Shown: positions 1 through 64,000, numbered from the stretch's first letter. The stretch is DNA of 64,000 nt from Arcobacteraceae bacterium (GCA_028687375.1 JAQUAG010000006.1:1-64000), one strand, 5' to 3'. A program made the numbers and translations. Notes: generated from the sequence alone by a model not told the origin.

Positions 1-135
1 ATTGTTAGTCATTTCATTTGATTAGACTGTAATGCCGATAACCTAGTAATAACACTTTAGTTTACTACTAAATTTAATTTTTACCTATTTTGTAGTGTAA
101 AAATTTGGTGTAATGTATTATATGAGGGAATGAAT

Positions 136-480
136 ATGATTAAAAAATTTATAAGTACTGGTTTATTGATAGCTTCTATCTCTATATTTAGTGGTTGTGG
201 TGATGTAAAACAACCAAGTCTTAGCGATGCAGTAAAAGGAAGTTTTAAAATTTCAAACGGTATGAGTATAGATGAAGTTGAAAAAATTATGATAATTGAA
301 CCAACTGGTAGAGAGAAGATGGGAGATATTATTATTTATAAATATGAGGGTGACACAACCACAGGGGAAGATGAAACTTTAAAAGTTACTTATAATAATG
401 TAATTATAAAATTCCAAAATGATAAAGTGATACATAGTGGTACTTTTTCTTGTGAGGTACCACAAGTCAAAAAGGATTAA
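136..480 (+). CDS. Small exported lipoprotein, SmpA/OmlA-like
   Basis: A lipoprotein of about 114 residues with unknown function. The N-terminus has lysines, a hydrophobic stretch and a lipobox (FSGC, Cys21), so it should be lipidated and held in the envelope. The segment with GMSIDEVEKIM followed by a short beta-rich domain resembles small SmpA/OmlA-like lipoproteins, but the match is weak. I chose the ATG at 136 over the one at 130 because the GAGGG ribosome site at 125-129 touches the earlier ATG and is about seven bases from this one. The next gene starts four bases after the stop, so the two are probably co-transcribed. Confidence 0.7.
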   Translation: MIKKFISTGLLIASISIFSGCGDVKQPSLSDAVKGSFKISNGMSIDEVEKIMIIEPTGREKMGDIIIYKYEGDTTTGEDETLKVTYNNVIIKFQNDKVIHSGTFSCEVPQVKKD

Positions 481-483
481 AAT

Positions 484-1254
484 ATGAAAGTATTTTTATC
501 TAGTCTTGGATTTTTACTTACTACGCAAGTGGTTTTAATGGCGGCTGATGCTCCAAAATATCAAACATCTGGGGGAAATTCTTATTGCTTTAAAAGTAGA
601 GAAATTATCTATCCTTTGGAGGAAACTTTTGATGCACTCAAGCAAACTTTAATGCAGTCAAATCTTAATATTGCTACCGTAACAAAGGATGATGGTGTTT
701 TGACTGCAAAAGGAAATCAATACAATGAAGATGAAGATACCATTATTGGAATCACTTTAACGATTGATTTTAAAGAGAGAGAAAAAGGAAAGACATCAGT
801 TAGAGTAATAGCTTCATATGAAACTGTTGCAAAAAAGAATGACACTGGACAAATTGGTGGAGCTGGTATATCTCTTCCTATCCCTGTACCTTTTACTGGA
901 AAATATACTCTTGTAGGTCAAGGAAATATTGATGATAGTACTTGGTATAGAGGATTTTTCAATAGTCTTGAAAAGATATTATTTGAAAATCATATGAAGT
1001 ATTCTCATATTAAAAAAGAGATAGAACCTATTTTAGTAAAATTCAAAGAGGAAGTAAAGGAAGAGATAAAAGAGACAATCGCACCTGTTACTGTAACTCC
1101 AAACGATGAAATAAAAACTGAAATTTCTGAAGCTAAACCTCAAGAGGTTCAAAAAGTTGAAGAGCCTACTGTTGAAGCTCCTAAAGTAGATACTACCACT
1201 ACTGAAATAAAAGCAGAAGAGACTCTCCAACCAACAACAAAAATAGAAAACTAG
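484..1254 (+). CDS. Exported protein with Glu/Pro/Thr-rich tail, unknown function
   Basis: A 256-residue protein I do not recognise. Residues 1-21 look like a Sec signal peptide ending near MAADA. Residues 25-180 form a mixed alpha/beta region with no motif I can name. From about residue 185 to the end the sequence is low-complexity, rich in Glu, Lys, Pro and Thr (for example EVKEEIKETIAP), and probably disordered or envelope-spanning. It follows the lipoprotein gene by three bases and both are exported, so a joint envelope role is likely. A hairpin lies just after the stop. Confidence 0.7.
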   Translation: MKVFLSSLGFLLTTQVVLMAADAPKYQTSGGNSYCFKSREIIYPLEETFDALKQTLMQSNLNIATVTKDDGVLTAKGNQYNEDEDTIIGITLTIDFKEREKGKTSVRVIASYETVAKKNDTGQIGGAGISLPIPVPFTGKYTLVGQGNIDDSTWYRGFFNSLEKILFENHMKYSHIKKEIEPILVKFKEEVKEEIKETIAPVTVTPNDEIKTEISEAKPQEVQKVEEPTVEAPKVDTTTTEIKAEETLQPTTKIEN

Positions 1255-1263
1255 GAGTTTACT

Positions 1264-1283
1264 ATCACCCTATTTTGGGTGAT
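1264..1283 (+). terminator. Hairpin after the exported-protein pair
   Basis: ATCACCC at 1264-1270 and GGGTGAT at 1277-1283 form a seven-base-pair stem with a six-base loop, ten bases after the stop codon. A T-rich stretch follows from about 1284. It is probably an intrinsic terminator, although the T-run is interrupted. Confidence 0.5.
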
Positions 1284-1370
1284 TTATCCTCATTTTTATA
1301 ACTATCACTTTTCTTTATCTTTCCACTCTCTTTTCAAAAATTATTATTTTTATTTTTAAGCGAAAAGAAC

Positions 1371-1376
1371 TATAAT
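1371..1376 (+). promoter_or_regulatory. Probable sigma70 -10 box of the DsbC-like gene
   Basis: A perfect TATAAT lies 28 bases before the ATG at 1405, behind a long T-rich stretch (1341-1359). This matches the campylobacterial promoter style, with a strong -10 and periodic T-rich upstream DNA in place of a clear -35. Confidence 0.5.
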
Positions 1377-1404
1377 ACCCAATCAAAAAATACAAAGGTT
1401 AAAA

Positions 1405-2148
1405 ATGAAAAAAATAGCGATAAGCTTATCACTTCTTGCAACATTATTACTTGCAGATGAACAAAATATTCAAAAAACTGCCGAACAATCAGTACGAGAT
1501 ATACTTCCAAACGCACCAATAAGTAAAGTAGAACAAAGTGATATTCCAAATATTTACAAAGCATATATGCCAAATGGTCAAATTTTATATATTGAACCAA
1601 ATACAAAAATTATTATTGTAGGTGAAATGGTTAAACCAAATGGATATTCAATTACCCAAAAGGATAGTATGGAGTGGCAAAAAGAGTTACAATCAAAACA
1701 AATAGCAAATCTAACACCAGAGAAGCTAACAAAAGATAGCTTAAAAATAGAATTTGGAAAAGGTTCAAAAAAATATGAATTTGCAATTTTTACAGACCCA
1801 GAATGCCCGTACTGTAGAAAAGCTGAAGAGGTATTTAATGATAAAAATGTAACTGTGTATGTAAATTTTATGCCACTTGATTTTCATCAAAATGCAAAAC
1901 CTTGGAGTTTGGATATCTTATCTTCAAAAAATCCAAAACAAACAGCAAGTGACATCAAACATGATATTTATAAAAAATATGAGCATACAAAAGAGGCAAA
2001 TAATCAATTAGAAAAGATGATTGCTTTAGCTAAAGAGCTAAACATCACAGGAACACCAAAGCTTTTTATTATTGATAAGGTAGAGAAAAAAGTTATCGAT
2101 GTGATAAATGGCGCAGATGTAGCAAAAATGAAAAAATATTTAGACTAA
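1405..2148 (+). CDS. DsbC/DsbG-like periplasmic disulfide isomerase
   Basis: A 247-residue periplasmic thiol-disulfide oxidoreductase. It has a signal peptide (about residues 1-17), an N-terminal region like the DsbC dimerisation domain (about 20-85), a linker helix, and a thioredoxin-fold domain with the active site CPYC (Cys135, Cys138) and a cis-proline loop TGTP. The family reshuffles wrong disulfides or reduces exported proteins. It is monocistronic, with a -10 box upstream, and converges on the minus-strand gene ending at 2154. The isomerase versus reductase role cannot be told from sequence. Confidence 0.85.
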   Translation: MKKIAISLSLLATLLLADEQNIQKTAEQSVRDILPNAPISKVEQSDIPNIYKAYMPNGQILYIEPNTKIIIVGEMVKPNGYSITQKDSMEWQKELQSKQIANLTPEKLTKDSLKIEFGKGSKKYEFAIFTDPECPYCRKAEEVFNDKNVTVYVNFMPLDFHQNAKPWSLDILSSKNPKQTASDIKHDIYKKYEHTKEANNQLEKMIALAKELNITGTPKLFIIDKVEKKVIDVINGADVAKMKKYLD

Positions 2149-2182
2149 AAAATTTAATATGTTGGATTTTTCCCAACATATT
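2146..2182 (-). terminator. Intrinsic terminator inside the 3' end of the protease gene
   Basis: Positions 2156-2165 and 2173-2182 form a ten-base-pair perfect stem. Read on the minus strand it is followed by a T-run (2147-2155). The stem uses the last codons of the retropepsin-like gene and ends the minus-strand run that includes prs. It also lies where it could block read-through from the convergent DsbC-like gene. Confidence 0.6.
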
Positions 2183-2582
2183 CCAACTCAACATCAACTA
2201 AAAACTTTCCAGATAGAAATCTTCTCCCTATAAGCATAGGATACTTCATATCAGCCCTATTCGTTAGAGAAATAACAGTTTTGTATCTTTTCCCCATAAA
2301 TAAAACAATTAATTTCACGGAGGGTCTAAGTTGTATTTGCCCGTTTGAGCTTTTTACTTTTTTGAGTTTATAAAGTGGTAAACACATTCGTTTACCGTGA
2401 TAAGATTCATGGATTTCATCAAGAAGTGTAAAATGAACATTATTTTGTTCATCAACAAAAATATCATCACAGTGAAGAGCATTTGAGTCAGCTCCTGTAT
2501 CCACTTTTGCATCGAGGTCAAAAAGTTCTAAATCGATAATCGATATAAGCTCTCTTTTCCCGATAATTCTTTTTTCACCCAT
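2154..2582 (-). CDS. Retropepsin-like protease, ATP-dependent zinc protease family (PF05618)
   Basis: A 142-residue protein of the family often annotated as putative ATP-dependent zinc protease or RimK-associated retropepsin-like protein. The motif VDTGADSNALH near residue 27 is the aspartic-protease D-T-G signature, and LIGRRFL near the C-terminus is the matching second half of the fold. Family members often sit near rimK, which is not visible here. It starts two bases after prs ends, so it is likely co-transcribed with prs. A terminator hairpin overlaps its last codons. The proteolytic substrate is unknown. Confidence 0.8.
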   Translation of the reverse strand: MGEKRIIGKRELISIIDLELFDLDAKVDTGADSNALHCDDIFVDEQNNVHFTLLDEIHESYHGKRMCLPLYKLKKVKSSNGQIQLRPSVKLIVLFMGKRYKTVISLTNRADMKYPMLIGRRFLSGKFLVDVELEYVGKNPTY

Positions 2583-2584
2583 TG

Positions 2585-3511
2585 TTAGATAAAAATACTT
2601 TGAATAGATTCGTTTGTGTATATTCTACTGATTGCTTTAGCTGTGATCTCAGCTGCACTTAGAACAGTCACTTTTTTATTTGATTTTTGAGGAATTGTAT
2701 CAGTTACTACTAATTCATCAAGACTACTATTATCTATTCTTTCAAATGCTGGTCCACTTAAAACACCATGAGTACAACAAGCCATAACACTTGTAGCGCC
2801 TTTAGCTTTAAGGGCATCTGCTGCTTTTGTTAAAGTTCCAGCAGTATCAACCATATCATCTAAGATGATTACATCTTTCCCTTCAACATCACCAATAATA
2901 TTCATAACCTCACTTACATTTGCTTTTTCCCTTTTTTTATCAACGATAACAAGGTCATATCCAAGTTTTTCAGCGTAAGTTCTAGCTCTTGCAACCCCAC
3001 CAACATCAGGTGATGCTATGATTGGATTTGGAAGATTTTTATTTCTGATGTGTTCAACAAAAAGTGAAGCACCTACAAGATGATCAACAGGAATATTAAA
3101 AAATCCTTGAATTTGAGCAGCATGTAAATCAATAGTAATAACTCTTTTAACTCCAGCCGTTTCAAGCATATCAGCTACAAGTTTAGCACTTATTGGTACC
3201 CTTGGAGCTGCTTTTCTATCTTGTCTTGCATATCCAAAATATGGGATAACAGCATTAATAGTCCCTGCACTACTTCTTTTTAAAGCATCTACGATAATAA
3301 GAAGTTCCATAAGATTGTCGTTTGCTGGTGCACAAGTTGGCTGTATGATAAATACATCTTGTCCTCTTACTGATTCAACAATATTTACATTAATTTCACC
3401 ATCACTAAATCTATTTATTTGAACTTCTGCTAACTCTTTTCCTAAAAACTCAGCTACCTTTTGTGCAAATTCTGGGTTTGCTGTTCCACTTATTAATTTA
3501 TATCCAGCCAT
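2585..3511 (-). CDS. prs: Ribose-phosphate pyrophosphokinase
   Basis: Makes PRPP from ribose 5-phosphate and ATP for purine, pyrimidine, histidine and NAD synthesis. The 308-residue length is normal for class I enzymes. Visible hallmarks are the DLHAAQIQGFF segment, the flexible-loop region around SPDVGGVARA, and the PRPP-binding loop ILDDMVDTAGTL. The start is supported by a strong AAGGAG about eight bases upstream. argB lies 28 bases upstream on the same strand. Confidence 0.97.
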   Translation of the reverse strand: MAGYKLISGTANPEFAQKVAEFLGKELAEVQINRFSDGEINVNIVESVRGQDVFIIQPTCAPANDNLMELLIIVDALKRSSAGTINAVIPYFGYARQDRKAAPRVPISAKLVADMLETAGVKRVITIDLHAAQIQGFFNIPVDHLVGASLFVEHIRNKNLPNPIIASPDVGGVARARTYAEKLGYDLVIVDKKREKANVSEVMNIIGDVEGKDVIILDDMVDTAGTLTKAADALKAKGATSVMACCTHGVLSGPAFERIDNSSLDELVVTDTIPQKSNKKVTVLSAAEITAKAISRIYTNESIQSIFI

Positions 3512-3539
3512 TTGATTTTCTCCTTTTGTTATGCTTATT

Positions 3540-4403
3540 TTAATTTCTTATTACTGTACCAATTCCATCACTTGTAAATATCTCTAAAAGTAACGAATGT
3601 TCAACTCTACCATCTATAATATGCGCCTTTTCAACTCCAGCATTAACAGCTTCAAGACAAGCATCAACTTTTGGAATCATCCCACCATGAATCGTTCCAT
3701 CAGCTTTATAGCTTTCTATTTGCTCTTTCGTAAGCGTTGAAAGAAGATTTTTATCTTTGTCTAAAACCCCTACTATATCAGTTAAAAATATAACTTTTCT
3801 TGCCCCCAGACTTGCTGCTATTTTACTAGCTGCTAGGTCTGCATTGATATTAAACCCTGGGTGATTTATCTCATTTCCTGAAGCAATTGGTGCAATAACA
3901 GGGATAAATTTCTCCTCTAAAAGATTTTCAATAACTCGATTATCTATCATATTTATCTCACCTACAAGTCCATATTTTCCATTATCTTTAGGGGTAGCTG
4001 TCATAAAATTACCATCTTTTCCAGTAATCCCTATCGCTTTTGAACCGTGCATATTGAGAAGATTTGTTATCTCTTTATTGATATTTCCACACAATACCAT
4101 CTCAACAACTTCCATCACTTCCTCGCTAGTAACCCTCATACCATCAACAAATTCACTATTTATTTGAAGTTTATCAAGTAAATCATTGATTTTTTTACCA
4201 CCACCGTGAACGATAACGGGCTTAATACCAACAAGATGAAGCAATATCACATCTTGGGCAAATCTATTTTTCAAATCGGGATTTATTTGTGCAGAACCAC
4301 CATACTTGATAACAAATATTTGATTTGCATATTTTTTAATATAGGGTAAAGCTTCAAGTAAAAGTTTCGCTTGTGCTATTTTTTCTTTCATTTTCATATC
4401 CAT
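3540..4403 (-). CDS. argB: Acetylglutamate kinase
   Basis: Phosphorylates N-acetylglutamate in arginine biosynthesis. The 287-residue protein has the amino-acid kinase fold with the KYGGSAQ phosphate-binding loop near residue 33, the substrate loop VHGGGKKIND, and the C-terminal GGMIPKVDACLEAV segment. An N-terminal helix of the kind linked to arginine feedback in hexameric enzymes is present, but inhibition is not proven. The start has no clear Shine-Dalgarno; the ATG at residue 5 is an alternative. Confidence 0.95.
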   Translation of the reverse strand: MDMKMKEKIAQAKLLLEALPYIKKYANQIFVIKYGGSAQINPDLKNRFAQDVILLHLVGIKPVIVHGGGKKINDLLDKLQINSEFVDGMRVTSEEVMEVVEMVLCGNINKEITNLLNMHGSKAIGITGKDGNFMTATPKDNGKYGLVGEINMIDNRVIENLLEEKFIPVIAPIASGNEINHPGFNINADLAASKIAASLGARKVIFLTDIVGVLDKDKNLLSTLTKEQIESYKADGTIHGGMIPKVDACLEAVNAGVEKAHIIDGRVEHSLLLEIFTSDGIGTVIRN

Positions 4404-4456
4404 TGTTTAATATTTAAAGGTGCTTTTTTAAAGTCGCCATTATATCAAAATCTCTT

Positions 4457-5500
4457 TTAATTTGAGGCTTCAATAATCACTCCACTTCCCAAAACTTTGT
4501 TGTTTTCATAAAAAACAGCAAATTGTCCAACAGCTACTCCAAAAACTGCCTCTTGAAGCTCAAGAATAGCGATATTCTTTTCTATTTTTATTTTTGCAAT
4601 CGTTGGGTAACTTCTATATCTTAGTTTTATTTCTGCTTTAAATTCCAAATCATCTATAAACATATTAAGATTGTCTACTACAACTTTTGTAATTCTCAAA
4701 TCCTCTTTCTTCCCAACAACAATACTATTTGTCTCCTTATTTGTACTTATAACAAAATGTGGGTCATGAGCACCATGAACATAAAATCCTTTTCTCTTTC
4801 CAATTGTATAATGCATATACCCCTTATGATGACCTACAACTTTTCCATTTACATCTAAAGCATCCCCTTGCTTATCGATATCTGTATGCTGTTGCAAGAT
4901 ATCTGTATAAACTGTATCTACAAAACATATCTCTTGTGATTCTTTTTTGACTGCAAAATGGCTAAATTCAGGTATCTTTGAAGCTATCTCTTTAATTTCA
5001 TCTTTGGTATATTTACTCATAGGAAAGAGGATATATGGAAGCTTTTCTTTATTCACTTGTGCTAAAAAATAACTTTGATCTTTTGTTAAATCATCAGCCA
5101 CATAGATAAACTTTCCATCAGTTCTTGCATAATGTCCCGTAGCTAAATAATCCCCTTTAAGTCTTTTCATTTCATCTAATAAAGCCCCAAATTTTATAGT
5201 TTTATTACATTTTACACATGGATTTGGTGTGATTCCATCGATATAGCTTTGAATAAAATAATCATACACATCTTGCTTAAACTCTTTTGTTAAATCTAAA
5301 ATATGATACTTAATACCTAAAAACTTTACCACTTTTTCAATATTTGCTATATTTTCCTCATGATAACCATCTGTTCTTTCGTGGAGCTTCATATAGATTC
5401 CCTCCACTTCATACCCCTCTTTTTGAAGCAAATAAGCACTTACGCTACTATCAACTCCACCACTCATACCAATTATCACTTTTTTTCTATTTTCTTTCAT
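4457..5500 (-). CDS. mnmA: tRNA-specific 2-thiouridylase MnmA
   Basis: Adds sulfur to uridine 34 of tRNA-Lys/Glu/Gln. Visible are the PP-loop GMSGGVDSS near the N-terminus, the catalytic cysteine in NPCVKCNK and the second catalytic cysteine in ESQEICFV, then the central and C-terminal beta domains. The ATG at 5500 lies inside the 3' end of folK, so the two genes are translationally linked. The overlap makes a GTG at 5503 a possible alternative start. Confidence 0.95.
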   Translation of the reverse strand: MKENRKKVIIGMSGGVDSSVSAYLLQKEGYEVEGIYMKLHERTDGYHEENIANIEKVVKFLGIKYHILDLTKEFKQDVYDYFIQSYIDGITPNPCVKCNKTIKFGALLDEMKRLKGDYLATGHYARTDGKFIYVADDLTKDQSYFLAQVNKEKLPYILFPMSKYTKDEIKEIASKIPEFSHFAVKKESQEICFVDTVYTDILQQHTDIDKQGDALDVNGKVVGHHKGYMHYTIGKRKGFYVHGAHDPHFVISTNKETNSIVVGKKEDLRITKVVVDNLNMFIDDLEFKAEIKLRYRSYPTIAKIKIEKNIAILELQEAVFGVAVGQFAVFYENNKVLGSGVIIEASN

Positions 5501-6053
5501 CACTGTACGCCTTATTTTTACTTTTTATGTTACTTTTCATATATTTTAATGGTATTTTTACGCTGTCCCTATATTTCCAACCAGCGTGAGGAACTATCAA
5601 ATCTTTCTTATTTATTTGTATATTTCTCCCGTTTATTTGTATAAATATTATATCTATATCAAGTGTACGGGGAGCATCTTGAAAAGTTCGAACTCTAGCA
5701 AATCTTTTTTCATATTTTTGCATACTCTTCAACAAATAATAAGGTGGCATATTTGTTCCTATTTTTACAACCCCATTTAGAAAATAATTTTGCTCTAAAT
5801 AGCCAAATGGTGGGTTTTCTAAAAGTAGAGAGGTTTCTATTAGTACTATATTTGTATCGTATTTAAACCTCTTTAAAAGATTATCAAACCTTTTAAACAC
5901 ATCTCCAATATTTCCACCAAGTCCTAGATATACAGTATATCTTTTACCACTTTTCGTACTATAAACTACTGGGAAATTTTTATTAAAATAGAGAGTTAAA
6001 TCACTCGTTAGTTTTTTCTTTTTCATTCTACTGTTTTTGTTATTTTCTTTCAT
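5487..6053 (-). CDS. folK: HPPK, 6-hydroxymethyl-dihydropterin pyrophosphokinase
   Basis: Transfers pyrophosphate from ATP to 6-hydroxymethyl-7,8-dihydropterin in folate synthesis. Hallmarks are YLGLGGNIGD at about residue 42, the NYFLNGV segment, and APRTLDIDIIF, which carries the metal- and ATP-binding acidic residues, then VPHAGW. It has about 30 extra basic N-terminal residues compared with short HPPKs; a later start near 6026 is possible because no Shine-Dalgarno precedes 6053. Its end overlaps mnmA by 14 bases. The divergent thioredoxin operon begins on the other strand. Confidence 0.9.
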   Translation of the reverse strand: MKENNKNSRMKKKKLTSDLTLYFNKNFPVVYSTKSGKRYTVYLGLGGNIGDVFKRFDNLLKRFKYDTNIVLIETSLLLENPPFGYLEQNYFLNGVVKIGTNMPPYYLLKSMQKYEKRFARVRTFQDAPRTLDIDIIFIQINGRNIQINKKDLIVPHAGWKYRDSVKIPLKYMKSNIKSKNKAYSDERK

Positions 6054-6128
6054 TATTTGGGTTACTTATTCATATTGAGTTCATATATTAATATAAAATA
6101 CCAAAAAGAAAATATAAAAAGGGGTGAT

Positions 6129-6557
6129 ATGAAAAAATTACTTTTAATTGGTTTACTCTGCACTTTTGTACTTGGAGATGGAAAAATTCCAATGGAACCA
6201 AATAAAATCTACATAATTGATTTTTTTGCTTCATGGTGTGCATCTTGTGAAAAAGAGGTTCCTATCCTTTCAAAACTAAATCAAAAGTTTCAAAAACAAA
6301 ATATTGAACTTATTGGTATAGATGTAGATAAAAAACCTGAAGATGGAGAAAAGTTTCAACATAAAATGGCTAAATATTTTACATATAAAGTGATAAATGA
6401 TACAAGCAATGAGATTATAAGTTCTTATAAACCAATAGGTATGCCAGCACTTTACCTCATAAAAAATAACCAAATATGTGGAAAAGTTTTTGGAGCTGTT
6501 CCAAATTTGGAAGAGAAACTTGATGAGCAAATAAAATTATGTAAGGAGCAAATATAA
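6129..6557 (+). CDS. TlpA-like periplasmic thioredoxin of the DUF3570 operon
   Basis: A 142-residue exported thioredoxin-fold protein. It has a signal peptide of about 16 residues and the active site WCASC (Cys37, Cys40), with a cis-proline in IGMPALY. It most likely keeps cysteines reduced in the periplasm. The ATG at 6129 has a purine-rich AGGGG site seven bases upstream and gives a clean signal peptide, so I prefer it to the longer reading from 6057. Its stop overlaps the start of the DUF4266 gene by one base. The Cys-rich tail of that lipoprotein is an obvious candidate substrate. Confidence 0.88.
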   Translation: MKKLLLIGLLCTFVLGDGKIPMEPNKIYIIDFFASWCASCEKEVPILSKLNQKFQKQNIELIGIDVDKKPEDGEKFQHKMAKYFTYKVINDTSNEIISSYKPIGMPALYLIKNNQICGKVFGAVPNLEEKLDEQIKLCKEQI

Positions 6558-6796
6558 TGAAAGAAAACAAAAATAAACTTATTGCGAAAGGTTTTTTATT
6601 GATTGTATCAATTATTCTTTTTAATGGTTGCGTAGAAACTGTGCAACCTTGGGAAAAAGGAACTTTAGCGAAAGAAACGATGAAAGAAGGCGGAGGGAAT
6701 AAACTATTAAATAAATATGATGACCATATTTATTATTCAAAAGAAGCTACTAAAAGTGGTGGAAATATTGGTGGAGGGGGTTGCGGATGCAATTAG
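6557..6796 (+). CDS. DUF4266 lipoprotein with Gly/Cys-rich C-terminus
   Basis: A 79-residue lipoprotein of the DUF4266 family. The lipobox LFNGC places the lipidated cysteine at residue 25. The conserved block VQPWEKGTLAKETM follows, and the protein ends in a Gly-rich tail closing with CGC before the final Asn (Cys76, Cys78). The tail could bind a metal, carry a modification or form a redox pair; function is unknown. It has a strong AAGGAG site and overlaps both neighbours, so translation of thioredoxin, DUF4266 and DUF3570 is coupled. Confidence 0.85.
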   Translation: MKENKNKLIAKGFLLIVSIILFNGCVETVQPWEKGTLAKETMKEGGGNKLLNKYDDHIYYSKEATKSGGNIGGGGCGCN

Positions 6797-7893
6797 GAAA
6801 AATATCATTGTATGCTAGTTTATTTCTAGTGGGAAGTTCAGCTTTTAGTGAAGATTATATCAATGTTCAAGTTTTACATTACAATGAAAATGATTCTAGG
6901 GTAAGTGTATTAGCTCCATCTGTTGAGATAAACAAAGAGTTAGGGACAGATTATACTTTAAATGTTAATGTAGTCGCTGATAGCGTAAGTGGTGCAAGTC
7001 CAACCTATTATGATACAACAAGTGGTGCATCAGCATACAGCAGAGGTACTCAAAATGACCCTACTAAAATAAAAAAAGGAAATGTTAGTTTTGAAGAACA
7101 AAGAACAGCAGTTGGGGCAAATTTAACGACAAGATTATCGAATCGTGATGAAGTTCAAACTAGAATAAATATGAGTGCTGAGCATGATTTTTACTCTGCT
7201 GAAGTAAGTGGGTCATATCTACATTATCTTGATGGTTCAAAAAATCAAAGTATAACTCTTGGCGGTTCATATCAAAACAACCAAATTTTAGTGAAAACAG
7301 ACGCATCAAGTGGTGCAAGTGAGAAGATGTCCAATAATGTCATCAATCTTCAAGCTGGTTTTTCTCAAGTTTTAAATAGTACAAGTGTAGCTAATATTGG
7401 AGTTTTCTATTCAAAAGAATCTGGCTATTTAAGTAGCCCTTATCACAACATAGTTAGAAATGGAAATACCATAGAAGCTGAATTAAAACCCGATGCGAAA
7501 ACAGGATATGGGGTAAAACTTGGCTATCAAAAAGCCCTTAGTGATACTATATCTTCACAATTTAGCTACAAATATTATAGCGATGATTGGGATATCAAGT
7601 CACATACTTTAGACTCACTATTTTATTATGAGTTGAATAGTAAAACAACTTTAGGTGGAGGAATACGATATTACACCCAAAGTAAAGCAAACTTTTACGC
7701 TGAAGATTTTACAACGCAAAAATTTGCATCAAGCGATGAGAGGGTAAGTAGTTTTAATGCTTTAACCTATAAAGCAAGTGTTGATTATAAAATTAGTGAT
7801 AAACTAAGCTATAATTTTGGGGCAAATCTTTATGATCAAAGCACTGGCTTACAAGCTACCTATTTTACAACAGGGATAAGATATAAATTTTGA
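6787..7893 (+). CDS. DUF3570 outer-membrane beta-barrel, predicted flavinylated
   Basis: A 368-residue DUF3570-family protein. It has a signal peptide ending near SAFSE, then alternating polar/hydrophobic strands typical of outer-membrane barrels, and a terminal phenylalanine as in barrel proteins sorted by BamA. Three D-x-x-S-G-A-S sequences are present (DNA 6979-6999, 7012-7032 and 7300-7320). They match the consensus that ApbE modifies with FMN, and apbE is the next gene. I chose the ATG at 6787, behind a G-rich site, over the TTG at 6781. The start overlaps DUF4266 by ten bases. Covalent FMN on this barrel is inference. Confidence 0.85.
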   Translation: MQLGKISLYASLFLVGSSAFSEDYINVQVLHYNENDSRVSVLAPSVEINKELGTDYTLNVNVVADSVSGASPTYYDTTSGASAYSRGTQNDPTKIKKGNVSFEEQRTAVGANLTTRLSNRDEVQTRINMSAEHDFYSAEVSGSYLHYLDGSKNQSITLGGSYQNNQILVKTDASSGASEKMSNNVINLQAGFSQVLNSTSVANIGVFYSKESGYLSSPYHNIVRNGNTIEAELKPDAKTGYGVKLGYQKALSDTISSQFSYKYYSDDWDIKSHTLDSLFYYELNSKTTLGGGIRYYTQSKANFYAEDFTTQKFASSDERVSSFNALTYKASVDYKISDKLSYNFGANLYDQSTGLQATYFTTGIRYKF

Positions 7894-8756
7894 TAAAAAA
7901 TATTTTTAAATTTGAGGCGATGACGACCCCTTGTGAGGTGATCATCTACTCATCAAATCAAGAGCTAGCTACAAATACGGCAAAAGAGATTTTGCAAAAC
8001 ACTAAAGAGCTGGAAAAAAAATATAATTATTTTAGTGATAATTCTATAATTTCTAAGATAAATAAACGTGAAATAAATATTCTTGATTTCCAAACAAAAG
8101 ATTTACTCCAAAGGGCAAAATCGTTTTATACCCTTACAAATAAAGCTTTTGATATTACAGTTGCTACCATCAAACCTCTTTTTGCCTTAGAAAATTTAGA
8201 AAAATTTGAATTAGACAAAGAGAAACTAATCCCTTTTGTAGGATGTGAACATTTTGTTATCAAAAAGAATAAAATCATATTCGATAACGATTTTACAAAA
8301 ATTGATTTAGGTGGAGTAGTTAAGGAATATGCGATTGATGAATCTATCAAAATACTCAAGAAAAGAAAAATAACAAGTGCTCTGATAAATTTTGGTGGTG
8401 ATGTGTATGCACTTGGAACAAAACCAAATGGGGAAAAATTCACTGTTGGGATCAAAAATCCACAAAATCCATCACTTCATCTCACATCTGTAGAACTTTG
8501 CGATATGGCACTTACCACTTCGGCTAATTATGAGAGAAATTATACGATTGAAAATAAGACTTTTTCCCATATAATTAATCCAAATAAATTCACAACAGAT
8601 ATTATTTCAGCCACTGTTATTTCACATAGTGCACTTATAAGTGGTGTGTATTCAACAGCTTTAATGTGTACGAGTGATTTACACTCAAAATATAGCACGA
8701 TAAAAATTGATAAAAATATGGAAGTAATTTATGAAAATTTTAATAGTAGAAGATGA
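7890..8756 (+). CDS. apbE: ApbE-family FAD:protein FMN transferase, no visible signal peptide
   Basis: Transfers FMN from FAD onto Ser/Thr of target proteins, using Mg2+. ApbE hallmarks are FDITVATIKPLFAL, IDLGGVVKEYAID, SALINFGGDVYALG, TTSANY and FSHIINP. The reading begins with TTG at 7890, inside the stop of the DUF3570 gene; an ATG at 7920 would cut conserved residues (FEAMTTPCEV). Unlike most bacterial ApbE proteins there is no signal peptide or lipobox in either version. The likely substrate is the DUF3570 barrel upstream. Its end overlaps the response-regulator gene by 26 bases. Confidence 0.9.
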   Translation: MIKNIFKFEAMTTPCEVIIYSSNQELATNTAKEILQNTKELEKKYNYFSDNSIISKINKREINILDFQTKDLLQRAKSFYTLTNKAFDITVATIKPLFALENLEKFELDKEKLIPFVGCEHFVIKKNKIIFDNDFTKIDLGGVVKEYAIDESIKILKKRKITSALINFGGDVYALGTKPNGEKFTVGIKNPQNPSLHLTSVELCDMALTTSANYERNYTIENKTFSHIINPNKFTTDIISATVISHSALISGVYSTALMCTSDLHSKYSTIKIDKNMEVIYENFNSRR

Positions 8757-9408
8757 CAAAAAAATAGCTTCGTTTTTAAAAAAAGGACTGGAAGAGGAGT
8801 ATTTTAATATTGATCTCACAAGCAACGGTGATGAAGCTATCTATTTGGCATCTGTAAATAGTTATGATGCAATTATTTTAGATATTATGATTGAAGGAAG
8901 CGATGGCTATGAAGTTTGTAAAAAGATAAGAAGATATAAAATAAAAACTCCAATTATAATGCTCAGTGCAAAAAGTACGATTGAAGATAAAGTCTCTTTT
9001 TTAAATCTTGGGGCAGATGATTATCTTACTAAACCTTTTAATTTTGATGAATTATTAGCAAGAATACGGGTTCAGTTACGAAAAAATGAACAAAAAGATA
9101 ATATTTTAGAAGTAGCAGATTTGGTACTTAATGTAACTACAAAAATAGTTACAAGGGGAGATAAAAGAATCAATCTTACTGCAAAAGAATACTCAATTTT
9201 AGAGTACCTTATGAGAAATAAAAATGCAATAATAGATGAATCAACTCTACAAGATAGTACAATTGGTTTTGAAGATAACCCAACAAATAGTAATATCTTA
9301 AATGTTTATATTTATCGTCTAAGAACTAAAATAGACAAAGATTTTGAACTTAAACTTATCAAAACATATAGAAGTCAAGGATTTAAAATAAGCGATGAAA
9401 ATATTTAA
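8731..9408 (+). CDS. OmpR-family response regulator
   Basis: A 225-residue two-component regulator. The receiver domain (1-120) has the acidic pocket VEDD, the phospho-acceptor Asp in IILDIM, and the conserved Lys in YLTKPF. The winged-helix DNA-binding domain follows, ending with YRSQGFK. It starts inside apbE behind GGAAG and its end overlaps the sensor-kinase gene by 14 bases, so it belongs to the DUF3570/apbE operon. It probably controls that operon, although no operator is evident. Confidence 0.92.
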   Translation: MKILIVEDDKKIASFLKKGLEEEYFNIDLTSNGDEAIYLASVNSYDAIILDIMIEGSDGYEVCKKIRRYKIKTPIIMLSAKSTIEDKVSFLNLGADDYLTKPFNFDELLARIRVQLRKNEQKDNILEVADLVLNVTTKIVTRGDKRINLTAKEYSILEYLMRNKNAIIDESTLQDSTIGFEDNPTNSNILNVYIYRLRTKIDKDFELKLIKTYRSQGFKISDENI

Positions 9409-10774
9409 AAATATCAAATTTAGGCTACTTGCTGTTCTCTTTATCTTTTTGTTTATTATTTTTTATGCTTTTGGATATCTTTTAGCATCATCTTTAAAAA
9501 AATCATACAACGACATAAACAATGCAACATTATCAACAATTACTAAAGATTTACAACATGAACTTCTAACGGAAAAATATGATATAGACAAATTTGAGAT
9601 TATTAAAAAAGAGTTTGATATTAATATTTTCTATGCTCAAATTTTAATAGTTGATGATAAGAATGTTACAATAAAATTAAAATCGAAAGATTTAAAAAAT
9701 AGCGTTATTCCATTTGATAGAAATGAGCTTTTAGAATTTTCAGGTAATACAGTTTATCTGAAAACAGGTTCTTTAGATAATATAAAATATATAAAAATCG
9801 CAACTATTGTACTAAAAAAGAATAACAATGACGATGCTATACTTTTACAATGCGCTATCCCTTTTGAGAAGCATAATCCATACGTCCATGAGGTTGAAAA
9901 TATTTTATGGTTTTGGTTACTACTACTTCTTTTTGTTGTTTTAATTATTGTATATTTTATGATTTCAAAATCGCTCTCTGCTACTAAACTCGTAGTTGAT
10001 GAAGTAAATCAAATCAAAATTGATGGACATTTTCACAAACTCAATACAACAGGTATTTCAAGTGAAATCGATGAGCTTATCAAAACATTTAATCTGCTTA
10101 TTTATAACTTACAAAATTCCTATAAAAAAGTAAAAGATTTCGGACAAAACGCTTCCCACGAGCTCAAAACTCCCCTTACGATTATAAGGGGTGAGATAGA
10201 AGTTGGACTTAGGAAAGAGCGTTCAAATGGTGAATATAAGGTAATCTTACAATCACTTATGGGTGAAGTGGAACTCCTTCAAGAGATAATAGAAAAGATA
10301 CTTTTCCTCTCAAGTAATGCAAATGAAGATATTATTAAAAATTTTGAAGAGGTTTATATTGATGAGATTTTTAGTGAAGCTATCAAAGAAAAAACGCAAC
10401 TAGCTTTTGCAAAGAATATTAGATTAAATATTGTTTCACTTGAACCGCTTACTAAATTAGGTAATCCAACTTTACTAAAAATTGCCATAACAAATCTCCT
10501 TGACAACGCAATAAAGTATTCAAAAGAAAATCAATCTATCAATCTAACGTTAGATAATAATAGTTTAATAATAGAAGATTTTGGTTGTGGAATACCAACT
10601 AATGAGATTGAAAAAGTTTTCGATAGATTTTATCGAGTACAGAAAATAAAAAACTATTCAAAAGGGAATGGTTTAGGATTAGCAATAGTAAAGACTATAC
10701 TTGACATCCACCAATTTACTATCAAAGTAGAAAGTGTTGAAGATAGATATACGAAGGTAACTATCATTTTTTAA
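9395..10774 (+). CDS. Membrane sensor histidine kinase of the DUF3570 operon
   Basis: A 459-residue kinase paired with the OmpR-type regulator. It has a transmembrane helix at about residues 9-31, a periplasmic sensor region of about 130 residues, a second transmembrane helix near 170-190, a HAMP-like linker, the H-box ASHELKTPLTIIRGE and the ATPase domain with N-box (ITNLLDNAIKYS), DFGCGI and GNGLGLAIV. The sensor domain has no family I can name. It ends 27 bases from the convergent DHOD-like gene. Confidence 0.93.
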   Translation: MKIFKNIKFRLLAVLFIFLFIIFYAFGYLLASSLKKSYNDINNATLSTITKDLQHELLTEKYDIDKFEIIKKEFDINIFYAQILIVDDKNVTIKLKSKDLKNSVIPFDRNELLEFSGNTVYLKTGSLDNIKYIKIATIVLKKNNNDDAILLQCAIPFEKHNPYVHEVENILWFWLLLLLFVVLIIVYFMISKSLSATKLVVDEVNQIKIDGHFHKLNTTGISSEIDELIKTFNLLIYNLQNSYKKVKDFGQNASHELKTPLTIIRGEIEVGLRKERSNGEYKVILQSLMGEVELLQEIIEKILFLSSNANEDIIKNFEEVYIDEIFSEAIKEKTQLAFAKNIRLNIVSLEPLTKLGNPTLLKIAITNLLDNAIKYSKENQSINLTLDNNSLIIEDFGCGIPTNEIEKVFDRFYRVQKIKNYSKGNGLGLAIVKTILDIHQFTIKVESVEDRYTKVTIIF

Positions 10775-10801
10775 CACTCTCACATACTTTAACAATGGTA
10801 G

Positions 10802-11800
10802 TTAAATCTTAAAATTATGCAATGCCTTTATATAAGAATTTCTCTCGTATGCAGATGGATTATCTGTATGATGTAAGGAGATACTTCCAATCATCTGCTT
10901 GATTGATTCATACTCATGCTCTACCATCCATTTTTCCATATCAAAAAGGATAGTACCTAAATATTTTTCCCCTTTTTCCAATAACACAGAAGCTAATGCA
11001 ACACTAGAAGCACCACTCATCATAGCTTTTAAAATATCTTCACCTGTTTTTATTCCAGTATTTATGCAAAGGTCAGCTTCCAATTTATTAAATAAAATAG
11101 CACACCATCTCAACGATTCACTTTTATCTTTAGAGATAGTGAGGTTTGCTTTTTGTATGGAGGTTAGTGTTTCCAAATCAATATCTACACTGATTGGATT
11201 ATCAAAAAGAGTTAAGCCATTTGCACCAGCGTCTACTAATCTTTTTGCCATATTTGCTGGATTTGAAAAGTATGAATTCATCTTTACATTGAGTGGAATT
11301 GAGATGTGTTGTTTTAAATTTCTTACTGTATTTATATACATATTTTCAACCTCATCTCCTCTCATATCAATAGATGTTGGAATATATGTGATGTTAAGCT
11401 CTAATGCATCAGCACCTGCTTCTTGTAACTTTAAACCATATTTTGCCCAACCAATATCACTAACACCATTTAAACTAGCTATTACTGGTATATTTACAGA
11501 TTTTTTTACAGTACTTACAAATTCTAAATAGTGTTCTGAATCAAGATTGTCAAATTGCATATCTGATGGGAAATACTCTAATGCTTCTGCATAGCTATCG
11601 TTCTCTTTATATAAAAAATGATTAAGCATTCTTTGTTCATGATTGATTTGTTCTTCAAAGAGTGAGTGAAGCACAACTGCTGCTATTCCATTATCTTCTA
11701 ATCTTTTAACACCATCTAAACTATTGGTAATTGGTGAAGCTGAAGCTATAATTGGATTCTTAAGAGTAAAGCCTAAATATTTTGTTGTTAAATCAATCAT
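10802..11800 (-). CDS. Dihydroorotate dehydrogenase-like protein paired with NifJ
   Basis: A 332-residue TIM-barrel flavoprotein of the dihydroorotate-dehydrogenase-like family. The sequence begins MIDLTTKYLGFTLKNPIIAS, a hallmark of class 1 DHOD relatives. The later segments NVKMNSYF and CINTGIKTGEDI fit FMN contacts. I chose the ATG at 11800 because it has AAGGAAT six bases upstream and removes 28 non-homologous residues; it overlaps nifJ by eight bases. Members of this subgroup often follow nifJ and are probably not the true pyrimidine enzyme. Substrate unknown. Confidence 0.85.
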   Translation of the reverse strand: MIDLTTKYLGFTLKNPIIASASPITNSLDGVKRLEDNGIAAVVLHSLFEEQINHEQRMLNHFLYKENDSYAEALEYFPSDMQFDNLDSEHYLEFVSTVKKSVNIPVIASLNGVSDIGWAKYGLKLQEAGADALELNITYIPTSIDMRGDEVENMYINTVRNLKQHISIPLNVKMNSYFSNPANMAKRLVDAGANGLTLFDNPISVDIDLETLTSIQKANLTISKDKSESLRWCAILFNKLEADLCINTGIKTGEDILKAMMSGASSVALASVLLEKGEKYLGTILFDMEKWMVEHEYESIKQMIGSISLHHTDNPSAYERNSYIKALHNFKI

Positions 11801-14800
11801 TTTGTATTCCTTTATTTTCAAATTGTTGTTGTAGATTTGCATATCTTTCATAAAGTGTTTGCGCTGCGTGAGAGGCTGTATCAAGATATGTTAATGCATC
11901 ATTTTTATCCATTTTCTCAACCATTCTAAATCGAGTTTCATTGTACATAAAATCTTTTACATTTAATTTTGGAGCTTTATAATCTAAAATCATTGGATTT
12001 TCTCCAATCTCTTGAAGCTCTGGATTAAATCTAAAAATAGGCCACAATCCACACTCAACCGCTTTTTTCTGTTGCTCCATCCCATATCGTAAATCATACC
12101 CATGTGCTATACAATGACTATAGGCTATAATAATTGATGGTCCATCATACTGTTCTGCTTCCATAAATGCTTTTACAGTTGCCTTATCATTTGCACCCAT
12201 AGCTACTTTTGCCACATAAACATTTTGATAATTTATAGCCATAGAAGCTAAATCTTTGGGTAGTCCTACTTTTCCACCTGCTGCAAATTTAGCAACAGCA
12301 CCTGTAAAAGTTGCTTTACTTTGTTGCCCACCAGTGTTTGAATATACTTGTGTATCAAGAACTAAAATATTGACATTTTTACCACTTGCTAAAACATGGT
12401 CTAATCCACCATATCCTATATCATAGGCCCAACCATCTCCACCCATAATCCATATAGATTTTTTTACAAGATAGTCTGCAATACTTTTTAACTCTTTTGC
12501 TATATCATTTGGGATACTATTGAGTAACTCTTGAATCTTTGATACTCTTACCCTTTGAAGGTTAATATCCTCTTCAGTTTTTTGTACAGCATTTAAAATC
12601 TCTTCAACCAAAGTACTATCAAGTTCATCTTTTAATTGCTCTAATAATGTTCTAGCTTTAAGAGTATGACTATCAACTGAAAGTCTAAATCCCAATCCAA
12701 ACTCTGCATTATCTTCAAATAAGGAGTTTGACCAAGCTGGACCTCTTTCATTTGCATCTTTTTTCCAAGGAGTTGTTGGCAAATTCCCACCATAAATAGA
12801 ACTACACCCAGTAGCATTTGCCACAATCATCCTATCTCCAAAAAGTTGCGAAGCTAGTTTTACATAAGGTGTTTCTCCACATCCAGGACAAGCTCCACTA
12901 AACTCAAATAACGGCTCTAAAAATTGAGACTCTTTTACATTTGAGTGGTCTAGTTGTTCCCTTGGTACATTAGGTAATGATAGGAAATAATCCCATTGTT
13001 TAATCCCCTCTTCTCTTAAAGGAAATTGTGGTTGCATATTGATAGCTTTTAGATTTGTTTGTGATTTGTTTTTAGCGGGGCAAACCTCTACACATAATTC
13101 GCAACCAGTACAATCTTCTATTGCAACTGTGATATTAAAAACATCATTTTCCCCAAAGTTTTTCCCTTTTGCTTTTGTATAGTTGAAACTTTTTGGTGCA
13201 TTTTTTACCAATGTTTTATCAAATACTTTTGAACGAATAACTGAATGTGGACATACTAGAACACATTTATTACACTGAATACAAGTACTTGAATCCCATA
13301 CAGGTATCTCTTTCGCTATATTTCTCTTTTCATATTGTGTTGTTCCTGTTGGCCAAGTACCATCTGCTGGAATCTCTGATACAGGTATATCATCCCCTTT
13401 ATACTCTGTAATTTTACCAATAACATTAGAGATAAATGGTGTTAGTTTCCCTTTGAGTACACTTTGGAGTTCAATAGTACTTGAAACAATTGAAGGAACT
13501 TCTATTTGGAAAAGATTTTCTAAACTACTATCAACAGCAGTATAATTCATCTTTACAATAGAATCACCTTTTTTCCCGTAAGTTTTTTTAATAGAATCTT
13601 TGATTGTTTCTATCGCTTCCTCTTTTGGAAGTATTCCACTTATTGCAAAAAAACAAGTTTGCATAACAGTGTTTATCCTTGAACCCATATTGCTTTTTTG
13701 AGCTACTCTGTAAGCATCTATTGCATAAAATTTAAGCTTTTTATTCACGATTTGTGTTTGTGTCGCTTTTGGTAATCTATCCCAAATTTCATCTTTTGAA
13801 TATGGAGTATTTAAAAGAAAAGTTGCCCCCTCTTTTGCAATATCAAGCAAATTAAGTTTTGCTAAAAATACAGCTTGATGCACTCCAACAAAATCTGCTT
13901 TTTGAATCAGATAACTTGATTTTATAGGTTTTGCTCCAAATCGTAAATGGGAAGTTGTCATAGAACCTGATTTTTTTGAATCATATACAAAATATCCTTG
14001 AGCATAATTATCTGTTTGTGTTCCAATAATTTTTATAGAGTTTTTATTTGCCCCAACTGTCCCATCACTTCCTAGTCCATAAAATACTGCTTCAAATTGG
14101 TCGTTATTTTTCATAATAAGCTCTTTATCATACTCTAAACTTGTATGGGTAACATCATCATTAATACCAATTGTAAAATGTTTTTTTGGCTTTGTTTTTT
14201 CTAACTCATCAAAAATAGTTTTTATCATAGTTGGTGTAAATTCTTTAGAGGAGATTCCATATCTTCCCCCTATGATTTTTGGCATAGAATATGGCAACTC
14301 CTCTTGTGATTCAAAAAGTGCTGTTACTACATCGTGATAGAGTGGTTCTCCTGTACTTCCTGATTCTTTTGTTCTATCTAGAACTGCTATTGCTTTTACT
14401 GTACTTGGAAGAGTTTCAACAAAGCTTTTTATACAAAATGGCAATGCAAGTCTTACTTTTATCATCCCAACTTTTTCTTTATTTTCAAGAAGATGTTCTA
14501 TAGTCTCATCAACAGCACTTGCTCCAGAACCCATTATAACTATAATTTTTGTAGCATCATTTGCACCAATATAGTCAAAGAGTTTATAACTTCGTCCTGT
14601 TAAAGTGGCAAATTTATCCATCTGCTCTTGGAGGATTTTTGGAACTTCTAGATAGTATTTATTGACAGTTTCTCGTCCTTGAAAATAGACATCTGGATTT
14701 TGACTTGTACCTCGTAAAATCGGTTTATCAGGTGTCATACCTCTTTGTCTATGTTCGTTTACAAGCTCAATATTAATCATCTTCTTTAAAATATCTTCAC

Positions 14801-15359
14801 CTAACACTTCAATTTTATTTACTTCGTGTGAAGTTCTAAAACCATCAAAAAAATGTAAAAAAGGGATTCTTGATTGTAAAGATGCAGCTTGAGAAATAAG
14901 AGCAAAATCATGAGCTTCTTGAACGCTATTAGATGCCATCAAAGCAAATCCTGTTTGTCTCACCCCCATAACATCTTGATGATCTCCAAAAATTGATAAC
15001 CCCTGTGCTGCTAAACTTCTAGCTGCTACATGAAATACTGTAGATGTTAATTCTCCTGCAATTTTATACATATTTGGAATCATAAGTAAAAGACCTTGCG
15101 AAGCTGTAAAAGTTGTAGTTAAACTTCCCCCTTGTAAAGCCCCATGAACTGCACCGCTAGCTCCACCTTCACTTTGCATCTCATACACTTCTGGAATAGT
15201 TCCAAAGATATTTTTTTCATGCTTTGCACTATAAAGGTCGCTTAATTCTCCCATTGGTGATGATGGTGTGATAGGATATATTGCTATAACTTCATTTATT
15301 TTGTGAGCCACAAGGGCAACAGCCTCATTTCCATCGACAGTTATATATTTTTTAGACAT
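11793..15359 (-). CDS. nifJ: Pyruvate:ferredoxin (flavodoxin) oxidoreductase
   Basis: A single-chain 1188-residue pyruvate:ferredoxin oxidoreductase, which interconverts pyruvate and CoA with acetyl-CoA, CO2 and reduced ferredoxin. Order of domains: N-terminal pyrimidine-binding domain (AIYPITPSSPMGE), transketolase C-like and gamma domains, two [4Fe-4S] motifs (CIQCNKCVLVCPHS and CTGCELCVEVCPAK), then the TPP domain (GDGWAYDIGYGG with SNTGGQQS). The length is full for the family. AAGGAAACA precedes the ATG. In a campylobacterium with reductive TCA carbon fixation it could run toward pyruvate synthesis. Confidence 0.97.
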   Translation of the reverse strand: MSKKYITVDGNEAVALVAHKINEVIAIYPITPSSPMGELSDLYSAKHEKNIFGTIPEVYEMQSEGGASGAVHGALQGGSLTTTFTASQGLLLMIPNMYKIAGELTSTVFHVAARSLAAQGLSIFGDHQDVMGVRQTGFALMASNSVQEAHDFALISQAASLQSRIPFLHFFDGFRTSHEVNKIEVLGEDILKKMINIELVNEHRQRGMTPDKPILRGTSQNPDVYFQGRETVNKYYLEVPKILQEQMDKFATLTGRSYKLFDYIGANDATKIIVIMGSGASAVDETIEHLLENKEKVGMIKVRLALPFCIKSFVETLPSTVKAIAVLDRTKESGSTGEPLYHDVVTALFESQEELPYSMPKIIGGRYGISSKEFTPTMIKTIFDELEKTKPKKHFTIGINDDVTHTSLEYDKELIMKNNDQFEAVFYGLGSDGTVGANKNSIKIIGTQTDNYAQGYFVYDSKKSGSMTTSHLRFGAKPIKSSYLIQKADFVGVHQAVFLAKLNLLDIAKEGATFLLNTPYSKDEIWDRLPKATQTQIVNKKLKFYAIDAYRVAQKSNMGSRINTVMQTCFFAISGILPKEEAIETIKDSIKKTYGKKGDSIVKMNYTAVDSSLENLFQIEVPSIVSSTIELQSVLKGKLTPFISNVIGKITEYKGDDIPVSEIPADGTWPTGTTQYEKRNIAKEIPVWDSSTCIQCNKCVLVCPHSVIRSKVFDKTLVKNAPKSFNYTKAKGKNFGENDVFNITVAIEDCTGCELCVEVCPAKNKSQTNLKAINMQPQFPLREEGIKQWDYFLSLPNVPREQLDHSNVKESQFLEPLFEFSGACPGCGETPYVKLASQLFGDRMIVANATGCSSIYGGNLPTTPWKKDANERGPAWSNSLFEDNAEFGLGFRLSVDSHTLKARTLLEQLKDELDSTLVEEILNAVQKTEEDINLQRVRVSKIQELLNSIPNDIAKELKSIADYLVKKSIWIMGGDGWAYDIGYGGLDHVLASGKNVNILVLDTQVYSNTGGQQSKATFTGAVAKFAAGGKVGLPKDLASMAINYQNVYVAKVAMGANDKATVKAFMEAEQYDGPSIIIAYSHCIAHGYDLRYGMEQQKKAVECGLWPIFRFNPELQEIGENPMILDYKAPKLNVKDFMYNETRFRMVEKMDKNDALTYLDTASHAAQTLYERYANLQQQFENKGIQND

Positions 15360-15382
15360 ATTGTTTCCTTTTAGTTAAAAGA

Positions 15383-15562
15383 TTATTTCTTAAATAATGC
15401 CATTTGTACAGTAACTCTTGCGCTTGCAAATGCACGCTCACCAATTATTGTTGAAAATACTGTAACTTTTTTTGTTGGATTATGTTGGATAGGAGTTATA
15501 GCTGCGACCATTCCAGATGGTCCTGCACCTATAATAAGTATATCTGTATTGTGAATTGTCAT
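15383..15562 (-). pseudogene. Truncated FAD/NAD-binding oxidoreductase
   Basis: A 59-residue reading with a good AAGGAAAGC site and a normal dinucleotide-binding start (DILIIGAGPSGMVAA), followed after about 36 residues by an unrelated tail. Relatives that begin this way are NADH oxidase or CoA-disulfide-reductase-like flavoproteins of 400-570 residues, so most of the gene is missing. Near-repeats GTTACAGTA and GTTACTGTA lie at the point where homology ends and near the 3' end, which suggests an internal deletion. It sits between nifJ and potD and is most likely a remnant. Confidence 0.6.
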
Positions 15563-15667
15563 TAAGCTTTCCTTGAATTTCGTTAGAATCATAGTGTCAT
15601 ACAATGATTACCTAAGGATTACTTTTTTAAGACAAAATGAAACTTTAAAATTAAATTTTCATATCTA

Positions 15668-16690
15668 TTAATGAGTTGCTTTTAACATCTCCCAATATTT
15701 TTCATATACTTTTAATGATTTACCAACATCAATTTGAAGTTCACTATTTTTTAAATCTTCATCTTTTGGATAGATGATACGATTATTTCTTGATTTTGCA
15801 TCTAAAAGTTTGAGTGTTTCTTTATTTGGTGAAGCGTATCCTATCTCTTGACTAATAATTTTTGATATTTCAGGTTTGAGTAAAAAATTGATAAATTTAT
15901 GGGCATTATCTATATTTTTAGCACCTTTTGGGACAACCAAAGAATCTATCCAAACCAAAGCACCCTCTTTTGGATAGATATATTTGATATCTTCATTTTC
16001 CTCATTTGCCATAAATCCTTCACCATTGAAGTTCATACCCAAAGCCACCTCTTCGTTTAGATAAACTTGTTTTTGTGATTCTGAATAAAACATTTTTACA
16101 TTTGGCATCAACTCTTTGAGTTTACGATAAGCTGCTTCTATCTCTTTTGGATTTGTAGAATTTGCACTATATCCTAAAACTTTGAGTGCCATACCAAAAA
16201 CTTCTCTCATGTCATCGTTGAGAAGTTCATTATTTTTGTATTTTTTATTCCATAAGTCAGCCCATGATTTCACAGCACCATTTCCAAGTTTTCCAGCATT
16301 GTAACTAATACCTGTAGTTCCCCAAAGATAAGGGATAGAATAATCATTTGTTGGATCAAAAGGTTTGTTTAAAAGCCTAGTATCTAGATTTTTATAGTTT
16401 GGAAGTTTTGTTTTATCTAGTTTTAAAAGTAAACCTTCTCTCCCCATCTTATTTACAAAATATGTAGAAGGTACGATAACATCATAACTACTTCCACCAG
16501 CAGTTTTTATCTTCGCATACATCGCTTCATTGCTATCGTATGTAGAATATTTCACTTTGATACCTGTCTCTTTTGTAAACTTTTTAATAATAGTATCTGG
16601 CATATATTCAGACCAATTATATACATAAAGTACTTTATCTTGAGCACTTAAGCTTACAAATAACGCAAGCAATAATCCTAATAATTTCAT
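15668..16690 (-). CDS. potD: Spermidine/putrescine ABC transporter, substrate-binding protein
   Basis: Periplasmic polyamine-binding protein of about 340 residues. It has a signal peptide (MKLLGLLLALFVSLSAQ) and the family start VLYVYNWSEYMPD, then bilobal binding-protein features such as YSIPYLWGTTGISYN. The ATG at 16690 overlaps the potC stop by four bases (ATGA) and has a strong AAGGAG site; longer readings add non-signal residues. It is the last gene of potABCD. The polyamine preferred cannot be told. Confidence 0.95.
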   Translation of the reverse strand: MKLLGLLLALFVSLSAQDKVLYVYNWSEYMPDTIIKKFTKETGIKVKYSTYDSNEAMYAKIKTAGGSSYDVIVPSTYFVNKMGREGLLLKLDKTKLPNYKNLDTRLLNKPFDPTNDYSIPYLWGTTGISYNAGKLGNGAVKSWADLWNKKYKNNELLNDDMREVFGMALKVLGYSANSTNPKEIEAAYRKLKELMPNVKMFYSESQKQVYLNEEVALGMNFNGEGFMANEENEDIKYIYPKEGALVWIDSLVVPKGAKNIDNAHKFINFLLKPEISKIISQEIGYASPNKETLKLLDAKSRNNRIIYPKDEDLKNSELQIDVGKSLKVYEKYWEMLKATH

Positions 16691-17445
16691 CTTTTCTCCT
16701 TCATAAATATTTGAGATAATACTACCACGAATAAGGTAAAAACAAAAATGATTGCACATAATGCATTTATCTCTGGTTTTACCCCTAGTTTTACCATTGA
16801 GTAGATTTTTAAAGGTAATATTTCATAATCTGGTCCTGTTACAAAAAAACTAATAATCACATCATCAAGTGAAAGTGTAAAACTAAGTAAAAACCCTGCA
16901 ATTAAGGCTGGGATAATATTTGGCAAAATGATAGATTTAAAAGCTATCCACTCATTTGCTCCTAAATCTTTTGCAGCTTCTATGATATTTATATCAAATC
17001 CATTCATCCTAGCAAGTACGATTACGATTACAAATGGGACACTAAAAGTTACATGAGCGATAAGTAAAGTCCAAAATCCAAGAGGAATAGAAACAAAAAT
17101 AAAAAGCATCAATAAAGATATCCCCATCACAATTTCAGGAGACATTATAAGAATATAAACCAAAGAGTGCAAAAACTTTTTCCCAAAGAAATCAAATCTA
17201 TACAAACCAATCGCCCCAAGAGTTCCAATAATAGTCGCAATAAATGCAGAAAAAACAGCAATATTTAAAGAATTTAATGCAGCTTCAATAAGTGCCTCAT
17301 TTTCATAAAGTTTATAATACCAATCAAGTGTAAAACCTTTCCAAGCAACACTATATTTTGAGGAATTAAACGAATACACTATAAGGACACCAATTGGTAT
17401 ATACAATAAAGAAAATATAAATGAACTATAGAGTTTTCTAATCAT
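16687..17445 (-). CDS. potC: Polyamine ABC transporter permease PotC
   Basis: Inner-membrane permease of 252 residues with about six transmembrane helices. The EAA loop that docks to the ATPase is visible as AAKDLGANEWIAFKSI. It overlaps potB by four bases and potD by four bases in the potABCD operon. It forms the channel together with PotB. Confidence 0.95.
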   Translation of the reverse strand: MIRKLYSSFIFSLLYIPIGVLIVYSFNSSKYSVAWKGFTLDWYYKLYENEALIEAALNSLNIAVFSAFIATIIGTLGAIGLYRFDFFGKKFLHSLVYILIMSPEIVMGISLLMLFIFVSIPLGFWTLLIAHVTFSVPFVIVIVLARMNGFDINIIEAAKDLGANEWIAFKSIILPNIIPALIAGFLLSFTLSLDDVIISFFVTGPDYEILPLKIYSMVKLGVKPEINALCAIIFVFTLFVVVLSQIFMKEKR

Positions 17446-18299
17446 AAACTATCCTTTTGCCCAATTTTTGTAGATGCTGAAGCGTAAAGATATATCATAA
17501 AAAACATAATCAAAGTAAGTACAACAGCAGCAGATGAACCAAATGGCCAATCTCTAAAAGTTAGGAATTGATTTCGTATAAAACTTCCAACAATCAAATC
17601 TTTTGCACCACCTAAAATATCAGCTATAAAAAACATCCCTAAACTTGGTAAAAACACTAAAGTAACCCCTGCAATAATTCCAGGAAGTGATAAAGGGATA
17701 ATAATCTTTGTAAATTGTGCAATCGTTGACGCACCTAAATCTTTTGCAGCTTCAAGTAATCTCATATCGATTTTTTCAATTGAAGCATAAATTGGAAGTA
17801 TCATAAAAGGCAATAATGTATATGTCATTCCAATGTAGACAGCTGTTTGAGTGTACATTATCTCTAGAGGAGTATCTATAAATCCAAGATAAAGCAATAA
17901 AGCATTTAAAAGTCCTTTCGTTTTTAAAATAGCTATCAATGCATAAGTACGAACTAATGAACTTGTCCAAAAAGGGATAATGACCAAAAGAAGTAAAATT
18001 GAGCGATATTTTTTAGCTGTTGTAGCTAAAATAAAAGCAAAAGGATAGGCCAAAATAAGTGTTGAAATCGTTGTAATTATTGCTATTTTAAATGAACTTA
18101 GAAATATTGAAAGGTACAAAGGGTCAGCTATTTTTGCATAATTTGACAATGTACCATCATAAATCAAAAATTCAGTTTCCCCTTTCGTTAAAAAACTAGA
18201 AACCAATACTAAGAGATTTGGCAAAAATGCAAATAAAAGTAACCAAAAGGAGAGTAATCCTATAGAAATTTTAGCAAATAGTGGAAGTTTTTTATTCAT
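17442..18299 (-). CDS. potB: Polyamine ABC transporter permease PotB
   Basis: Inner-membrane permease with about six transmembrane helices and the EAA loop AAKDLGASTIAQFTKI. I chose the ATG at 18299 (MNKKLPLF), which has a GGGAGG site upstream inside the end of potA and an eight-base overlap with it. The reading from 18326 adds nine residues that do not look like a permease start. It pairs with PotC. Confidence 0.94.
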   Translation of the reverse strand: MNKKLPLFAKISIGLLSFWLLLFAFLPNLLVLVSSFLTKGETEFLIYDGTLSNYAKIADPLYLSIFLSSFKIAIITTISTLILAYPFAFILATTAKKYRSILLLLVIIPFWTSSLVRTYALIAILKTKGLLNALLLYLGFIDTPLEIMYTQTAVYIGMTYTLLPFMILPIYASIEKIDMRLLEAAKDLGASTIAQFTKIIIPLSLPGIIAGVTLVFLPSLGMFFIADILGGAKDLIVGSFIRNQFLTFRDWPFGSSAAVVLTLIMFFMIYLYASASTKIGQKDSL

Positions 18300-19377
18300 G
18301 ACTAAGGAGCACCTCCCAACCCTCAACCCAATATAAATACAACTTTTGCCCTATCTCATACAAAAGGGCATCACTGTCTTCATTATAAAACTCACTAGCT
18401 CTTAAGATATTTCCATCTTCCATAGTAATGAGCAAATCGATAGTTGTCCCTTTATAAATCACGTCTTGTAATTCACCAGTAAAATAGTTATCACTTTTGA
18501 CATCATCAAAGTTTTTTTCAACTCTAAAATCTTCAGGTCGGATAAGTAAAACACACTCTTTTGTTAACTCTTTTGTACATTTCAAATCAAAAATTTTATT
18601 TTGGTATTCTATTTTTGCCCTTTCATTTTTCAATCCAATAAGTTTGCAAATAAACGTATTTGCTTCCCCTATAAATTTTGCAACGAAAAGACTCTTAGGC
18701 TCTTCATATATCTCTTTCGGTGTTCCTATTTGCTCAATATTTCCGTTATTCATAACGACAATTCTATCTGACATAGAGAGAGCTTCCTCTTGATCATGAG
18801 TTACAAATAAAAAGGTGATACCTAGTTTTCGCTGAAGAGATTTAAGCTCTATTTGCATCTCTTTTCTCAGTTTATAATCCAAAGCACTTAAAGATTCATC
18901 CAAAAGTAATATTTTAGGTTTGTTTACTATAGCCCTTGCAATTGCAACCCTTTGTTGTTGACCACCACTTAATTCACTTGGTTTTTTATCTTTATGCTCA
19001 ACTAATTTCACCATCTCTAAAACATTTTTAACTTCAATATCGATTTTATCTTTTGGTGTTTTTTTCATCTTTAAACCAAAAGCGATATTGTCATAAATAG
19101 TCATATGGGGAAAAAGCGCATAACTTTGAAATACAGTATTTGTTTCTCTTTTTTCTGGAGGTAAACTATTGATATTTTTTTCATTCATAATAATATCACC
19201 ACTAGTTACCGAATCAAATCCACCAATAAGTCGTAAAATAGTAGTTTTTCCACAACCACTTGGTCCTAAAAGGGTTAAAAATTCCCCATTATAAATATCA
19301 AGATTGATATTTTTTAAAACTTCTGTGTCATCAAATTTTTTTGATATATTTTGGAGTGTTAGTAATTTGCTATTCAT
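18292..19377 (-). CDS. potA: Polyamine ABC transporter ATPase PotA
   Basis: A 361-residue ATPase that powers polyamine import. It has Walker A GPSGCGKTT, Q-loop, signature LSGGQQQRVAIARA, Walker B ILLLDES and the switch His in VTHDQEEAL, followed by a C-terminal TOBE-type domain (VLLIRPEDFRVE). The residue after the Walker B glutamate is Ser where Pro is usual (DESLSALD), a mild change. First gene of the potABCD operon. The 206 bases upstream (19378-19583) are AT-rich, carry no gene, and presumably hold its promoter. Confidence 0.95.
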   Translation of the reverse strand: MNSKLLTLQNISKKFDDTEVLKNINLDIYNGEFLTLLGPSGCGKTTILRLIGGFDSVTSGDIIMNEKNINSLPPEKRETNTVFQSYALFPHMTIYDNIAFGLKMKKTPKDKIDIEVKNVLEMVKLVEHKDKKPSELSGGQQQRVAIARAIVNKPKILLLDESLSALDYKLRKEMQIELKSLQRKLGITFLFVTHDQEEALSMSDRIVVMNNGNIEQIGTPKEIYEEPKSLFVAKFIGEANTFICKLIGLKNERAKIEYQNKIFDLKCTKELTKECVLLIRPEDFRVEKNFDDVKSDNYFTGELQDVIYKGTTIDLLITMEDGNILRASEFYNEDSDALLYEIGQKLYLYWVEGWEVLLSHE

Positions 19378-19583
19378 ACAATTTGCTTTATATGAAATTT
19401 AATTAAAAAAGTTTGAAGCATAATAATTTCCTAAATAGTTAAATAAACTAAATAGTAACATAAAAAATCATAAGATTTATTATGCTATTACCTCTCTTTT
19501 GTAATCAAATTATTCAAGATAACCTCTAAATAATTTCTTTAATTGTATTGGTTTGAAAATTGACATAAGCTTTTGTGGGATTT

Positions 19584-19931
19584 TTAAATAGTCATCATAG
19601 CCCAGATATCATCGTTTTTAAGTGCCGTGGTTAAAAGTTCCCCTGTATGATTACAAACTATGCCAATTGATTCTAAAGAAGTTATGGCGTCATATTCTTG
19701 GGCGCAAATGATACAAGAACTAAATTCAACACCATCTTTTATCATTGTTTCCACTTTTTCTCTTATTTGCTCATTATTTTTCGCACACAAAATAGACGCA
19801 CCCCAAAACATTATATGCACCCTCTTCCAATACTCTCTTGGAAGTGAAACCCCACCATATAAAAGTGGAAACTTTAGAATTGAATCAACATTATTCGTTG
19901 ATATCACTATTAGTAAATTTTCTTTTGCCAT
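19584..19931 (-). CDS. DsrE-family protein
   Basis: A 115-residue protein of the DsrE/DsrF-like fold. It has the parallel-beta start LLIVISTNN and conserved cysteines near the end of an internal strand (SSCIICAQEYDA, GIVCNHTG). The family includes sulfur-relay carriers, but many members have no known role. Its ATG shares one base with the stop of the FlhX-like gene, with GGAG upstream, so the two are co-translated. Its presence behind flagellar genes is unexplained. Confidence 0.75.
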   Translation of the reverse strand: MAKENLLIVISTNNVDSILKFPLLYGGVSLPREYWKRVHIMFWGASILCAKNNEQIREKVETMIKDGVEFSSCIICAQEYDAITSLESIGIVCNHTGELLTTALKNDDIWAMMTI

Positions 19932-20257
19932 TATTTTTTCTCCTTTGAATTCTCTTCTCGCTTTTTATTTGTAATCCCATAAATAAAACTAAAAATCTCA
20001 GCCACTGCTTTATACATAGGAGGAGGAACTTCTCTATTGACCTCTATTTGTTCAAGCATTTGTATCATATCTTCATCTTTTTTGATGGGAATATCATATT
20101 TTGTGGCAATATTTATAATCTCTTGGGCTAGATACCTACTCCCTTTGGCTACTAATTTTGGTGCATTGTCTTTTTCTTTATCGTATTTCAGTGCGGTTGC
20201 TTTTTTATCTTTTTGTGGCTTGTTTTCTAAAATATTTTCTTCTATAAAATCTTTCAT
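19931..20257 (-). CDS. FlhX/FlhB2: short FlhB C-terminal-domain paralogue
   Basis: A 108-residue protein that aligns with the cytoplasmic domain of FlhB only: KATALKYDKEKDNAPKLVAKG, then IPIKKDEDMIQML and REVPPPMYKAVAEI. It lacks the membrane part and the N-P-T-H self-cleavage site. In Campylobacter and Helicobacter such FlhX proteins can stand in for the cleaved C-terminal fragment of FlhB in the flagellar export switch. It follows the FliK-like gene by nine bases, which fits a hook-length/export-specificity role. Confidence 0.88.
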   Translation of the reverse strand: MKDFIEENILENKPQKDKKATALKYDKEKDNAPKLVAKGSRYLAQEIINIATKYDIPIKKDEDMIQMLEQIEVNREVPPPMYKAVAEIFSFIYGITNKKREENSKEKK

Positions 20258-20266
20258 ATATTCCTA

Positions 20267-21163
20267 CTATACAGTTAAGTCCAAACCAATTTTTTGAGTA
20301 CTATTCATCTCCTCAAAGCGATTCAACCTTTCATCGTTAGAGTTTTCTTTCGCATCTATCAAACTTATGTTTTGCACATTTACACCCACGGTTTTAAGAC
20401 TTTTTCGTAAATCTTGCAGATTATTAGACATCTTCTCTTTTAACTCATCATTTTCTAAAAAAAATCCAATACTTATATGATTTCCCTCATCATATAAAAG
20501 ATTTATTTTTACTTTTCCATACTCTTTTAATTCAAGATTTATATGGCAAGTATATTGTTTCTCTTTCTCTTTTTTAAACTCAATATCACCACCATCAAAA
20601 CTATCCCAATCAAATGGTAAATAGGTGTATAGTGAATTATTCAAATAAGAAACAAGTTGAAAGTATTCTATATGTTGGAGTATTTTATTTGCTTGATTTT
20701 GTATCTCTTTATCATCGCTTTGTAAAAATGAACCAAGGATATCTTTTGTTTGAGAGGTGAGGATAGTTTTTTCGATAGTTTGTTTTATTGTTTTTTCATC
20801 TAGACCATCAACATTTACGAAAAAAGATTTAAGGGCTGTTAGATTTTGATTTTGTGAATTTTTTTGTTCCACTAACTCTACTAATTTTTTTGTTTCGCTT
20901 CCAAGCTGCTCAAAAGTTTTAAAAATTGCACTATTTTTCATCATATCAAGGAGGATTTTATCGCTTTTTGTATTTTGAAATAGTTCTTGAAGAATTGTTT
21001 TTAAACCATCAGTTAGTGTTTTATTTTGAGATATATTTTTCTCTAAAAGTAGCTCTTTTTGTAAAGTAAGGTCTTGAAGATTTGTATGTGTTGACCCTAG
21101 TTTTCCTAGGGTCTTTAATATTTCAGTTTGTTGAAGTTGCTTGAGATTTTGTATTATTTCCAT
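20267..21163 (-). CDS. fliK: FliK-like flagellar hook-length control protein
   Basis: A 298-residue protein, Gln/Lys/Leu-rich in the first 150 residues and with a compact C-terminal domain (about 185-275) resembling the Flg_hook domain of FliK (YGKVKINLLYDEGNHISIGFFLEN). FliK measures hook length and flips export specificity through FlhB, which fits the FlhX-like gene next to it. The start has no strong ribosome site. A TATAAT sits only seven bases upstream, at 21170-21175 on the minus strand. Confidence 0.72.
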   Translation of the reverse strand: MEIIQNLKQLQQTEILKTLGKLGSTHTNLQDLTLQKELLLEKNISQNKTLTDGLKTILQELFQNTKSDKILLDMMKNSAIFKTFEQLGSETKKLVELVEQKNSQNQNLTALKSFFVNVDGLDEKTIKQTIEKTILTSQTKDILGSFLQSDDKEIQNQANKILQHIEYFQLVSYLNNSLYTYLPFDWDSFDGGDIEFKKEKEKQYTCHINLELKEYGKVKINLLYDEGNHISIGFFLENDELKEKMSNNLQDLRKSLKTVGVNVQNISLIDAKENSNDERLNRFEEMNSTQKIGLDLTV

Positions 21164-21191
21164 AATTCAATTATAGCAATAATATTACAAT

Positions 21192-21887
21192 CTATTTTGA
21201 TCCAATTTTTTGGATATTTGAAAGTGAAATAAGATGTGCAGTTATAAGTGGAGTCACATTTTTAGAATAAATATCATCTTTTTTCTTTTTACTTAAATGT
21301 TTTAGTTTCTCTTCATTTACTACATAAAAACCATTAATAGTGTAGTTTTTACCTTCGGGCGTAACAATATTAGCTACTTTTTCTTCTAAAAGTTCCCAAT
21401 CTTCAAGTTGTTTGATAAATGTTGCAGTTGCAAGTGCATCACTATGGAATTGATTTAAAAATCCAAGAACTCCATTTAAAAATTCGCTGTTGTTTCCATC
21501 TTTATCAAATAATTTTCTAGCCTCGTCCTCTTTAGCTTCACTTTTATATTCACCATCAACACCCAATGTAAGTTGATCATTTTCACCATTTACATAGATA
21601 AATGGATATCTTCTTATATGTGCTGGGATATATCTTTGTTTTTCCCAAGCACCATTTTCATCAATAAATAAATTTGTTTTATCTTGAAATCCTAACATTG
21701 CTGTTGCCATCCAAGTACCAGAAGCATCTTTTGCGAATACTATTGGGAAATCTTTACAAGCTTCATAAAATTCAGCTACTGTTATTGGAGCACTTATTTG
21801 CTCTTTTGCGTAAGAGAAATCTTTAATCTCTTTGATTGCCATATTTTTATCTGTTGTTTTACTAATTGGTTGTAGATTTTTGTACAT
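21192..21887 (-). CDS. SapC-family protein
   Basis: A 231-residue protein matching the SapC family, named from a Campylobacter fetus gene near the surface-layer locus. Recognisable segments are KDFPIVFAKDASGTWMATAM and WEKQRYIPAHIRRYPFIY. No signal peptide or membrane segment is seen. The role of the family is not established. It is transcribed with the flagellar genes below but separated from FliK by 28 bases. Confidence 0.82.
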   Translation of the reverse strand: MYKNLQPISKTTDKNMAIKEIKDFSYAKEQISAPITVAEFYEACKDFPIVFAKDASGTWMATAMLGFQDKTNLFIDENGAWEKQRYIPAHIRRYPFIYVNGENDQLTLGVDGEYKSEAKEDEARKLFDKDGNNSEFLNGVLGFLNQFHSDALATATFIKQLEDWELLEEKVANIVTPEGKNYTINGFYVVNEEKLKHLSKKKKDDIYSKNVTPLITAHLISLSNIQKIGSK

Positions 21888-21999
21888 ATTTATTCTTCCT
21901 TATTTGTTTTGTTTTTGTAGGGAAGTATTTTATTGATTTAAAGCTTTAAGGCTTCTTGTTTTGATAGATTTTAGTGATTATTTCCTATTAATAGCAAAA

Positions 22000-24198
22000 C
22001 TATAGTCTTACGACTTTAGCCCCAAAACCACCTTGGTTTGGCATAGCATCGCTATATCCAACGACCCTTGGGTGAGCATCCAAAAACTTTTTCACAGCAT
22101 AAGAGAGCTTTCCTGTCCCTATTCCGTGATACACAAGCACCTCTTGAAAACCATTTATCAAACAATCGCTGATAAATCTATCAAGATTTTCTATCGCTTC
22201 ATCAGCTCTTTGTCCGTGAAGGTCTATTTTGATATCTCCAGTTTTCGGCTTTTCGATATCTACTTTGATTTTTTGTTTCACTTTAATTGGATTTCCACTT
22301 GCTTTTAAGCTACCCATCGGAACATGAAGCTTCATCCCCTCATCTGTTTCTATATAAGCTTTATCACCCCTTAAAGATAATACAATACCCTTTGTATTGT
22401 TGTATTTTACCCTATCACCCGCTTTGAACTCTTTTTTCTCTTCAACTTTTTGCACTTCGATTTGGGCTACTTTTTGATGAGCAACATTGAGATGTCTATG
22501 GGATTCTTGGTACATTTTTGCTTTTATAGCTTGTTTCGCTTCCTCTTTCACATCTTTGTATTCTCTGTGAAGTTTTGATTTCTCTTCATGGATAAGATTA
22601 TCAAGGGATTCTTTTTGCTCGTTTAGATTTTTTTTGAGTCTTTCGTTGTTTTCTATCTTCTCATCGAGCTCTTTGATTTTTCGCTTGTATTCAAGCTCTA
22701 GTGAGCTACTTTTCGCTATTAGGCTACTTAGTTTATCTTTATCATCTCCATACACCTCTTTAGCCTGATTTACCACATCAAGAGGTATTCCATATCGAAG
22801 TGCCGTTTCAAAAGCGTAACTCATCCCAATCGTACCGTTTAAAAAATCATAAGTTGGTCGTCTATTTGCTTCATCATAAAGTGCAGCTATAAGCTCCACA
22901 TCGTCATAGCTAGCCAGTAAAGAAGCGAGCCTTTTATGGTGCGTTGTGATGATAATCTTCATATCTTTTTTCATCAGCTTTTCGATGATAACCTTAAACA
23001 AACTAGCAGCTTCATCACTATCCGTTCCAAGTTCAATCTCATCAACCCCAACAATAGCACTCTCTTTTTGAAATAGATGGCTAAATTCAACCATTCTCCC
23101 TGCAAATGTAGAGATATCATTTTTAACACTTTGTGGGTCATCTAAAATAGCTAAGATATCTTTGTAATGCCCTACTTTTGTACTTTTGTGAGCATTGTAA
23201 GGGATAAGATATTTAGAAAGAAAAACAGCACTCAAAATAGATTTAAGCAACATCGTTTTACCACCAGCATTAACCCCCGTTATCATTATTACAGATTTAC
23301 TAAAGTCAATAGTTACAGACTTCCCATTTTTAAGGGCTGGATGGGTAAATTCTACTAGTTTTTGGATTTTTTTATTTTGACTTGGAAGGATAAAGTTTTT
23401 GTCCCCAACTCTAGCAAATTGCACCCTTGCAAGATAGTGGTCAAACCTATCAAACTCTTTGTCTAAAAAACTCAAAAATAAGATATTTGCATTTAAGGTA
23501 TTTGAAAATTCTCTACAGAGTTTTAAAAGTATCTCCTCTTTGAGTTCCAGTAATTCCTCTTGTTTATCTCGAAGCTCTTTTACACTTTCAGGAACTACAT
23601 AAAAAAACCCACTTCCACTTCTATCGATCACTTTAGCTTTTAAGATATGATTAAACCCACCTCGCACCATAATAGACTGCTGACCGTGAACTAGATGCAC
23701 TTGGTGGTCAACAAGATAGGGTTGAAGCTTTTGATTGTTCATAGCCCTTTGAAGAGCCTCTTTTATGCTAACTTTGTTTCTATAGATATTGTCATTTATC
23801 CTATCAAAATCCTCATTTTGCCCAAGTTTAAGATTTCCATCTTCATCAAATTTAAAAGCAATGTCATCTATTGGTTTTGGGATGATGATTTTATCAATCC
23901 ACTCTTTAAGTCTATTTTCTAAAGTAAATCTTTTAACATATTTAAAATACTCTACAATTTTTACAAATTCATAGATTTCATACAGTTTTAAAGCACCTTG
24001 TTTTTTAAGATGATTGATTGAGTTTGTTAAGTCGTTAGTTTTTTTAGGGGAATTAAAGTTATACAAACTTATCTCATCGATAAGTTTTGAGTGGATATTT
24101 ATATCACCTTGCAAAATAATAGACTTATCCCTTGCAAAATAGCCTTTGAGGCTATTTATATAATCTTCAAGATCGAGTTTATTTATAATATTTTGCAT
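22000..24198 (-). CDS. mutS2: Endonuclease MutS2
   Basis: A 732-residue MutS2. It has the clamp and connector region, the ATPase domain with Walker A GVNAGGKTML and the D-E motif VGVDEIELGTD, a long coiled coil (about 500-600), then the Smr nuclease domain starting DIKIDLHGQRADEA with HGIGTGKL near the end. In Campylobacterota MutS2 limits recombination between diverged DNA and is also linked to ribosome rescue in other phyla. There is no convincing Shine-Dalgarno before the ATG. Confidence 0.95.
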   Translation of the reverse strand: MQNIINKLDLEDYINSLKGYFARDKSIILQGDINIHSKLIDEISLYNFNSPKKTNDLTNSINHLKKQGALKLYEIYEFVKIVEYFKYVKRFTLENRLKEWIDKIIIPKPIDDIAFKFDEDGNLKLGQNEDFDRINDNIYRNKVSIKEALQRAMNNQKLQPYLVDHQVHLVHGQQSIMVRGGFNHILKAKVIDRSGSGFFYVVPESVKELRDKQEELLELKEEILLKLCREFSNTLNANILFLSFLDKEFDRFDHYLARVQFARVGDKNFILPSQNKKIQKLVEFTHPALKNGKSVTIDFSKSVIMITGVNAGGKTMLLKSILSAVFLSKYLIPYNAHKSTKVGHYKDILAILDDPQSVKNDISTFAGRMVEFSHLFQKESAIVGVDEIELGTDSDEAASLFKVIIEKLMKKDMKIIITTHHKRLASLLASYDDVELIAALYDEANRRPTYDFLNGTIGMSYAFETALRYGIPLDVVNQAKEVYGDDKDKLSSLIAKSSSLELEYKRKIKELDEKIENNERLKKNLNEQKESLDNLIHEEKSKLHREYKDVKEEAKQAIKAKMYQESHRHLNVAHQKVAQIEVQKVEEKKEFKAGDRVKYNNTKGIVLSLRGDKAYIETDEGMKLHVPMGSLKASGNPIKVKQKIKVDIEKPKTGDIKIDLHGQRADEAIENLDRFISDCLINGFQEVLVYHGIGTGKLSYAVKKFLDAHPRVVGYSDAMPNQGGFGAKVVRL

Positions 24199-24228
24199 AG
24201 AGTGTAGTATCTTATAGAAGTTTAATAG

Positions 24229-25329
24229 TTATACATTGAAACGGAAATGCATAATGTCTCCATCTTGCACAACATATTCTTTACCTTCAAGTCTTAGTTT
24301 TCCAGCTTCTTTACATTTTGCTTCACCACCAAGATGTACAAAGTCTTCATAGCTAATAACTTCAGCTTTGATAAACCCTTTTTCAAAGTCATTATGGATA
24401 ACAGCAGCAGCTTGTGGAGCTTTAGTGTTTTTTCGTATCGTCCAAGCTCTCACTTCCACTTTTCCAGCTGTAAAATAGCTTTGAAGCCCAAGTTTATCAA
24501 ATGCTATATGGATGATTTTTTCTAGTCCTGACTCATCAGCACCAAGTTCACTAAGCATCTCTTTTGCTTCATCTTCATCCATTCCGATAAGTTCCTCTTC
24601 GATTTTTGCACAAAGGATAACTACATCAGCTCCAACACCAGCAGCATATTCTTTTACGATATCAACATACTTATTTCCATCGCTTAAGCTATCTTCATCA
24701 ACATTTGTACCGTAAATAACCTCTTTATTTGAAAGAAATCTCATCTCTTTGTCAAGTGCTATAAAATGCTCATCATCTCTAGAAGCAAAAGTTTTTACAG
24801 GTTTAAGTTCATCAAGGTGTGTCGCTAACTCTTGAGCGATTTCAAGAGCAGCAGCTGCTTTTTTATCAAGCTTTGCACCTTTTTTAAGTCTATCAATTTT
24901 CTTTTCAAGTTGAGTGATATCAGCATAGATAAGCTCAGTTTCAATAATCTCAATATCTCGTAAAGGATTTACATCACCCTCAACATGGACAACATTCCCA
25001 TCTTCAAAACATCTTACCATATGAAGTATCACTTCAACTTCTCTAATATTTGACAAGAATTGATTTCCAAGACCTTCCCCTTTTGAAGCCCCTCTTACAA
25101 GCCCAGCGATATCTACGAAATCTATCGTTGAATACTGAATTTTATCTGGATTTACTATTTTTGCTAACTCTAGTAGTCTCTTATCAGGTACTGGAACAAT
25201 CGCTTTATTTGGCTCAATAGTGCAAAATGGATAATTCGCAGCCTCCGCATTTTGTGCTTTTGTTAAAGCATTAAAAGTTGTACTTTTACCAACATTTGGA
25301 AGACCTACTATTCCTACACCTAGTCCCAT
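24229..25329 (-). CDS. ychF: YchF/OLA1-type GTPase (ATPase)
   Basis: A 366-residue conserved P-loop protein that binds the ribosome and prefers ATP. It has the P-loop GLPNVGKST, the G3 motif DIAGLVRGAS, a coiled-coil insert and the C-terminal TGS domain (SYFTAGKVEVRAW). I chose the ATG at 25329: the AAGGAAATG site is too close to the 25335 ATG and well spaced for this one. The gene is separate from mutS2 by 30 bases. Confidence 0.96.
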   Translation of the reverse strand: MGLGVGIVGLPNVGKSTTFNALTKAQNAEAANYPFCTIEPNKAIVPVPDKRLLELAKIVNPDKIQYSTIDFVDIAGLVRGASKGEGLGNQFLSNIREVEVILHMVRCFEDGNVVHVEGDVNPLRDIEIIETELIYADITQLEKKIDRLKKGAKLDKKAAAALEIAQELATHLDELKPVKTFASRDDEHFIALDKEMRFLSNKEVIYGTNVDEDSLSDGNKYVDIVKEYAAGVGADVVILCAKIEEELIGMDEDEAKEMLSELGADESGLEKIIHIAFDKLGLQSYFTAGKVEVRAWTIRKNTKAPQAAAVIHNDFEKGFIKAEVISYEDFVHLGGEAKCKEAGKLRLEGKEYVVQDGDIMHFRFNV

Positions 25330-25471
25330 TATCATTTCCTTTATTTTAATATTCGCGGATTATATCTAAGTGTTGGATAGAAAGAGCTAAAACCTCAAAT
25401 CACTATACAATGAAAAATTTTACATCAAAGGATATTCTACTGTCGTCACGTTCAAGATTAGAGATTTCTAC

Positions 25472-25576
25472 TCATTGGCAATGCTCCAATTTTTCTTTTC
25501 TTATCTTCCAGTTAGACATATAAGTATCTAAATAATTATAAAATTCTCTAGGGAATGACCCCAATAAACTAGACAT
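25472..25576 (-). other. 34-codon reading, possible gene remnant
   Basis: Starts MSSLLGSFPREFYNYLDTY and stops after EHCQ. The same frame reopens beyond the stop for 23 codons. The composition is protein-like and not low-complexity. I cannot name it; it may be a decayed reading or a small protein. No clear ribosome site is seen. Confidence 0.25.
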
Positions 25577-25641
25577 AATTTAATTCAGAGAATTAATATG
25601 ACAATGATGTGTATCATTGTAAAATTTGTAAAGGTTAAAAA

Positions 25642-25722
25642 ATGGCAAGAGTAATATATAGTGAAGAGTTTAGGAAAGAAGCAGTTAATCAAGTTCTAAA
25701 TAATGGTTACAGTGTAACTTAA
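25642..25722 (+). pseudogene. IS3-family transposase OrfA, N-terminal fragment
   Basis: A 26-codon reading MARVIYSEEFRKEAVNQVLN continuing to a stop at 25720. It matches the start of IS3-type OrfA helix-turn-helix proteins (Y-S-x-E-F-K/R-x-E-A-V). AAAGG lies upstream as a ribosome site. Everything after GYSVT is gone, so the element is a dead remnant. Confidence 0.7.
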
Positions 25723-25758
25723 TCCGGCTACACTTATTGAGTACAATTTTATTGTAAT

Positions 25759-27999
25759 CTATTTATTTTTTGAGATACAATAACCTTTCTCTTCAAAAAC
25801 TTCTAATGCTTTATAAAAATTGTACTCCAAGACAAATGCTATAGATTTTTGAAATAGCACATTATCCTCTTCACCCAAATCATACTGTTTTATTTTTTCA
25901 ATAATTTCATCAATATTTTTAGGTTTTTTTGAGTTAACAGCTTCTATATATTCTAAAAGTAACCTATTTTTTTTAATATCATCTATCGCTTTCTTTTCTA
26001 AAATACAAACCATATTATCGTCACTATCTATACTTTTCAATTCACCAATAATCTTCTCTAACTCATCCATAACAGACAAAAGTAAAAAATTATTGTCATC
26101 ATTATTCTCATATTCAATAAGCTTATTATAAAGGCTTATCGCTCCAATATTCCCACTTAAACCTTTTATAGTATGAATGGTTCTTTTTAACTCTTCAAAC
26201 TCTAACTTATCCAATTGTAAATTTTTATAATCACTATAAAAATTCTTTAAAATTTTCAAATACCCTTTTCTATTACCATTTAGAGATGAAATTCCTTTAG
26301 CTGTATCGATAGAAACAAAATGGGGAATATCACTTTGTAGTGTAAAATTATACAAAGGTAACTTATCAAAGGTAACTTTTTTTGATAGATATTTATTCAA
26401 AACAGTATAGAATTTTTCAACTTCAATAGGTTTAGTTAGGTGATCATCCATCAAAGCTTCTTTTGTTGCTTTGAGGTCATCAACCATCGCATTTGCAGTA
26501 AGCGCGACAACTGGTATATCTTTATTTAATTCTCTTATCTTCTTTGTTGCTTCAAATCCATCCATAAGTGGCATATACAAATCCATAAAGATAAGATTGT
26601 ATTTTTTTGGATTTTGAAGGTACAAAGAAACAGCTTCAAATCCATTATTAGCAATGTCAATCCCTATGCCCAAACCTTCAATAAGTGAGATAACAATCTC
26701 TTGATTTATCTTATTGTCATCAACAAGCATAATATGTGAGCCTTGGAATTCTAAACATCCCACTTTAGAAAAAATCTCTTTTTTACTCTTATCTACTTTT
26801 AAAGCATCCCCTTTTGGTAAATAAAGTTCAACCATAAAATTACTTCCAACTTCCAATTCACTTTCAATATGGATATCTCCATCCATTAAATAAGCTAGTT
26901 GCCTACTTATAGATAATCCAAGTCCAGTGCCTCCAAATTTTCTTGTAGTTGATATATCAGCTTGGGTAAAAGATTCAAAAAGTTTCCCAATATTTTCAGC
27001 TGAAAGCCCTATCCCTGTATCTTTTATTTCAAAAAGAATTTTATCTTTTTGTAACGAAGATATGGATAGTTCAACCATACCAGTTTGGGTAAATTTAATA
27101 GCATTATTGAGTAAATTTACCAAAATCTGCCCTATTCGTAAAGGGTCTCCAAAATATGTATCTTTAGTATTTTGATTATAAATTATTTTAAAATCAAGCC
27201 CTTTCTCAATCGCTTTATGTTCAACGATATCTCTTACATTAAGAATCACATCTTCAAGCTCAAAATTTATCGCTTCCAGTTCTAATTTACCAGCTTCTAT
27301 TTTAGAAAAGTCCAAAATATCATTGATGATATTTAAAAGATTTTTTGATGCAACATCTATTTTTTTAACATAATCTTTTTGTTTTGCATCTAAGTTTGTT
27401 TGACCTAAAAGATATGTCATACCCATAACTGCATTCATAGGTGTTCGTATCTCATGAGACATATTTGCCAAAAATTGAGATTTATAAGTTGTAGCTAATT
27501 GTGCTTTTTGTGTTTGTTCTTCAAGTTCATTGACTGTTTTTTGGAGTTGTAGTTTTGTGATTTGAAGATTTTTATTTGTAACTTTGAGTTGTTTTGAATG
27601 CATTGCTAGTTTTGCATGAGATTTTATCATATCTCCTTGTATCTCTTTTTGGTCAGTAATATCGACAAGGATAGAATATTTCACCTCTCGCCCATCTGGC
27701 CAATTCATCAATTCATCATAGCTTTTAAGCCATCTATCATCAGTTTCATCAAAAAATTCACAAATATACTTCTCTTTTGATTCTTTTTTATCTCTTTGTT
27801 GAAGTTTATTGACACTACACCATGAACAAATACTATTTTGTCCAAAAACATTTTCCCAACAATATCTCTCTTGAGGTGCATACATATTTTCTCTCATAAG
27901 CTTATTTGCATAAACAACCTCATAAGTTTTTATATCAATAGCATATGCTTTAAATGGTACAACATCTAAAAGTGCTTCAAATAGCTTATTTTCTAACAT
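25759..27999 (-). CDS. Hybrid sensor histidine kinase, PAS-HisKA-HATPase-REC-HPt
   Basis: A cytoplasmic hybrid kinase of about 746 residues. Order: PAS-like sensor with a cysteine motif (C48, C59, C62 in the reading from 28002), a coiled coil of about 40 residues, the H-box ANMSHEIRTPMNAVMGM, an ATPase domain ending GTGLGLSIS, a receiver with phospho-Asp in LIFMDLYMPLMDG, and an HPt domain with IHTIKGLSGNIG. It has no transmembrane segment. The ATG at 27999 fits the AAGGAG site better than 28002. It ends an operon with the diguanylate cyclase, whose PAS domain is a close copy. Confidence 0.93.
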   Translation of the reverse strand: MLENKLFEALLDVVPFKAYAIDIKTYEVVYANKLMRENMYAPQERYCWENVFGQNSICSWCSVNKLQQRDKKESKEKYICEFFDETDDRWLKSYDELMNWPDGREVKYSILVDITDQKEIQGDMIKSHAKLAMHSKQLKVTNKNLQITKLQLQKTVNELEEQTQKAQLATTYKSQFLANMSHEIRTPMNAVMGMTYLLGQTNLDAKQKDYVKKIDVASKNLLNIINDILDFSKIEAGKLELEAINFELEDVILNVRDIVEHKAIEKGLDFKIIYNQNTKDTYFGDPLRIGQILVNLLNNAIKFTQTGMVELSISSLQKDKILFEIKDTGIGLSAENIGKLFESFTQADISTTRKFGGTGLGLSISRQLAYLMDGDIHIESELEVGSNFMVELYLPKGDALKVDKSKKEIFSKVGCLEFQGSHIMLVDDNKINQEIVISLIEGLGIGIDIANNGFEAVSLYLQNPKKYNLIFMDLYMPLMDGFEATKKIRELNKDIPVVALTANAMVDDLKATKEALMDDHLTKPIEVEKFYTVLNKYLSKKVTFDKLPLYNFTLQSDIPHFVSIDTAKGISSLNGNRKGYLKILKNFYSDYKNLQLDKLEFEELKRTIHTIKGLSGNIGAISLYNKLIEYENNDDNNFLLLSVMDELEKIIGELKSIDSDDNMVCILEKKAIDDIKKNRLLLEYIEAVNSKKPKNIDEIIEKIKQYDLGEEDNVLFQKSIAFVLEYNFYKALEVFEEKGYCISKNK

Positions 28000-28009
28000 C
28001 ATGCTCCTT

Positions 28010-28942
28010 TTAAAGCCTATATTTTAATCTATTTCTACCATTCTCTTTTGCTTCATAGAGTAACTTATCAGCTCTTTCAAGGGTCATATCAAGTGTTTCA
28101 CCTTCCTCTTTCTCTACTAAACCAATACTAACTGTAAAACAAATCTCTTTTTCATCTTTAGTCAAAATAATTTTTTCAACCGCTACTCTTATATTTTCAA
28201 CTTTTTCTATTGTCTCTTTCTGAGATGACGACTTGATAATCAAGGCAAACTCTTCACCCCCAAGTCGTCCAAAAATATCCCCATCATCGAGATATTTTTC
28301 AACCTCATTTGTGAAGCTTTTGAGTGCATCATCACCCAATTGATGTCCATAGGTATCATTTAAAGATTTAAATTTATCCAAATCAAACATCGCTACATAA
28401 AGTTTATCTTGAGGACAAGTATGTGTAGAATAAAGGTTTTCACCCAATGCAAAAAAATTCCCTCTGTTGTTAATCCCTGTAAGATAATCTGTTTTAGAGA
28501 TAATCTCTAGCTTTTCATTTGCCTCTTTGAGTTTTTTACTTTGAATTGCTAGTTTTGTATGTGTTTGTATCATCGCTGATTGTATCTCTTTTTGTTCTGT
28601 TATATCTACCTCTATTGTATACTTAACAGTTCTACCATCAGGCCAACTTACAAGTTCATCATAAGCTTGAAACCAAGTGTCTGTTGATTCATCAAAAAAG
28701 TTAGTTATAAGTTTTTCACTTTTATATACTTTTTCCTTTAGTTTGAGTTGTGAAATAGTACACCAACTACAAACTTCCTCTTGTCCAAAATTCTTTTTCC
28801 AACAAAACTCCTCTCTTGGAGCATACATTTTTTCAGTCATCATCTTATTTGCATAGACAACTTCATAAGTGTCGACATCTACTGCATATGCTGCAAATGG
28901 TATCACATCAAGTAGTACTTCAAAGAGTTTATTTTCTTGCAT
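28010..28942 (-). CDS. PAS-GGDEF diguanylate cyclase with cysteine-bearing PAS domain
   Basis: A 310-residue protein that should make cyclic di-GMP. The N-terminal PAS domain (1-125) is a paralogue of that in the neighbouring hybrid kinase and carries the same three cysteines (47, 58, 61). A coiled coil leads to the GGDEF domain starting DYLTGINNRGNFF, with the active loop GRLGGEEFALI, which is competent. No R-x-x-D inhibitory site is evident before the loop. It lies between the CheY-like gene and the hybrid kinase. Confidence 0.93.
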   Translation of the reverse strand: MQENKLFEVLLDVIPFAAYAVDVDTYEVVYANKMMTEKMYAPREEFCWKKNFGQEEVCSWCTISQLKLKEKVYKSEKLITNFFDESTDTWFQAYDELVSWPDGRTVKYTIEVDITEQKEIQSAMIQTHTKLAIQSKKLKEANEKLEIISKTDYLTGINNRGNFFALGENLYSTHTCPQDKLYVAMFDLDKFKSLNDTYGHQLGDDALKSFTNEVEKYLDDGDIFGRLGGEEFALIIKSSSQKETIEKVENIRVAVEKIILTKDEKEICFTVSIGLVEKEEGETLDMTLERADKLLYEAKENGRNRLKYRL

Positions 28943-28951
28943 TTTTAATCC

Positions 28952-29365
28952 TTACAGTAAATCTTCAGTTAAATCAAGCTCATCATCATTTTCAAGAACT
29001 GCGTACTCAATAAAAACCTCTCCAATAGCTTGAGCCATTTTATCATCAGTAATTGGTTTTAACATATATCCAACAGCACCACTTTGGATAGATTTGATAA
29101 CCATATCCTCTTGTCCATGAGAAGTTACCATTATAATTTTTGCATTTGCATCATTTGCAATGATATGCTTAACTGCTGTTATCCCATCCATATCTGGCAT
29201 AGTAATATCCATAGTTACCAAATCTGGTTTATGTTGTGCATAAGCATCAATCGCTTCTTGTCCATTTGTAGCATCTGTAACGACTTCATGTCCTAATGTC
29301 TCAACTATTTTTCTTATTTTTTTTCTTATTATCAATGAGTCATCAACAATCAAAATTTTTAACAT
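28952..29365 (-). CDS. CheY-like single-domain response regulator
   Basis: A 137-residue receiver: IVDDS acidic pocket, phospho-Asp in LVTMDITMPDMDG, Thr/Ser in MVTSHGQ and Lys in MLKPI. A short acidic tail (ENDDELDLTEDLL) follows the fold. With no output domain it must act by protein contact. It sits between cheX and the diguanylate cyclase, so it probably relays phosphate from the two kinases upstream. AAGGAT precedes the ATG. Confidence 0.92.
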   Translation of the reverse strand: MLKILIVDDSLIIRKKIRKIVETLGHEVVTDATNGQEAIDAYAQHKPDLVTMDITMPDMDGITAVKHIIANDANAKIIMVTSHGQEDMVIKSIQSGAVGYMLKPITDDKMAQAIGEVFIEYAVLENDDELDLTEDLL

Positions 29366-29396
29366 ATTTTTATCCTTTGTATTATTTCTTTTTAAT

Positions 29397-29870
29397 TTAT
29401 CTTATAGAATCAGCTTCGCCAATAGCACTGATACTTAAACTTCCAAAGTTTGTAGTGATATTTGCACTTACTATATTTGAATTTTTATGTTTTTTAAGTG
29501 ATGAAGCATCGTTTATTGTGATTGGTGGAGTTATTGTTACCCCTTTTCCTCTATTTGGAAAAGTAGGAATTGCAAGCCCTATAATTGTATTGATAACCTC
29601 TCCTGTAACACTTTCCATTACATCCTCTAGTTCATCTTCGGCAACTTCATCTCCATCCATAAAAAGCTCCACAAGTTTGCTTATAAGTTCATCATCAAAG
29701 CTAATAACAGTCATAAGGTTCAGTTTACCACCAACACCTATCATTGATGTATGTTGATTAAGGCTTAATGCCTCACTATTTAAAGCTGTAGTATCAACAT
29801 TAACTATCGTCAATCCCATATCTTCTTGTAAAAATAACTTCGTTTGAAGTATTAATGATTCAAGTATCAT
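29397..29870 (-). CDS. cheX: CheX-type CheY-P phosphatase
   Basis: A 157-residue CheC/CheX-family protein. The catalytic-type helix ESVTGEVINTIIG has the Glu and Asn used by CheX to dephosphorylate CheY-P. The later TPPITIN and NITTNFGSLSISA fit the family. An AAGGAG site lies ahead of the ATG. It sits directly before the CheY-like gene, so the pair forms a signal and reset unit. Its link to flagella versus another output is not shown. Confidence 0.85.
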   Translation of the reverse strand: MILESLILQTKLFLQEDMGLTIVNVDTTALNSEALSLNQHTSMIGVGGKLNLMTVISFDDELISKLVELFMDGDEVAEDELEDVMESVTGEVINTIIGLAIPTFPNRGKGVTITPPITINDASSLKKHKNSNIVSANITTNFGSLSISAIGEADSIR

Positions 29871-29900
29871 AACTCTTTCTCCTTTTAAAATGTCGTCAAC

Positions 29901-32474
29901 TTAAAGTGGTATAACAAATGAAAATGTTGTACCATTATCCTCTTGTGAAACCACTTTCACAACACCATTTAATTTTTCTAACTCATTCTTAACAGCACTC
30001 ATACCAATTCCACGACCAGATATATCAGAGACACTCTCCTTGGTTGTAAAATTATCATTAAAAATCAAATCAAATATTTGCTCATCGTCAAAAGAACTTG
30101 TATCTATTCCATTGAGAAGAGCTTTTTGTTTGATTTTCTCTTTATTTAACCCTGCTCCATCATCTGCAATTGTTAAATAAAGTGTATTATCAATCTCTTT
30201 AAATTCACACGCAATTGTACCCATCTCTTCTTTATATTTCTCTACTCTAACATCAGGCATCTCTATTCCGTGATCAACACTGTTTCTAAAAACATGAATA
30301 AGAGATTTGATAAATGGTTTGAGTTGGTTGCCAACTAAAAGTTCTTTATCTCCATCAATTATAAGTTCATCAATCTCTTTTTCAAATCGTTTTGCTAATT
30401 GTTCTACAAGTGAACCATAAGGTTTAAGTAAATTATATAAACTTTGTTTTGAAAGGTCTTGAATTTTACATAAAATATCTTGACATTCTGGTGTTGCCAC
30501 ATCTTTATCATTTAAAATATCTGAAATTTTACCTTGTAAATCTAAAATATTAGAGAGGTCAATTTTTACAAAATTATGAAGTTTTAGAAACTCGTCTCCT
30601 AAAATATTTCCTATGATTTTTTTTGTTTCATAAAAACTTGTATGAAAATCGTGATTTTTTATGATTTGATTTATTTTTTCTTGATTTATATCTTTTGATT
30701 TAATTAAAGAAGAGATATGATTTTCTAGCACATGAAGTGATTTTACAACTTCTTCCATATAAAACTGAGAAAAAGCCCCTTTAAAAGTGTGTATTGTTCT
30801 ATATAGTTCATCAAGATGCGTTGTATCTATTTCATTACCAATAAACTTCTCATATTCTTTTATCACTTCATAAAAAACAGCACTTTCACTTGCAACTGCT
30901 ACAACCATTTTAAAAATCTCTTGCTCTTTTTTTATCTTATTTTCAAGTTTCTTTTGTGTCGTTATATTTGTCAATATCATCATAAAAGTTTCATCTTCTA
31001 AGATTTTATACTCTAATTTTATCGCTTTTTTATTGAGTAAAATAATACTTGGTAAAAGGGTTAAGTAAGAGTTTCTTTTTATATCCATTGTTTCATGAAG
31101 TGCATTTTGTAGTGTTGATTTGAAAAATTCTTCCTTTTGCTCATCACTAAATAATAGTTGAGATATATCTTTTGAAGCGATATTTTCCCCTAAAAGTTTT
31201 TCACACTCTTTGGAATATTCACTATCTATTTTAAAATTCTTTTTAAAAGTTAAGAAACCTTGTCCAGCATTGTTCAATAACAACGATATTTTATGAGTTT
31301 TATCACTAACTTTATGTTCTAGATTCACATTTAAGTCGTATAGCTCTTCGTGAAGTTTTGCACTATATTCGATATTTTGTTTTAAAGATTCTGCCATAAG
31401 TCCAAACTCATCATTTGTTTTTATATCTATATCATTCGCATAGTCTTTTTTTGATTGTAAAAATAAGAAAAAGTCATTGAGTGCTGTTTCAAACCTTTTT
31501 AATGGCACTCCTACTAATTTTTTAAACAATACCATTATAATAAAGCTAATAGCCAAAATCATCAACACAATACCAATCAAAGCCATAATTATAAGCATTT
31601 CAGCTCCATCTATTGCTTGATTTACGACATTTAGAGGTTTTGCTAAAATAGCAATCCCTAGCTTATTATTTTGAAAATCTTTTATCTCTATAAATGTATA
31701 AAAATATTTCGTATCAAGTACATATCCCTCTTTAAATAACCTATCAATATCAAGTTCTTTTGCATATTTTAAAAACTCTTTATCTACAGTTTCTTGAGAG
31801 ATGATGTATTGTTTGAATTTTTCTTTCTCTTTAAAAGTATCTATAGAGTTTTTTGCATCATTATTCATTAAAAGTAAAAAGTCAACTTTATTTTTTGCAA
31901 ACTCTTTTACAACAGAGTTAATCCCTTGTATAAATTCCAAAGAACCTAAGTGGTTATTGTTTTCATCTTTTACAGGAACAATTGCCCTTAAAAGTAGCCC
32001 CTCTCTTCCAGCTTCAAATGTACTAAGAGCTTTATTTGTATTATTAACGCTCACCACTGCACTTCTAAATGAGCTTAAATCATCCCCGTATTGTTCAGGT
32101 TTCCAACTTCTTAAAAATGAGATGTTATTTTTTGTATGGATATGAATTTTAATATTTTGAAACTCTGTATTTTCTTTCATAGCTTTTGAAATATCTTGAA
32201 TAGATTGGATTGTTTCACCTCTTATATTTGCTTTTAATCCCTCTTTTATCCTTTTATCATTTGCAATAGAGATAGCATTTGTTACACCTATTTTCATTTT
32301 TGAATCGATTTTATCTACTGCACTTCCAACAAGTTCTTCTTTAATATTTTCATAAACCTCTTTTTCAGTTTTCAATGAATAATCAAACAATACAAACGAA
32401 GCCAAAATTAAAAAAACAATAGAAACACTAACTATCGCTATATTTATTTTTGTACTAACTGACATAAACTTCAT
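29901..32474 (-). CDS. Membrane sensor with HPt and CheA-type ATPase, no CheW domain
   Basis: An 857-residue kinase. It has a transmembrane helix at about 9-30, a periplasmic sensor of about 260 residues, a second helix near 293-320, a HAMP-like region, a PAS-like segment, an HPt domain with phospho-His in IHTFKGAFSQF, and a CheA-like ATPase with N-box VFRNSVDHGIE and GRGIGMSAV. It ends right after the ATPase, so the CheW-like P5 domain of CheA is absent. The last 480 residues are a near copy of the gene upstream, whose stop directly precedes this start. Confidence 0.9.
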   Translation of the reverse strand: MKFMSVSTKINIAIVSVSIVFLILASFVLFDYSLKTEKEVYENIKEELVGSAVDKIDSKMKIGVTNAISIANDKRIKEGLKANIRGETIQSIQDISKAMKENTEFQNIKIHIHTKNNISFLRSWKPEQYGDDLSSFRSAVVSVNNTNKALSTFEAGREGLLLRAIVPVKDENNNHLGSLEFIQGINSVVKEFAKNKVDFLLLMNNDAKNSIDTFKEKEKFKQYIISQETVDKEFLKYAKELDIDRLFKEGYVLDTKYFYTFIEIKDFQNNKLGIAILAKPLNVVNQAIDGAEMLIIMALIGIVLMILAISFIIMVLFKKLVGVPLKRFETALNDFFLFLQSKKDYANDIDIKTNDEFGLMAESLKQNIEYSAKLHEELYDLNVNLEHKVSDKTHKISLLLNNAGQGFLTFKKNFKIDSEYSKECEKLLGENIASKDISQLLFSDEQKEEFFKSTLQNALHETMDIKRNSYLTLLPSIILLNKKAIKLEYKILEDETFMMILTNITTQKKLENKIKKEQEIFKMVVAVASESAVFYEVIKEYEKFIGNEIDTTHLDELYRTIHTFKGAFSQFYMEEVVKSLHVLENHISSLIKSKDINQEKINQIIKNHDFHTSFYETKKIIGNILGDEFLKLHNFVKIDLSNILDLQGKISDILNDKDVATPECQDILCKIQDLSKQSLYNLLKPYGSLVEQLAKRFEKEIDELIIDGDKELLVGNQLKPFIKSLIHVFRNSVDHGIEMPDVRVEKYKEEMGTIACEFKEIDNTLYLTIADDGAGLNKEKIKQKALLNGIDTSSFDDEQIFDLIFNDNFTTKESVSDISGRGIGMSAVKNELEKLNGVVKVVSQEDNGTTFSFVIPL

Positions 32475-34979
32475 CTATTCTCCTAGTGGTATTTTAAATT
32501 CAAATGTTGTACCTTCATTTGGTTGGGAAACAACATTAATTACACCATTTAATCTCTCTACTTCTTGCTTAACAGCACCCATCCCTATCCCTCTTCCTGA
32601 TAAATCAGTCACTTTTTCTTTTGTTGTTAGATTGTCATTAAAGATAAGGTCTAAAATATTTTCATCATTTATAGAACTCTCAAGCACACCACTTAAAAGA
32701 GCTTTTTGTTTTAATTTCTCTTTATCTATCCCAGCTCCATCATCACTAATCGTAATATACAAATAATTATCTTTTTGTTCAAAACTACAAATAATCGTTC
32801 CAAATTCCTCTTTGTCATTTTCGATTCTCATCTCTGCTGTTTCGATACCATGATCTACGCTATTTCTAAAAATATGTACAAATGATTTGATAAGTGGTTT
32901 TATTTTATGTGGAACTACTAAGTTTTTATCACCATCAATTATCAATGGCTCTATATCTTTTTCAAATCTTTTTCCTAATTGCTCCACTAAACCTATATAT
33001 GGCTTGAGTAAAGGATACAGTTTAACACTTGAAAATGATTGAATTTGTTCGATAATATCTCTACATTGAGGAGATGATAAATCCTCTTTCTTTAAAACTT
33101 TTTCGATTTTATCTTGAAGTTCTTTAATATTTGTTACATCAATTTTGACAAAATTATGTAAATCTAAAAACTCATCTCCTAAAATTTCCCTAATTATCTC
33201 AATTGTTTTTTCAAATGATGTTTTAAAATCGTGTTTTTCCAAAAGTGATTTTAATCTATCGTTAGAATCTATTTTTATTTTGGTTAAATTAGAAATTTCA
33301 CCCTCAAGAGTATGCAAAGAAGAGACAATATCTTGCATAAATAATTGTGAAAAAGTACCCTTAAAAGTGTGAATTATTCTATATACTTGATTTATATTTT
33401 CTTGAAATGAAACATCCTCTTTTATCTCATTAGCAAAAGAGTTTATAAATTTTAGATACTCTTTTTTTGTATCATAAAACACTTCACTTTCACTTACAAT
33501 CGTAACGATCATCTTAAATATCTCTTGCTCTTTTTTTATTTTATTTTCAAGCTTTTTTTGCGATGTTATATTTGTAAGTATCATCATAAATGTTTCATTA
33601 TTTAATATTTTATACTCTAATTTGATAGCTTTTTTATTGAGTAAAATTACTGTTGGGAGTAGTGAGACATATGAGTTTCTTTTTATCTCCATCGTTTCAG
33701 TTAGGGCATTTAGAAGAGTGTTTTTAAAAAACTCTTGCTTAATCACATCATCAAACAACAACTCAGTAATATCTCTTAAAGCGATCTCTTCACCTAAAAG
33801 TCTTTCACACTCTTTTGAATATTCACTATCTATCTTAAAATCACTTTTAAAAGTTAAAAATCCTTGCCCAGCATTGTTCAAAAGAAGTGAAACTTTCTCT
33901 TGACTTTGTTGGATTTTTTTGTTTAATTTTGACAATTTTCGATTCCAATAATAAAACCCAATCAATAAAATCAATACCGCTATAAAAATCTTAATCAACA
34001 ATGCAAAGTTAATATCACTCTCTTTATAGATTGCATCTGGATAGACAAGTTCATTTATATCTATTGTTGATTTTGAAATATCTAAAAGATTGTATGTTTG
34101 GATGATTTGATTGATAACTTCTGGTTTAAACTTTTGATATTCAGGTTCACCAAAATGTGACATTTTTTTAAGTTGATTCCCCTCATATACTAAATGCTCA
34201 AATGTTTTGTTTTGAGTGTTATAACTTTTTAAAATAACATTTGCCGTCTCTTCTATATGAGTATAGGCATATTCCCAACCTTTTTGTGTCGCTTCGTTGA
34301 AATTCTCTACTATTTCTGGATTATTTGTAGCTAGTTTTTTTGATGTAAAAAGGACATTATCATAAAAATTAAATCCATAATCACTTGGATTGAAAATCGT
34401 ATATTTCAACCCTTTTTCAATCATATAATATGGTTCATTTGAGAGATATACACTCATAGCATCCGTTTTACCATCTATTAAATCTTGAACATTGAAACTA
34501 TGTTCTTGAGAGATAAAATCTTTATTTGATAATTGATTTATTTTAAACATCGCATTTAATGAAGCCATCGTTACTTGATTTGGGGTAATCATAATCTTTT
34601 TATTTTTAAGGTCTAAAACTGTTTTTAAGTCATCTCGTTGTTTTGACATAAGGACAAATGGCGAGGTTTGTAAAAATGGCATAAGCAAATAAACATCAAG
34701 TCCATTTATTTTATCCAAAATAAGAGAGGAGCTATCAACTCCAAAATCAACTTTTCCATTACTTACTTCTTGAGCTATATTTGTTCCAAATTGATACTCT
34801 TTTAAATCAACATTGATTCCAGCGTCTTTATAAAAACCTTTCTCTTTTGCCATATAAAATCCAGCAAATTCAAATTGGTGTTTCCATAAAAGCTGTACTG
34901 ATACTTTTTTCAATTCAGAAGCTTGAAGAGAAAATGAGAATAAACTCACAACAACTGCCATACATATTTTTTTTATCAT
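32475..34979 (-). CDS. NMT1/THI5-like sensor with HPt and CheA-type ATPase
   Basis: An 834-residue kinase. It has a signal peptide, then a periplasmic solute-binding domain of the NMT1/THI5/SsuA kind (LLWKHQFEFAGFYMAKEKGF, about 20-320), one transmembrane helix near 325-345, a PAS-like segment, an HPt with IHTFKGTFSQL and a CheA-like ATPase (HIFRNSVDHGIE, GRGIGMGAV). It should sense a small molecule, perhaps a pyrimidine or sulfonate; this is inference. It heads the signalling run that includes cheX and the CheY-like gene. Confidence 0.9.
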   Translation of the reverse strand: MIKKICMAVVVSLFSFSLQASELKKVSVQLLWKHQFEFAGFYMAKEKGFYKDAGINVDLKEYQFGTNIAQEVSNGKVDFGVDSSSLILDKINGLDVYLLMPFLQTSPFVLMSKQRDDLKTVLDLKNKKIMITPNQVTMASLNAMFKINQLSNKDFISQEHSFNVQDLIDGKTDAMSVYLSNEPYYMIEKGLKYTIFNPSDYGFNFYDNVLFTSKKLATNNPEIVENFNEATQKGWEYAYTHIEETANVILKSYNTQNKTFEHLVYEGNQLKKMSHFGEPEYQKFKPEVINQIIQTYNLLDISKSTIDINELVYPDAIYKESDINFALLIKIFIAVLILLIGFYYWNRKLSKLNKKIQQSQEKVSLLLNNAGQGFLTFKSDFKIDSEYSKECERLLGEEIALRDITELLFDDVIKQEFFKNTLLNALTETMEIKRNSYVSLLPTVILLNKKAIKLEYKILNNETFMMILTNITSQKKLENKIKKEQEIFKMIVTIVSESEVFYDTKKEYLKFINSFANEIKEDVSFQENINQVYRIIHTFKGTFSQLFMQDIVSSLHTLEGEISNLTKIKIDSNDRLKSLLEKHDFKTSFEKTIEIIREILGDEFLDLHNFVKIDVTNIKELQDKIEKVLKKEDLSSPQCRDIIEQIQSFSSVKLYPLLKPYIGLVEQLGKRFEKDIEPLIIDGDKNLVVPHKIKPLIKSFVHIFRNSVDHGIETAEMRIENDKEEFGTIICSFEQKDNYLYITISDDGAGIDKEKLKQKALLSGVLESSINDENILDLIFNDNLTTKEKVTDLSGRGIGMGAVKQEVERLNGVINVVSQPNEGTTFEFKIPLGE

Positions 34980-35154
34980 CTATTAATCCTTTAACTTTTA
35001 ACTACTATTTATAATTTGTACCTAGTAAGTCTTTCCTTTTTTTAGATTATAAGATGTCAATATCATTTTTACATCACGAAATTTCAAAAATATCAAATTT
35101 TTTTATTATACATTTTTATAATCTTATATATGTCTCATTTTAGTTATAAAATAG

Positions 35155-37242
35155 TCATATTTCAATAGATGCTTGAATTGCAGTAATCACTACAGTATTT
35201 ACAATATCAGCTACTAAACAACCTCGACTTAAATCATTGATAGGTTTTTTGAGTCCTTGCAAAATAGGACCAATCGCAACTGCATTTGATGACCTTTGAA
35301 CTGCTTTATAGGTGTTATTTCCAGTATTAAGGTCTGGAAAAATAAAGATAGTAGCCTCACCAGCTACTTTGCTGTTTGGCAATTTTAACTTAGCAACATC
35401 ACTATCCACTGCAGCATCGTATTGGATAGGTCCTTCGATGAGTAAATCTGGTCTCAACTCTTTTGCTATCCTTGTAGCTTCTATCACTTTTTCGACATCT
35501 TTTCCTTGACCACTACTTCCTGTAGAATATGAAAGCATTGCTATTTTTGGTGTTATTCCAAATTGGATTGCTGTGTCTGCTGAACTTATCGCTATTGTTG
35601 CTAACTCATTAGCATCTGGGTCTTGATTGACTGCACAATCTGCATATACTAAAACCTGTGTTTTCAAACACATAAAAAACAAACTTGATACTATTGGGAT
35701 ATTTGGTTTTGTTTTTATTATTTGAAGAGCTGGTTTAATTGTCTCTTGTGTAGTATGTACTGCACCGCTTACCATCCCATCTGCAAGTCCAAGATACACC
35801 ATCATAGTTCCAAAATAAGAATCTAGTGACATCGTCTCATTAGCTACTTCGTAAGATATCCCTTTGTGCTTTCTTAACTCATAAAAAGTTTTTGCAAACT
35901 CCTCTTTATAGGAGGATGTAGCTGGATTTATGATAGTAGCTTTGCTAATATCCAAATCTAAAATACCACTTTTTTGCCTAATTAGTTTTTCATCTCCTAA
36001 AAGGATAATATCGACAACATCTCGTCTTAAAAGTATCTCACAAGCTCGTAAAATTCTCTCATCCAACCCTTCAGGTAAAACGATTCGTTTTTTGTTTTCT
36101 CTTGCTTTTTGAAATAAACTATACTCAAACATCACAGGGGTAATCACTGAATTTGTCGATGTTACAATATTTGTTTTAAGGAGATTCAAATCAACAGAAC
36201 TATTAAACAATCCCATCGCAAGTGCAATTTTTCGTTCATCTGCGACTGTTATGTTAACCCTTACATTTCCAACTTTTAAAGCCGTTTGATAAGTGTCTTG
36301 AGTTGTCACTATGATTGGAAATGGAAAATTGGTAAAACCATCAAAAAGTTTTATAATTGAAGATGCTGGATTGATTCCACCTGTAAGTAAAATACCAGCG
36401 ATATTTGGATAATTTTTTGAAAATATTGAAGCCATCGCTCCAACAATTATATCCGCTCTATCCCCAGGAACAATTATCAAATCTCCATCTTCAAGATGTT
36501 CTAAAAAATTATCAAGTTGCATAGCAGCAATTTTTGACTGTTTGATAACCCTTTTGAAATCTTTTTTATCTCCCATGAGTGTAGTGCAATTTAAGCGATA
36601 ATGAACATCTGAAATAGTTGGTTGGCTTAGTTCAGCAACCTCTTTTAGAAAATAAACTGGTGCTATATTTTTGTGTGTTTTAACAATATTAGAGAGTTCG
36701 TTTATTGAAGTTTCATCGACCCTATTTACAAAAGTTGCTGCGTGTGTGCAACCACTTGCATAAATCACTTGCGAAACTATCAGTATCTCATCTGTTATAT
36801 CAACGATACTTTTATTTTCCCCTTTTAAGACTACACAATATAAACTACCTAAATTTTTTGCAATCTCTAAGTTTATATCTATGTCAACCGTATGGGAAAA
36901 ACTATCTTGATGCAACCCCTCAATAATGATAAAATCACAATGCTCCTCAAGTTTTTTGTACTTTTCAATCAAACTTTCAATCAAAAAACTTACTTTGTTT
37001 TGAGCTATTAATTGTTCAGCTTCTTGTACACTAAAGCCATAGCATTGTTCATATTGCATATCCAATCCATATCTTGAGATAAAAAAATTAATATCCCAAT
37101 CACAAGAGCAATCCTCCACAAAAGGTCTAAAAAAAGCAACTTTCAAAAAAGTCCCTTTTAAAAATTCCATCATCCCCATAGAGACAAGTAGGTTACCAGC
37201 ACCCTTCTCATGTGATGAGATATATAAACTTTTTGATTTCAT
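35155..37242 (-). CDS. pta: Phosphate acetyltransferase, long form with P-loop and DRTGG domains
   Basis: A 695-residue enzyme converting acetyl-CoA and phosphate to acetyl phosphate. It has an N-terminal P-loop-like domain (SHEKGAGNLLVSMG), a central DRTGG domain (about 210-330) and the catalytic PTA domain (about 370-690) with KRIVLPEGLDERIL and SYSTGSSGQGKD. The N-terminal start KSLYISSHEKGAGN differs from the usual Walker A (G-x4-GK-S/T). A GGAG lies before the ATG. No ackA is next to it. Confidence 0.94.
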   Translation of the reverse strand: MKSKSLYISSHEKGAGNLLVSMGMMEFLKGTFLKVAFFRPFVEDCSCDWDINFFISRYGLDMQYEQCYGFSVQEAEQLIAQNKVSFLIESLIEKYKKLEEHCDFIIIEGLHQDSFSHTVDIDINLEIAKNLGSLYCVVLKGENKSIVDITDEILIVSQVIYASGCTHAATFVNRVDETSINELSNIVKTHKNIAPVYFLKEVAELSQPTISDVHYRLNCTTLMGDKKDFKRVIKQSKIAAMQLDNFLEHLEDGDLIIVPGDRADIIVGAMASIFSKNYPNIAGILLTGGINPASSIIKLFDGFTNFPFPIIVTTQDTYQTALKVGNVRVNITVADERKIALAMGLFNSSVDLNLLKTNIVTSTNSVITPVMFEYSLFQKARENKKRIVLPEGLDERILRACEILLRRDVVDIILLGDEKLIRQKSGILDLDISKATIINPATSSYKEEFAKTFYELRKHKGISYEVANETMSLDSYFGTMMVYLGLADGMVSGAVHTTQETIKPALQIIKTKPNIPIVSSLFFMCLKTQVLVYADCAVNQDPDANELATIAISSADTAIQFGITPKIAMLSYSTGSSGQGKDVEKVIEATRIAKELRPDLLIEGPIQYDAAVDSDVAKLKLPNSKVAGEATIFIFPDLNTGNNTYKAVQRSSNAVAIGPILQGLKKPINDLSRGCLVADIVNTVVITAIQASIEI

Positions 37243-37263
37243 CGTTTCATCTCCTAAATTCTC

Positions 37264-37291
37264 AACTCTTAATTCTTAACTCTTAATTCTT
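37264..37291. repeat. 14-bp tandem repeat, two units
   Basis: The 14-base unit AACTCTTAATTCTT occurs twice head-to-tail, just before a pair of palindromes between pta and pgm. It belongs to the same non-coding repeat block. Confidence 0.7.
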
Positions 37292-37296
37292 TCTCG

Positions 37297-37358
37297 TTCC
37301 CAATGTCCACATTGGGAATGCAAACCATAATATGAATTCCCAAGCTAGAGCTTGGGAA
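37297..37358. repeat. Two REP-like palindromes between pgm and pta
   Basis: Two 22-base palindromes, each 10+2+10: one with arms TTCCCAATGT/ACATTGGGAA at 37297-37318 and one with arms TTCCCAAGCT/AGCTTGGGAA at 37337-37358, separated by 18 bases. Both start TTCCCAA and end TTGGGAA. A third, slightly changed copy lies at 40029-40050. They resemble REP/BIME-type elements. Confidence 0.75.
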
Positions 37359-37376
37359 CTAGAGAAACTTTGTTTT

Positions 37377-39011
37377 CTAACTTATACTAAGTAGTACTAT
37401 CTCTTTGGCTTCTTTTTGGATAAGTTTCAAATGCTCTTTTGAGATAAAACTCTCCGCATAAATCTTATACACATCTTCAGTTCCTGAAGGTCTTGCTGCA
37501 AACCAACCGTTTGCCGTTGTCACTTTGAGCCCACCTATTGCGGCATCATTTCCACTTGCATTTGTGAAAATCCCCACTATCTCTTCTCCTGCTAAAGTTT
37601 TGGAAGTGATATCATTTGGGGAGAGATTTTTGAGTTTCTCTTTCTCCTCTTTTGAAGCAACAGCGTCGATTCTTTCATAAAAAGCGATTCCAAATTGCTC
37701 TTCAAATTCGGCATAGATTTGGGCTGGATTTTTCCCTAATTTTGCTGTGATTTCAGCTCCTAGAAGATTTAAAATAATCCCATCTTTATCAGTTGACCAC
37801 ACACTTCCATCAAATCGCAAAAAGGATGCTCCAGCACTCTCTTCCCCACCAAAACCTAAACTTCCTTCAAAAAGCCCATCAACAAACCACTTAAACCCAA
37901 CAGGCACTTCATATACTTTTTTCCCGATGGACTCCACAACTCTATCAATCATCGAGCTAGAAACCAAAGTTTTTCCGATTTTGAGATTTGTATTCCATGA
38001 GATTCTATATGAAAAAAGATACCAAATAGATACACAAAGGTAATGATTTGGATTCATAAGTCCATGTGTTGGTGTCACTATCCCGTGTCTATCAAAATCA
38101 GGGTCATTGGCAAAAGCGATATCGTATTGATCTTTCAGTGCGATAAGGGAAGCCATCGCATACGGCGATGAGCAATCCATCCGAATTTTTCCATCATGGT
38201 CACAACTCATAAAAGAAAAAGTTGGGTCAACATAAGAGTTAACGATATCAAGCCCAAGCCCATAGATTTCATTAATCTTCTCATACACCGCTATCCCAGA
38301 ACCTCCAAGTGGGTCAACTCCGATTTTTAATCCAGCTTTTTTGATAGCTTCCATATCGATAATCTGACCCAAAGATTTGACATAAGGGGTGATAAAATCA
38401 AACTCTTCAACTAAGCCACTTTTCATAGCATCATCAAGAGAAACTTTTTTGACCCCTTCTAAATTATTTCGTAAAATCTCATTCGCTCGATTTTCAATAA
38501 TAGTCGTCACATTCGTATCGGCTGGTCCTCCATTTGTGCAGTTGTATTTAAAACCACCATCACTTGGGGGATTGTGCGATGGAGTTATCACTATCCCATC
38601 ACTCAAAATCTCACTGTTTTTATTTGCTTCAAGCACCGTAAATGAGATAAGTGGAGTTGGAGTATAGCCATCATTTTGAGCGATTTTACATTTCACCCCA
38701 TTTGCCACACACACTTGAAGAGCTGAGAGTTCCGCTGGAGTTGAAAGTGCGTGAGTATCTTTTCCTATAAAAAGAGTCCCAGTAATCCCCTCTTGAAGTC
38801 TATATTCACACACCGCCTGAGTGATAGCAAAAATATGATTTTCATTGAAACTATTGTTTGATGATTTTCCCCTGTGTCCAGAAGTTCCAAAAGAAACTTT
38901 TTGTGAAGAGTGAGTCACATCTGGCTCGTTTGTGTAGTAAGAAGCGACCAATTTCGGAATATTTTCCAATATCTCTTTTGGAGCAATTTTTCCTGCATTT
39001 ATATCAATCAT
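37377..39011 (-). CDS. pgm: Alpha-D-phosphohexomutase, probable phosphoglucomutase
   Basis: A 544-residue enzyme interconverting glucose 1-phosphate and glucose 6-phosphate. Motifs in order: phosphoserine loop [15 protein letters not shown], metal loop DPDFDRHG, sugar loop [15 protein letters not shown] and the phosphate-binding [14 protein letters not shown]. It links the glycogen block further along to glycolysis. AAGGAT precedes the ATG, which overlaps the truncated Bro-N gene by eight bases. Confidence 0.96.
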
Positions 39012-39246
39012 TTTTTATCCTTTTTTGTGGTTTTTGTATTTTCATTTTCAACTGTCCGATTTTTTCGGACACTTCACTTTCCTCTTTTTCTAACTTAGTT
39101 TTTAAGTCACTCCAATATTTTCTAGGTCTATCACTCCCCGTCAAAACCTCAATCACATCAACAATAGAAACATACCACTCCTCTTTTGCATCATCCCAAA
39201 GTGTTCTTACTTTTTTCTCTTCAAATATCTTAATAGTTTCTTCCAT
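39004..39246 (-). pseudogene. Truncated Bro-N (BRO-family) domain gene
   Basis: An 80-residue reading with a typical Bro-N start (KIFEEKKVRTLWDD, WYVSIVDVIEVLTGS, RKYWSDLK). Full-length relatives, of phage antirepressor or DinD type, run to 200-280 residues. Homology stops near QLKM and a basic non-homologous tail follows to the stop, which overlaps pgm. It seems to be a 3'-deleted remnant whose end now lies in front of pgm. A hairpin (GTCCGA at 39054-39059 with TCGGAC at 39065-39070) falls in this tail region. A functional Bro-N-only protein is not excluded. Confidence 0.6.
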
Positions 39247-39283
39247 ATTGGTTTCCTCGCTTTTATTTTCTCTTACGGCTTAA

Positions 39284-39338
39284 AAGTTGATACTATTATT
39301 AAATGGTTCTTTGCAGTTGTTCGGAATTTCCGAACAAC
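39284..39338. repeat. 55-bp dispersed repeat, copy 1
   Basis: An AT-rich lead (AAAGTTGATACTATTATT onward) followed by a perfect 11+1+11 palindrome at 39316-39338 with arm GTTGTTCGGAA. It lies one base beyond the toxin stop. Two further copies are at 39951-40008 and 40057-40115. Confidence 0.8.
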
Positions 39339-39339
39339 T

Positions 39340-39582
39340 TTATTTTTTGTAAATATCCCCTCTGCTATCTACTTTTAATATTTTGATTTCAATCTCATCC
39401 ATATAAAATAAAATTCTATATTTTGAAATTCTCAATCTATAAATAGGTGGTATATCATCGCCAGCCAATCGTTTTACATCTCCCGATGGAAGATTTACAA
39501 TAGCCTCATAGATTCTTTTTTGGAGTTTTGCGTCATATTTGTCAAATGTCTTTTCAAATGTTTTAGAAAAAGAGATATTCAT
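39340..39582 (-). CDS. RelE/ParE-superfamily toxin
   Basis: An 80-residue protein of the RelE/YafQ/ParE fold. It starts NISFSKTFEKTFDKYDAK and has PIYRLRISKYRILFYMDE, the usual beta-sheet core with conserved arginines. Members are ribosome-dependent mRNA interferases or gyrase inhibitors; which of the two is not evident. It overlaps the antitoxin gene by four bases (ATGA), the normal toxin-antitoxin layout. Confidence 0.88.
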   Translation of the reverse strand: MNISFSKTFEKTFDKYDAKLQKRIYEAIVNLPSGDVKRLAGDDIPPIYRLRISKYRILFYMDEIEIKILKVDSRGDIYKK

Positions 39583-39824
39583 AAATCATACTTTTTAGCA
39601 AAATCATTTTGACTTGTAAAACTTTCACTAGTCAAAATATTTAAAATCTCCTCTTTGTCTTTTGCTTCTAAGATTAACTTTACTTTCTCTTTTGAAGGGG
39701 TATTTTGAAAATATGCCTCTAAGCTATCTCTTAATATTTGAGAAATTGATTTTTTTTCCACAAAACCAAAAGCCCGTGCTTGTTCATAAAGTGCTTCATC
39801 TATTGTGAGATTTATTCTGTGCAT
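39579..39824 (-). CDS. Antitoxin with ribbon-helix-helix-like N-terminus
   Basis: An 81-residue protein. Residues 1-45 (RINLTIDEALYEQARAFG, SISQILRDSLEAYF) look like a ribbon-helix-helix DNA-binding domain, and residues 46-81 are a Lys/Glu-rich toxin-binding tail. It precedes and overlaps the RelE/ParE-type toxin gene and should both neutralise it and repress the pair. Confidence 0.82.
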   Translation of the reverse strand: MHRINLTIDEALYEQARAFGFVEKKSISQILRDSLEAYFQNTPSKEKVKLILEAKDKEEILNILTSESFTSQNDFAKKYDL

Positions 39825-39950
39825 TTTTATATCCTTTTATGTAGTGATGTATTGGTGTATTGTAGCAAAAAAAGTTTTTAGTTCGCATACTAAAGATTTG
39901 CTATCTGGTATTTGTTATCAGTTTGTATCTTTTCTAATTACTCTTCAAGC

Positions 39951-40008
39951 TTGATACTATTGTATTTTTTAATGGTTATTTTGAACTGTTCGGAATTTCC
40001 GAATAGTT
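39951..40008. repeat. Dispersed repeat, copy 2 (degenerate)
   Basis: Starts TTGATACTATTGTATT and ends with an imperfect 12+1+12 palindrome (39984-40008) whose arms AACTGTTCGGAA and TTCCGAATAGTT differ at one pair. Clearly related to copies 1 and 3. Confidence 0.7.
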
Positions 40009-40028
40009 GCATTTTCATCAAGTTAGGA

Positions 40029-40050
40029 TTCCTAATGTGGACATTGGGAA
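40029..40050. repeat. REP-like palindrome, degenerate third copy
   Basis: Arms TTCCTAATGT and ACATTGGGAA with a two-base centre and one mismatch. It matches the palindrome at 37297-37318, with the centre GG in place of CC (opposite orientation). It lies between dispersed-repeat copies 2 and 3. Confidence 0.65.
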
Positions 40051-40056
40051 CCAGTG

Positions 40057-40115
40057 AAAGTTGATACTATTATTAAATGATTCTTTGTGGTTGTTCGGAA
40101 TTTCCGAACAACCAC
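40057..40115. repeat. Dispersed repeat, copy 3, with 29-bp perfect palindrome
   Basis: The same lead as copy 1 (AAAGTTGATACTATTATT) followed by a perfect 14+1+14 palindrome at 40087-40115 with arm GTGGTTGTTCGGAA. A T-run follows on the plus strand, but no plus-strand gene ends here, so it is better read as a repeat than as a terminator. Confidence 0.8.
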
Positions 40116-40152
40116 TTTTTCATTTTGATAGATAATCATTTGGCTCATTTCA

Positions 40153-41655
40153 TTATTTCTTTTTTACATTCAAAATCATCGGATATAAATTAGTATTATC
40201 TTTTTTACTTTCTTCTATATGAACAGCAAATGAAAGATAAATTATGGCTTCACGAGCTAATCTTGCTAAATGTAGTGCTTTTTCTTCCAATTCAGATAAA
40301 GAAATATTTTTGATTTTTGTATCTTCAACTTTACAAGTATTTTTCATATCAAGCATTTTAATATCTATAAATTTATGTTCTAAATGATTCCTTATCTCAT
40401 TGATTTTTTTAGCTTCTGGTTCGACAAGCTCTATAAATAATCTCTCATCTTCATTATTTTTATCAAAAAACAAATCTTTACTAATAAAATACAATCCGCG
40501 TAAAGCTAAGTTTTCGAAATCATTAAATTTAATATTAAATTCTTTTCTATTATTCTTCATTTTCCAAACATTATTAAAATAAATGTTATTTGGTTTCAAA
40601 TCTAATTCAAAATACTCATATAAAAAATAAGCAATTTTGTCAAAGATAGAATAAAATCCACGAAAAGCTAATTTTATTTTTTCGGTATTTACATCATTAA
40701 GATTGAGTTGCAAATCATCTATAATGACGGTGTCTTTATCATAAAATTTTTTGGTTTTATAGTTTGTACCCTCATATAAAAGATGACGATAAGTTATAAA
40801 CTCTTGTTTTATCTGATTAAAATAAGAAATATATTTTGGAATATCTGATTTTATATTTGTGATTAAATTAGGCAAACCTAAAGGGTCATGAGAAGCTATC
40901 TTTTTATAACCAATATCATTTATAGGATTTAAAAACAGTGTATTATAAAGTGTCCATGAACGAAATCGTTGCTCTTCTTTTGACTTTCCTAAAGAAAAAT
41001 TATCTAACTCTAGTTTTGAATTTAAGCACTCTTCTGAAATGTAATTTTCTAAAACTTGTATATTATTTATACATTGCTTTATTACACTACTGTGATATTC
41101 ATCCAATATATAGAGTTTTGATATATCAACAGCTTTTTTAAAATCATCATATGCCAATTTAATAAAAATATTTTTATGTCCACTATCATAATCCAATCCT
41201 GAATAAGTTTGAAAACATATCCCCCTATTTGCCAATGCCATAAAAAAATCAGGATTTATTTCTAATGCCTGATTGTATAATCGCATGGCATAAACCGTTC
41301 TTCCTGTATGATTAAATATATTTGCCAAATTTGTTAAAATTGAGAGTTGATATGCTTCATGTAATAACGGAAAACCTTTTTCTTGTTTAGCTTTTCTTAG
41401 ATAAATAATTTGTTTATTAATTTCTTCTTGTTCGTAATTCCAAATTGAATTATCAGACTGTTTATTTTTAATATTATGTAATCCAGCCCAAGCATTTGCT
41501 AGAAAATAATACAATCTAGCTTTAATTACAGACTTTTCTTCTCTTTCAACATAATCTTCATTAAAGGCAATAATTAATTTTAATTCTTCTTCATCTTTTT
41601 TGTCACAAGCACGGTCTATAATTGTTCCAATTTCATCTAAATCAGTATCATTCAC
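40153..41655 (-). CDS. TPR plus LA2681-type HEPN domain protein, putative RNase
   Basis: A 500-residue protein. Residues 1-215 are helical with tetratricopeptide-like repeats (YNQALEINPDFFMALANRG). The segment WTLYNTLFLNPINDIG and the C-terminal helices fit the LA2681-like HEPN family. The HEPN motif R-N-H-x-x-H is at Arg422-His427 (EIRNHLEHKF), the active-site form of HEPN RNases. It starts with GTG at 41655, overlapping the stop of the restriction-modification gene by four bases and with AGGAG upstream. The tight coupling suggests a defence role, perhaps RNA cleavage on alarm. Confidence 0.78.
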   Translation of the reverse strand: MNDTDLDEIGTIIDRACDKKDEEELKLIIAFNEDYVEREEKSVIKARLYYFLANAWAGLHNIKNKQSDNSIWNYEQEEINKQIIYLRKAKQEKGFPLLHEAYQLSILTNLANIFNHTGRTVYAMRLYNQALEINPDFFMALANRGICFQTYSGLDYDSGHKNIFIKLAYDDFKKAVDISKLYILDEYHSSVIKQCINNIQVLENYISEECLNSKLELDNFSLGKSKEEQRFRSWTLYNTLFLNPINDIGYKKIASHDPLGLPNLITNIKSDIPKYISYFNQIKQEFITYRHLLYEGTNYKTKKFYDKDTVIIDDLQLNLNDVNTEKIKLAFRGFYSIFDKIAYFLYEYFELDLKPNNIYFNNVWKMKNNRKEFNIKFNDFENLALRGLYFISKDLFFDKNNEDERLFIELVEPEAKKINEIRNHLEHKFIDIKMLDMKNTCKVEDTKIKNISLSELEEKALHLARLAREAIIYLSFAVHIEESKKDNTNLYPMILNVKKK

Positions 41656-44345
41656 CTCAAATACTCCTCATACAATCCAAATAAAAACTCGATTCTTTCT
41701 TTATCATTTTTAAATGATTTTGTGCCGTAGCAGTTATCAATGGCACGGTCAAGTTCTTGATGGGCTTTTTTTAGATTTGGTGGCATAGAAAGTGGGTCGT
41801 AAAGGTCGGCTAAACTACAATCGTTAAAACTAGCTCGAATATCCAAAACATTTTGTGCTTTTTCTTCAACTGCTGATTTTTGTTTTTCATTTACATTTTT
41901 TGGAAATGGATAGTTGTTGTAAACTATATCTTTTGAATATCTAAAACGACTTTCTAATCTTCCACAAGTATATTTAACCCAAGACATATGCATAAGTGAT
42001 GTAAGTTGTCCAAATAAAAACAAATCTCCATTTGGAATTATATGGCAACTATTATTTGCAATAAAATTTTTATCAAAAAACCCCATAGGAATATAAGCTC
42101 TATTTTCAGATGTTGTACTTGGAACTACAATAAATGTATTTGGTCTTTTTCTATCTCTAAATAATGTTGGAGTTAAAGCGTGTTTTTGAGTAGATGGTGC
42201 AATACTTGTTTCTCTAAAAATTTTAACTTTTTCAACTCTTTCCATAACTGTTGGCATATTTCTAAGTTCTTTTGGACTAATGTTTTCAAGCCATAAACAC
42301 CATCTTTTTTTATTGTTAAGAAATTCTCTTGCACTTATTAATGATAAAATATAATCTTTTGCATTAGGTTCTTTTTCTAAAAATTCTTCTAATTCTTCAT
42401 CTTCAATAATTAAATTTCCTCCATCAAGTGGCATATTTCCAAAAGATATTTGTGGTACTTTAACTAAAGGATTATTTCTTGATTCAATTATTAAATCATC
42501 TCCCTCAACTAAATAAGGATTGATGTTTTTTGCACTTTTTTCATGTGCATCACTTTTAATATTTTCATATTCAAATATTCTCTTATTTGTTGTGTCAAAT
42601 GAAGCAAATCCTACTATTACCACATGAACTGCTGCATTTGATTTTGCTTCATTGCTCCAGTTGAAAGTTTGGTGGGCAAAGTGGATTTTTATACCATAGT
42701 TTGAAAATAATTCTTTCCATAAAATTCCTACTTGCTCACCTTGAGATATTGAGTTAGTTGAAACAAAAGCCACTTTTATTTTTGTATTTTGGATATATTT
42801 TGAAGCTTTTAAATACCAAGCAGTTACATAATCTAAAACTTTTCCATTTTTAACATTTAAAAAAATAGTTTCCATTTCTTTTCGTTGATTTGTATTTAAA
42901 AGTTTTGAGCCTATAAATGGCGGATTACCCAAAATAAAGGTAAGTTTATCGCTACTTATAACATCTTCCCAAGGGATTTGAAGTGAGTTTGCATGGACGA
43001 TATTTGCTGATTTTTTGAGTGGAAGTCTTACAAAATACTGCCCAAAATATTCACTTATCATAAGATTCATTTGGTGGTCGATGAGCCACATAGCAACTTG
43101 TGCTATCTGAGAAGCGAACTCTTCTACTTCGATTCCGTGAAATTGGTCAACATCACACCAAACGATAGAGCTAATATCAAGTACACTTTCGGTGTGTAAT
43201 ATCTTTAATATCTCAAGCTCTAAGATTCGCAGTTCCCTATATGCGATGATAAGAAAATTTCCACTTCCACAAGCTGGATCAAGAAAATTTAGAGTGGAAA
43301 GTTCTTTGTGAAATTCGGCTAGTTGTTTTTTGTTCTTTTTTACCTTTTCAAACTTTTCATAGAGTTCATCTAAAAAAAGAGGTTTTATAAGTTTGAGGAT
43401 ATTTGCTTCACTTGTATAGTGAGCTCCTAAGTTTCTTCTATGCTCTTTGTCCATGATAGACTGAAAAAGTGAGCCAAATATCGCAGGGGAGATTTTACTC
43501 CAATCAAGATAACAACATTCAAGTAAAATATCCCTCATATCACTATCAAAAGATGGGATTGGTAAAAATTCTGCAAAAAGTTTTCCATTGACATACGGAA
43601 AATTTGCTAGATTTTCATCAAGATTTTTGAGTCTTTTATCAAGTGGAGTGTTTAATACTTGGAAAAGTTCTGTAAATCTACTCCCTATATCGCTTCCATC
43701 TTCATGAGTTCTGTTTTCGATAAATTCTGTAAAAGTTCTTTTTTCAAAAATAGCTGTATCTTCTGCGAACTGCAAAAATAAAAGTCGCACCAAAAAATGC
43801 TCCAAAGGATGCCCATCATAACCTACATCTTTGAGTTTGTCATGAAGTTTTCCCATAAGCTCCGCTGCTTTGATATTGATAGGGTCTTCTGCTACTACTT
43901 TGTGTTTTGTGTAACCAGCGATAAATCCAAAAAGATGGACATTTTTATAAAGTTCACTAAGGGTAAATTCATAAGATTTATCATCTTCTAAATCATAAAG
44001 TTTAAAGATTTCAAAATCAGAGATAAGTATATATTTTGGGAGTTCGGCTTCTTTAAGTCCTGGGAAATAGTCAAGTGCTTGTGTGTAAGCTTTATCTAGG
44101 TCTTTTCCACGAGATTTGTGTTCGACTAAAAGTGTTCCTTTCCAAAAAAGATCGATTCTTCCTCTTTTTTCACCCAACTTTTTGACAGGCTCTTCAAAAG
44201 AAGCGACCCTTTTTCTACTTATCCCAAAGATATTAAAAAATTCATTCCAAAAACTTTGAGATTCCGCATGTTCTCGCTGTTCACTTTCCCACTCTTTTGA
44301 GAATTGTATCGCCCTATTTTTTATCTCATTCCAACTTAATGCCAT
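41652..44345 (-). CDS. MmeI-like type IIL restriction-modification enzyme
   Basis: A single 897-residue chain that should both cut and methylate DNA. The N-terminal nuclease motif is D65-x9-E75-H-K77, the spacing of MmeI (D-x9-E-x-K). A helical connector follows, then the adenine-methyltransferase domain with motif I FLDPACGSGNF (354-364) and motif IV GNPPF (473-477). The C-terminal part (about 600-860) is the target-recognition region, ending with NNYPFP and a short helical tail. Length fits MmeI (about 920). Recognition site unknown. AAGGG precedes the ATG. The HEPN gene overlaps its 3' end. Confidence 0.88.
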   Translation of the reverse strand: MALSWNEIKNRAIQFSKEWESEQREHAESQSFWNEFFNIFGISRKRVASFEEPVKKLGEKRGRIDLFWKGTLLVEHKSRGKDLDKAYTQALDYFPGLKEAELPKYILISDFEIFKLYDLEDDKSYEFTLSELYKNVHLFGFIAGYTKHKVVAEDPINIKAAELMGKLHDKLKDVGYDGHPLEHFLVRLLFLQFAEDTAIFEKRTFTEFIENRTHEDGSDIGSRFTELFQVLNTPLDKRLKNLDENLANFPYVNGKLFAEFLPIPSFDSDMRDILLECCYLDWSKISPAIFGSLFQSIMDKEHRRNLGAHYTSEANILKLIKPLFLDELYEKFEKVKKNKKQLAEFHKELSTLNFLDPACGSGNFLIIAYRELRILELEILKILHTESVLDISSIVWCDVDQFHGIEVEEFASQIAQVAMWLIDHQMNLMISEYFGQYFVRLPLKKSANIVHANSLQIPWEDVISSDKLTFILGNPPFIGSKLLNTNQRKEMETIFLNVKNGKVLDYVTAWYLKASKYIQNTKIKVAFVSTNSISQGEQVGILWKELFSNYGIKIHFAHQTFNWSNEAKSNAAVHVVIVGFASFDTTNKRIFEYENIKSDAHEKSAKNINPYLVEGDDLIIESRNNPLVKVPQISFGNMPLDGGNLIIEDEELEEFLEKEPNAKDYILSLISAREFLNNKKRWCLWLENISPKELRNMPTVMERVEKVKIFRETSIAPSTQKHALTPTLFRDRKRPNTFIVVPSTTSENRAYIPMGFFDKNFIANNSCHIIPNGDLFLFGQLTSLMHMSWVKYTCGRLESRFRYSKDIVYNNYPFPKNVNEKQKSAVEEKAQNVLDIRASFNDCSLADLYDPLSMPPNLKKAHQELDRAIDNCYGTKSFKNDKERIEFLFGLYEEYLR

Positions 44346-44390
44346 GCTAACCCTTTTAAATTAAAGTTTTTGATTGTAGCTGATTTGTTT

Positions 44391-45371
44391 TTAGTGCATT
44401 TCATTGATTATTATCTCCCAATGACCTTTTCTTGCACTACCAACCCTTAAAAGTTTGTTTTCCACTTTTAGTTTTGCAATACTTTTTTCAATAGCTCTTG
44501 TCGTGAGATTTAGAATATGTGCCAATTCATTTATAGTGATTTTTGAGTTTTCTTTGAGGAGTTTTAATATTTTATCCTCTGTGTTTACCGAACTTTTTAC
44601 CGAATTCTTTACCGAACTTTTTAGTGATTTTTCAATACTTTTGAGGATAACTTCAAGCATAAATTCTATAAATGGTGTACTCTCTCCTAAGCTTCCTGAT
44701 TCCTCTAAAACCTGATAATATCTCTTTTGATAGTCTCTTACAATACTTTCAGTTGGGATGACAATAAATGCTTTTTTCCAGCTATACAAAATCACACTTT
44801 GCCAAAGTCTTCCGATTCGCCCGTTTCCATCGCTAAAAGGATGGATAAACTCAAATTCATAATGAAAAACACACGACTTGATAAGGGGATGTTCATCGCT
44901 ATTTTTGAGCCAATCAAACAAATCCTCCATAAGCTTTGGGACAAAATGAGGTTGCGGTGCGATATGAGTTACTCCATCTTTTCCCCCAACTCCAACATTA
45001 ACTGTTCTAAAATTTCCAGCTGTTTTGAGAATTCCACTCATAAGGATTTTATGCGCTCTCAAAAGTTCTTTGATATTTTTATGGTTATAGTTTTCAAACT
45101 CTTTATAAGCATTGATAGCACCTTCAACCTCAAGAATCTCTTGATAAGTTCCAAGCACCCTTTTACCATCAAGGATAGCTGTTATTTTTTCTTCACCCAA
45201 AAAGTTACCCTCTATCTCTAAAGTACCTGCTAAAGTTTTGATACGACTAATTTTTCGTAAAGCGGGAGTGATGATATTTTTTTCTTCAACTTCAATCTTT
45301 GTCATCTCTTCACTAATCTTCGAGATTAAATTAACCATTTTAGTTGTGATAGTATAGGGTGGTTTAGCCAT
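44391..45371 (-). CDS. Fic-family AMP-transferase, class II, with winged helix
   Basis: A 326-residue Fic protein. The inhibitory helix motif T50-x3-E54-G-N comes before the Fic core, so it is a class II (self-inhibited) member. The catalytic motif HPFSDGNGRIGR is complete (177-188). A Ser/Lys/Val repeat linker (SSVKNSVKSSV) leads to a C-terminal winged helix (LAHILNLTTRAIEKSIAKLK). Such proteins AMPylate host targets and may act in regulation or defence. It sits upstream of the type IIL gene on the same strand, with 45 bases between. Confidence 0.92.
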   Translation of the reverse strand: MAKPPYTITTKMVNLISKISEEMTKIEVEEKNIITPALRKISRIKTLAGTLEIEGNFLGEEKITAILDGKRVLGTYQEILEVEGAINAYKEFENYNHKNIKELLRAHKILMSGILKTAGNFRTVNVGVGGKDGVTHIAPQPHFVPKLMEDLFDWLKNSDEHPLIKSCVFHYEFEFIHPFSDGNGRIGRLWQSVILYSWKKAFIVIPTESIVRDYQKRYYQVLEESGSLGESTPFIEFMLEVILKSIEKSLKSSVKNSVKSSVNTEDKILKLLKENSKITINELAHILNLTTRAIEKSIAKLKVENKLLRVGSARKGHWEIIINEMH

Positions 45372-45433
45372 TTTTAAATATCTCCAAACATTTCAGATTT
45401 TCACTTCTCGTCTTTTCCCCATCCAAATTTTCA

Positions 45434-46270
45434 TTATAAAAAAGCTTGTTTTACTTTTCCTATCTCATATTTTGAACCAAAATAGATTGGTGTTTTTTGG
45501 TGTAAATCTTCTGCTTTAATAGCAAGGATTCTTTGTGTTCCATCTATCGCTTCACCGTTTACAAGCTCTAAGATAAAAGCTATCGGATAGGCTTCAAAAA
45601 GGAGTTCGAGCTCACCATTTGGAGCAGATGATGTTTTTGGAGAAGAGTAAATCCCCCCTTTTTTAAATAAAATCTGGTGCGTATCAAGGGTTAAACTATC
45701 ACTAAATCTAAGACGATATCCCTCACCAAAAAAGCTTTCTATTAAGTTTTTGTGTTCACTACTCCATTGTGACTGGATACCAGATGGGGAATTTATCTTC
45801 CCTTTTTCTGCTAGTAAAAAAGATTCTTGCTGTACAAACTCATTATTTTTGTATGAGAAAAATTTTACCCCTTCATTTTTTGAAGCAAAAACAAGTTGAA
45901 AAGTTGGTCCATAAGTGGTATAAATAGCTGCTTTGATATTATTTGCATCCATCTCATTTTCATAAACAGTAAAAATTGAACCTAATGAAAAATCAACATC
46001 AAGTAAATCAATATTGTCAATAGAAACATAACTTACTAGATATTTTCCAGCTTCATTAATAATGCAAAGTTGTTTTTTATCTTTACCAATAGCACCTTTG
46101 ACACTTCTAACTTTTTCAAATTCTTTCTCAATAATCGCTGTACAATGGGTATAAACATCGTGATGAATCTCCTCATCAGACTTATTTACAAGAAAATCTG
46201 AATAATTTTTGAAAACATCTGTTTCAATTTCAACCGCAATATTTGAAATAGCATTAAAAACTTCTATCAT
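45434..46270 (-). CDS. fbp: Class 1 fructose-1,6-bisphosphatase
   Basis: A 278-residue enzyme producing fructose 6-phosphate in gluconeogenesis. The C-terminal half is typical (GGIYSSPKTSSAPNGELELL, EAYPIAFILELVNGEAIDG and YFGSKYEI). It is somewhat shorter than the 330-residue E. coli protein, as in many Campylobacterota. AGG lies before the ATG. The 210 bases upstream (46271-46480) hold no gene and presumably its promoter. Confidence 0.9.
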   Translation of the reverse strand: MIEVFNAISNIAVEIETDVFKNYSDFLVNKSDEEIHHDVYTHCTAIIEKEFEKVRSVKGAIGKDKKQLCIINEAGKYLVSYVSIDNIDLLDVDFSLGSIFTVYENEMDANNIKAAIYTTYGPTFQLVFASKNEGVKFFSYKNNEFVQQESFLLAEKGKINSPSGIQSQWSSEHKNLIESFFGEGYRLRFSDSLTLDTHQILFKKGGIYSSPKTSSAPNGELELLFEAYPIAFILELVNGEAIDGTQRILAIKAEDLHQKTPIYFGSKYEIGKVKQAFL

Positions 46271-46480
46271 TTTGTAACCTTTGTGCCTGATGTATGAAGA
46301 TTGTATTATAGTTTTAATTATACACGACTAAAAATATACAAATTGAAAAAAACTATCATTTGCTTTAATGAAGTAAAGGTACTAAATTTTGATTACAAAT
46401 AAGTTGTAAAAAATTGTTTTGTATAAACTATTTCAATGCAAATTTATTAAATGTTATCTTGTGTACATACTTTTCTAAAT

Positions 46481-47455
46481 TTAACCTACCAACAACATCC
46501 CCAAATAGCTATTATAAGCAACATAACAAAGGAGTAAAAATCCCCCCTGCACTCTAGTGATACTTTTCGTTTTCCCTTTAGCACTATAGACCATAGCAAA
46601 AAGTACAATAGTTAGCAATGCCATAACTATCCAGTCTCTATTTAAAACCTCTGGAGATATTGAATTCATAGGGTTTATGACGGTTGCTATTCCGATAACT
46701 GCTAAGATATTAAACATATTTGAGCCAACTACATTTCCTATAGCTATATCATCTTCCCCTTTTTTAACAGCCACGATAGAAGCTGCTAATTCTGGAAGTG
46801 ATGTTCCAAGTGCAACAATAGTAAGTCCAATAATAAGGTCACTTACCCCAAATTCTGTAGCAACTCCAACAGCACCCCAGACAAGTACTTTTGAGCTTCC
46901 AACCAAAAGAAGAAGTCCAGCCACAAGCCACCCAATAGCCATTTGCAAACTCATAGGATGTTTCAAAAGTTCTTCATCTATTTCACTTCCAAAACTATCA
47001 TTTTTCTCTTTCATAGCTGAATATACAGACCAACCAATCAAAGCAAAAAAACCAAATAAAAGAACTACACCTTCAACAAAACTAAGTGTATCATCCATCA
47101 AAAAATAACCACTCAATAAAATAATCAAAAAGAGTAAAGGTATCTCTTTTCTTACGATTTTAGAATTAACACTAATCGGTGCGATTAACGCTGTAACTCC
47201 TAAAATCAAAGCAATATTGACTATATTGGAACCAATTGCATTTCCCAAAGCTAAAGAGGGATTTCCAGCCCACGATGCTGTTGCAGAAACTACCATCTCA
47301 GGGGCACTTGTCCCAAATCCAACTATTATGACACCTATCAATAAAGATGGCATTCCTAAATGTTTTGCAGTCGCTGATGCTCCATCTATAAATTTATCGG
47401 CACTCCAAACTAAAAGTGCAAAACCTATTACTATTGCTGTAAAAAATAAAATCAT
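46481..47455 (-). CDS. Calcium/sodium (cation) antiporter, CaxA/YrbG type
   Basis: A 324-residue inner-membrane exchanger of the K+-dependent Na+/Ca2+ family. It has about ten transmembrane helices in two inverted halves, each with the alpha-repeat motif (GFGTSAPEMVVS with GNAIGSNIVNIALILG, and ALGTSLPELAAS with GNVVGSNMFNILAVIG). The acidic residues in both motifs are intact. It is transcribed with the pyruvate kinase gene (gap 33 bases), though the link is not obvious. Confidence 0.93.
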   Translation of the reverse strand: MILFFTAIVIGFALLVWSADKFIDGASATAKHLGMPSLLIGVIIVGFGTSAPEMVVSATASWAGNPSLALGNAIGSNIVNIALILGVTALIAPISVNSKIVRKEIPLLFLIILLSGYFLMDDTLSFVEGVVLLFGFFALIGWSVYSAMKEKNDSFGSEIDEELLKHPMSLQMAIGWLVAGLLLLVGSSKVLVWGAVGVATEFGVSDLIIGLTIVALGTSLPELAASIVAVKKGEDDIAIGNVVGSNMFNILAVIGIATVINPMNSISPEVLNRDWIVMALLTIVLFAMVYSAKGKTKSITRVQGGFLLLCYVAYNSYLGMLLVG

Positions 47456-47488
47456 CTAAGTACCTTTTTAAATATAATTAACATCTAT

Positions 47489-48922
47489 TTATTTTGAAGA
47501 GAGGTAGTATTCAATCTCATTTTTACCCAAAATATTAATAGTATTCGTAGAACCAATAGTTCTAATAGGATGTCCAATCGTAGCTACATAAGAGCCATCT
47601 TTATCTAAAATACCAAGCTTATCCATAGTTTCAAGAAGTGTTGTGTACATATTGTGTTTGTGTTCACCTTTGATGGTTGCTATTGGAAAAATTCCCCAAC
47701 AAATAGTGAGTTTTCCAAGTGTCTCTTCATTTCGTGAAAAAGCATAAATAGGTGTTTTAGCTCTATATCTTGCCATTTTTATAGCTGATGCCCCAGAACT
47801 TGTAAGTGCCAAAATTCCTTTCGCTTCTATATCATCTGCAAGTTTTGTTGCACTTGCTTGAATCATTTCAGATGCATCATATTGCTTCATACTCTCTTGT
47901 TTTGCAAAAGGATAAATAGTCTCCATTTGCTCGATGATACTACTCATCGTCTCTACAACATTGACTGGATTGACCCCAATTGCACTCTCTTCACTCAGCA
48001 TCACCACATCAGTTCCATCAAGAACAGCATTTGCAACATCACTAACTTCTGCTCTTGTAGCTCTTTCATTTTGTGTCATACTAAGTAACATTTGAGTTGC
48101 AGTGATGACTGGTAAGCCTCTCTCATTTGCTTTTTTGATAAGCATTTTTTGAATAATAGGCACTTCAAAATAAGGGACTTCTATACCTAAATCACCTCTT
48201 GCTACCATAATCCCATCACTTACATCTAAAATCTCATCTATATTTTCAACTGCATCAAATTTTTCAATTTTTGCTATAAGTTTCCCATCATAAGAACCTA
48301 TAAGTTCTCTAGCGTGCAACATATCTTGTTTGTTTTGAACAAATGAGATAGCAAAAAAATCAACCTTATTTTCTACACCCCAAGCTATATCTTTTTCATC
48401 TTTTTTGGTAATAACATCTATGTTGATAGCAGTATTTGGGAAATTCACCCCTTTTTTAGAACTAAGAATCCCGTGATTTTCAACAACCGCCACCAAATTT
48501 GGAGTTGTTTCTACTACTTTTGCTCGTATAGCTCCATCGTAAAGGTATATGAACTCATCAACTTGAACTTTTGCCAAAATATTTGGATAGTTTATACTTA
48601 CCACATAACTATTTGATGATTCTTTGTATCCAACTATCTCGTTTGGTACAAATGTTATTTTATCTCCACTATTAAGATTGAAAGTCTCTTTAATCTCACC
48701 AATTCGCACTTTTGGTCCTGAAATATCTTGCATTATCCCAACTACTATCCCTAGCTCTTTTGATGCTTCTCTTATATTATTGAGTACATTTTTATGATAT
48801 TCATAACTTCCATGGCTAAAGTTCAGTCGAAAAAGATTTGCTCCAGCTAAGATAAGCTCTTTTATCGTCTCTTTTTTTTCACTCGATGGTCCAATTGTTG
48901 CTAAAATCTTTGTTCTTTTCAT
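47489..48922 (-). CDS. pyk: Pyruvate kinase
   Basis: A 477-residue enzyme converting phosphoenolpyruvate and ADP to pyruvate and ATP. It has the TIM-barrel motifs LFRLNFSHGSYEYH and GIMVARGDLGIEVP, the small B domain (about 70-165) and a regulatory C domain. The gene lies seven bases after the GH57 branching-enzyme stop, in the glycogen and lower-glycolysis run. Confidence 0.96.
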   Translation of the reverse strand: MKRTKILATIGPSSEKKETIKELILAGANLFRLNFSHGSYEYHKNVLNNIREASKELGIVVGIMQDISGPKVRIGEIKETFNLNSGDKITFVPNEIVGYKESSNSYVVSINYPNILAKVQVDEFIYLYDGAIRAKVVETTPNLVAVVENHGILSSKKGVNFPNTAINIDVITKKDEKDIAWGVENKVDFFAISFVQNKQDMLHARELIGSYDGKLIAKIEKFDAVENIDEILDVSDGIMVARGDLGIEVPYFEVPIIQKMLIKKANERGLPVITATQMLLSMTQNERATRAEVSDVANAVLDGTDVVMLSEESAIGVNPVNVVETMSSIIEQMETIYPFAKQESMKQYDASEMIQASATKLADDIEAKGILALTSSGASAIKMARYRAKTPIYAFSRNEETLGKLTICWGIFPIATIKGEHKHNMYTTLLETMDKLGILDKDGSYVATIGHPIRTIGSTNTINILGKNEIEYYLSSK

Positions 48923-48929
48923 TTATATC

Positions 48930-50513
48930 CTACTTGTTTCGATAACTTCTAAAATTTAAAAATTCAAAAATAGAATTTTTCTCTTCAATTTTTTTATAAA
49001 AATCCCCATCAAAAAAGTTTTCATCTACCATTTTTGCTAATTTCCAAAAATTATAAATATGCTCTTTTGTTCGCTCTGTACTATATTCTGTAGCAGTTGC
49101 TGTTGTCATTAAAAATGCCCAATCACTACTTTGTGCCAAAAGAAGCTCTCTTGCCATTTGATTAAGAAGTTTCTCTTCATTTTCATTTGCACTATTACTG
49201 TATCTATTTGCATATTCACACATACTGTTTGCCATTTGATGAAGGTGTCTATATATCCAGTCGTTTGATGGATTGAGCCACACATCATAATATCCTCTAT
49301 CTCCCCACGAAGATGGATGTGGAACAGCTATAGGATTGTATGGGAAATAATCAAGATACTGTGCTGGTGTGATTGCTTTAAACACTTTATGACAATCAAT
49401 CTCTTTAAACATATTGTATAAAAATTCAACCCCCTCAAACCACCAATGCCCAAACAATTCAGCATCATACGGAGATACAACACAAGGAGGTCTATCCATA
49501 AATTGTGAGATATGTTCGATTTGTTTCTCTCTATTGAAGTGAAAATTTTGTGCGTGTTCTTTTGTTTTATCCATCCCTACAAATGGGTCATATATCTCTT
49601 TATGGTCAGTTTCTCCAGTTATTTTATGGTATTTATAACCTGTAAATACCCTATGACCATCTGGATTGATATAATCTTTAATATACTCAAAATCCAAGTC
49701 ATACCCAATATCTCTATAAAAATCTCTATAGCAAACATCCCCTGGATACCCCTCTTTTGAGCTCCAAACTTGTTTTGAAGATTGGTGGTCTCTTCCAAAA
49801 GCAGCTACCCCATTTGGTGAAACTATTGGGGAATAAACTCCATATTGTGGTGTGGGTTCACTATAAACCAATCCATGAGCATCCATGATAAAAAATTCAA
49901 TATTATTCTTTTTCAAAACAACATCCAACCCTTCATAGTAAGCACACTCTGGAAGCCAAATTCCACGTGGTTGTTTGTGGAAATGTTTTTTATGACTAGC
50001 AACTGCTACTTCAATTTGAACATCAACCGCTTTTGGATTGATGGCTAAAAGTGGTAAATAGCCATGTGTTGCACCACAAGTGATAATTTCAAGCTTCCCT
50101 AAATCATAAAAATATCGATATCCATTTAATACTTTTCTTTCTAAAAAACCACAGAAAAACTCTTTTGTTTTGGTAAAAAAGTCAAGATAAAACTTTGCGA
50201 TATTTTCATATTCACTATTTTGTGTTCTCTTTACCTCTTTATCCCCTAACTCGATAAGCCTATCAAGGTATCTTTCATATTTCTCCATCAAATGAACATC
50301 ATCCAACATCTCAGCTAGTGGAGGTGTCACTGATACGGTTAGTGAAAAATCCACACCCTCATCTTCTAGTCGTTTGAGCCTTTGAAGTAAAGGGATATAA
50401 CATTCAGAGATAGCTTCAAATAACCAAAATTCTTCCAAAAAATTTTCATATTGCGGATGTTTTACAAATGGTAAATGCGAGTGAAGTACCGGTATCCAAT
50501 ACCCTTTTATCAT
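48930..50513 (-). CDS. GH57 1,4-alpha-glucan branching enzyme
   Basis: A 527-residue GH57 enzyme that should make alpha-1,6 branches in glycogen. GH57 motifs: HSHLPFVKHP at the start, the nucleophile Glu in GIWLPECAYYEG, and the acid/base Asp in SPYDAELFGHWW, followed by a DUF1957-type helical domain. It begins right after the DUF4912 stop (TAG then ATG) with AAGGAAAC upstream. No GH13 GlgB is seen, so it probably fills that role. Confidence 0.9.
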   Translation of the reverse strand: MIKGYWIPVLHSHLPFVKHPQYENFLEEFWLFEAISECYIPLLQRLKRLEDEGVDFSLTVSVTPPLAEMLDDVHLMEKYERYLDRLIELGDKEVKRTQNSEYENIAKFYLDFFTKTKEFFCGFLERKVLNGYRYFYDLGKLEIITCGATHGYLPLLAINPKAVDVQIEVAVASHKKHFHKQPRGIWLPECAYYEGLDVVLKKNNIEFFIMDAHGLVYSEPTPQYGVYSPIVSPNGVAAFGRDHQSSKQVWSSKEGYPGDVCYRDFYRDIGYDLDFEYIKDYINPDGHRVFTGYKYHKITGETDHKEIYDPFVGMDKTKEHAQNFHFNREKQIEHISQFMDRPPCVVSPYDAELFGHWWFEGVEFLYNMFKEIDCHKVFKAITPAQYLDYFPYNPIAVPHPSSWGDRGYYDVWLNPSNDWIYRHLHQMANSMCEYANRYSNSANENEEKLLNQMARELLLAQSSDWAFLMTTATATEYSTERTKEHIYNFWKLAKMVDENFFDGDFYKKIEEKNSIFEFLNFRSYRNK

Positions 50514-51089
50514 CTAGTTTCCTTTATTGAGTATCGTATGTGAACTCAAATTTTTCTTTTTTACTAATGAGATAGAGTTTAAATTCACTATCTCATCTTT
50601 TTCATTCAAATCTTCAAAAACAAAATCACTATAAAGTGGTGAATTTTTATACCCTTTGAGCGTTGCATCAAAAAGTTTTAATCTATTTGATACAAGGAGA
50701 GGTACAGAAGTATTATCATCTACTTTTATATGTAATTTTGCAGTTAAGCTTTTTGACTCTATCTCATAATGAACATAATAATCCCCAACACTAAAAGAGG
50801 ACTCAAAAGATGATATTTCAACATTTTGTTCATCAACAATAGAAATATTCAATTTTACATCATCCGTAGGGATACCAAGTTTTTCTAACGTTTCATTTGT
50901 CACTTCCCAATAAAGATATGAGTTGTGAGGATTTATAGCCATCAAAGTCAAACTATCAACAAAATATCTAGTAGGTATCTCATAGCTACAGTTTGTACTA
51001 GGGAGTGGTTCACTGTTTTTTAAAACACCGCTATATCCAATATCACCACTATCTAAACTTTCAAAAATAATCTGATTTTTATTGTCCAT
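50514..51089 (-). CDS. DUF4912 protein, carbohydrate-binding-like
   Basis: A protein of about 191 residues. The segment PTRYFVDSLTLMAINPHNSY with YLYWEV is the DUF4912 signature, and the C-terminal part is beta-rich. Members commonly sit beside GH57 branching enzymes, as here, so a role in binding alpha-glucan is likely but inferred. The start is uncertain: ATG at 51110 overlaps pgk by 17 bases, while ATG at 51089 has GGGG ten bases upstream. I chose the latter. Confidence 0.78.
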   Translation of the reverse strand: MDNKNQIIFESLDSGDIGYSGVLKNSEPLPSTNCSYEIPTRYFVDSLTLMAINPHNSYLYWEVTNETLEKLGIPTDDVKLNISIVDEQNVEISSFESSFSVGDYYVHYEIESKSLTAKLHIKVDDNTSVPLLVSNRLKLFDATLKGYKNSPLYSDFVFEDLNEKDEIVNLNSISLVKKKNLSSHTILNKGN

Positions 51090-51093
51090 ATCT

Positions 51094-52290
51094 TTAAGCC
51101 CCAATTTCATTTAGATTTGCAACACCTGGGAGGATTTTACCTTCAAGAAGTTCTAAACTAGCCCCACCACCTGTTGAGATAAATGAGAAATTATCTTTTT
51201 CACCAGATTTTATAATTGCATTTACTGTATCTCCACCACCTGCTATTGTGTAAGCATAAGTATCAGCTATCGCATGAGCTATTTTAAAAGTACCTTTTGA
51301 AAACAAATCAACCTCAAACATCCCCATAGGTCCATTCCAAATAATCGTATTAGATAACCCTATAACTTCTTCAAAAAGTCGCACCGTTGCTGGTCCTATA
51401 TCTAAAGCTTTGAAATTGTCATCTATCTCTTGAACTGGAACTATTTTGATATTGCTTGGATTTTTTATATCATCAGTTATGACAACATCTACAGGTAAGT
51501 AGAGATTTACTTTAGCTTGTTTTGCCATCATTAAAATAATTCTAGCCTCTTCAAGAAAATCATTTTCAAGAAGTGAATCTTTCATATCATGTCCCAACGC
51601 TTTTAAAAATGTATTACTCATAGCACCACCTATGATAATTTTATCAACTTTTTGGATAATATTTTTAAGAAGTACGATTTTTGAAGAGACTTTCGCACCA
51701 CCAACTACAAGGGTAATCGGTTTGATTGGTGTAAAAAGTGCTTTAGCAAACGCACTTATCTCTTTTTTGAGTAAAAACCCACTTACACTTACAGGGACAA
51801 ATTTAGCAATACCGCAAGTTGAACTGTGTGCTCTGTGAGATGTTCCAAAAGCATCATTTACATATACATCACAAAGTTTTGCTAAATCTTGAGATAATTT
51901 CTCATCATTTTTTGTTTCCCCTGCAAAAAATCGAATATTTTCAAAAAGATATACTTTCCCATCAACTGGGATAAAACTTTCAAAATCTTTTACAAACTCT
52001 ACATCTTTGTGCAATAGCCTACTCAATCTTTTTAAAAGATGTTGCGTTGAAAAATTTTCATCAACCTCTTTTGGTTGTCCTAAGTGTGTCACAAGGAGAA
52101 TATATCTAGCTTTATGGTCAATACAATATTCAATAGTAGCTAATGACTCTTTTATCCTTGTATCATCTGTAATAGTGTGCGTATCATCCATTGGTACATT
52201 GTAATCAACTCTTATTAAAACTCTTTTATTTTCAAGCTCAACATCTTTTATCGTTTTAACATTTTGCATTCTTTCTATATTTGACAACAT
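51094..52290 (-). CDS. pgk: Phosphoglycerate kinase
   Basis: A 398-residue enzyme transferring phosphate between 1,3-bisphosphoglycerate and ADP. Hallmarks: RVLIRVDYNVPMDD, TSHRAHSSTCG, GGAKVSSKI, NGPMGMFE and the C-terminal AGGGDTVNAI with STGGGASLELL. It lies inside a glycogen run without gap or fba nearby; whether another pgk exists in the genome cannot be told. AAGGA is seven bases before the ATG. Confidence 0.95.
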   Translation of the reverse strand: MLSNIERMQNVKTIKDVELENKRVLIRVDYNVPMDDTHTITDDTRIKESLATIEYCIDHKARYILLVTHLGQPKEVDENFSTQHLLKRLSRLLHKDVEFVKDFESFIPVDGKVYLFENIRFFAGETKNDEKLSQDLAKLCDVYVNDAFGTSHRAHSSTCGIAKFVPVSVSGFLLKKEISAFAKALFTPIKPITLVVGGAKVSSKIVLLKNIIQKVDKIIIGGAMSNTFLKALGHDMKDSLLENDFLEEARIILMMAKQAKVNLYLPVDVVITDDIKNPSNIKIVPVQEIDDNFKALDIGPATVRLFEEVIGLSNTIIWNGPMGMFEVDLFSKGTFKIAHAIADTYAYTIAGGGDTVNAIIKSGEKDNFSFISTGGGASLELLEGKILPGVANLNEIGA

Positions 52291-52311
52291 TTGTATATCC
52301 TTTTTACTATA

Positions 52312-53955
52312 TTAATTATTATACATTTTCATATAATACTCATGAACCATTCTACCTGAATCAAAATCATTCAAAGTATCTATCATCGAGTTTCTCATAA
52401 TACTCATCCATTTTTTCTTGTTTTTATAATATGTTGGTAGTGCTTCATTTTCTAATATATCCATCAAGTGCTGATTATCAAGTCTATCTTGCTCTTCATG
52501 AGGTAAATCTTTAGCAATTGCTGGAATAGTAAAACAATTTTGCCCGTGTTTTTCAAACTCAGGATGCCAACCATCAGGGATAGAGATATTCACAGCACCA
52601 TTCATAGCTGCACTCATGCCACTTGTTCCACTAGCTTCCCTTGTTACCCTTGGGGTATTAAGCCAAATATCAGCCCCTTTTTTGAGCATCATAGAGAGGT
52701 TAAGCTCATACCCAACTAAAACAGCTATATTTTTGTACTCTTTACTAATATAATTTATCTCATTAAAGATATTAATCGCTCCACTATCGAATGGATATGG
52801 TTTACCTGCCCAAATAATCTGAACTGGCATATCTTGACTATTTACAAAATCTACAAATCGCTCAAAATCATATTTCAAAAGCCCTGGTCTTTTGTATTCA
52901 GCAAATCTTCTTGCCCAAACAATTGTTAAAACATTTGGATCCATCATTTTACCTGTTTGATTTGCTACTTCAATAAATAACATCCTTTTTAGATGTTTTT
53001 TTCTCGCTTCAAGCTCATAATCTTCGTGCTCATCTAAAGCTGTTAATAACCCTTTATCTGCCCAATATCTTCTATTTTGTGCATTTGTAACATAAATTAT
53101 CTCACACTTATCTTCCACCCAAGACCACATTTTATTTGAAACTTCACAATGCATTCGTGAAACAGCATTTGCTATTTTTGAGGCTTTTAATGCCCCAACT
53201 GTAAGGCTAAATAGGTCATTATGTGTTTCCATTAAAACTCTTACTTCATCGATTGCAAGACCATTAAAGAACCCCATTTTATGCAGTAAGAACAAGCTAT
53301 GCTCTTCATTTCCAGCAGCTTCAGGTGTATGAGTTGTGAAAACAACATGTTTTTTCACCTCTTCAAGGTCTCTCATTTTTCCATATAACTCAAACACAAG
53401 TGGTAGTGCATGTCCCTCGTTCATATGGTAAATCTCTGGTCTAATCCCTAAAGCATCTAAAACTTTTACCCCACCGATTCCCAAAATAATCTCTTGTGCA
53501 ATTCTTGTTTCATTGTTAGAATCATAGAGTTTATGTGTGATTGTTCTTGCTAAATAATCATTTTCTTCAATATCAGTTGAAAGTAAAATAATAGGAGCTG
53601 TTCCAAAAGTCTCACTTGGAACGATATACGCTCTCACTTTTACATCTTTTGTATTAACTGTAACACTTACAGTTATTCCAGTATCTTCTAAAAAATAATA
53701 TCTTTTCTTTCTAAATTCAACTCTAAGATTTCTCTCTTCATCTCTCCCTTGGTCGTAATATCCATAACTCCAAAGCATCCCAACACCTATAACATTTTGT
53801 TGTAAGTCATAAGCACTTCGCATATGAGAACCAGCCAAAAACCCAAGCCCTCCACTATATATCTTCAAAGCTTGATGAATTGCAAACTCCATCGAAAAGT
53901 AAGCTACGCTCTTACTATATTTTGGATTTATTTTATACTGCCTATATCTTTCCAT
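52312..53955 (-). CDS. Short GT35 alpha-glucan phosphorylase family protein lacking the PLP lysine
   Basis: A 547-residue GT35-family protein, of the short alpha-glucan phosphorylase kind. Recognisable are FSMEFAIHQALKIYSGGLGFLAG near the start, HMNEGHALPLVFELY, and EASGTSGMSAAMNG. In active phosphorylases this last motif reads G-M-K or N-M-K, and the lysine holds pyridoxal phosphate. Here residue 448 is Ser (codon AGT at 52612-52614). It may therefore not phosphorolyse glycogen in the usual way. It overlaps the ROK gene by 14 bases and lies in the glycogen run. Confidence 0.85.
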   Translation of the reverse strand: MERYRQYKINPKYSKSVAYFSMEFAIHQALKIYSGGLGFLAGSHMRSAYDLQQNVIGVGMLWSYGYYDQGRDEERNLRVEFRKKRYYFLEDTGITVSVTVNTKDVKVRAYIVPSETFGTAPIILLSTDIEENDYLARTITHKLYDSNNETRIAQEIILGIGGVKVLDALGIRPEIYHMNEGHALPLVFELYGKMRDLEEVKKHVVFTTHTPEAAGNEEHSLFLLHKMGFFNGLAIDEVRVLMETHNDLFSLTVGALKASKIANAVSRMHCEVSNKMWSWVEDKCEIIYVTNAQNRRYWADKGLLTALDEHEDYELEARKKHLKRMLFIEVANQTGKMMDPNVLTIVWARRFAEYKRPGLLKYDFERFVDFVNSQDMPVQIIWAGKPYPFDSGAINIFNEINYISKEYKNIAVLVGYELNLSMMLKKGADIWLNTPRVTREASGTSGMSAAMNGAVNISIPDGWHPEFEKHGQNCFTIPAIAKDLPHEEQDRLDNQHLMDILENEALPTYYKNKKKWMSIMRNSMIDTLNDFDSGRMVHEYYMKMYNN

Positions 53956-54751
53956 TTGTTTTATCCTTTGTTTGTTGTTGTGATGCTATTATTTTTAAAC
54001 CTTCTAAATTACCATATTGTGAATCTGATAGTACCATTTTTAGCTCTCCTCTTAGTTTATAAAAAGAACTTTTTTTATACTCTTCTTGTAAAAAATCCAA
54101 AAGCCAAATATTATTTGAAATAACACTACCCCCTAACACATACACTTCGCAATTCAATAGATTCAATACTGTAAAAAATGAATGAACCAATCCATCCAAA
54201 AAAATTTGTTTCGTTTGTGCGTCAATTTCGTTAAGTCTTAAACCCCTTAAAGCTTTACCACTTGTACTAAGTTCCAAGCAATCATCTCTACCACATTGGC
54301 AAAGATGATTTGTTTTTCTAAAAGGGATATGTCCTATCTCACCAGCAAAGTTGTCTTTTCCGTATAATACTTTATCCCCTATAACTATTCCACATCCAAA
54401 GCCTGTACCTATATACAAAACTATCATCGAATTTATATCTTGAAATTTTGAATATTCATATATGGTTGCTGCGTTTAAGTCATTTTCTACGATAACATTG
54501 ATCTCATATTTATCTTCGATAAACCTTTTTATGTATAACTCTTTTAGGTCTATATTAGGTGCATTTAATATGACTCCATCTCTTACTTGCCCTGCAAATG
54601 AGATAGCTATATTTTTAATCCCTTTTTTTAAACTTATCTGCTCTTCTAAGAATGTAACTAAATCAACTTTAGCACTTTCTAAAACAATAATCTCTTCGTT
54701 ATCAAAAGAGTATTTAAAGTTCGTTCCACCAAAATCTATATATAAATTCAT
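53942..54751 (-). CDS. ROK-family sugar kinase, probable glucokinase
   Basis: A 269-residue kinase. Hallmarks: LYIDFGGTNFKYS (ATP loop), AISFAGQV, the active-site Asp in VENDLNAATIYEYS, GTGFGCGIV and the zinc motif CQCGRDDCLE after GEIGHIPF. It should phosphorylate glucose released from glucan breakdown. It starts within the end of glgA (ATGA overlap) and is co-translated with it. Confidence 0.88.
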   Translation of the reverse strand: MNLYIDFGGTNFKYSFDNEEIIVLESAKVDLVTFLEEQISLKKGIKNIAISFAGQVRDGVILNAPNIDLKELYIKRFIEDKYEINVIVENDLNAATIYEYSKFQDINSMIVLYIGTGFGCGIVIGDKVLYGKDNFAGEIGHIPFRKTNHLCQCGRDDCLELSTSGKALRGLRLNEIDAQTKQIFLDGLVHSFFTVLNLLNCEVYVLGGSVISNNIWLLDFLQEEYKKSSFYKLRGELKMVLSDSQYGNLEGLKIIASQQQTKDKTNGKI

Positions 54752-56166
54752 CTATACAACTTTAGATACTCTTTTGAAGAATTTTTCCATGAATTATCAA
54801 CATTCATATTGTGTTTTGCTAACTTTACAAATCGACTTTTATTTGCATATAAAGAGATAGCTTTCGTTATGGCGTACATATACCAAAAGATTGTATGTTC
54901 TTTGTAAACCACACCTATTCCCACTTTTTTAGAGTAATCATCTGTATGTGTAAAATCAATCACACTATCTTTTAATCCACCAGTATATGCAACAATTGGC
55001 AATGCTCCATATCTCATAGTTATCATCTGATTTAAGCCACAAGGCTCAAATTTTGAAGGCATTAATAAAAAGTCACAAGAAGCATAAAGTCTTCTGCTAT
55101 AAGCTTCATCAAACCCAACTGTGATATGGATATTGCTATATTTTCCCGCTAGATTTTCAAAAATGTGATTGTAGTACTTCTCTCCACTTCCTAAGATAAC
55201 AAAATTTATATCTAAATCTTTTAAAAGGTGTAAACTCTCGATGATTAGGTTAACCCCTTTTTGCTCAGTAAATCGTCCTATAAAAACAAATAGAGGCTTT
55301 TCAGCTCCTTCCAAACCTAACTCTTTTAAAAGTTTGACTTTATTTTTAGCTTTTAATTCATAACTTTTTGCATCATAATTTTGTGTGATATATGTATCAT
55401 TTTGTGGATCAAAAACATCATATCCAAGACCATTTAAAATCCCTTCAAGCTTATAGTTATTTACCACAAGTGTATCTTCTAAAGTATGTCCAAAAGCAGT
55501 TGTTTGTATCTCTTTTGCATAGCTTGGACTTACTGTTGTCACTTTATCACTATAAAAGATTCCAGCTTTTAAAAAATTTACACTATCAAAATATTCCAAT
55601 CTATCATTTTTAAAACATTCATTCCAGCTAAGTTCAAGTTCACTTACTGTTGTTTTGTCAAATATCCCTTGATAGGCTATATTATGGATAGTAAAAATAA
55701 TCTTTTGTGTTAAAAAGTATTTTGTTTTTGCCAAAAGTGCTACAAGTGCTGTTTGCCAATCGTTGATATGAATAGCATCACAATTAAGCTTTAGCTGTAA
55801 CATTGTTTCAATAATAGCATATGAGAAAAGCCCAAATCTTAAAGCATTATCTCCAAAATCTCCAAAGCTATCATGATACATACCATCTCTATCACAAAGA
55901 ATGGGGTTGTATAAAAAGAGTTCAAATTTATTATCTTTTTTAGAAAAAACATCAATTTGATGTCTAACCCCACCAAGCCAAATATCAAAACTTGTCCCTT
56001 GGTACTCTATACTATATTTGTCTCTATTTACTATTTTATACAATGGCATTATTGTATAAACAGTAGCTTTTGTTCTTAAATCTTCTGGTAAACTATAAGC
56101 AACATCGGCTAAACCACCACTTTTTGCATAGGGAAAGATTTCACTTGAAGCAAATAAAACGTTCAT
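54748..56166 (-). CDS. glgA: Glycogen synthase (GT5)
   Basis: A 472-residue glucosyltransferase that elongates alpha-1,4-glucan from ADP- or UDP-glucose. Hallmarks: NVLFASSEIFPYAKSGGLAD at the N-terminus, IHINDWQTALVALLAK, FIGRFTEQKG and SKFEPCGLNQMITMRYG. Start at the second Met is preferred because AAGGAG is six bases before it. It is followed by the ROK kinase (overlap) and preceded by the GH57-GalT fusion gene. The N-terminal K-x-G-G-L is intact. Confidence 0.95.
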   Translation of the reverse strand: MNVLFASSEIFPYAKSGGLADVAYSLPEDLRTKATVYTIMPLYKIVNRDKYSIEYQGTSFDIWLGGVRHQIDVFSKKDNKFELFLYNPILCDRDGMYHDSFGDFGDNALRFGLFSYAIIETMLQLKLNCDAIHINDWQTALVALLAKTKYFLTQKIIFTIHNIAYQGIFDKTTVSELELSWNECFKNDRLEYFDSVNFLKAGIFYSDKVTTVSPSYAKEIQTTAFGHTLEDTLVVNNYKLEGILNGLGYDVFDPQNDTYITQNYDAKSYELKAKNKVKLLKELGLEGAEKPLFVFIGRFTEQKGVNLIIESLHLLKDLDINFVILGSGEKYYNHIFENLAGKYSNIHITVGFDEAYSRRLYASCDFLLMPSKFEPCGLNQMITMRYGALPIVAYTGGLKDSVIDFTHTDDYSKKVGIGVVYKEHTIFWYMYAITKAISLYANKSRFVKLAKHNMNVDNSWKNSSKEYLKLYR

Positions 56167-56194
56167 CATATTCTCCTTAATTTTTGGTACAAGT

Positions 56195-58813
56195 CTAAAG
56201 GTTCCGTAGTTTATTAGCTACATCACTTGGTAACACACTATTTAAAAATATCCCACTATCAAGCTCAAACCCAGCGATACCATTGAGCCTTGGGTAGATA
56301 TTGATACAAAACCTAAAATATTCTTGCGAATCTTTTGAATAATTTTCATAGGGATGATTTTTAAAAATCATATTAAATGAAAACTCCCCTAAACTCTCTT
56401 TATATTTTGTAAAAATAAGTTTTAAAGATTGTCCTAGATGCACCATTGTAGTATCATCAAATTCCATAATGGTTGCAATCTTCTCTTTTGCTACAATTTT
56501 AACTTCATATGGAAATTTCGAAGCATAAGGGGCGTAACATACAAATGATTCATTCTCAAAAATAAAATTTTTTTCATATTTTTTCTCTTCATAGACCAAA
56601 TCATCAAGCAATCCCCTCTTAAATTGATGATAGTACTCTTTTTTATAGTTTATCTCCTCTTCTATATCACTTGGTACAAAAGGGATCGCTATAAGTTGAG
56701 AATGGTCATGAGATTGTGATGCACCAGCAAGTGAGCCAGAATTTTTAAACAAACTTACATATTTCAATCTTGTATCATTTTGTAAACTTTTTATCCTATT
56801 TTGGCAAATAGTTAAATAATCAACGAACTCATTTAAATCATAATCAAACATTGTTTTTTTATGATTTGGTGTTTCTATTATAACCTCGTGAGCTCCAAAA
56901 CCATTAAAAACATCAAAATAATCATCTTTTCTCCCTATAGATTCTGTATCAATAGATAATACATTGTATAAATTTGGAACAACTCTTGTTTTCCAAGAGC
57001 TACTGTCCCCTATTCTTTCTATCTCAGTTGGAGTTAAATATTCATTTCCAACATCAAAGGGACAAATGTTTCCCTCAATATTGTTATCAGATTTATTAAG
57101 AAAATTATTTGGTCTTTTTGCTCTATTTGGAGAAAATAAAACCCATTTTTTAGTTAATTTACAATATCTAAACTGTGAATTTTCATCATTTTGAGAAGTT
57201 GTTTTATGCATAGCACTATTGTTTGAACTTGAAAATTCATTTTCAAAAACAATCGGTTGGATAATGTTTTGAGGAATATCTTTACCCATAAGTGTATAAA
57301 TATTCGCTAAATGAAGTCTAAATAAATTATCAAAACTTCTTTTTTGAAGTGTAAAATGGTCATCATCATACCACCAAAACCAATCACTTCCAAGTGCTAT
57401 CATAAACTCATTTTTTATTGCACTTTGTTTAAAAGTAAGCAAATCTACACTATGTTGTATATAATCTTTTTTTGTTTGGCACAATAATTCCCAAGCTTTA
57501 TTCTTTTGCTTTTTTCCTATCCAAATATCAAAATTTCCATCTATCCAACTCCCAGAGGCTATATGTTTTATATCATTTACAGGAAAATTTAAACTTTCAA
57601 ATTCACTAGGGAGAATCGTTTGTATAAAATTTGCATTGTTTTGAAGTTCACCATATAAAGTTTCAAAAAATTCCAAACCATTATTTGTATAAAACTCCCA
57701 AGCATTTTCACCATCTAAAATAACACTTACTATCGAGTTTGAAGCTTTTTCAAGACTAATCTTTTTAAGTCTTAAAATAAAATCTTTTACAGCATCTTTT
57801 GGATTTTGTTTTGAATATTCAAAACCAATCAAATCACTTAAAACTTTATCTCTAAAAAATAAAGTTATATTATTTTGTATATCTTTATAATTCTCATACA
57901 ATATACTTTTATCTGTATTATCAATAGATTTATAAAGTATCTCTTCATCTGTTCCTATCCATGATATTTTATTTTGACTAAAAAGCTCTAACGCTTTGAG
58001 ACTTACAGAACCTTCAGCTGGCCAAAAACCTTTTGGATAGAAACCAAAAGCGTCATAAAAATAAGAGATTGCATCTTCTACTTGAGAAGTGATACAATCT
58101 ATAAAATCACAATCAATATTTGGTAAAGTTGTATATGGATTTGCCTCTTTTGCACTATTTATATCTAAAAGCAAAGGGGCAATTGGGTGATAGAATGGTG
58201 TTGTAGAGAGTTCAATTTTCCCTTCAAGTGCTAATTCTTTATAAAATTCTATAATTTTTCCACAAAACAAAATAAGCTCATTGATTAAATCATTTTTTTG
58301 CTTATGGGAAAAATTAGCACCTTGATAAAGTAAACTTTTTATAAGATTATTATTTGTTTTTAAATAATTACCACACCAAGAGAGTAAAAATAAAACTTCT
58401 GCATCTACAATCTCTTCACAACTAAATTCTTTTAAACTCTTGTGAGCTTTGAGATATTTCACATAAAGTTCATTGTATCGCCAAAGTGGTTGTATGAGAT
58501 TTGCCTCATTAGATAAAAAAAGATATTCTTCTAGTTTTTCAATATCTTTTGAAGTGAGTAACTCTACATCTTCTTTGACTACCTCTAGCAATTCATCATT
58601 CGCTGTTCCATTACTATATTTTTTAATTTGAACTAACAATGATGGTACAAGGTTAAATGTCGCCTTAATGCCATCATATCGACTTACAATATATGGCATA
58701 TCGTAGTAATCTTTTATAGCATGTAAAAATACCCAAGGCATTTTTGTTTTTTTTGCTATATCATCCCCATAATAAGGTTGATGCATATGCCAAACAAAAT
58801 TGAGATAAATCAT
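56195..58813 (-). CDS. Fusion of GH57 amylase-like and GalT-like domains
   Basis: An 872-residue two-part protein. The N-terminal part (about 1-510) is a GH57 enzyme: FVWHMHQPYYGD, nucleophile Glu in GFWPAEGSVS and acid in VILDGENAWEFY. The C-terminal part (about 550-872) is a galactose-1-phosphate uridylyltransferase-like domain: WVLFSPNRAKRPNNF, RVVPNLYN and the active-site HDHSQ near residue 703. The usual zinc cysteine pair CPFC is CPFD here. It could degrade glucan and handle the hexose-1-phosphate or nucleotide sugar. The separate GH57 and GalT functions joined in one chain are uncommon. Confidence 0.9.
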   Translation of the reverse strand: MIYLNFVWHMHQPYYGDDIAKKTKMPWVFLHAIKDYYDMPYIVSRYDGIKATFNLVPSLLVQIKKYSNGTANDELLEVVKEDVELLTSKDIEKLEEYLFLSNEANLIQPLWRYNELYVKYLKAHKSLKEFSCEEIVDAEVLFLLSWCGNYLKTNNNLIKSLLYQGANFSHKQKNDLINELILFCGKIIEFYKELALEGKIELSTTPFYHPIAPLLLDINSAKEANPYTTLPNIDCDFIDCITSQVEDAISYFYDAFGFYPKGFWPAEGSVSLKALELFSQNKISWIGTDEEILYKSIDNTDKSILYENYKDIQNNITLFFRDKVLSDLIGFEYSKQNPKDAVKDFILRLKKISLEKASNSIVSVILDGENAWEFYTNNGLEFFETLYGELQNNANFIQTILPSEFESLNFPVNDIKHIASGSWIDGNFDIWIGKKQKNKAWELLCQTKKDYIQHSVDLLTFKQSAIKNEFMIALGSDWFWWYDDDHFTLQKRSFDNLFRLHLANIYTLMGKDIPQNIIQPIVFENEFSSSNNSAMHKTTSQNDENSQFRYCKLTKKWVLFSPNRAKRPNNFLNKSDNNIEGNICPFDVGNEYLTPTEIERIGDSSSWKTRVVPNLYNVLSIDTESIGRKDDYFDVFNGFGAHEVIIETPNHKKTMFDYDLNEFVDYLTICQNRIKSLQNDTRLKYVSLFKNSGSLAGASQSHDHSQLIAIPFVPSDIEEEINYKKEYYHQFKRGLLDDLVYEEKKYEKNFIFENESFVCYAPYASKFPYEVKIVAKEKIATIMEFDDTTMVHLGQSLKLIFTKYKESLGEFSFNMIFKNHPYENYSKDSQEYFRFCINIYPRLNGIAGFELDSGIFLNSVLPSDVANKLRNL

Positions 58814-58814
58814 A

Positions 58815-61307
58815 TTATTCTTTTATCCAAGCATCTATTTTTCTTTTGTATTCGTCAAATATTTTATTTGCATTTTCATGGTTTTTTGCTTGAATATAGA
58901 TATTTAAAAACTCTTGATGTTGATCTGGAATCATCAAAATCCACTCTTTTTCATCAAGCCAAATTTTCACACCATCAAGATGCGATGATTTTTTATTTGC
59001 ACCATCTTCAAGGAATTTTCTCATCATCTTCCCTTTGTACTCACTAGGACACGCTACATTTTCACCTCTATATGCAAAATCTGGTATCTCTTTGATAATC
59101 TCACTTAATTTTTTTTCGCTTAACAATAAACACTCTAAAAATTTAAAACTAGAGAAAACAGCGTCAGTACTAAGTCCAAATTCACTAAATGCAAAATGAC
59201 CATCTGTATTTGCTACCAAATCATACTCTGCAAGTTGTTTTGCTTTAAACCCACCAAATTTTCCTTTTATTATCTCTAAATTTGCATATTCAATAAAGTC
59301 AGGCATCCACGCTGGAAGGAAGATTTTTTTAATATCATGGCAACTATTATTTAAAATATGGAGTAATACAAGAAGTAAAATATAATCTTTAACCAAATTT
59401 CCCTCATCATCAATCACTTGAAATTTTTGTCCATTTGGATAAATTAAAATTCCACAATCCAATTCTAAAGATTTAACAATTTTCCCAACTTCTTTTTGTG
59501 ATTTTTTGATGATTGATGGGAGTTTTTGAAGTTGTTTATCATCTTCATAAGCATTGAGCATAATCGACTCAATCCCCAAATCATTAACAATTTTCGGATA
59601 AATTTTTGAAGTGGAACCAAACATCAAATCGGCTGCTATCTTTAACTCTTTATTTTTAAAAGAAGTTTTATTTGTTTTCTCTTTGATTGCCTCAATATAA
59701 ATATCAATAGCTTCTGTATCTTCAAAAATTTCCCCTATTTCATTAAATCTTACTCGTCTAAAGTTTTCTCTAAAAAATATTCTTTCTATATTTTTTGCTA
59801 AATTTGTATCGATAAGTAAAGCTTCATTTGTATAAAAAATAATTTCTGTTTCCTCTTGATTTCGAACAGATTGTCTTATGTGAACTCCTGCAACTACATC
59901 ATCTTTGTTTGCTAGATTATACCTCATCACTACAGATGGAACACTAAAAATATCTACAACATTGATACCACTTGAAAGCATCCCACTTAAAAATGATCGT
60001 TTTAACATTCGTGAACTTTTATGATAATCACGAGAAAGATACATTTTACTTCCAGCAGGTAAAATTGAACCAAAGGATTCAGCAAGTTTTACAGCTAATT
60101 CACAAGAAAGTTCAATATTTACTCGTCCTACAACTGTTCCTGATTCAAAAATAGAAGCTTTATATTTATCTCCCCAGATAACATTATTACTAATAACAGC
60201 ATCCTCTTCAATAGTCTTATTTGGCCAAACCATAACATCTTTTAAAAATACGACACCTTTATCAATAGTGCATCTTTCAGCTATTATCACACCCTCTTTT
60301 GCTTTTACTTTTTTTTCTACCTTACAATCATTGCATAAAATTGCATTATTGATTTTTGATTTTTCACCAATATTATTTCTATCCCAAATAATTGTATTTT
60401 CTAACTTTACACCCTCTTCAAGAAAACAATTTTCACCAATAGCAACATTTGAAAGTTCGCCATTTGATTTAATATGAGTATCCTTTCCAACTACAACTAT
60501 CCCTTTTACATTGACACTTGGAGCTATTGTTGCCCCTTTTTCTAGATACACTACTCCATCTTCATAATTTATTTTATCCCCTTTGATAGGTAAGGTAATC
60601 GTCCCATTAAAAATATCTTGATATACCTCTCTATAACTTTCAGGATTTCCAACATCTCTCCAATATCCCTCAATCATACATCCCCAAAGAGTTACATCAT
60701 CTTTCATAAGCGTTGGAAATAAATCTTTTGCAAAGTCAAAATTTTCACCATCTGGAATATAATCCATAATTTCAGGTTCAATAATATAGATACCTGTATT
60801 AATAGTATCACTAAACACCTCTCCCCAACTTGGTTTTTCAAGAAATTTTTGAATTTTTCCATCATCTGAAGCGATAACAACACCAAACTGCAAAGGATTT
60901 TCAACAGGTGTAAGGGCAATTGTAAGTTTTGATTTTTTCTCTTCGTGAAATTTATAGATTGTTTTAAAATTAAAATCGGTTACTAAATCACCACTTACAA
61001 TGATAAAAGTTTCATCTAAAAAATCTCTAGCAAATCCAACAGCACCTGCTGTTCCATAATCATCATCTGGTAAAACATAAGAGATATTCACCCCAAAATC
61101 TTTTCCATCTTTAAAATAATCTTTTATAACATCTGGCATAAAATAAAGTAAAATAGCGATATCTTTCACCCCTAAATCATCTCTTAACTTGATAATTATA
61201 TGTTCCATCATTGGTCTATTTAAAATTGGTAACATTGGTTTTGGTATGCTATTTGTGAGAGGTTGTATCCTTGTTCCAAATCCGCCTGCTAATACTATTG
61301 CTTTCAT
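58815..61307 (-). CDS. Sugar-phosphate nucleotidyltransferase fused to degenerate phosphomannomutase
   Basis: An 830-residue protein. The N-terminal nucleotidyltransferase domain (1-230) has the LAGGFGTRIQPLT loop, KPMLPILNRP and VSGDLVTDF. A left-handed beta-helix follows (about 250-385). The C-terminal PMM-like domain (about 390-830) lacks the phosphoserine loop (SRDYHKSSRMLK at 425-436 where T-A-S-H-N-P is expected) and the D-G-D-x-D-R metal loop (YPNGQK at 623-628). It may supply the GlgC-like ADP-glucose or GDP-mannose step here. AGGA precedes the ATG. Confidence 0.88.
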   Translation of the reverse strand: MKAIVLAGGFGTRIQPLTNSIPKPMLPILNRPMMEHIIIKLRDDLGVKDIAILLYFMPDVIKDYFKDGKDFGVNISYVLPDDDYGTAGAVGFARDFLDETFIIVSGDLVTDFNFKTIYKFHEEKKSKLTIALTPVENPLQFGVVIASDDGKIQKFLEKPSWGEVFSDTINTGIYIIEPEIMDYIPDGENFDFAKDLFPTLMKDDVTLWGCMIEGYWRDVGNPESYREVYQDIFNGTITLPIKGDKINYEDGVVYLEKGATIAPSVNVKGIVVVGKDTHIKSNGELSNVAIGENCFLEEGVKLENTIIWDRNNIGEKSKINNAILCNDCKVEKKVKAKEGVIIAERCTIDKGVVFLKDVMVWPNKTIEEDAVISNNVIWGDKYKASIFESGTVVGRVNIELSCELAVKLAESFGSILPAGSKMYLSRDYHKSSRMLKRSFLSGMLSSGINVVDIFSVPSVVMRYNLANKDDVVAGVHIRQSVRNQEETEIIFYTNEALLIDTNLAKNIERIFFRENFRRVRFNEIGEIFEDTEAIDIYIEAIKEKTNKTSFKNKELKIAADLMFGSTSKIYPKIVNDLGIESIMLNAYEDDKQLQKLPSIIKKSQKEVGKIVKSLELDCGILIYPNGQKFQVIDDEGNLVKDYILLLVLLHILNNSCHDIKKIFLPAWMPDFIEYANLEIIKGKFGGFKAKQLAEYDLVANTDGHFAFSEFGLSTDAVFSSFKFLECLLLSEKKLSEIIKEIPDFAYRGENVACPSEYKGKMMRKFLEDGANKKSSHLDGVKIWLDEKEWILMIPDQHQEFLNIYIQAKNHENANKIFDEYKRKIDAWIKE

Positions 61308-61390
61308 GTTTTTCCTTTTTTTATATGATTACTATTAAAATTATGACACCATTTCTCTTGATGTTTACTTGTAATTTTTAGTGTAACTTA

Positions 61391-61428
61391 ATTGTAATTC
61401 AATTGAATATATCATATTGTAATACAAT
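61391..61428. promoter_or_regulatory. Paired 13-bp operator-like palindromes between divergent glucan genes
   Basis: ATTGTAATTCAAT (61391-61403) and ATTGTAATACAAT (61416-61428) lie 25 bases apart, centre to centre. The second is a perfect 5+3+5 palindrome and the first has one mismatch. They sit in the 159-base gap between the nucleotidyltransferase gene and the plus-strand GH57 gene, and a TAGAAT -10-like box follows at 61434. A repressor or activator could use the pair to control both directions. Confidence 0.45.
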
Positions 61429-61466
61429 TACAGTAGAATTACCAAAACCGATATTAGGAAAATAAA

Positions 61467-63368
61467 ATGAATAATACAAAGCTACTTTTTGGTATCCATT
61501 GCCATCAACCAATTGATAATTTTGACCATGTTGTTTATGATGCTATTGCAAAATCATACAAACCATTTTTTCAAACTTTGCAAAATTTTCCTAGCTTTAA
61601 ATGTTCAGTCCATTTTAGTGGATGGCTTTTAGAATTTATACAAAAAAATGATTCTGAACTCTTTTCTCTTATTCAAAAGCTTTCAGTCCAAATTGAATTT
61701 TTTAGTGGTGGTTTTTATGAACCTATCTTAGCTTCAATCCCTTCAAAAGATAGAATAGCTCAAATACAAAAGCTTAATATTTTCATAGAAACATACTTCA
61801 ATCAAACCCCAAAAGGACTTTGGCTCACTGAAAGAGTTTGGGATGATTCAATTATTGGTGATTTAAAAAAATGTGGCATAGAATATGTAATAGTTGATGA
61901 TTATCATCTCCTTTCAAATGGAACTACACAAAATCTACAAGGGTACTATCTCACAGAAAATAATGGTGAAACAATCGCCCTATTTCCAATAAGTAAAGAT
62001 TTACGATATACCATTCCATTTTCTTCAACAGCTCAAATCGAAGAGAAACTTGAATCATTTAGCAGTAAAGATGGCTCAAATGGTGCGATAATATTCGACG
62101 ATGGGGAAAAATTTGGAATATGGCCAAAAACTTATGAGTTGTGCTATGAACATGGTTGGCTTAAAGATTTTTTTGCATTAGATGTTACAAATGGAACTAT
62201 CGAGTCACAAACTTATAAAGAGTTTTTTGAATCAAACAAACCCCTTGGTTTAATCTACCTAAAAACAGTTTCCTATGAAGAGATGGGACATTGGTCAAAT
62301 CTTGATAGAAGCTATCACTATAGTCAAAGTGGTATTTGGAAAAACTTTTTTATCAAATATCAAGAGAGTAATTGGATACATAAAAGAGTTTTAGAACTTT
62401 CAAAGAATCAAACAGATGATGAACTTTATCTTGATTGTTTATACAAAGCACAATGTAATGATGTACTTTGGCACGGTGTCTTTGGAGGAATTTATCTTCC
62501 AAATCTAAGAGACAATGCCTATAAATATATCATAGAGTGTGAAAAGATGCAACCTTTAGAAGCTTTGAGCATTTACGATATCGATTTTGATGGATATCTT
62601 GAGTATAAACTTTCAAGTAACGATTTACTAGCTATTGTTAAACCAAATCTAGGTGCAAGTATAGTTGAACTTGATATAAAAGCTAAAAACTTCAATCTTT
62701 TAAATACCCTCACAAGAAGAGAAGAGGAGTATCACAAAAATATCAAAAAAGAGGCAAAGCTAGAAAACAATGAAATAGCTACAATTCACGATAATGTTCT
62801 TACAATGGATGAAAATATCCAAATCCATCAAGATAGCTATCTGAAAAAATCTTCGATGAACTCTATTTGTGATGATTCATCTCTTTTTACTCAATTTATC
62901 AATTTGAGTGATGCTATATTTACACCAATAAAAGAAAATGAATCTACCTTCACACATACTTTTAATATGATGGGTAAAGAGGGAAATATCCAAAAAGAAT
63001 ATTCTTTAAAAAATAATACTTTAGAAACAAATATCATTTTAGAAACGCAAGAAAAAAGAAAAATGAAATTTGTAGATGAGTGGAATTTACATTTTGCAAT
63101 TTATAATATTTTAGAGATAAATGGAAAACTTTTAGAAGATAACCTAACTATCACTTCAAATAAATTAGAGATATTTGACCCATATCTTAGCTCTAAAATC
63201 ATATTTGATTTAACAAGTGAAACTGAAATTTTTATATCTAAAGATTTTACAGTAAGCCAAAGTGAATCTGGACTTGACTTAACAGTTCAACATCTTTCTC
63301 TCCAATTTGTAACCAACTTTAGTAATACTCTTGAGTACAAAATAACATTTAAAATCAAAGAGGTATGA
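61467..63368 (+). CDS. GH57 4-alpha-glucanotransferase/alpha-amylase
   Basis: A 633-residue GH57 enzyme of the Thermococcus litoralis 4-alpha-glucanotransferase type. Catalytic motifs fit: the nucleophile Glu122 in WLTERVWD and the acid Asp212 in FDDGEKFGIWP, close to the E123/D214 pair of the archaeal enzyme. The C-terminal beta domains (about 370-633) match the DUF1925/1926 part. It would transfer or hydrolyse alpha-1,4 chains. It is divergent from the other glucan genes and overlaps the NADH-dehydrogenase start by one base. Confidence 0.92.
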   Translation: MNNTKLLFGIHCHQPIDNFDHVVYDAIAKSYKPFFQTLQNFPSFKCSVHFSGWLLEFIQKNDSELFSLIQKLSVQIEFFSGGFYEPILASIPSKDRIAQIQKLNIFIETYFNQTPKGLWLTERVWDDSIIGDLKKCGIEYVIVDDYHLLSNGTTQNLQGYYLTENNGETIALFPISKDLRYTIPFSSTAQIEEKLESFSSKDGSNGAIIFDDGEKFGIWPKTYELCYEHGWLKDFFALDVTNGTIESQTYKEFFESNKPLGLIYLKTVSYEEMGHWSNLDRSYHYSQSGIWKNFFIKYQESNWIHKRVLELSKNQTDDELYLDCLYKAQCNDVLWHGVFGGIYLPNLRDNAYKYIIECEKMQPLEALSIYDIDFDGYLEYKLSSNDLLAIVKPNLGASIVELDIKAKNFNLLNTLTRREEEYHKNIKKEAKLENNEIATIHDNVLTMDENIQIHQDSYLKKSSMNSICDDSSLFTQFINLSDAIFTPIKENESTFTHTFNMMGKEGNIQKEYSLKNNTLETNIILETQEKRKMKFVDEWNLHFAIYNILEINGKLLEDNLTITSNKLEIFDPYLSSKIIFDLTSETEIFISKDFTVSQSESGLDLTVQHLSLQFVTNFSNTLEYKITFKIKEV

Positions 63369-64000
63369 TGAAAAAAGTAGTAATAATAGGCGGTGGATTT
63401 TCAGGAATCTACGCCCTTAGAGAATTAGCCAAGCAAAGTGATATAAAAATCACAATTATAGATAAGCACCCGTATCATAACTTACAGCCAGAAGTCTATG
63501 ACTTAATAGCAAACAAATCAAATATTTCAGATGTTACGATAGATTTACCAAGCCTTTGTGCTGGTTTGCATCATTCCTATTTAGAATTTAAAAATTTAAG
63601 AGTTACCTCTATAGATTTTCAAACTCAAAATATCTTTACCCAAGAAGATGAGATAGTTACTTATGATTATTTGATTTTAGCTATGGGGACAAGAACACTT
63701 TTTCCCACTTCAATTGAGGGGCTAAATAATACAGATGATATTAAAAAACTCCACAAAGCCCTCTTTTTCAAGCAAAGTTTTGAAACACAACTTTTCAATA
63801 AAGTAAGTGACGAAGCAAAAAAATGTGATAAAACACAAATAGTTGTCGTTGGTGCTGGACTTAGTGGTGTTGAAATTGCTGCTGAGATGGCTAACTATGC
63901 AAAACAATTTTTTGAAAGGGGAAATTTTATTTGTGATAACTTGAAAATCTCTCTCATTAGTTCAGGAGATACAATTTTAAGTGGATTTCATAAAAAAATT
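63368..64000 (+). CDS. Type II NADH dehydrogenase-like flavoprotein, cut by window end
   Basis: The N-terminal 211 residues of an FAD/NAD(P)H-binding oxidoreductase; the frame stays open to base 64000. It starts KKVVIIGGGFSGIYALREL (FAD loop), has DKHPYHNLQPEVYDL, AMGTRTLFP and the second nucleotide loop VVVGAGLSGVEIAAEMA, as in NDH-2 or sulfide:quinone reductase-like proteins. AGAGG lies upstream, and the ATG at 63368 is better spaced than the one at 63365. The order of motifs fits NDH-2 best. The C-terminal membrane anchor, which would decide, is not in view. Confidence 0.82.
   Translation, partial: MKKVVIIGGGFSGIYALRELAKQSDIKITIIDKHPYHNLQPEVYDLIANKSNISDVTIDLPSLCAGLHHSYLEFKNLRVTSIDFQTQNIFTQEDEIVTYDYLILAMGTRTLFPTSIEGLNNTDDIKKLHKALFFKQSFETQLFNKVSDEAKKCDKTQIVVVGAGLSGVEIAAEMANYAKQFFERGNFICDNLKISLISSGDTILSGFHKKI

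Follow-up and report, generated by a model that had tools for sequence, protein, structure and literature searches.

The window, the 64,000-nucleotide stretch of an Arcobacteraceae genome analysed here, contains a cluster that very probably makes an outer-membrane barrel with up to three flavins, encoded next to an ApbE FMN transferase that appears to lack an export signal. The main interpretation, a flavinylated DUF3570 protein beside ApbE, is not new. New here are a third flavinylation motif conserved across several campylobacterial families, the predicted position of the motifs on the outer face, and the repeated pairing of a predicted exported barrel with a signal-less ApbE.

The DUF3570 cluster and its flavinylation motifs

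All six cluster genes lie on the + strand with overlapping ends, which suggests coupled synthesis. The features of the cluster are:

6129..6557, + strand: thioredoxin-like protein, exported (TlpA/ResA type), WCASC active site, 142 aa (PF13905, E 3.6e-15; PF00085, E 3.1e-14)
6557..6796, + strand: DUF4266 lipoprotein, 79 aa, lipobox LFNGC, C-terminus GGGGCGCN (PF14086, E 1.8e-16)
6782..6796, + strand: overlap of the DUF4266 and DUF3570 genes, the CGCN-stop codons holding the DUF3570 ATG (sequence)
6787..7893, + strand: DUF3570 protein, 368 aa, ATG at 6787, Sec signal peptide and predicted 16-strand outer-membrane beta-barrel, ending in F (PF12094, E 2e-59; strand analysis)
6979..6999, + strand: motif 1, DSVSGAS, residues 65-71, in a predicted external loop joining strands 3 and 4 (motif search; alignment; strand parity)
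7012..7032, + strand: motif 2, DTTSGAS, residues 76-82, same predicted loop as motif 1 (strands 3-4) (motif search; alignment)
7300..7320, + strand: motif 3, DASSGAS, residues 172-178, in a predicted external loop joining strands 7 and 8 (motif search; alignment)
7890..8756, + strand: ApbE FMN transferase of 288 aa, starting at a TTG that overlaps the DUF3570 stop, without a signal peptide (PF02424, E 1.5e-51)
8731..9408, + strand: response regulator, OmpR/CzcR type (family match)
9395..10774, + strand: sensor histidine kinase, CzcS type (family match; neighbour comparison)

The original prediction had listed a thioredoxin-like protein, a Cys-tailed lipoprotein and a two-component system in this operon, and all three were matched (PF13905, PF14086, and a regulator with its kinase). 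The DUF3570 protein scores 201.9 bits against a PF12094 cut-off of 25 and covers positions 27-397 of the 427 in the profile; the ApbE scores 176 bits against a PF02424 cut-off of 25.6. Three conserved motifs in the DUF3570 protein fit the consensus D-x-x-[ST]-G-A-[ST]. These D-x-x-S-G-A-S sequences lie exactly at the predicted coordinates, with apbE directly downstream, and the motif occurs in no other window ORF of at least 100 aa.

The family has been studied before. Méheust et al. (2021) reported two conserved [ST]GA[ST] motifs in 228 ApbE-associated DUF3570 proteins and described a cluster of ApbE, DUF3570, a thioredoxin-like protein and DUF4266 with a C-terminal CXC, often with DsbD (PMC8238504). 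The Chlorobium luteolum DUF3570 protein was flavinylated at two motifs by its own ApbE in E. coli, and only a double Ser-to-Ala change abolished flavinylation (PMC8238504). For the family, flavinylation of DUF3570 by the ApbE next to it was thus already established; the original prediction had given DUF3570 only as associated and uncharacterised. The window DUF3570 protein is very likely flavinylated as well. The window cluster resembles the described system in holding all four families together, in the SGAS motifs of DUF3570, in the C-terminal CXC of DUF4266 and, among its relatives, in the adjacency of DsbD in several cases. It differs in having three motifs where two were reported, an attached two-component system, an ApbE without a signal peptide and with Gly at the triad Asp, and a DsbD that is absent from the cluster and encoded on another contig of the genome. 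Lack of a linked DsbD is a described sub-type, since 316 such clusters were counted (PMC8238504).

We aligned 17 campylobacterial DUF3570 proteins, which fall into two groups (group 1, n = 12; group 2, n = 5); members of group 1 share 37-83% identity with the window protein. All 12 group-1 sequences have motif 1, with D65, G69 and A70 invariant in the 12 campylobacterial homologues and in Vibrio, and motif 2 has the full consensus in 11/12. At motif 3 the D and both Ser are kept in 12/12 and the full consensus in 10/12 (SGSS in L025, SSAS in L026). The motifs are thus kept down to 37% identity and are not scattered among homologues, as anticipated. Group 2 has lost the Gly of motif 1 (e.g. DAISAAS), retains GAS at motif 2 in four sequences and has motif 3 deleted; the Vibrio protein retains motif 1 only and the Hymenobacter protein is without consensus motifs. 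Because motif 3 is deleted in group 2 and missing in Vibrio, the third site is a group-1 feature. Two Cys separated by 5-8 residues stand just before motif 3 in six homologues (L025, L029, L033, L034, L036, L037) and are absent from the window protein; the pair is a possible disulfide near the putative flavin site.

DUF3570 exceeds its cut-off in 10/397 sampled genomes of the phylum. ApbE occurs in 10/10 DUF3570 genomes versus 56/394 overall (P 1.6e-9), the association that the co-occurrence survey proposed with the prediction was meant to reveal. A nearer sample added DUF3570 proteins from further genomes of the same genus and one of another family, and a scan of genome contigs with a single protein query gave two loci. 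No DUF3570 cluster locus was found on viral contigs. Clusters from other phyla come from Vibrio and Hymenobacter plasmid records, to which a second plasmid search added nothing. The Hymenobacter plasmid copy seems frameshifted, as its apbE is split into two ORFs (L044:4170-5533) and the GCGCN tail of its DUF4266 is found in another frame only. One Arcobacter-like cluster, whose DUF3570 is 83% identical to the window protein, comes from a public MAG titled Helicobacter pylori PMSS1 (L023), a label that looks wrong.

These data also bear on whether the protein could be a plain porin or adhesin with chance motifs next to an unrelated apbE. Ser, Gly and Ala are abundant in beta-barrel sequences, which would favour chance occurrence, but in 200,000 shuffles of the DUF3570 protein two motifs arose once and three never, the motif positions are conserved among homologues, the co-occurrence with ApbE is strong (P above), and a DUF3570 relative is experimentally flavinylated. 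We rejected this explanation as having a negligible chance of being right. Proteins of the multi-flavinylated FMN_bind type likewise carry several predicted covalent FMNs on one exported protein (PMC8238504, PMC10339131); the window DUF3570 differs in having its motifs in predicted barrel loops and in lacking an FMN_bind domain (PF04205) by domain search.

The remaining core proteins are conserved in layout. A thioredoxin-like homologue occupies the matching position in nearly all related clusters compared. The DUF4266 protein ends in GCGCN, and the C-terminal CGC[N/R] is invariant in 18 homologues. The overlap sequence TG[CT]GGATGCA is present in 17/17 compared campylobacterial clusters; with the DUF3570 start codon inside the codons of the CGC[N/R] tail, the DUF4266 tail is double-coded there. 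The Vibrio DUF4266 keeps the CGCN tail without a gene overlap.

An ApbE without an apparent export signal

The window ApbE opens with LIKNIFKFEAMTTPCEV, has a stop codon two codons upstream and begins its ORF about 10 residues before the domain, leaving no room for a Sec, lipoprotein or Tat signal. The original prediction is supported on flavinylation but missed this lack of an export signal, which alters how the flavins would be attached. Signal peptides were judged here by hydrophobicity and by eye rather than with a trained predictor. By this measure the ApbE of 14/14 campylobacterial DUF3570 clusters has no signal peptide, and an in-frame stop lies at most 17 codons upstream (a count that leaves out L027/L024, whose ApbE lacks about 45 internal residues); the Vibrio DUF3570-linked ApbE also has none and opens right at the domain. 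The Hymenobacter DUF3570-linked ApbE has a signal peptide. Among 30 ApbE loci of the phylum, the 4 beside DUF3570 have no hydrophobic N-terminus and the other 26/26 carry a signal of the Sec or twin-arginine-like kind; in L071 and L076, where the mechanically called ORF begins upstream of the likely start, it appears at an internal Met. The omitted ApbE with the internal deletion (L024:1907-2638, the same as L027) accompanies a DUF3570 that keeps all three motifs, and its genome has a second, full-length cluster (L028).

In an ApbE tree, the group-1 and Vibrio enzymes and a set linked to EF-hand proteins come together (support 0.998), and the group-2 enzymes lie elsewhere (support 0.997), nearer to signal-bearing ApbEs. 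By this phylogeny, the DUF3570-linked signal-less ApbEs form two separate lineages. The window genome (99.7% complete) has a single ApbE, and no FMN_bind (PF04205) protein and no NqrB/RnfD was found in it; DUF3570 is thus the only substrate of a known family found, DUF2271 being outside the search.

The conserved ApbE triad is Ser241, His257 and Asp285 in V. cholerae and Ser257, His273 and Asp301 in Listeria FmnB (PMC12052999). HMMER alignments with PDB chains indicate that the window ApbE keeps Ser211 and His227 and has Gly252 aligned to the triad Asp, so that its activity is not assured. The position is Gly in 18/18 enzymes of this kind (10/10 from group 1, Vibrio L043 and seven EF-hand-linked ApbEs) and Asp in 26/26 signal-bearing and 5/5 group-2 ApbEs. 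Such a consistent change could mean that the cluster ApbE is no working FMN transferase and has another role, with the SGAS motifs serving something else. We regard this as very unlikely: Ser and His are kept in all, the consensus motifs are held despite strong divergence, ApbE is found in every DUF3570 genome, and the C. luteolum pair is active (PMC8238504), though its ApbE may have either Asp or Gly at this position.

From the lack of an export signal, the flavins would probably be attached in the cytosol, before the barrel is exported. The word barrel and the phrase 'cytosolic ApbE' are absent from PMC8238504, and we found no discussion there of the location of ApbE for the DUF3570 cluster. 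An ApbE without a signal peptide is also known from Klebsiella pneumoniae, where its substrate, a soluble fumarate reductase, stays in the cytosol (PMC12052999); the window DUF3570 differs in having a Sec signal and a predicted barrel. ApbE of the usual type, by comparison, is an exported enzyme that attaches FMN to secreted targets, and cytosolic expression failed to replace periplasmic ApbE in a knock-out strain (reviewed in PMC12052999). Both observations would suit an ApbE that reaches the periplasm by a route invisible in its sequence and modifies DUF3570 there before or during folding, in the way that NqrC and further exported substrates are modified. Against this, no campylobacterial or Vibrio cluster has a signal peptide or room for one, and two lineages have signal-less forms, set against the clear signals of the other ApbEs in the phylum, so we consider such a route unlikely.

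Some other signal-less ApbEs in the phylum stand apart from DUF3570: one set has EF-hand proteins as neighbours, and a single enzyme (L082) has an FMN_bind protein. Directly next to the signal-less sister group of the DUF3570-linked ApbEs are small proteins, most of them bearing EF-hands and lacking a signal peptide, that carry a conserved SQS[GS]AS motif (L077:5798-6265, L078:6826-7290, L079:5192-5458, L080:6719-7234, L081:5329-5856, L084:4746-5561 and L085:5560-6045; the variant in L084 is RQSGAC). They are a candidate new family of ApbE substrates, for which we found no matching report in the literature searched.

Predicted topology of the barrel

The DUF3570 protein has a signal peptide (N-terminus MQLGKISLYASLFLVGSSAFS), a C-terminal F and, by home-made strand scoring, 16 strands at intermediate settings. 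Strands were sought on alignments of 12, 17 and 19 sequences by alternating hydrophobicity with gaps penalised. All three sets gave 16 strands at intermediate penalties, or 15 where strand 2 was lost; under the harshest penalties strands disappear, and with them any reading of parity. From strand 3 to strand 16 the connections alternate between short ones (2-6 residues, few indels) and long ones (7-41 residues, many indels). The 41-residue connection from strand 3 to strand 4 holds motifs 1 and 2, and the 21-residue connection from strand 7 to strand 8 holds motif 3; both connections belong to the long side.

In outer-membrane barrels the long variable loops face the cell exterior. Parity, counted from the C-terminal strand, would thereby place all three motifs on the outer face; whether they face one compartment was a test proposed with the original prediction. 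Residues invariant in group 1 and Vibrio lean the same way: 28/38 fall within the long loops or the outermost third of the strands, a modest enrichment given that this region holds 190/345 residues. AlphaFold, run on full-length and mature DUF3570 with three closely related sequences, gave mean pLDDT values of 30 and 37, no confident fold, so that the topology rests on the strand analysis; a PDB search with the DUF3570 profile returned no usable relative.

The motifs could instead be flavinylated and face the periplasm or the barrel interior, forming a periplasmic electron relay with nothing at the surface. The thioredoxin-like protein, DUF4266 and DsbD are all periplasmic partners, and loops on the outer side may turn inward to the lumen, as loop 3 of porins does. 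However, parity puts every motif loop on the long-loop side in both the 15- and the 16-strand solutions, the opposite turns have just 2-6 residues, and the conserved residues lean to the motif side. We therefore hold an inward or periplasmic position to be rather unlikely and prefer the outer face. If this is correct, a functionally uncharacterised system gains a location for its flavins.

Proposed loading and electron route, and neighbouring genes

A Sec-exported protein usually receives its cofactor only once it has been exported, and the common view is that exported flavoproteins depend on periplasmic ApbE and on exported FAD. Should ApbE work in the cytosol here, a flavinylated chain has to cross SecYEG and BAM. 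To our knowledge, a Sec substrate with a covalent flavin would be without precedent. A fluorescein-maleimide label is similar to FMN in size. SecYEG has been found to translocate proOmpA labelled in this way (PMC11131593). The C. luteolum DUF3570 protein was recovered mainly in the pellet and purified in denatured form (PMC8238504), which indicates that a barrel not folded into the membrane can be a substrate. Together with the cytosolic appearance of ApbE, these observations favour loading before export.

We propose that the signal-less ApbE would use cytosolic FAD to place FMN on up to three Ser of the new, unfolded DUF3570 precursor. The flavinylated precursor would pass SecYEG, and BAM would fold the 16-strand barrel, leaving the flavins in or on the outer loops. 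On the periplasmic side, DsbD and the thioredoxin-like protein would reduce the CGC at the C-terminus of the DUF4266 lipoprotein. This lipoprotein would dock at the barrel, or perhaps thread its tail into it, and pass electrons to the flavins for transfer to a surface acceptor. A link between DsbD, the thioredoxin-like protein, the DUF4266 CXC and flavin was proposed earlier (PMC8238504). We infer the cytosolic timing, the external side, the route and direction of the electrons and the acceptor, and for the module as a whole, from flavin loading to the surface, we see slightly less than an even chance. DsbD adjoins the cluster in several relatives (L025, L039 and Vibrio, identified by Pfam; L041, identified by resemblance), and c-type cytochrome-like lipoproteins lie beside group-2 clusters only; both support electron transfer, which in the original prediction would run across or at the outer membrane with the lipoprotein as partner. 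MtrAB-type porin-cytochrome conduits offer an analogy of working only, a barrel with a periplasmic redox partner that moves electrons outward; the window cluster differs in its flavin and dithiol chemistry and has no haem motif (CXXCH) in its four core proteins.

As a general route, cytosolic ApbE would load flavin on the barrel, and SecYEG and BAM would deliver up to three FMNs to the surface, a proposal we advance tentatively, thinking it somewhat more apt to fail than to hold. If it holds, FAD need not be supplied to the periplasm, a covalent cofactor is in place ahead of Sec export, and the EF-hand proteins next to the sister ApbEs would be one more substrate family of a cytosolic branch.

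A response regulator is also found beside the cluster in the same genus and in some other families. Close relatives of the window two-component system adjoin an EptA-type phosphoethanolamine transferase elsewhere (L028:3618-5207, tested with PF08019; L077:8938-10494, L078:2686-4242 and L085:8717-10279, by resemblance), and the eptA of the window genome is on another contig. From these neighbours, the two-component system may govern the modification of lipid A and is not necessarily part of the flavin module.
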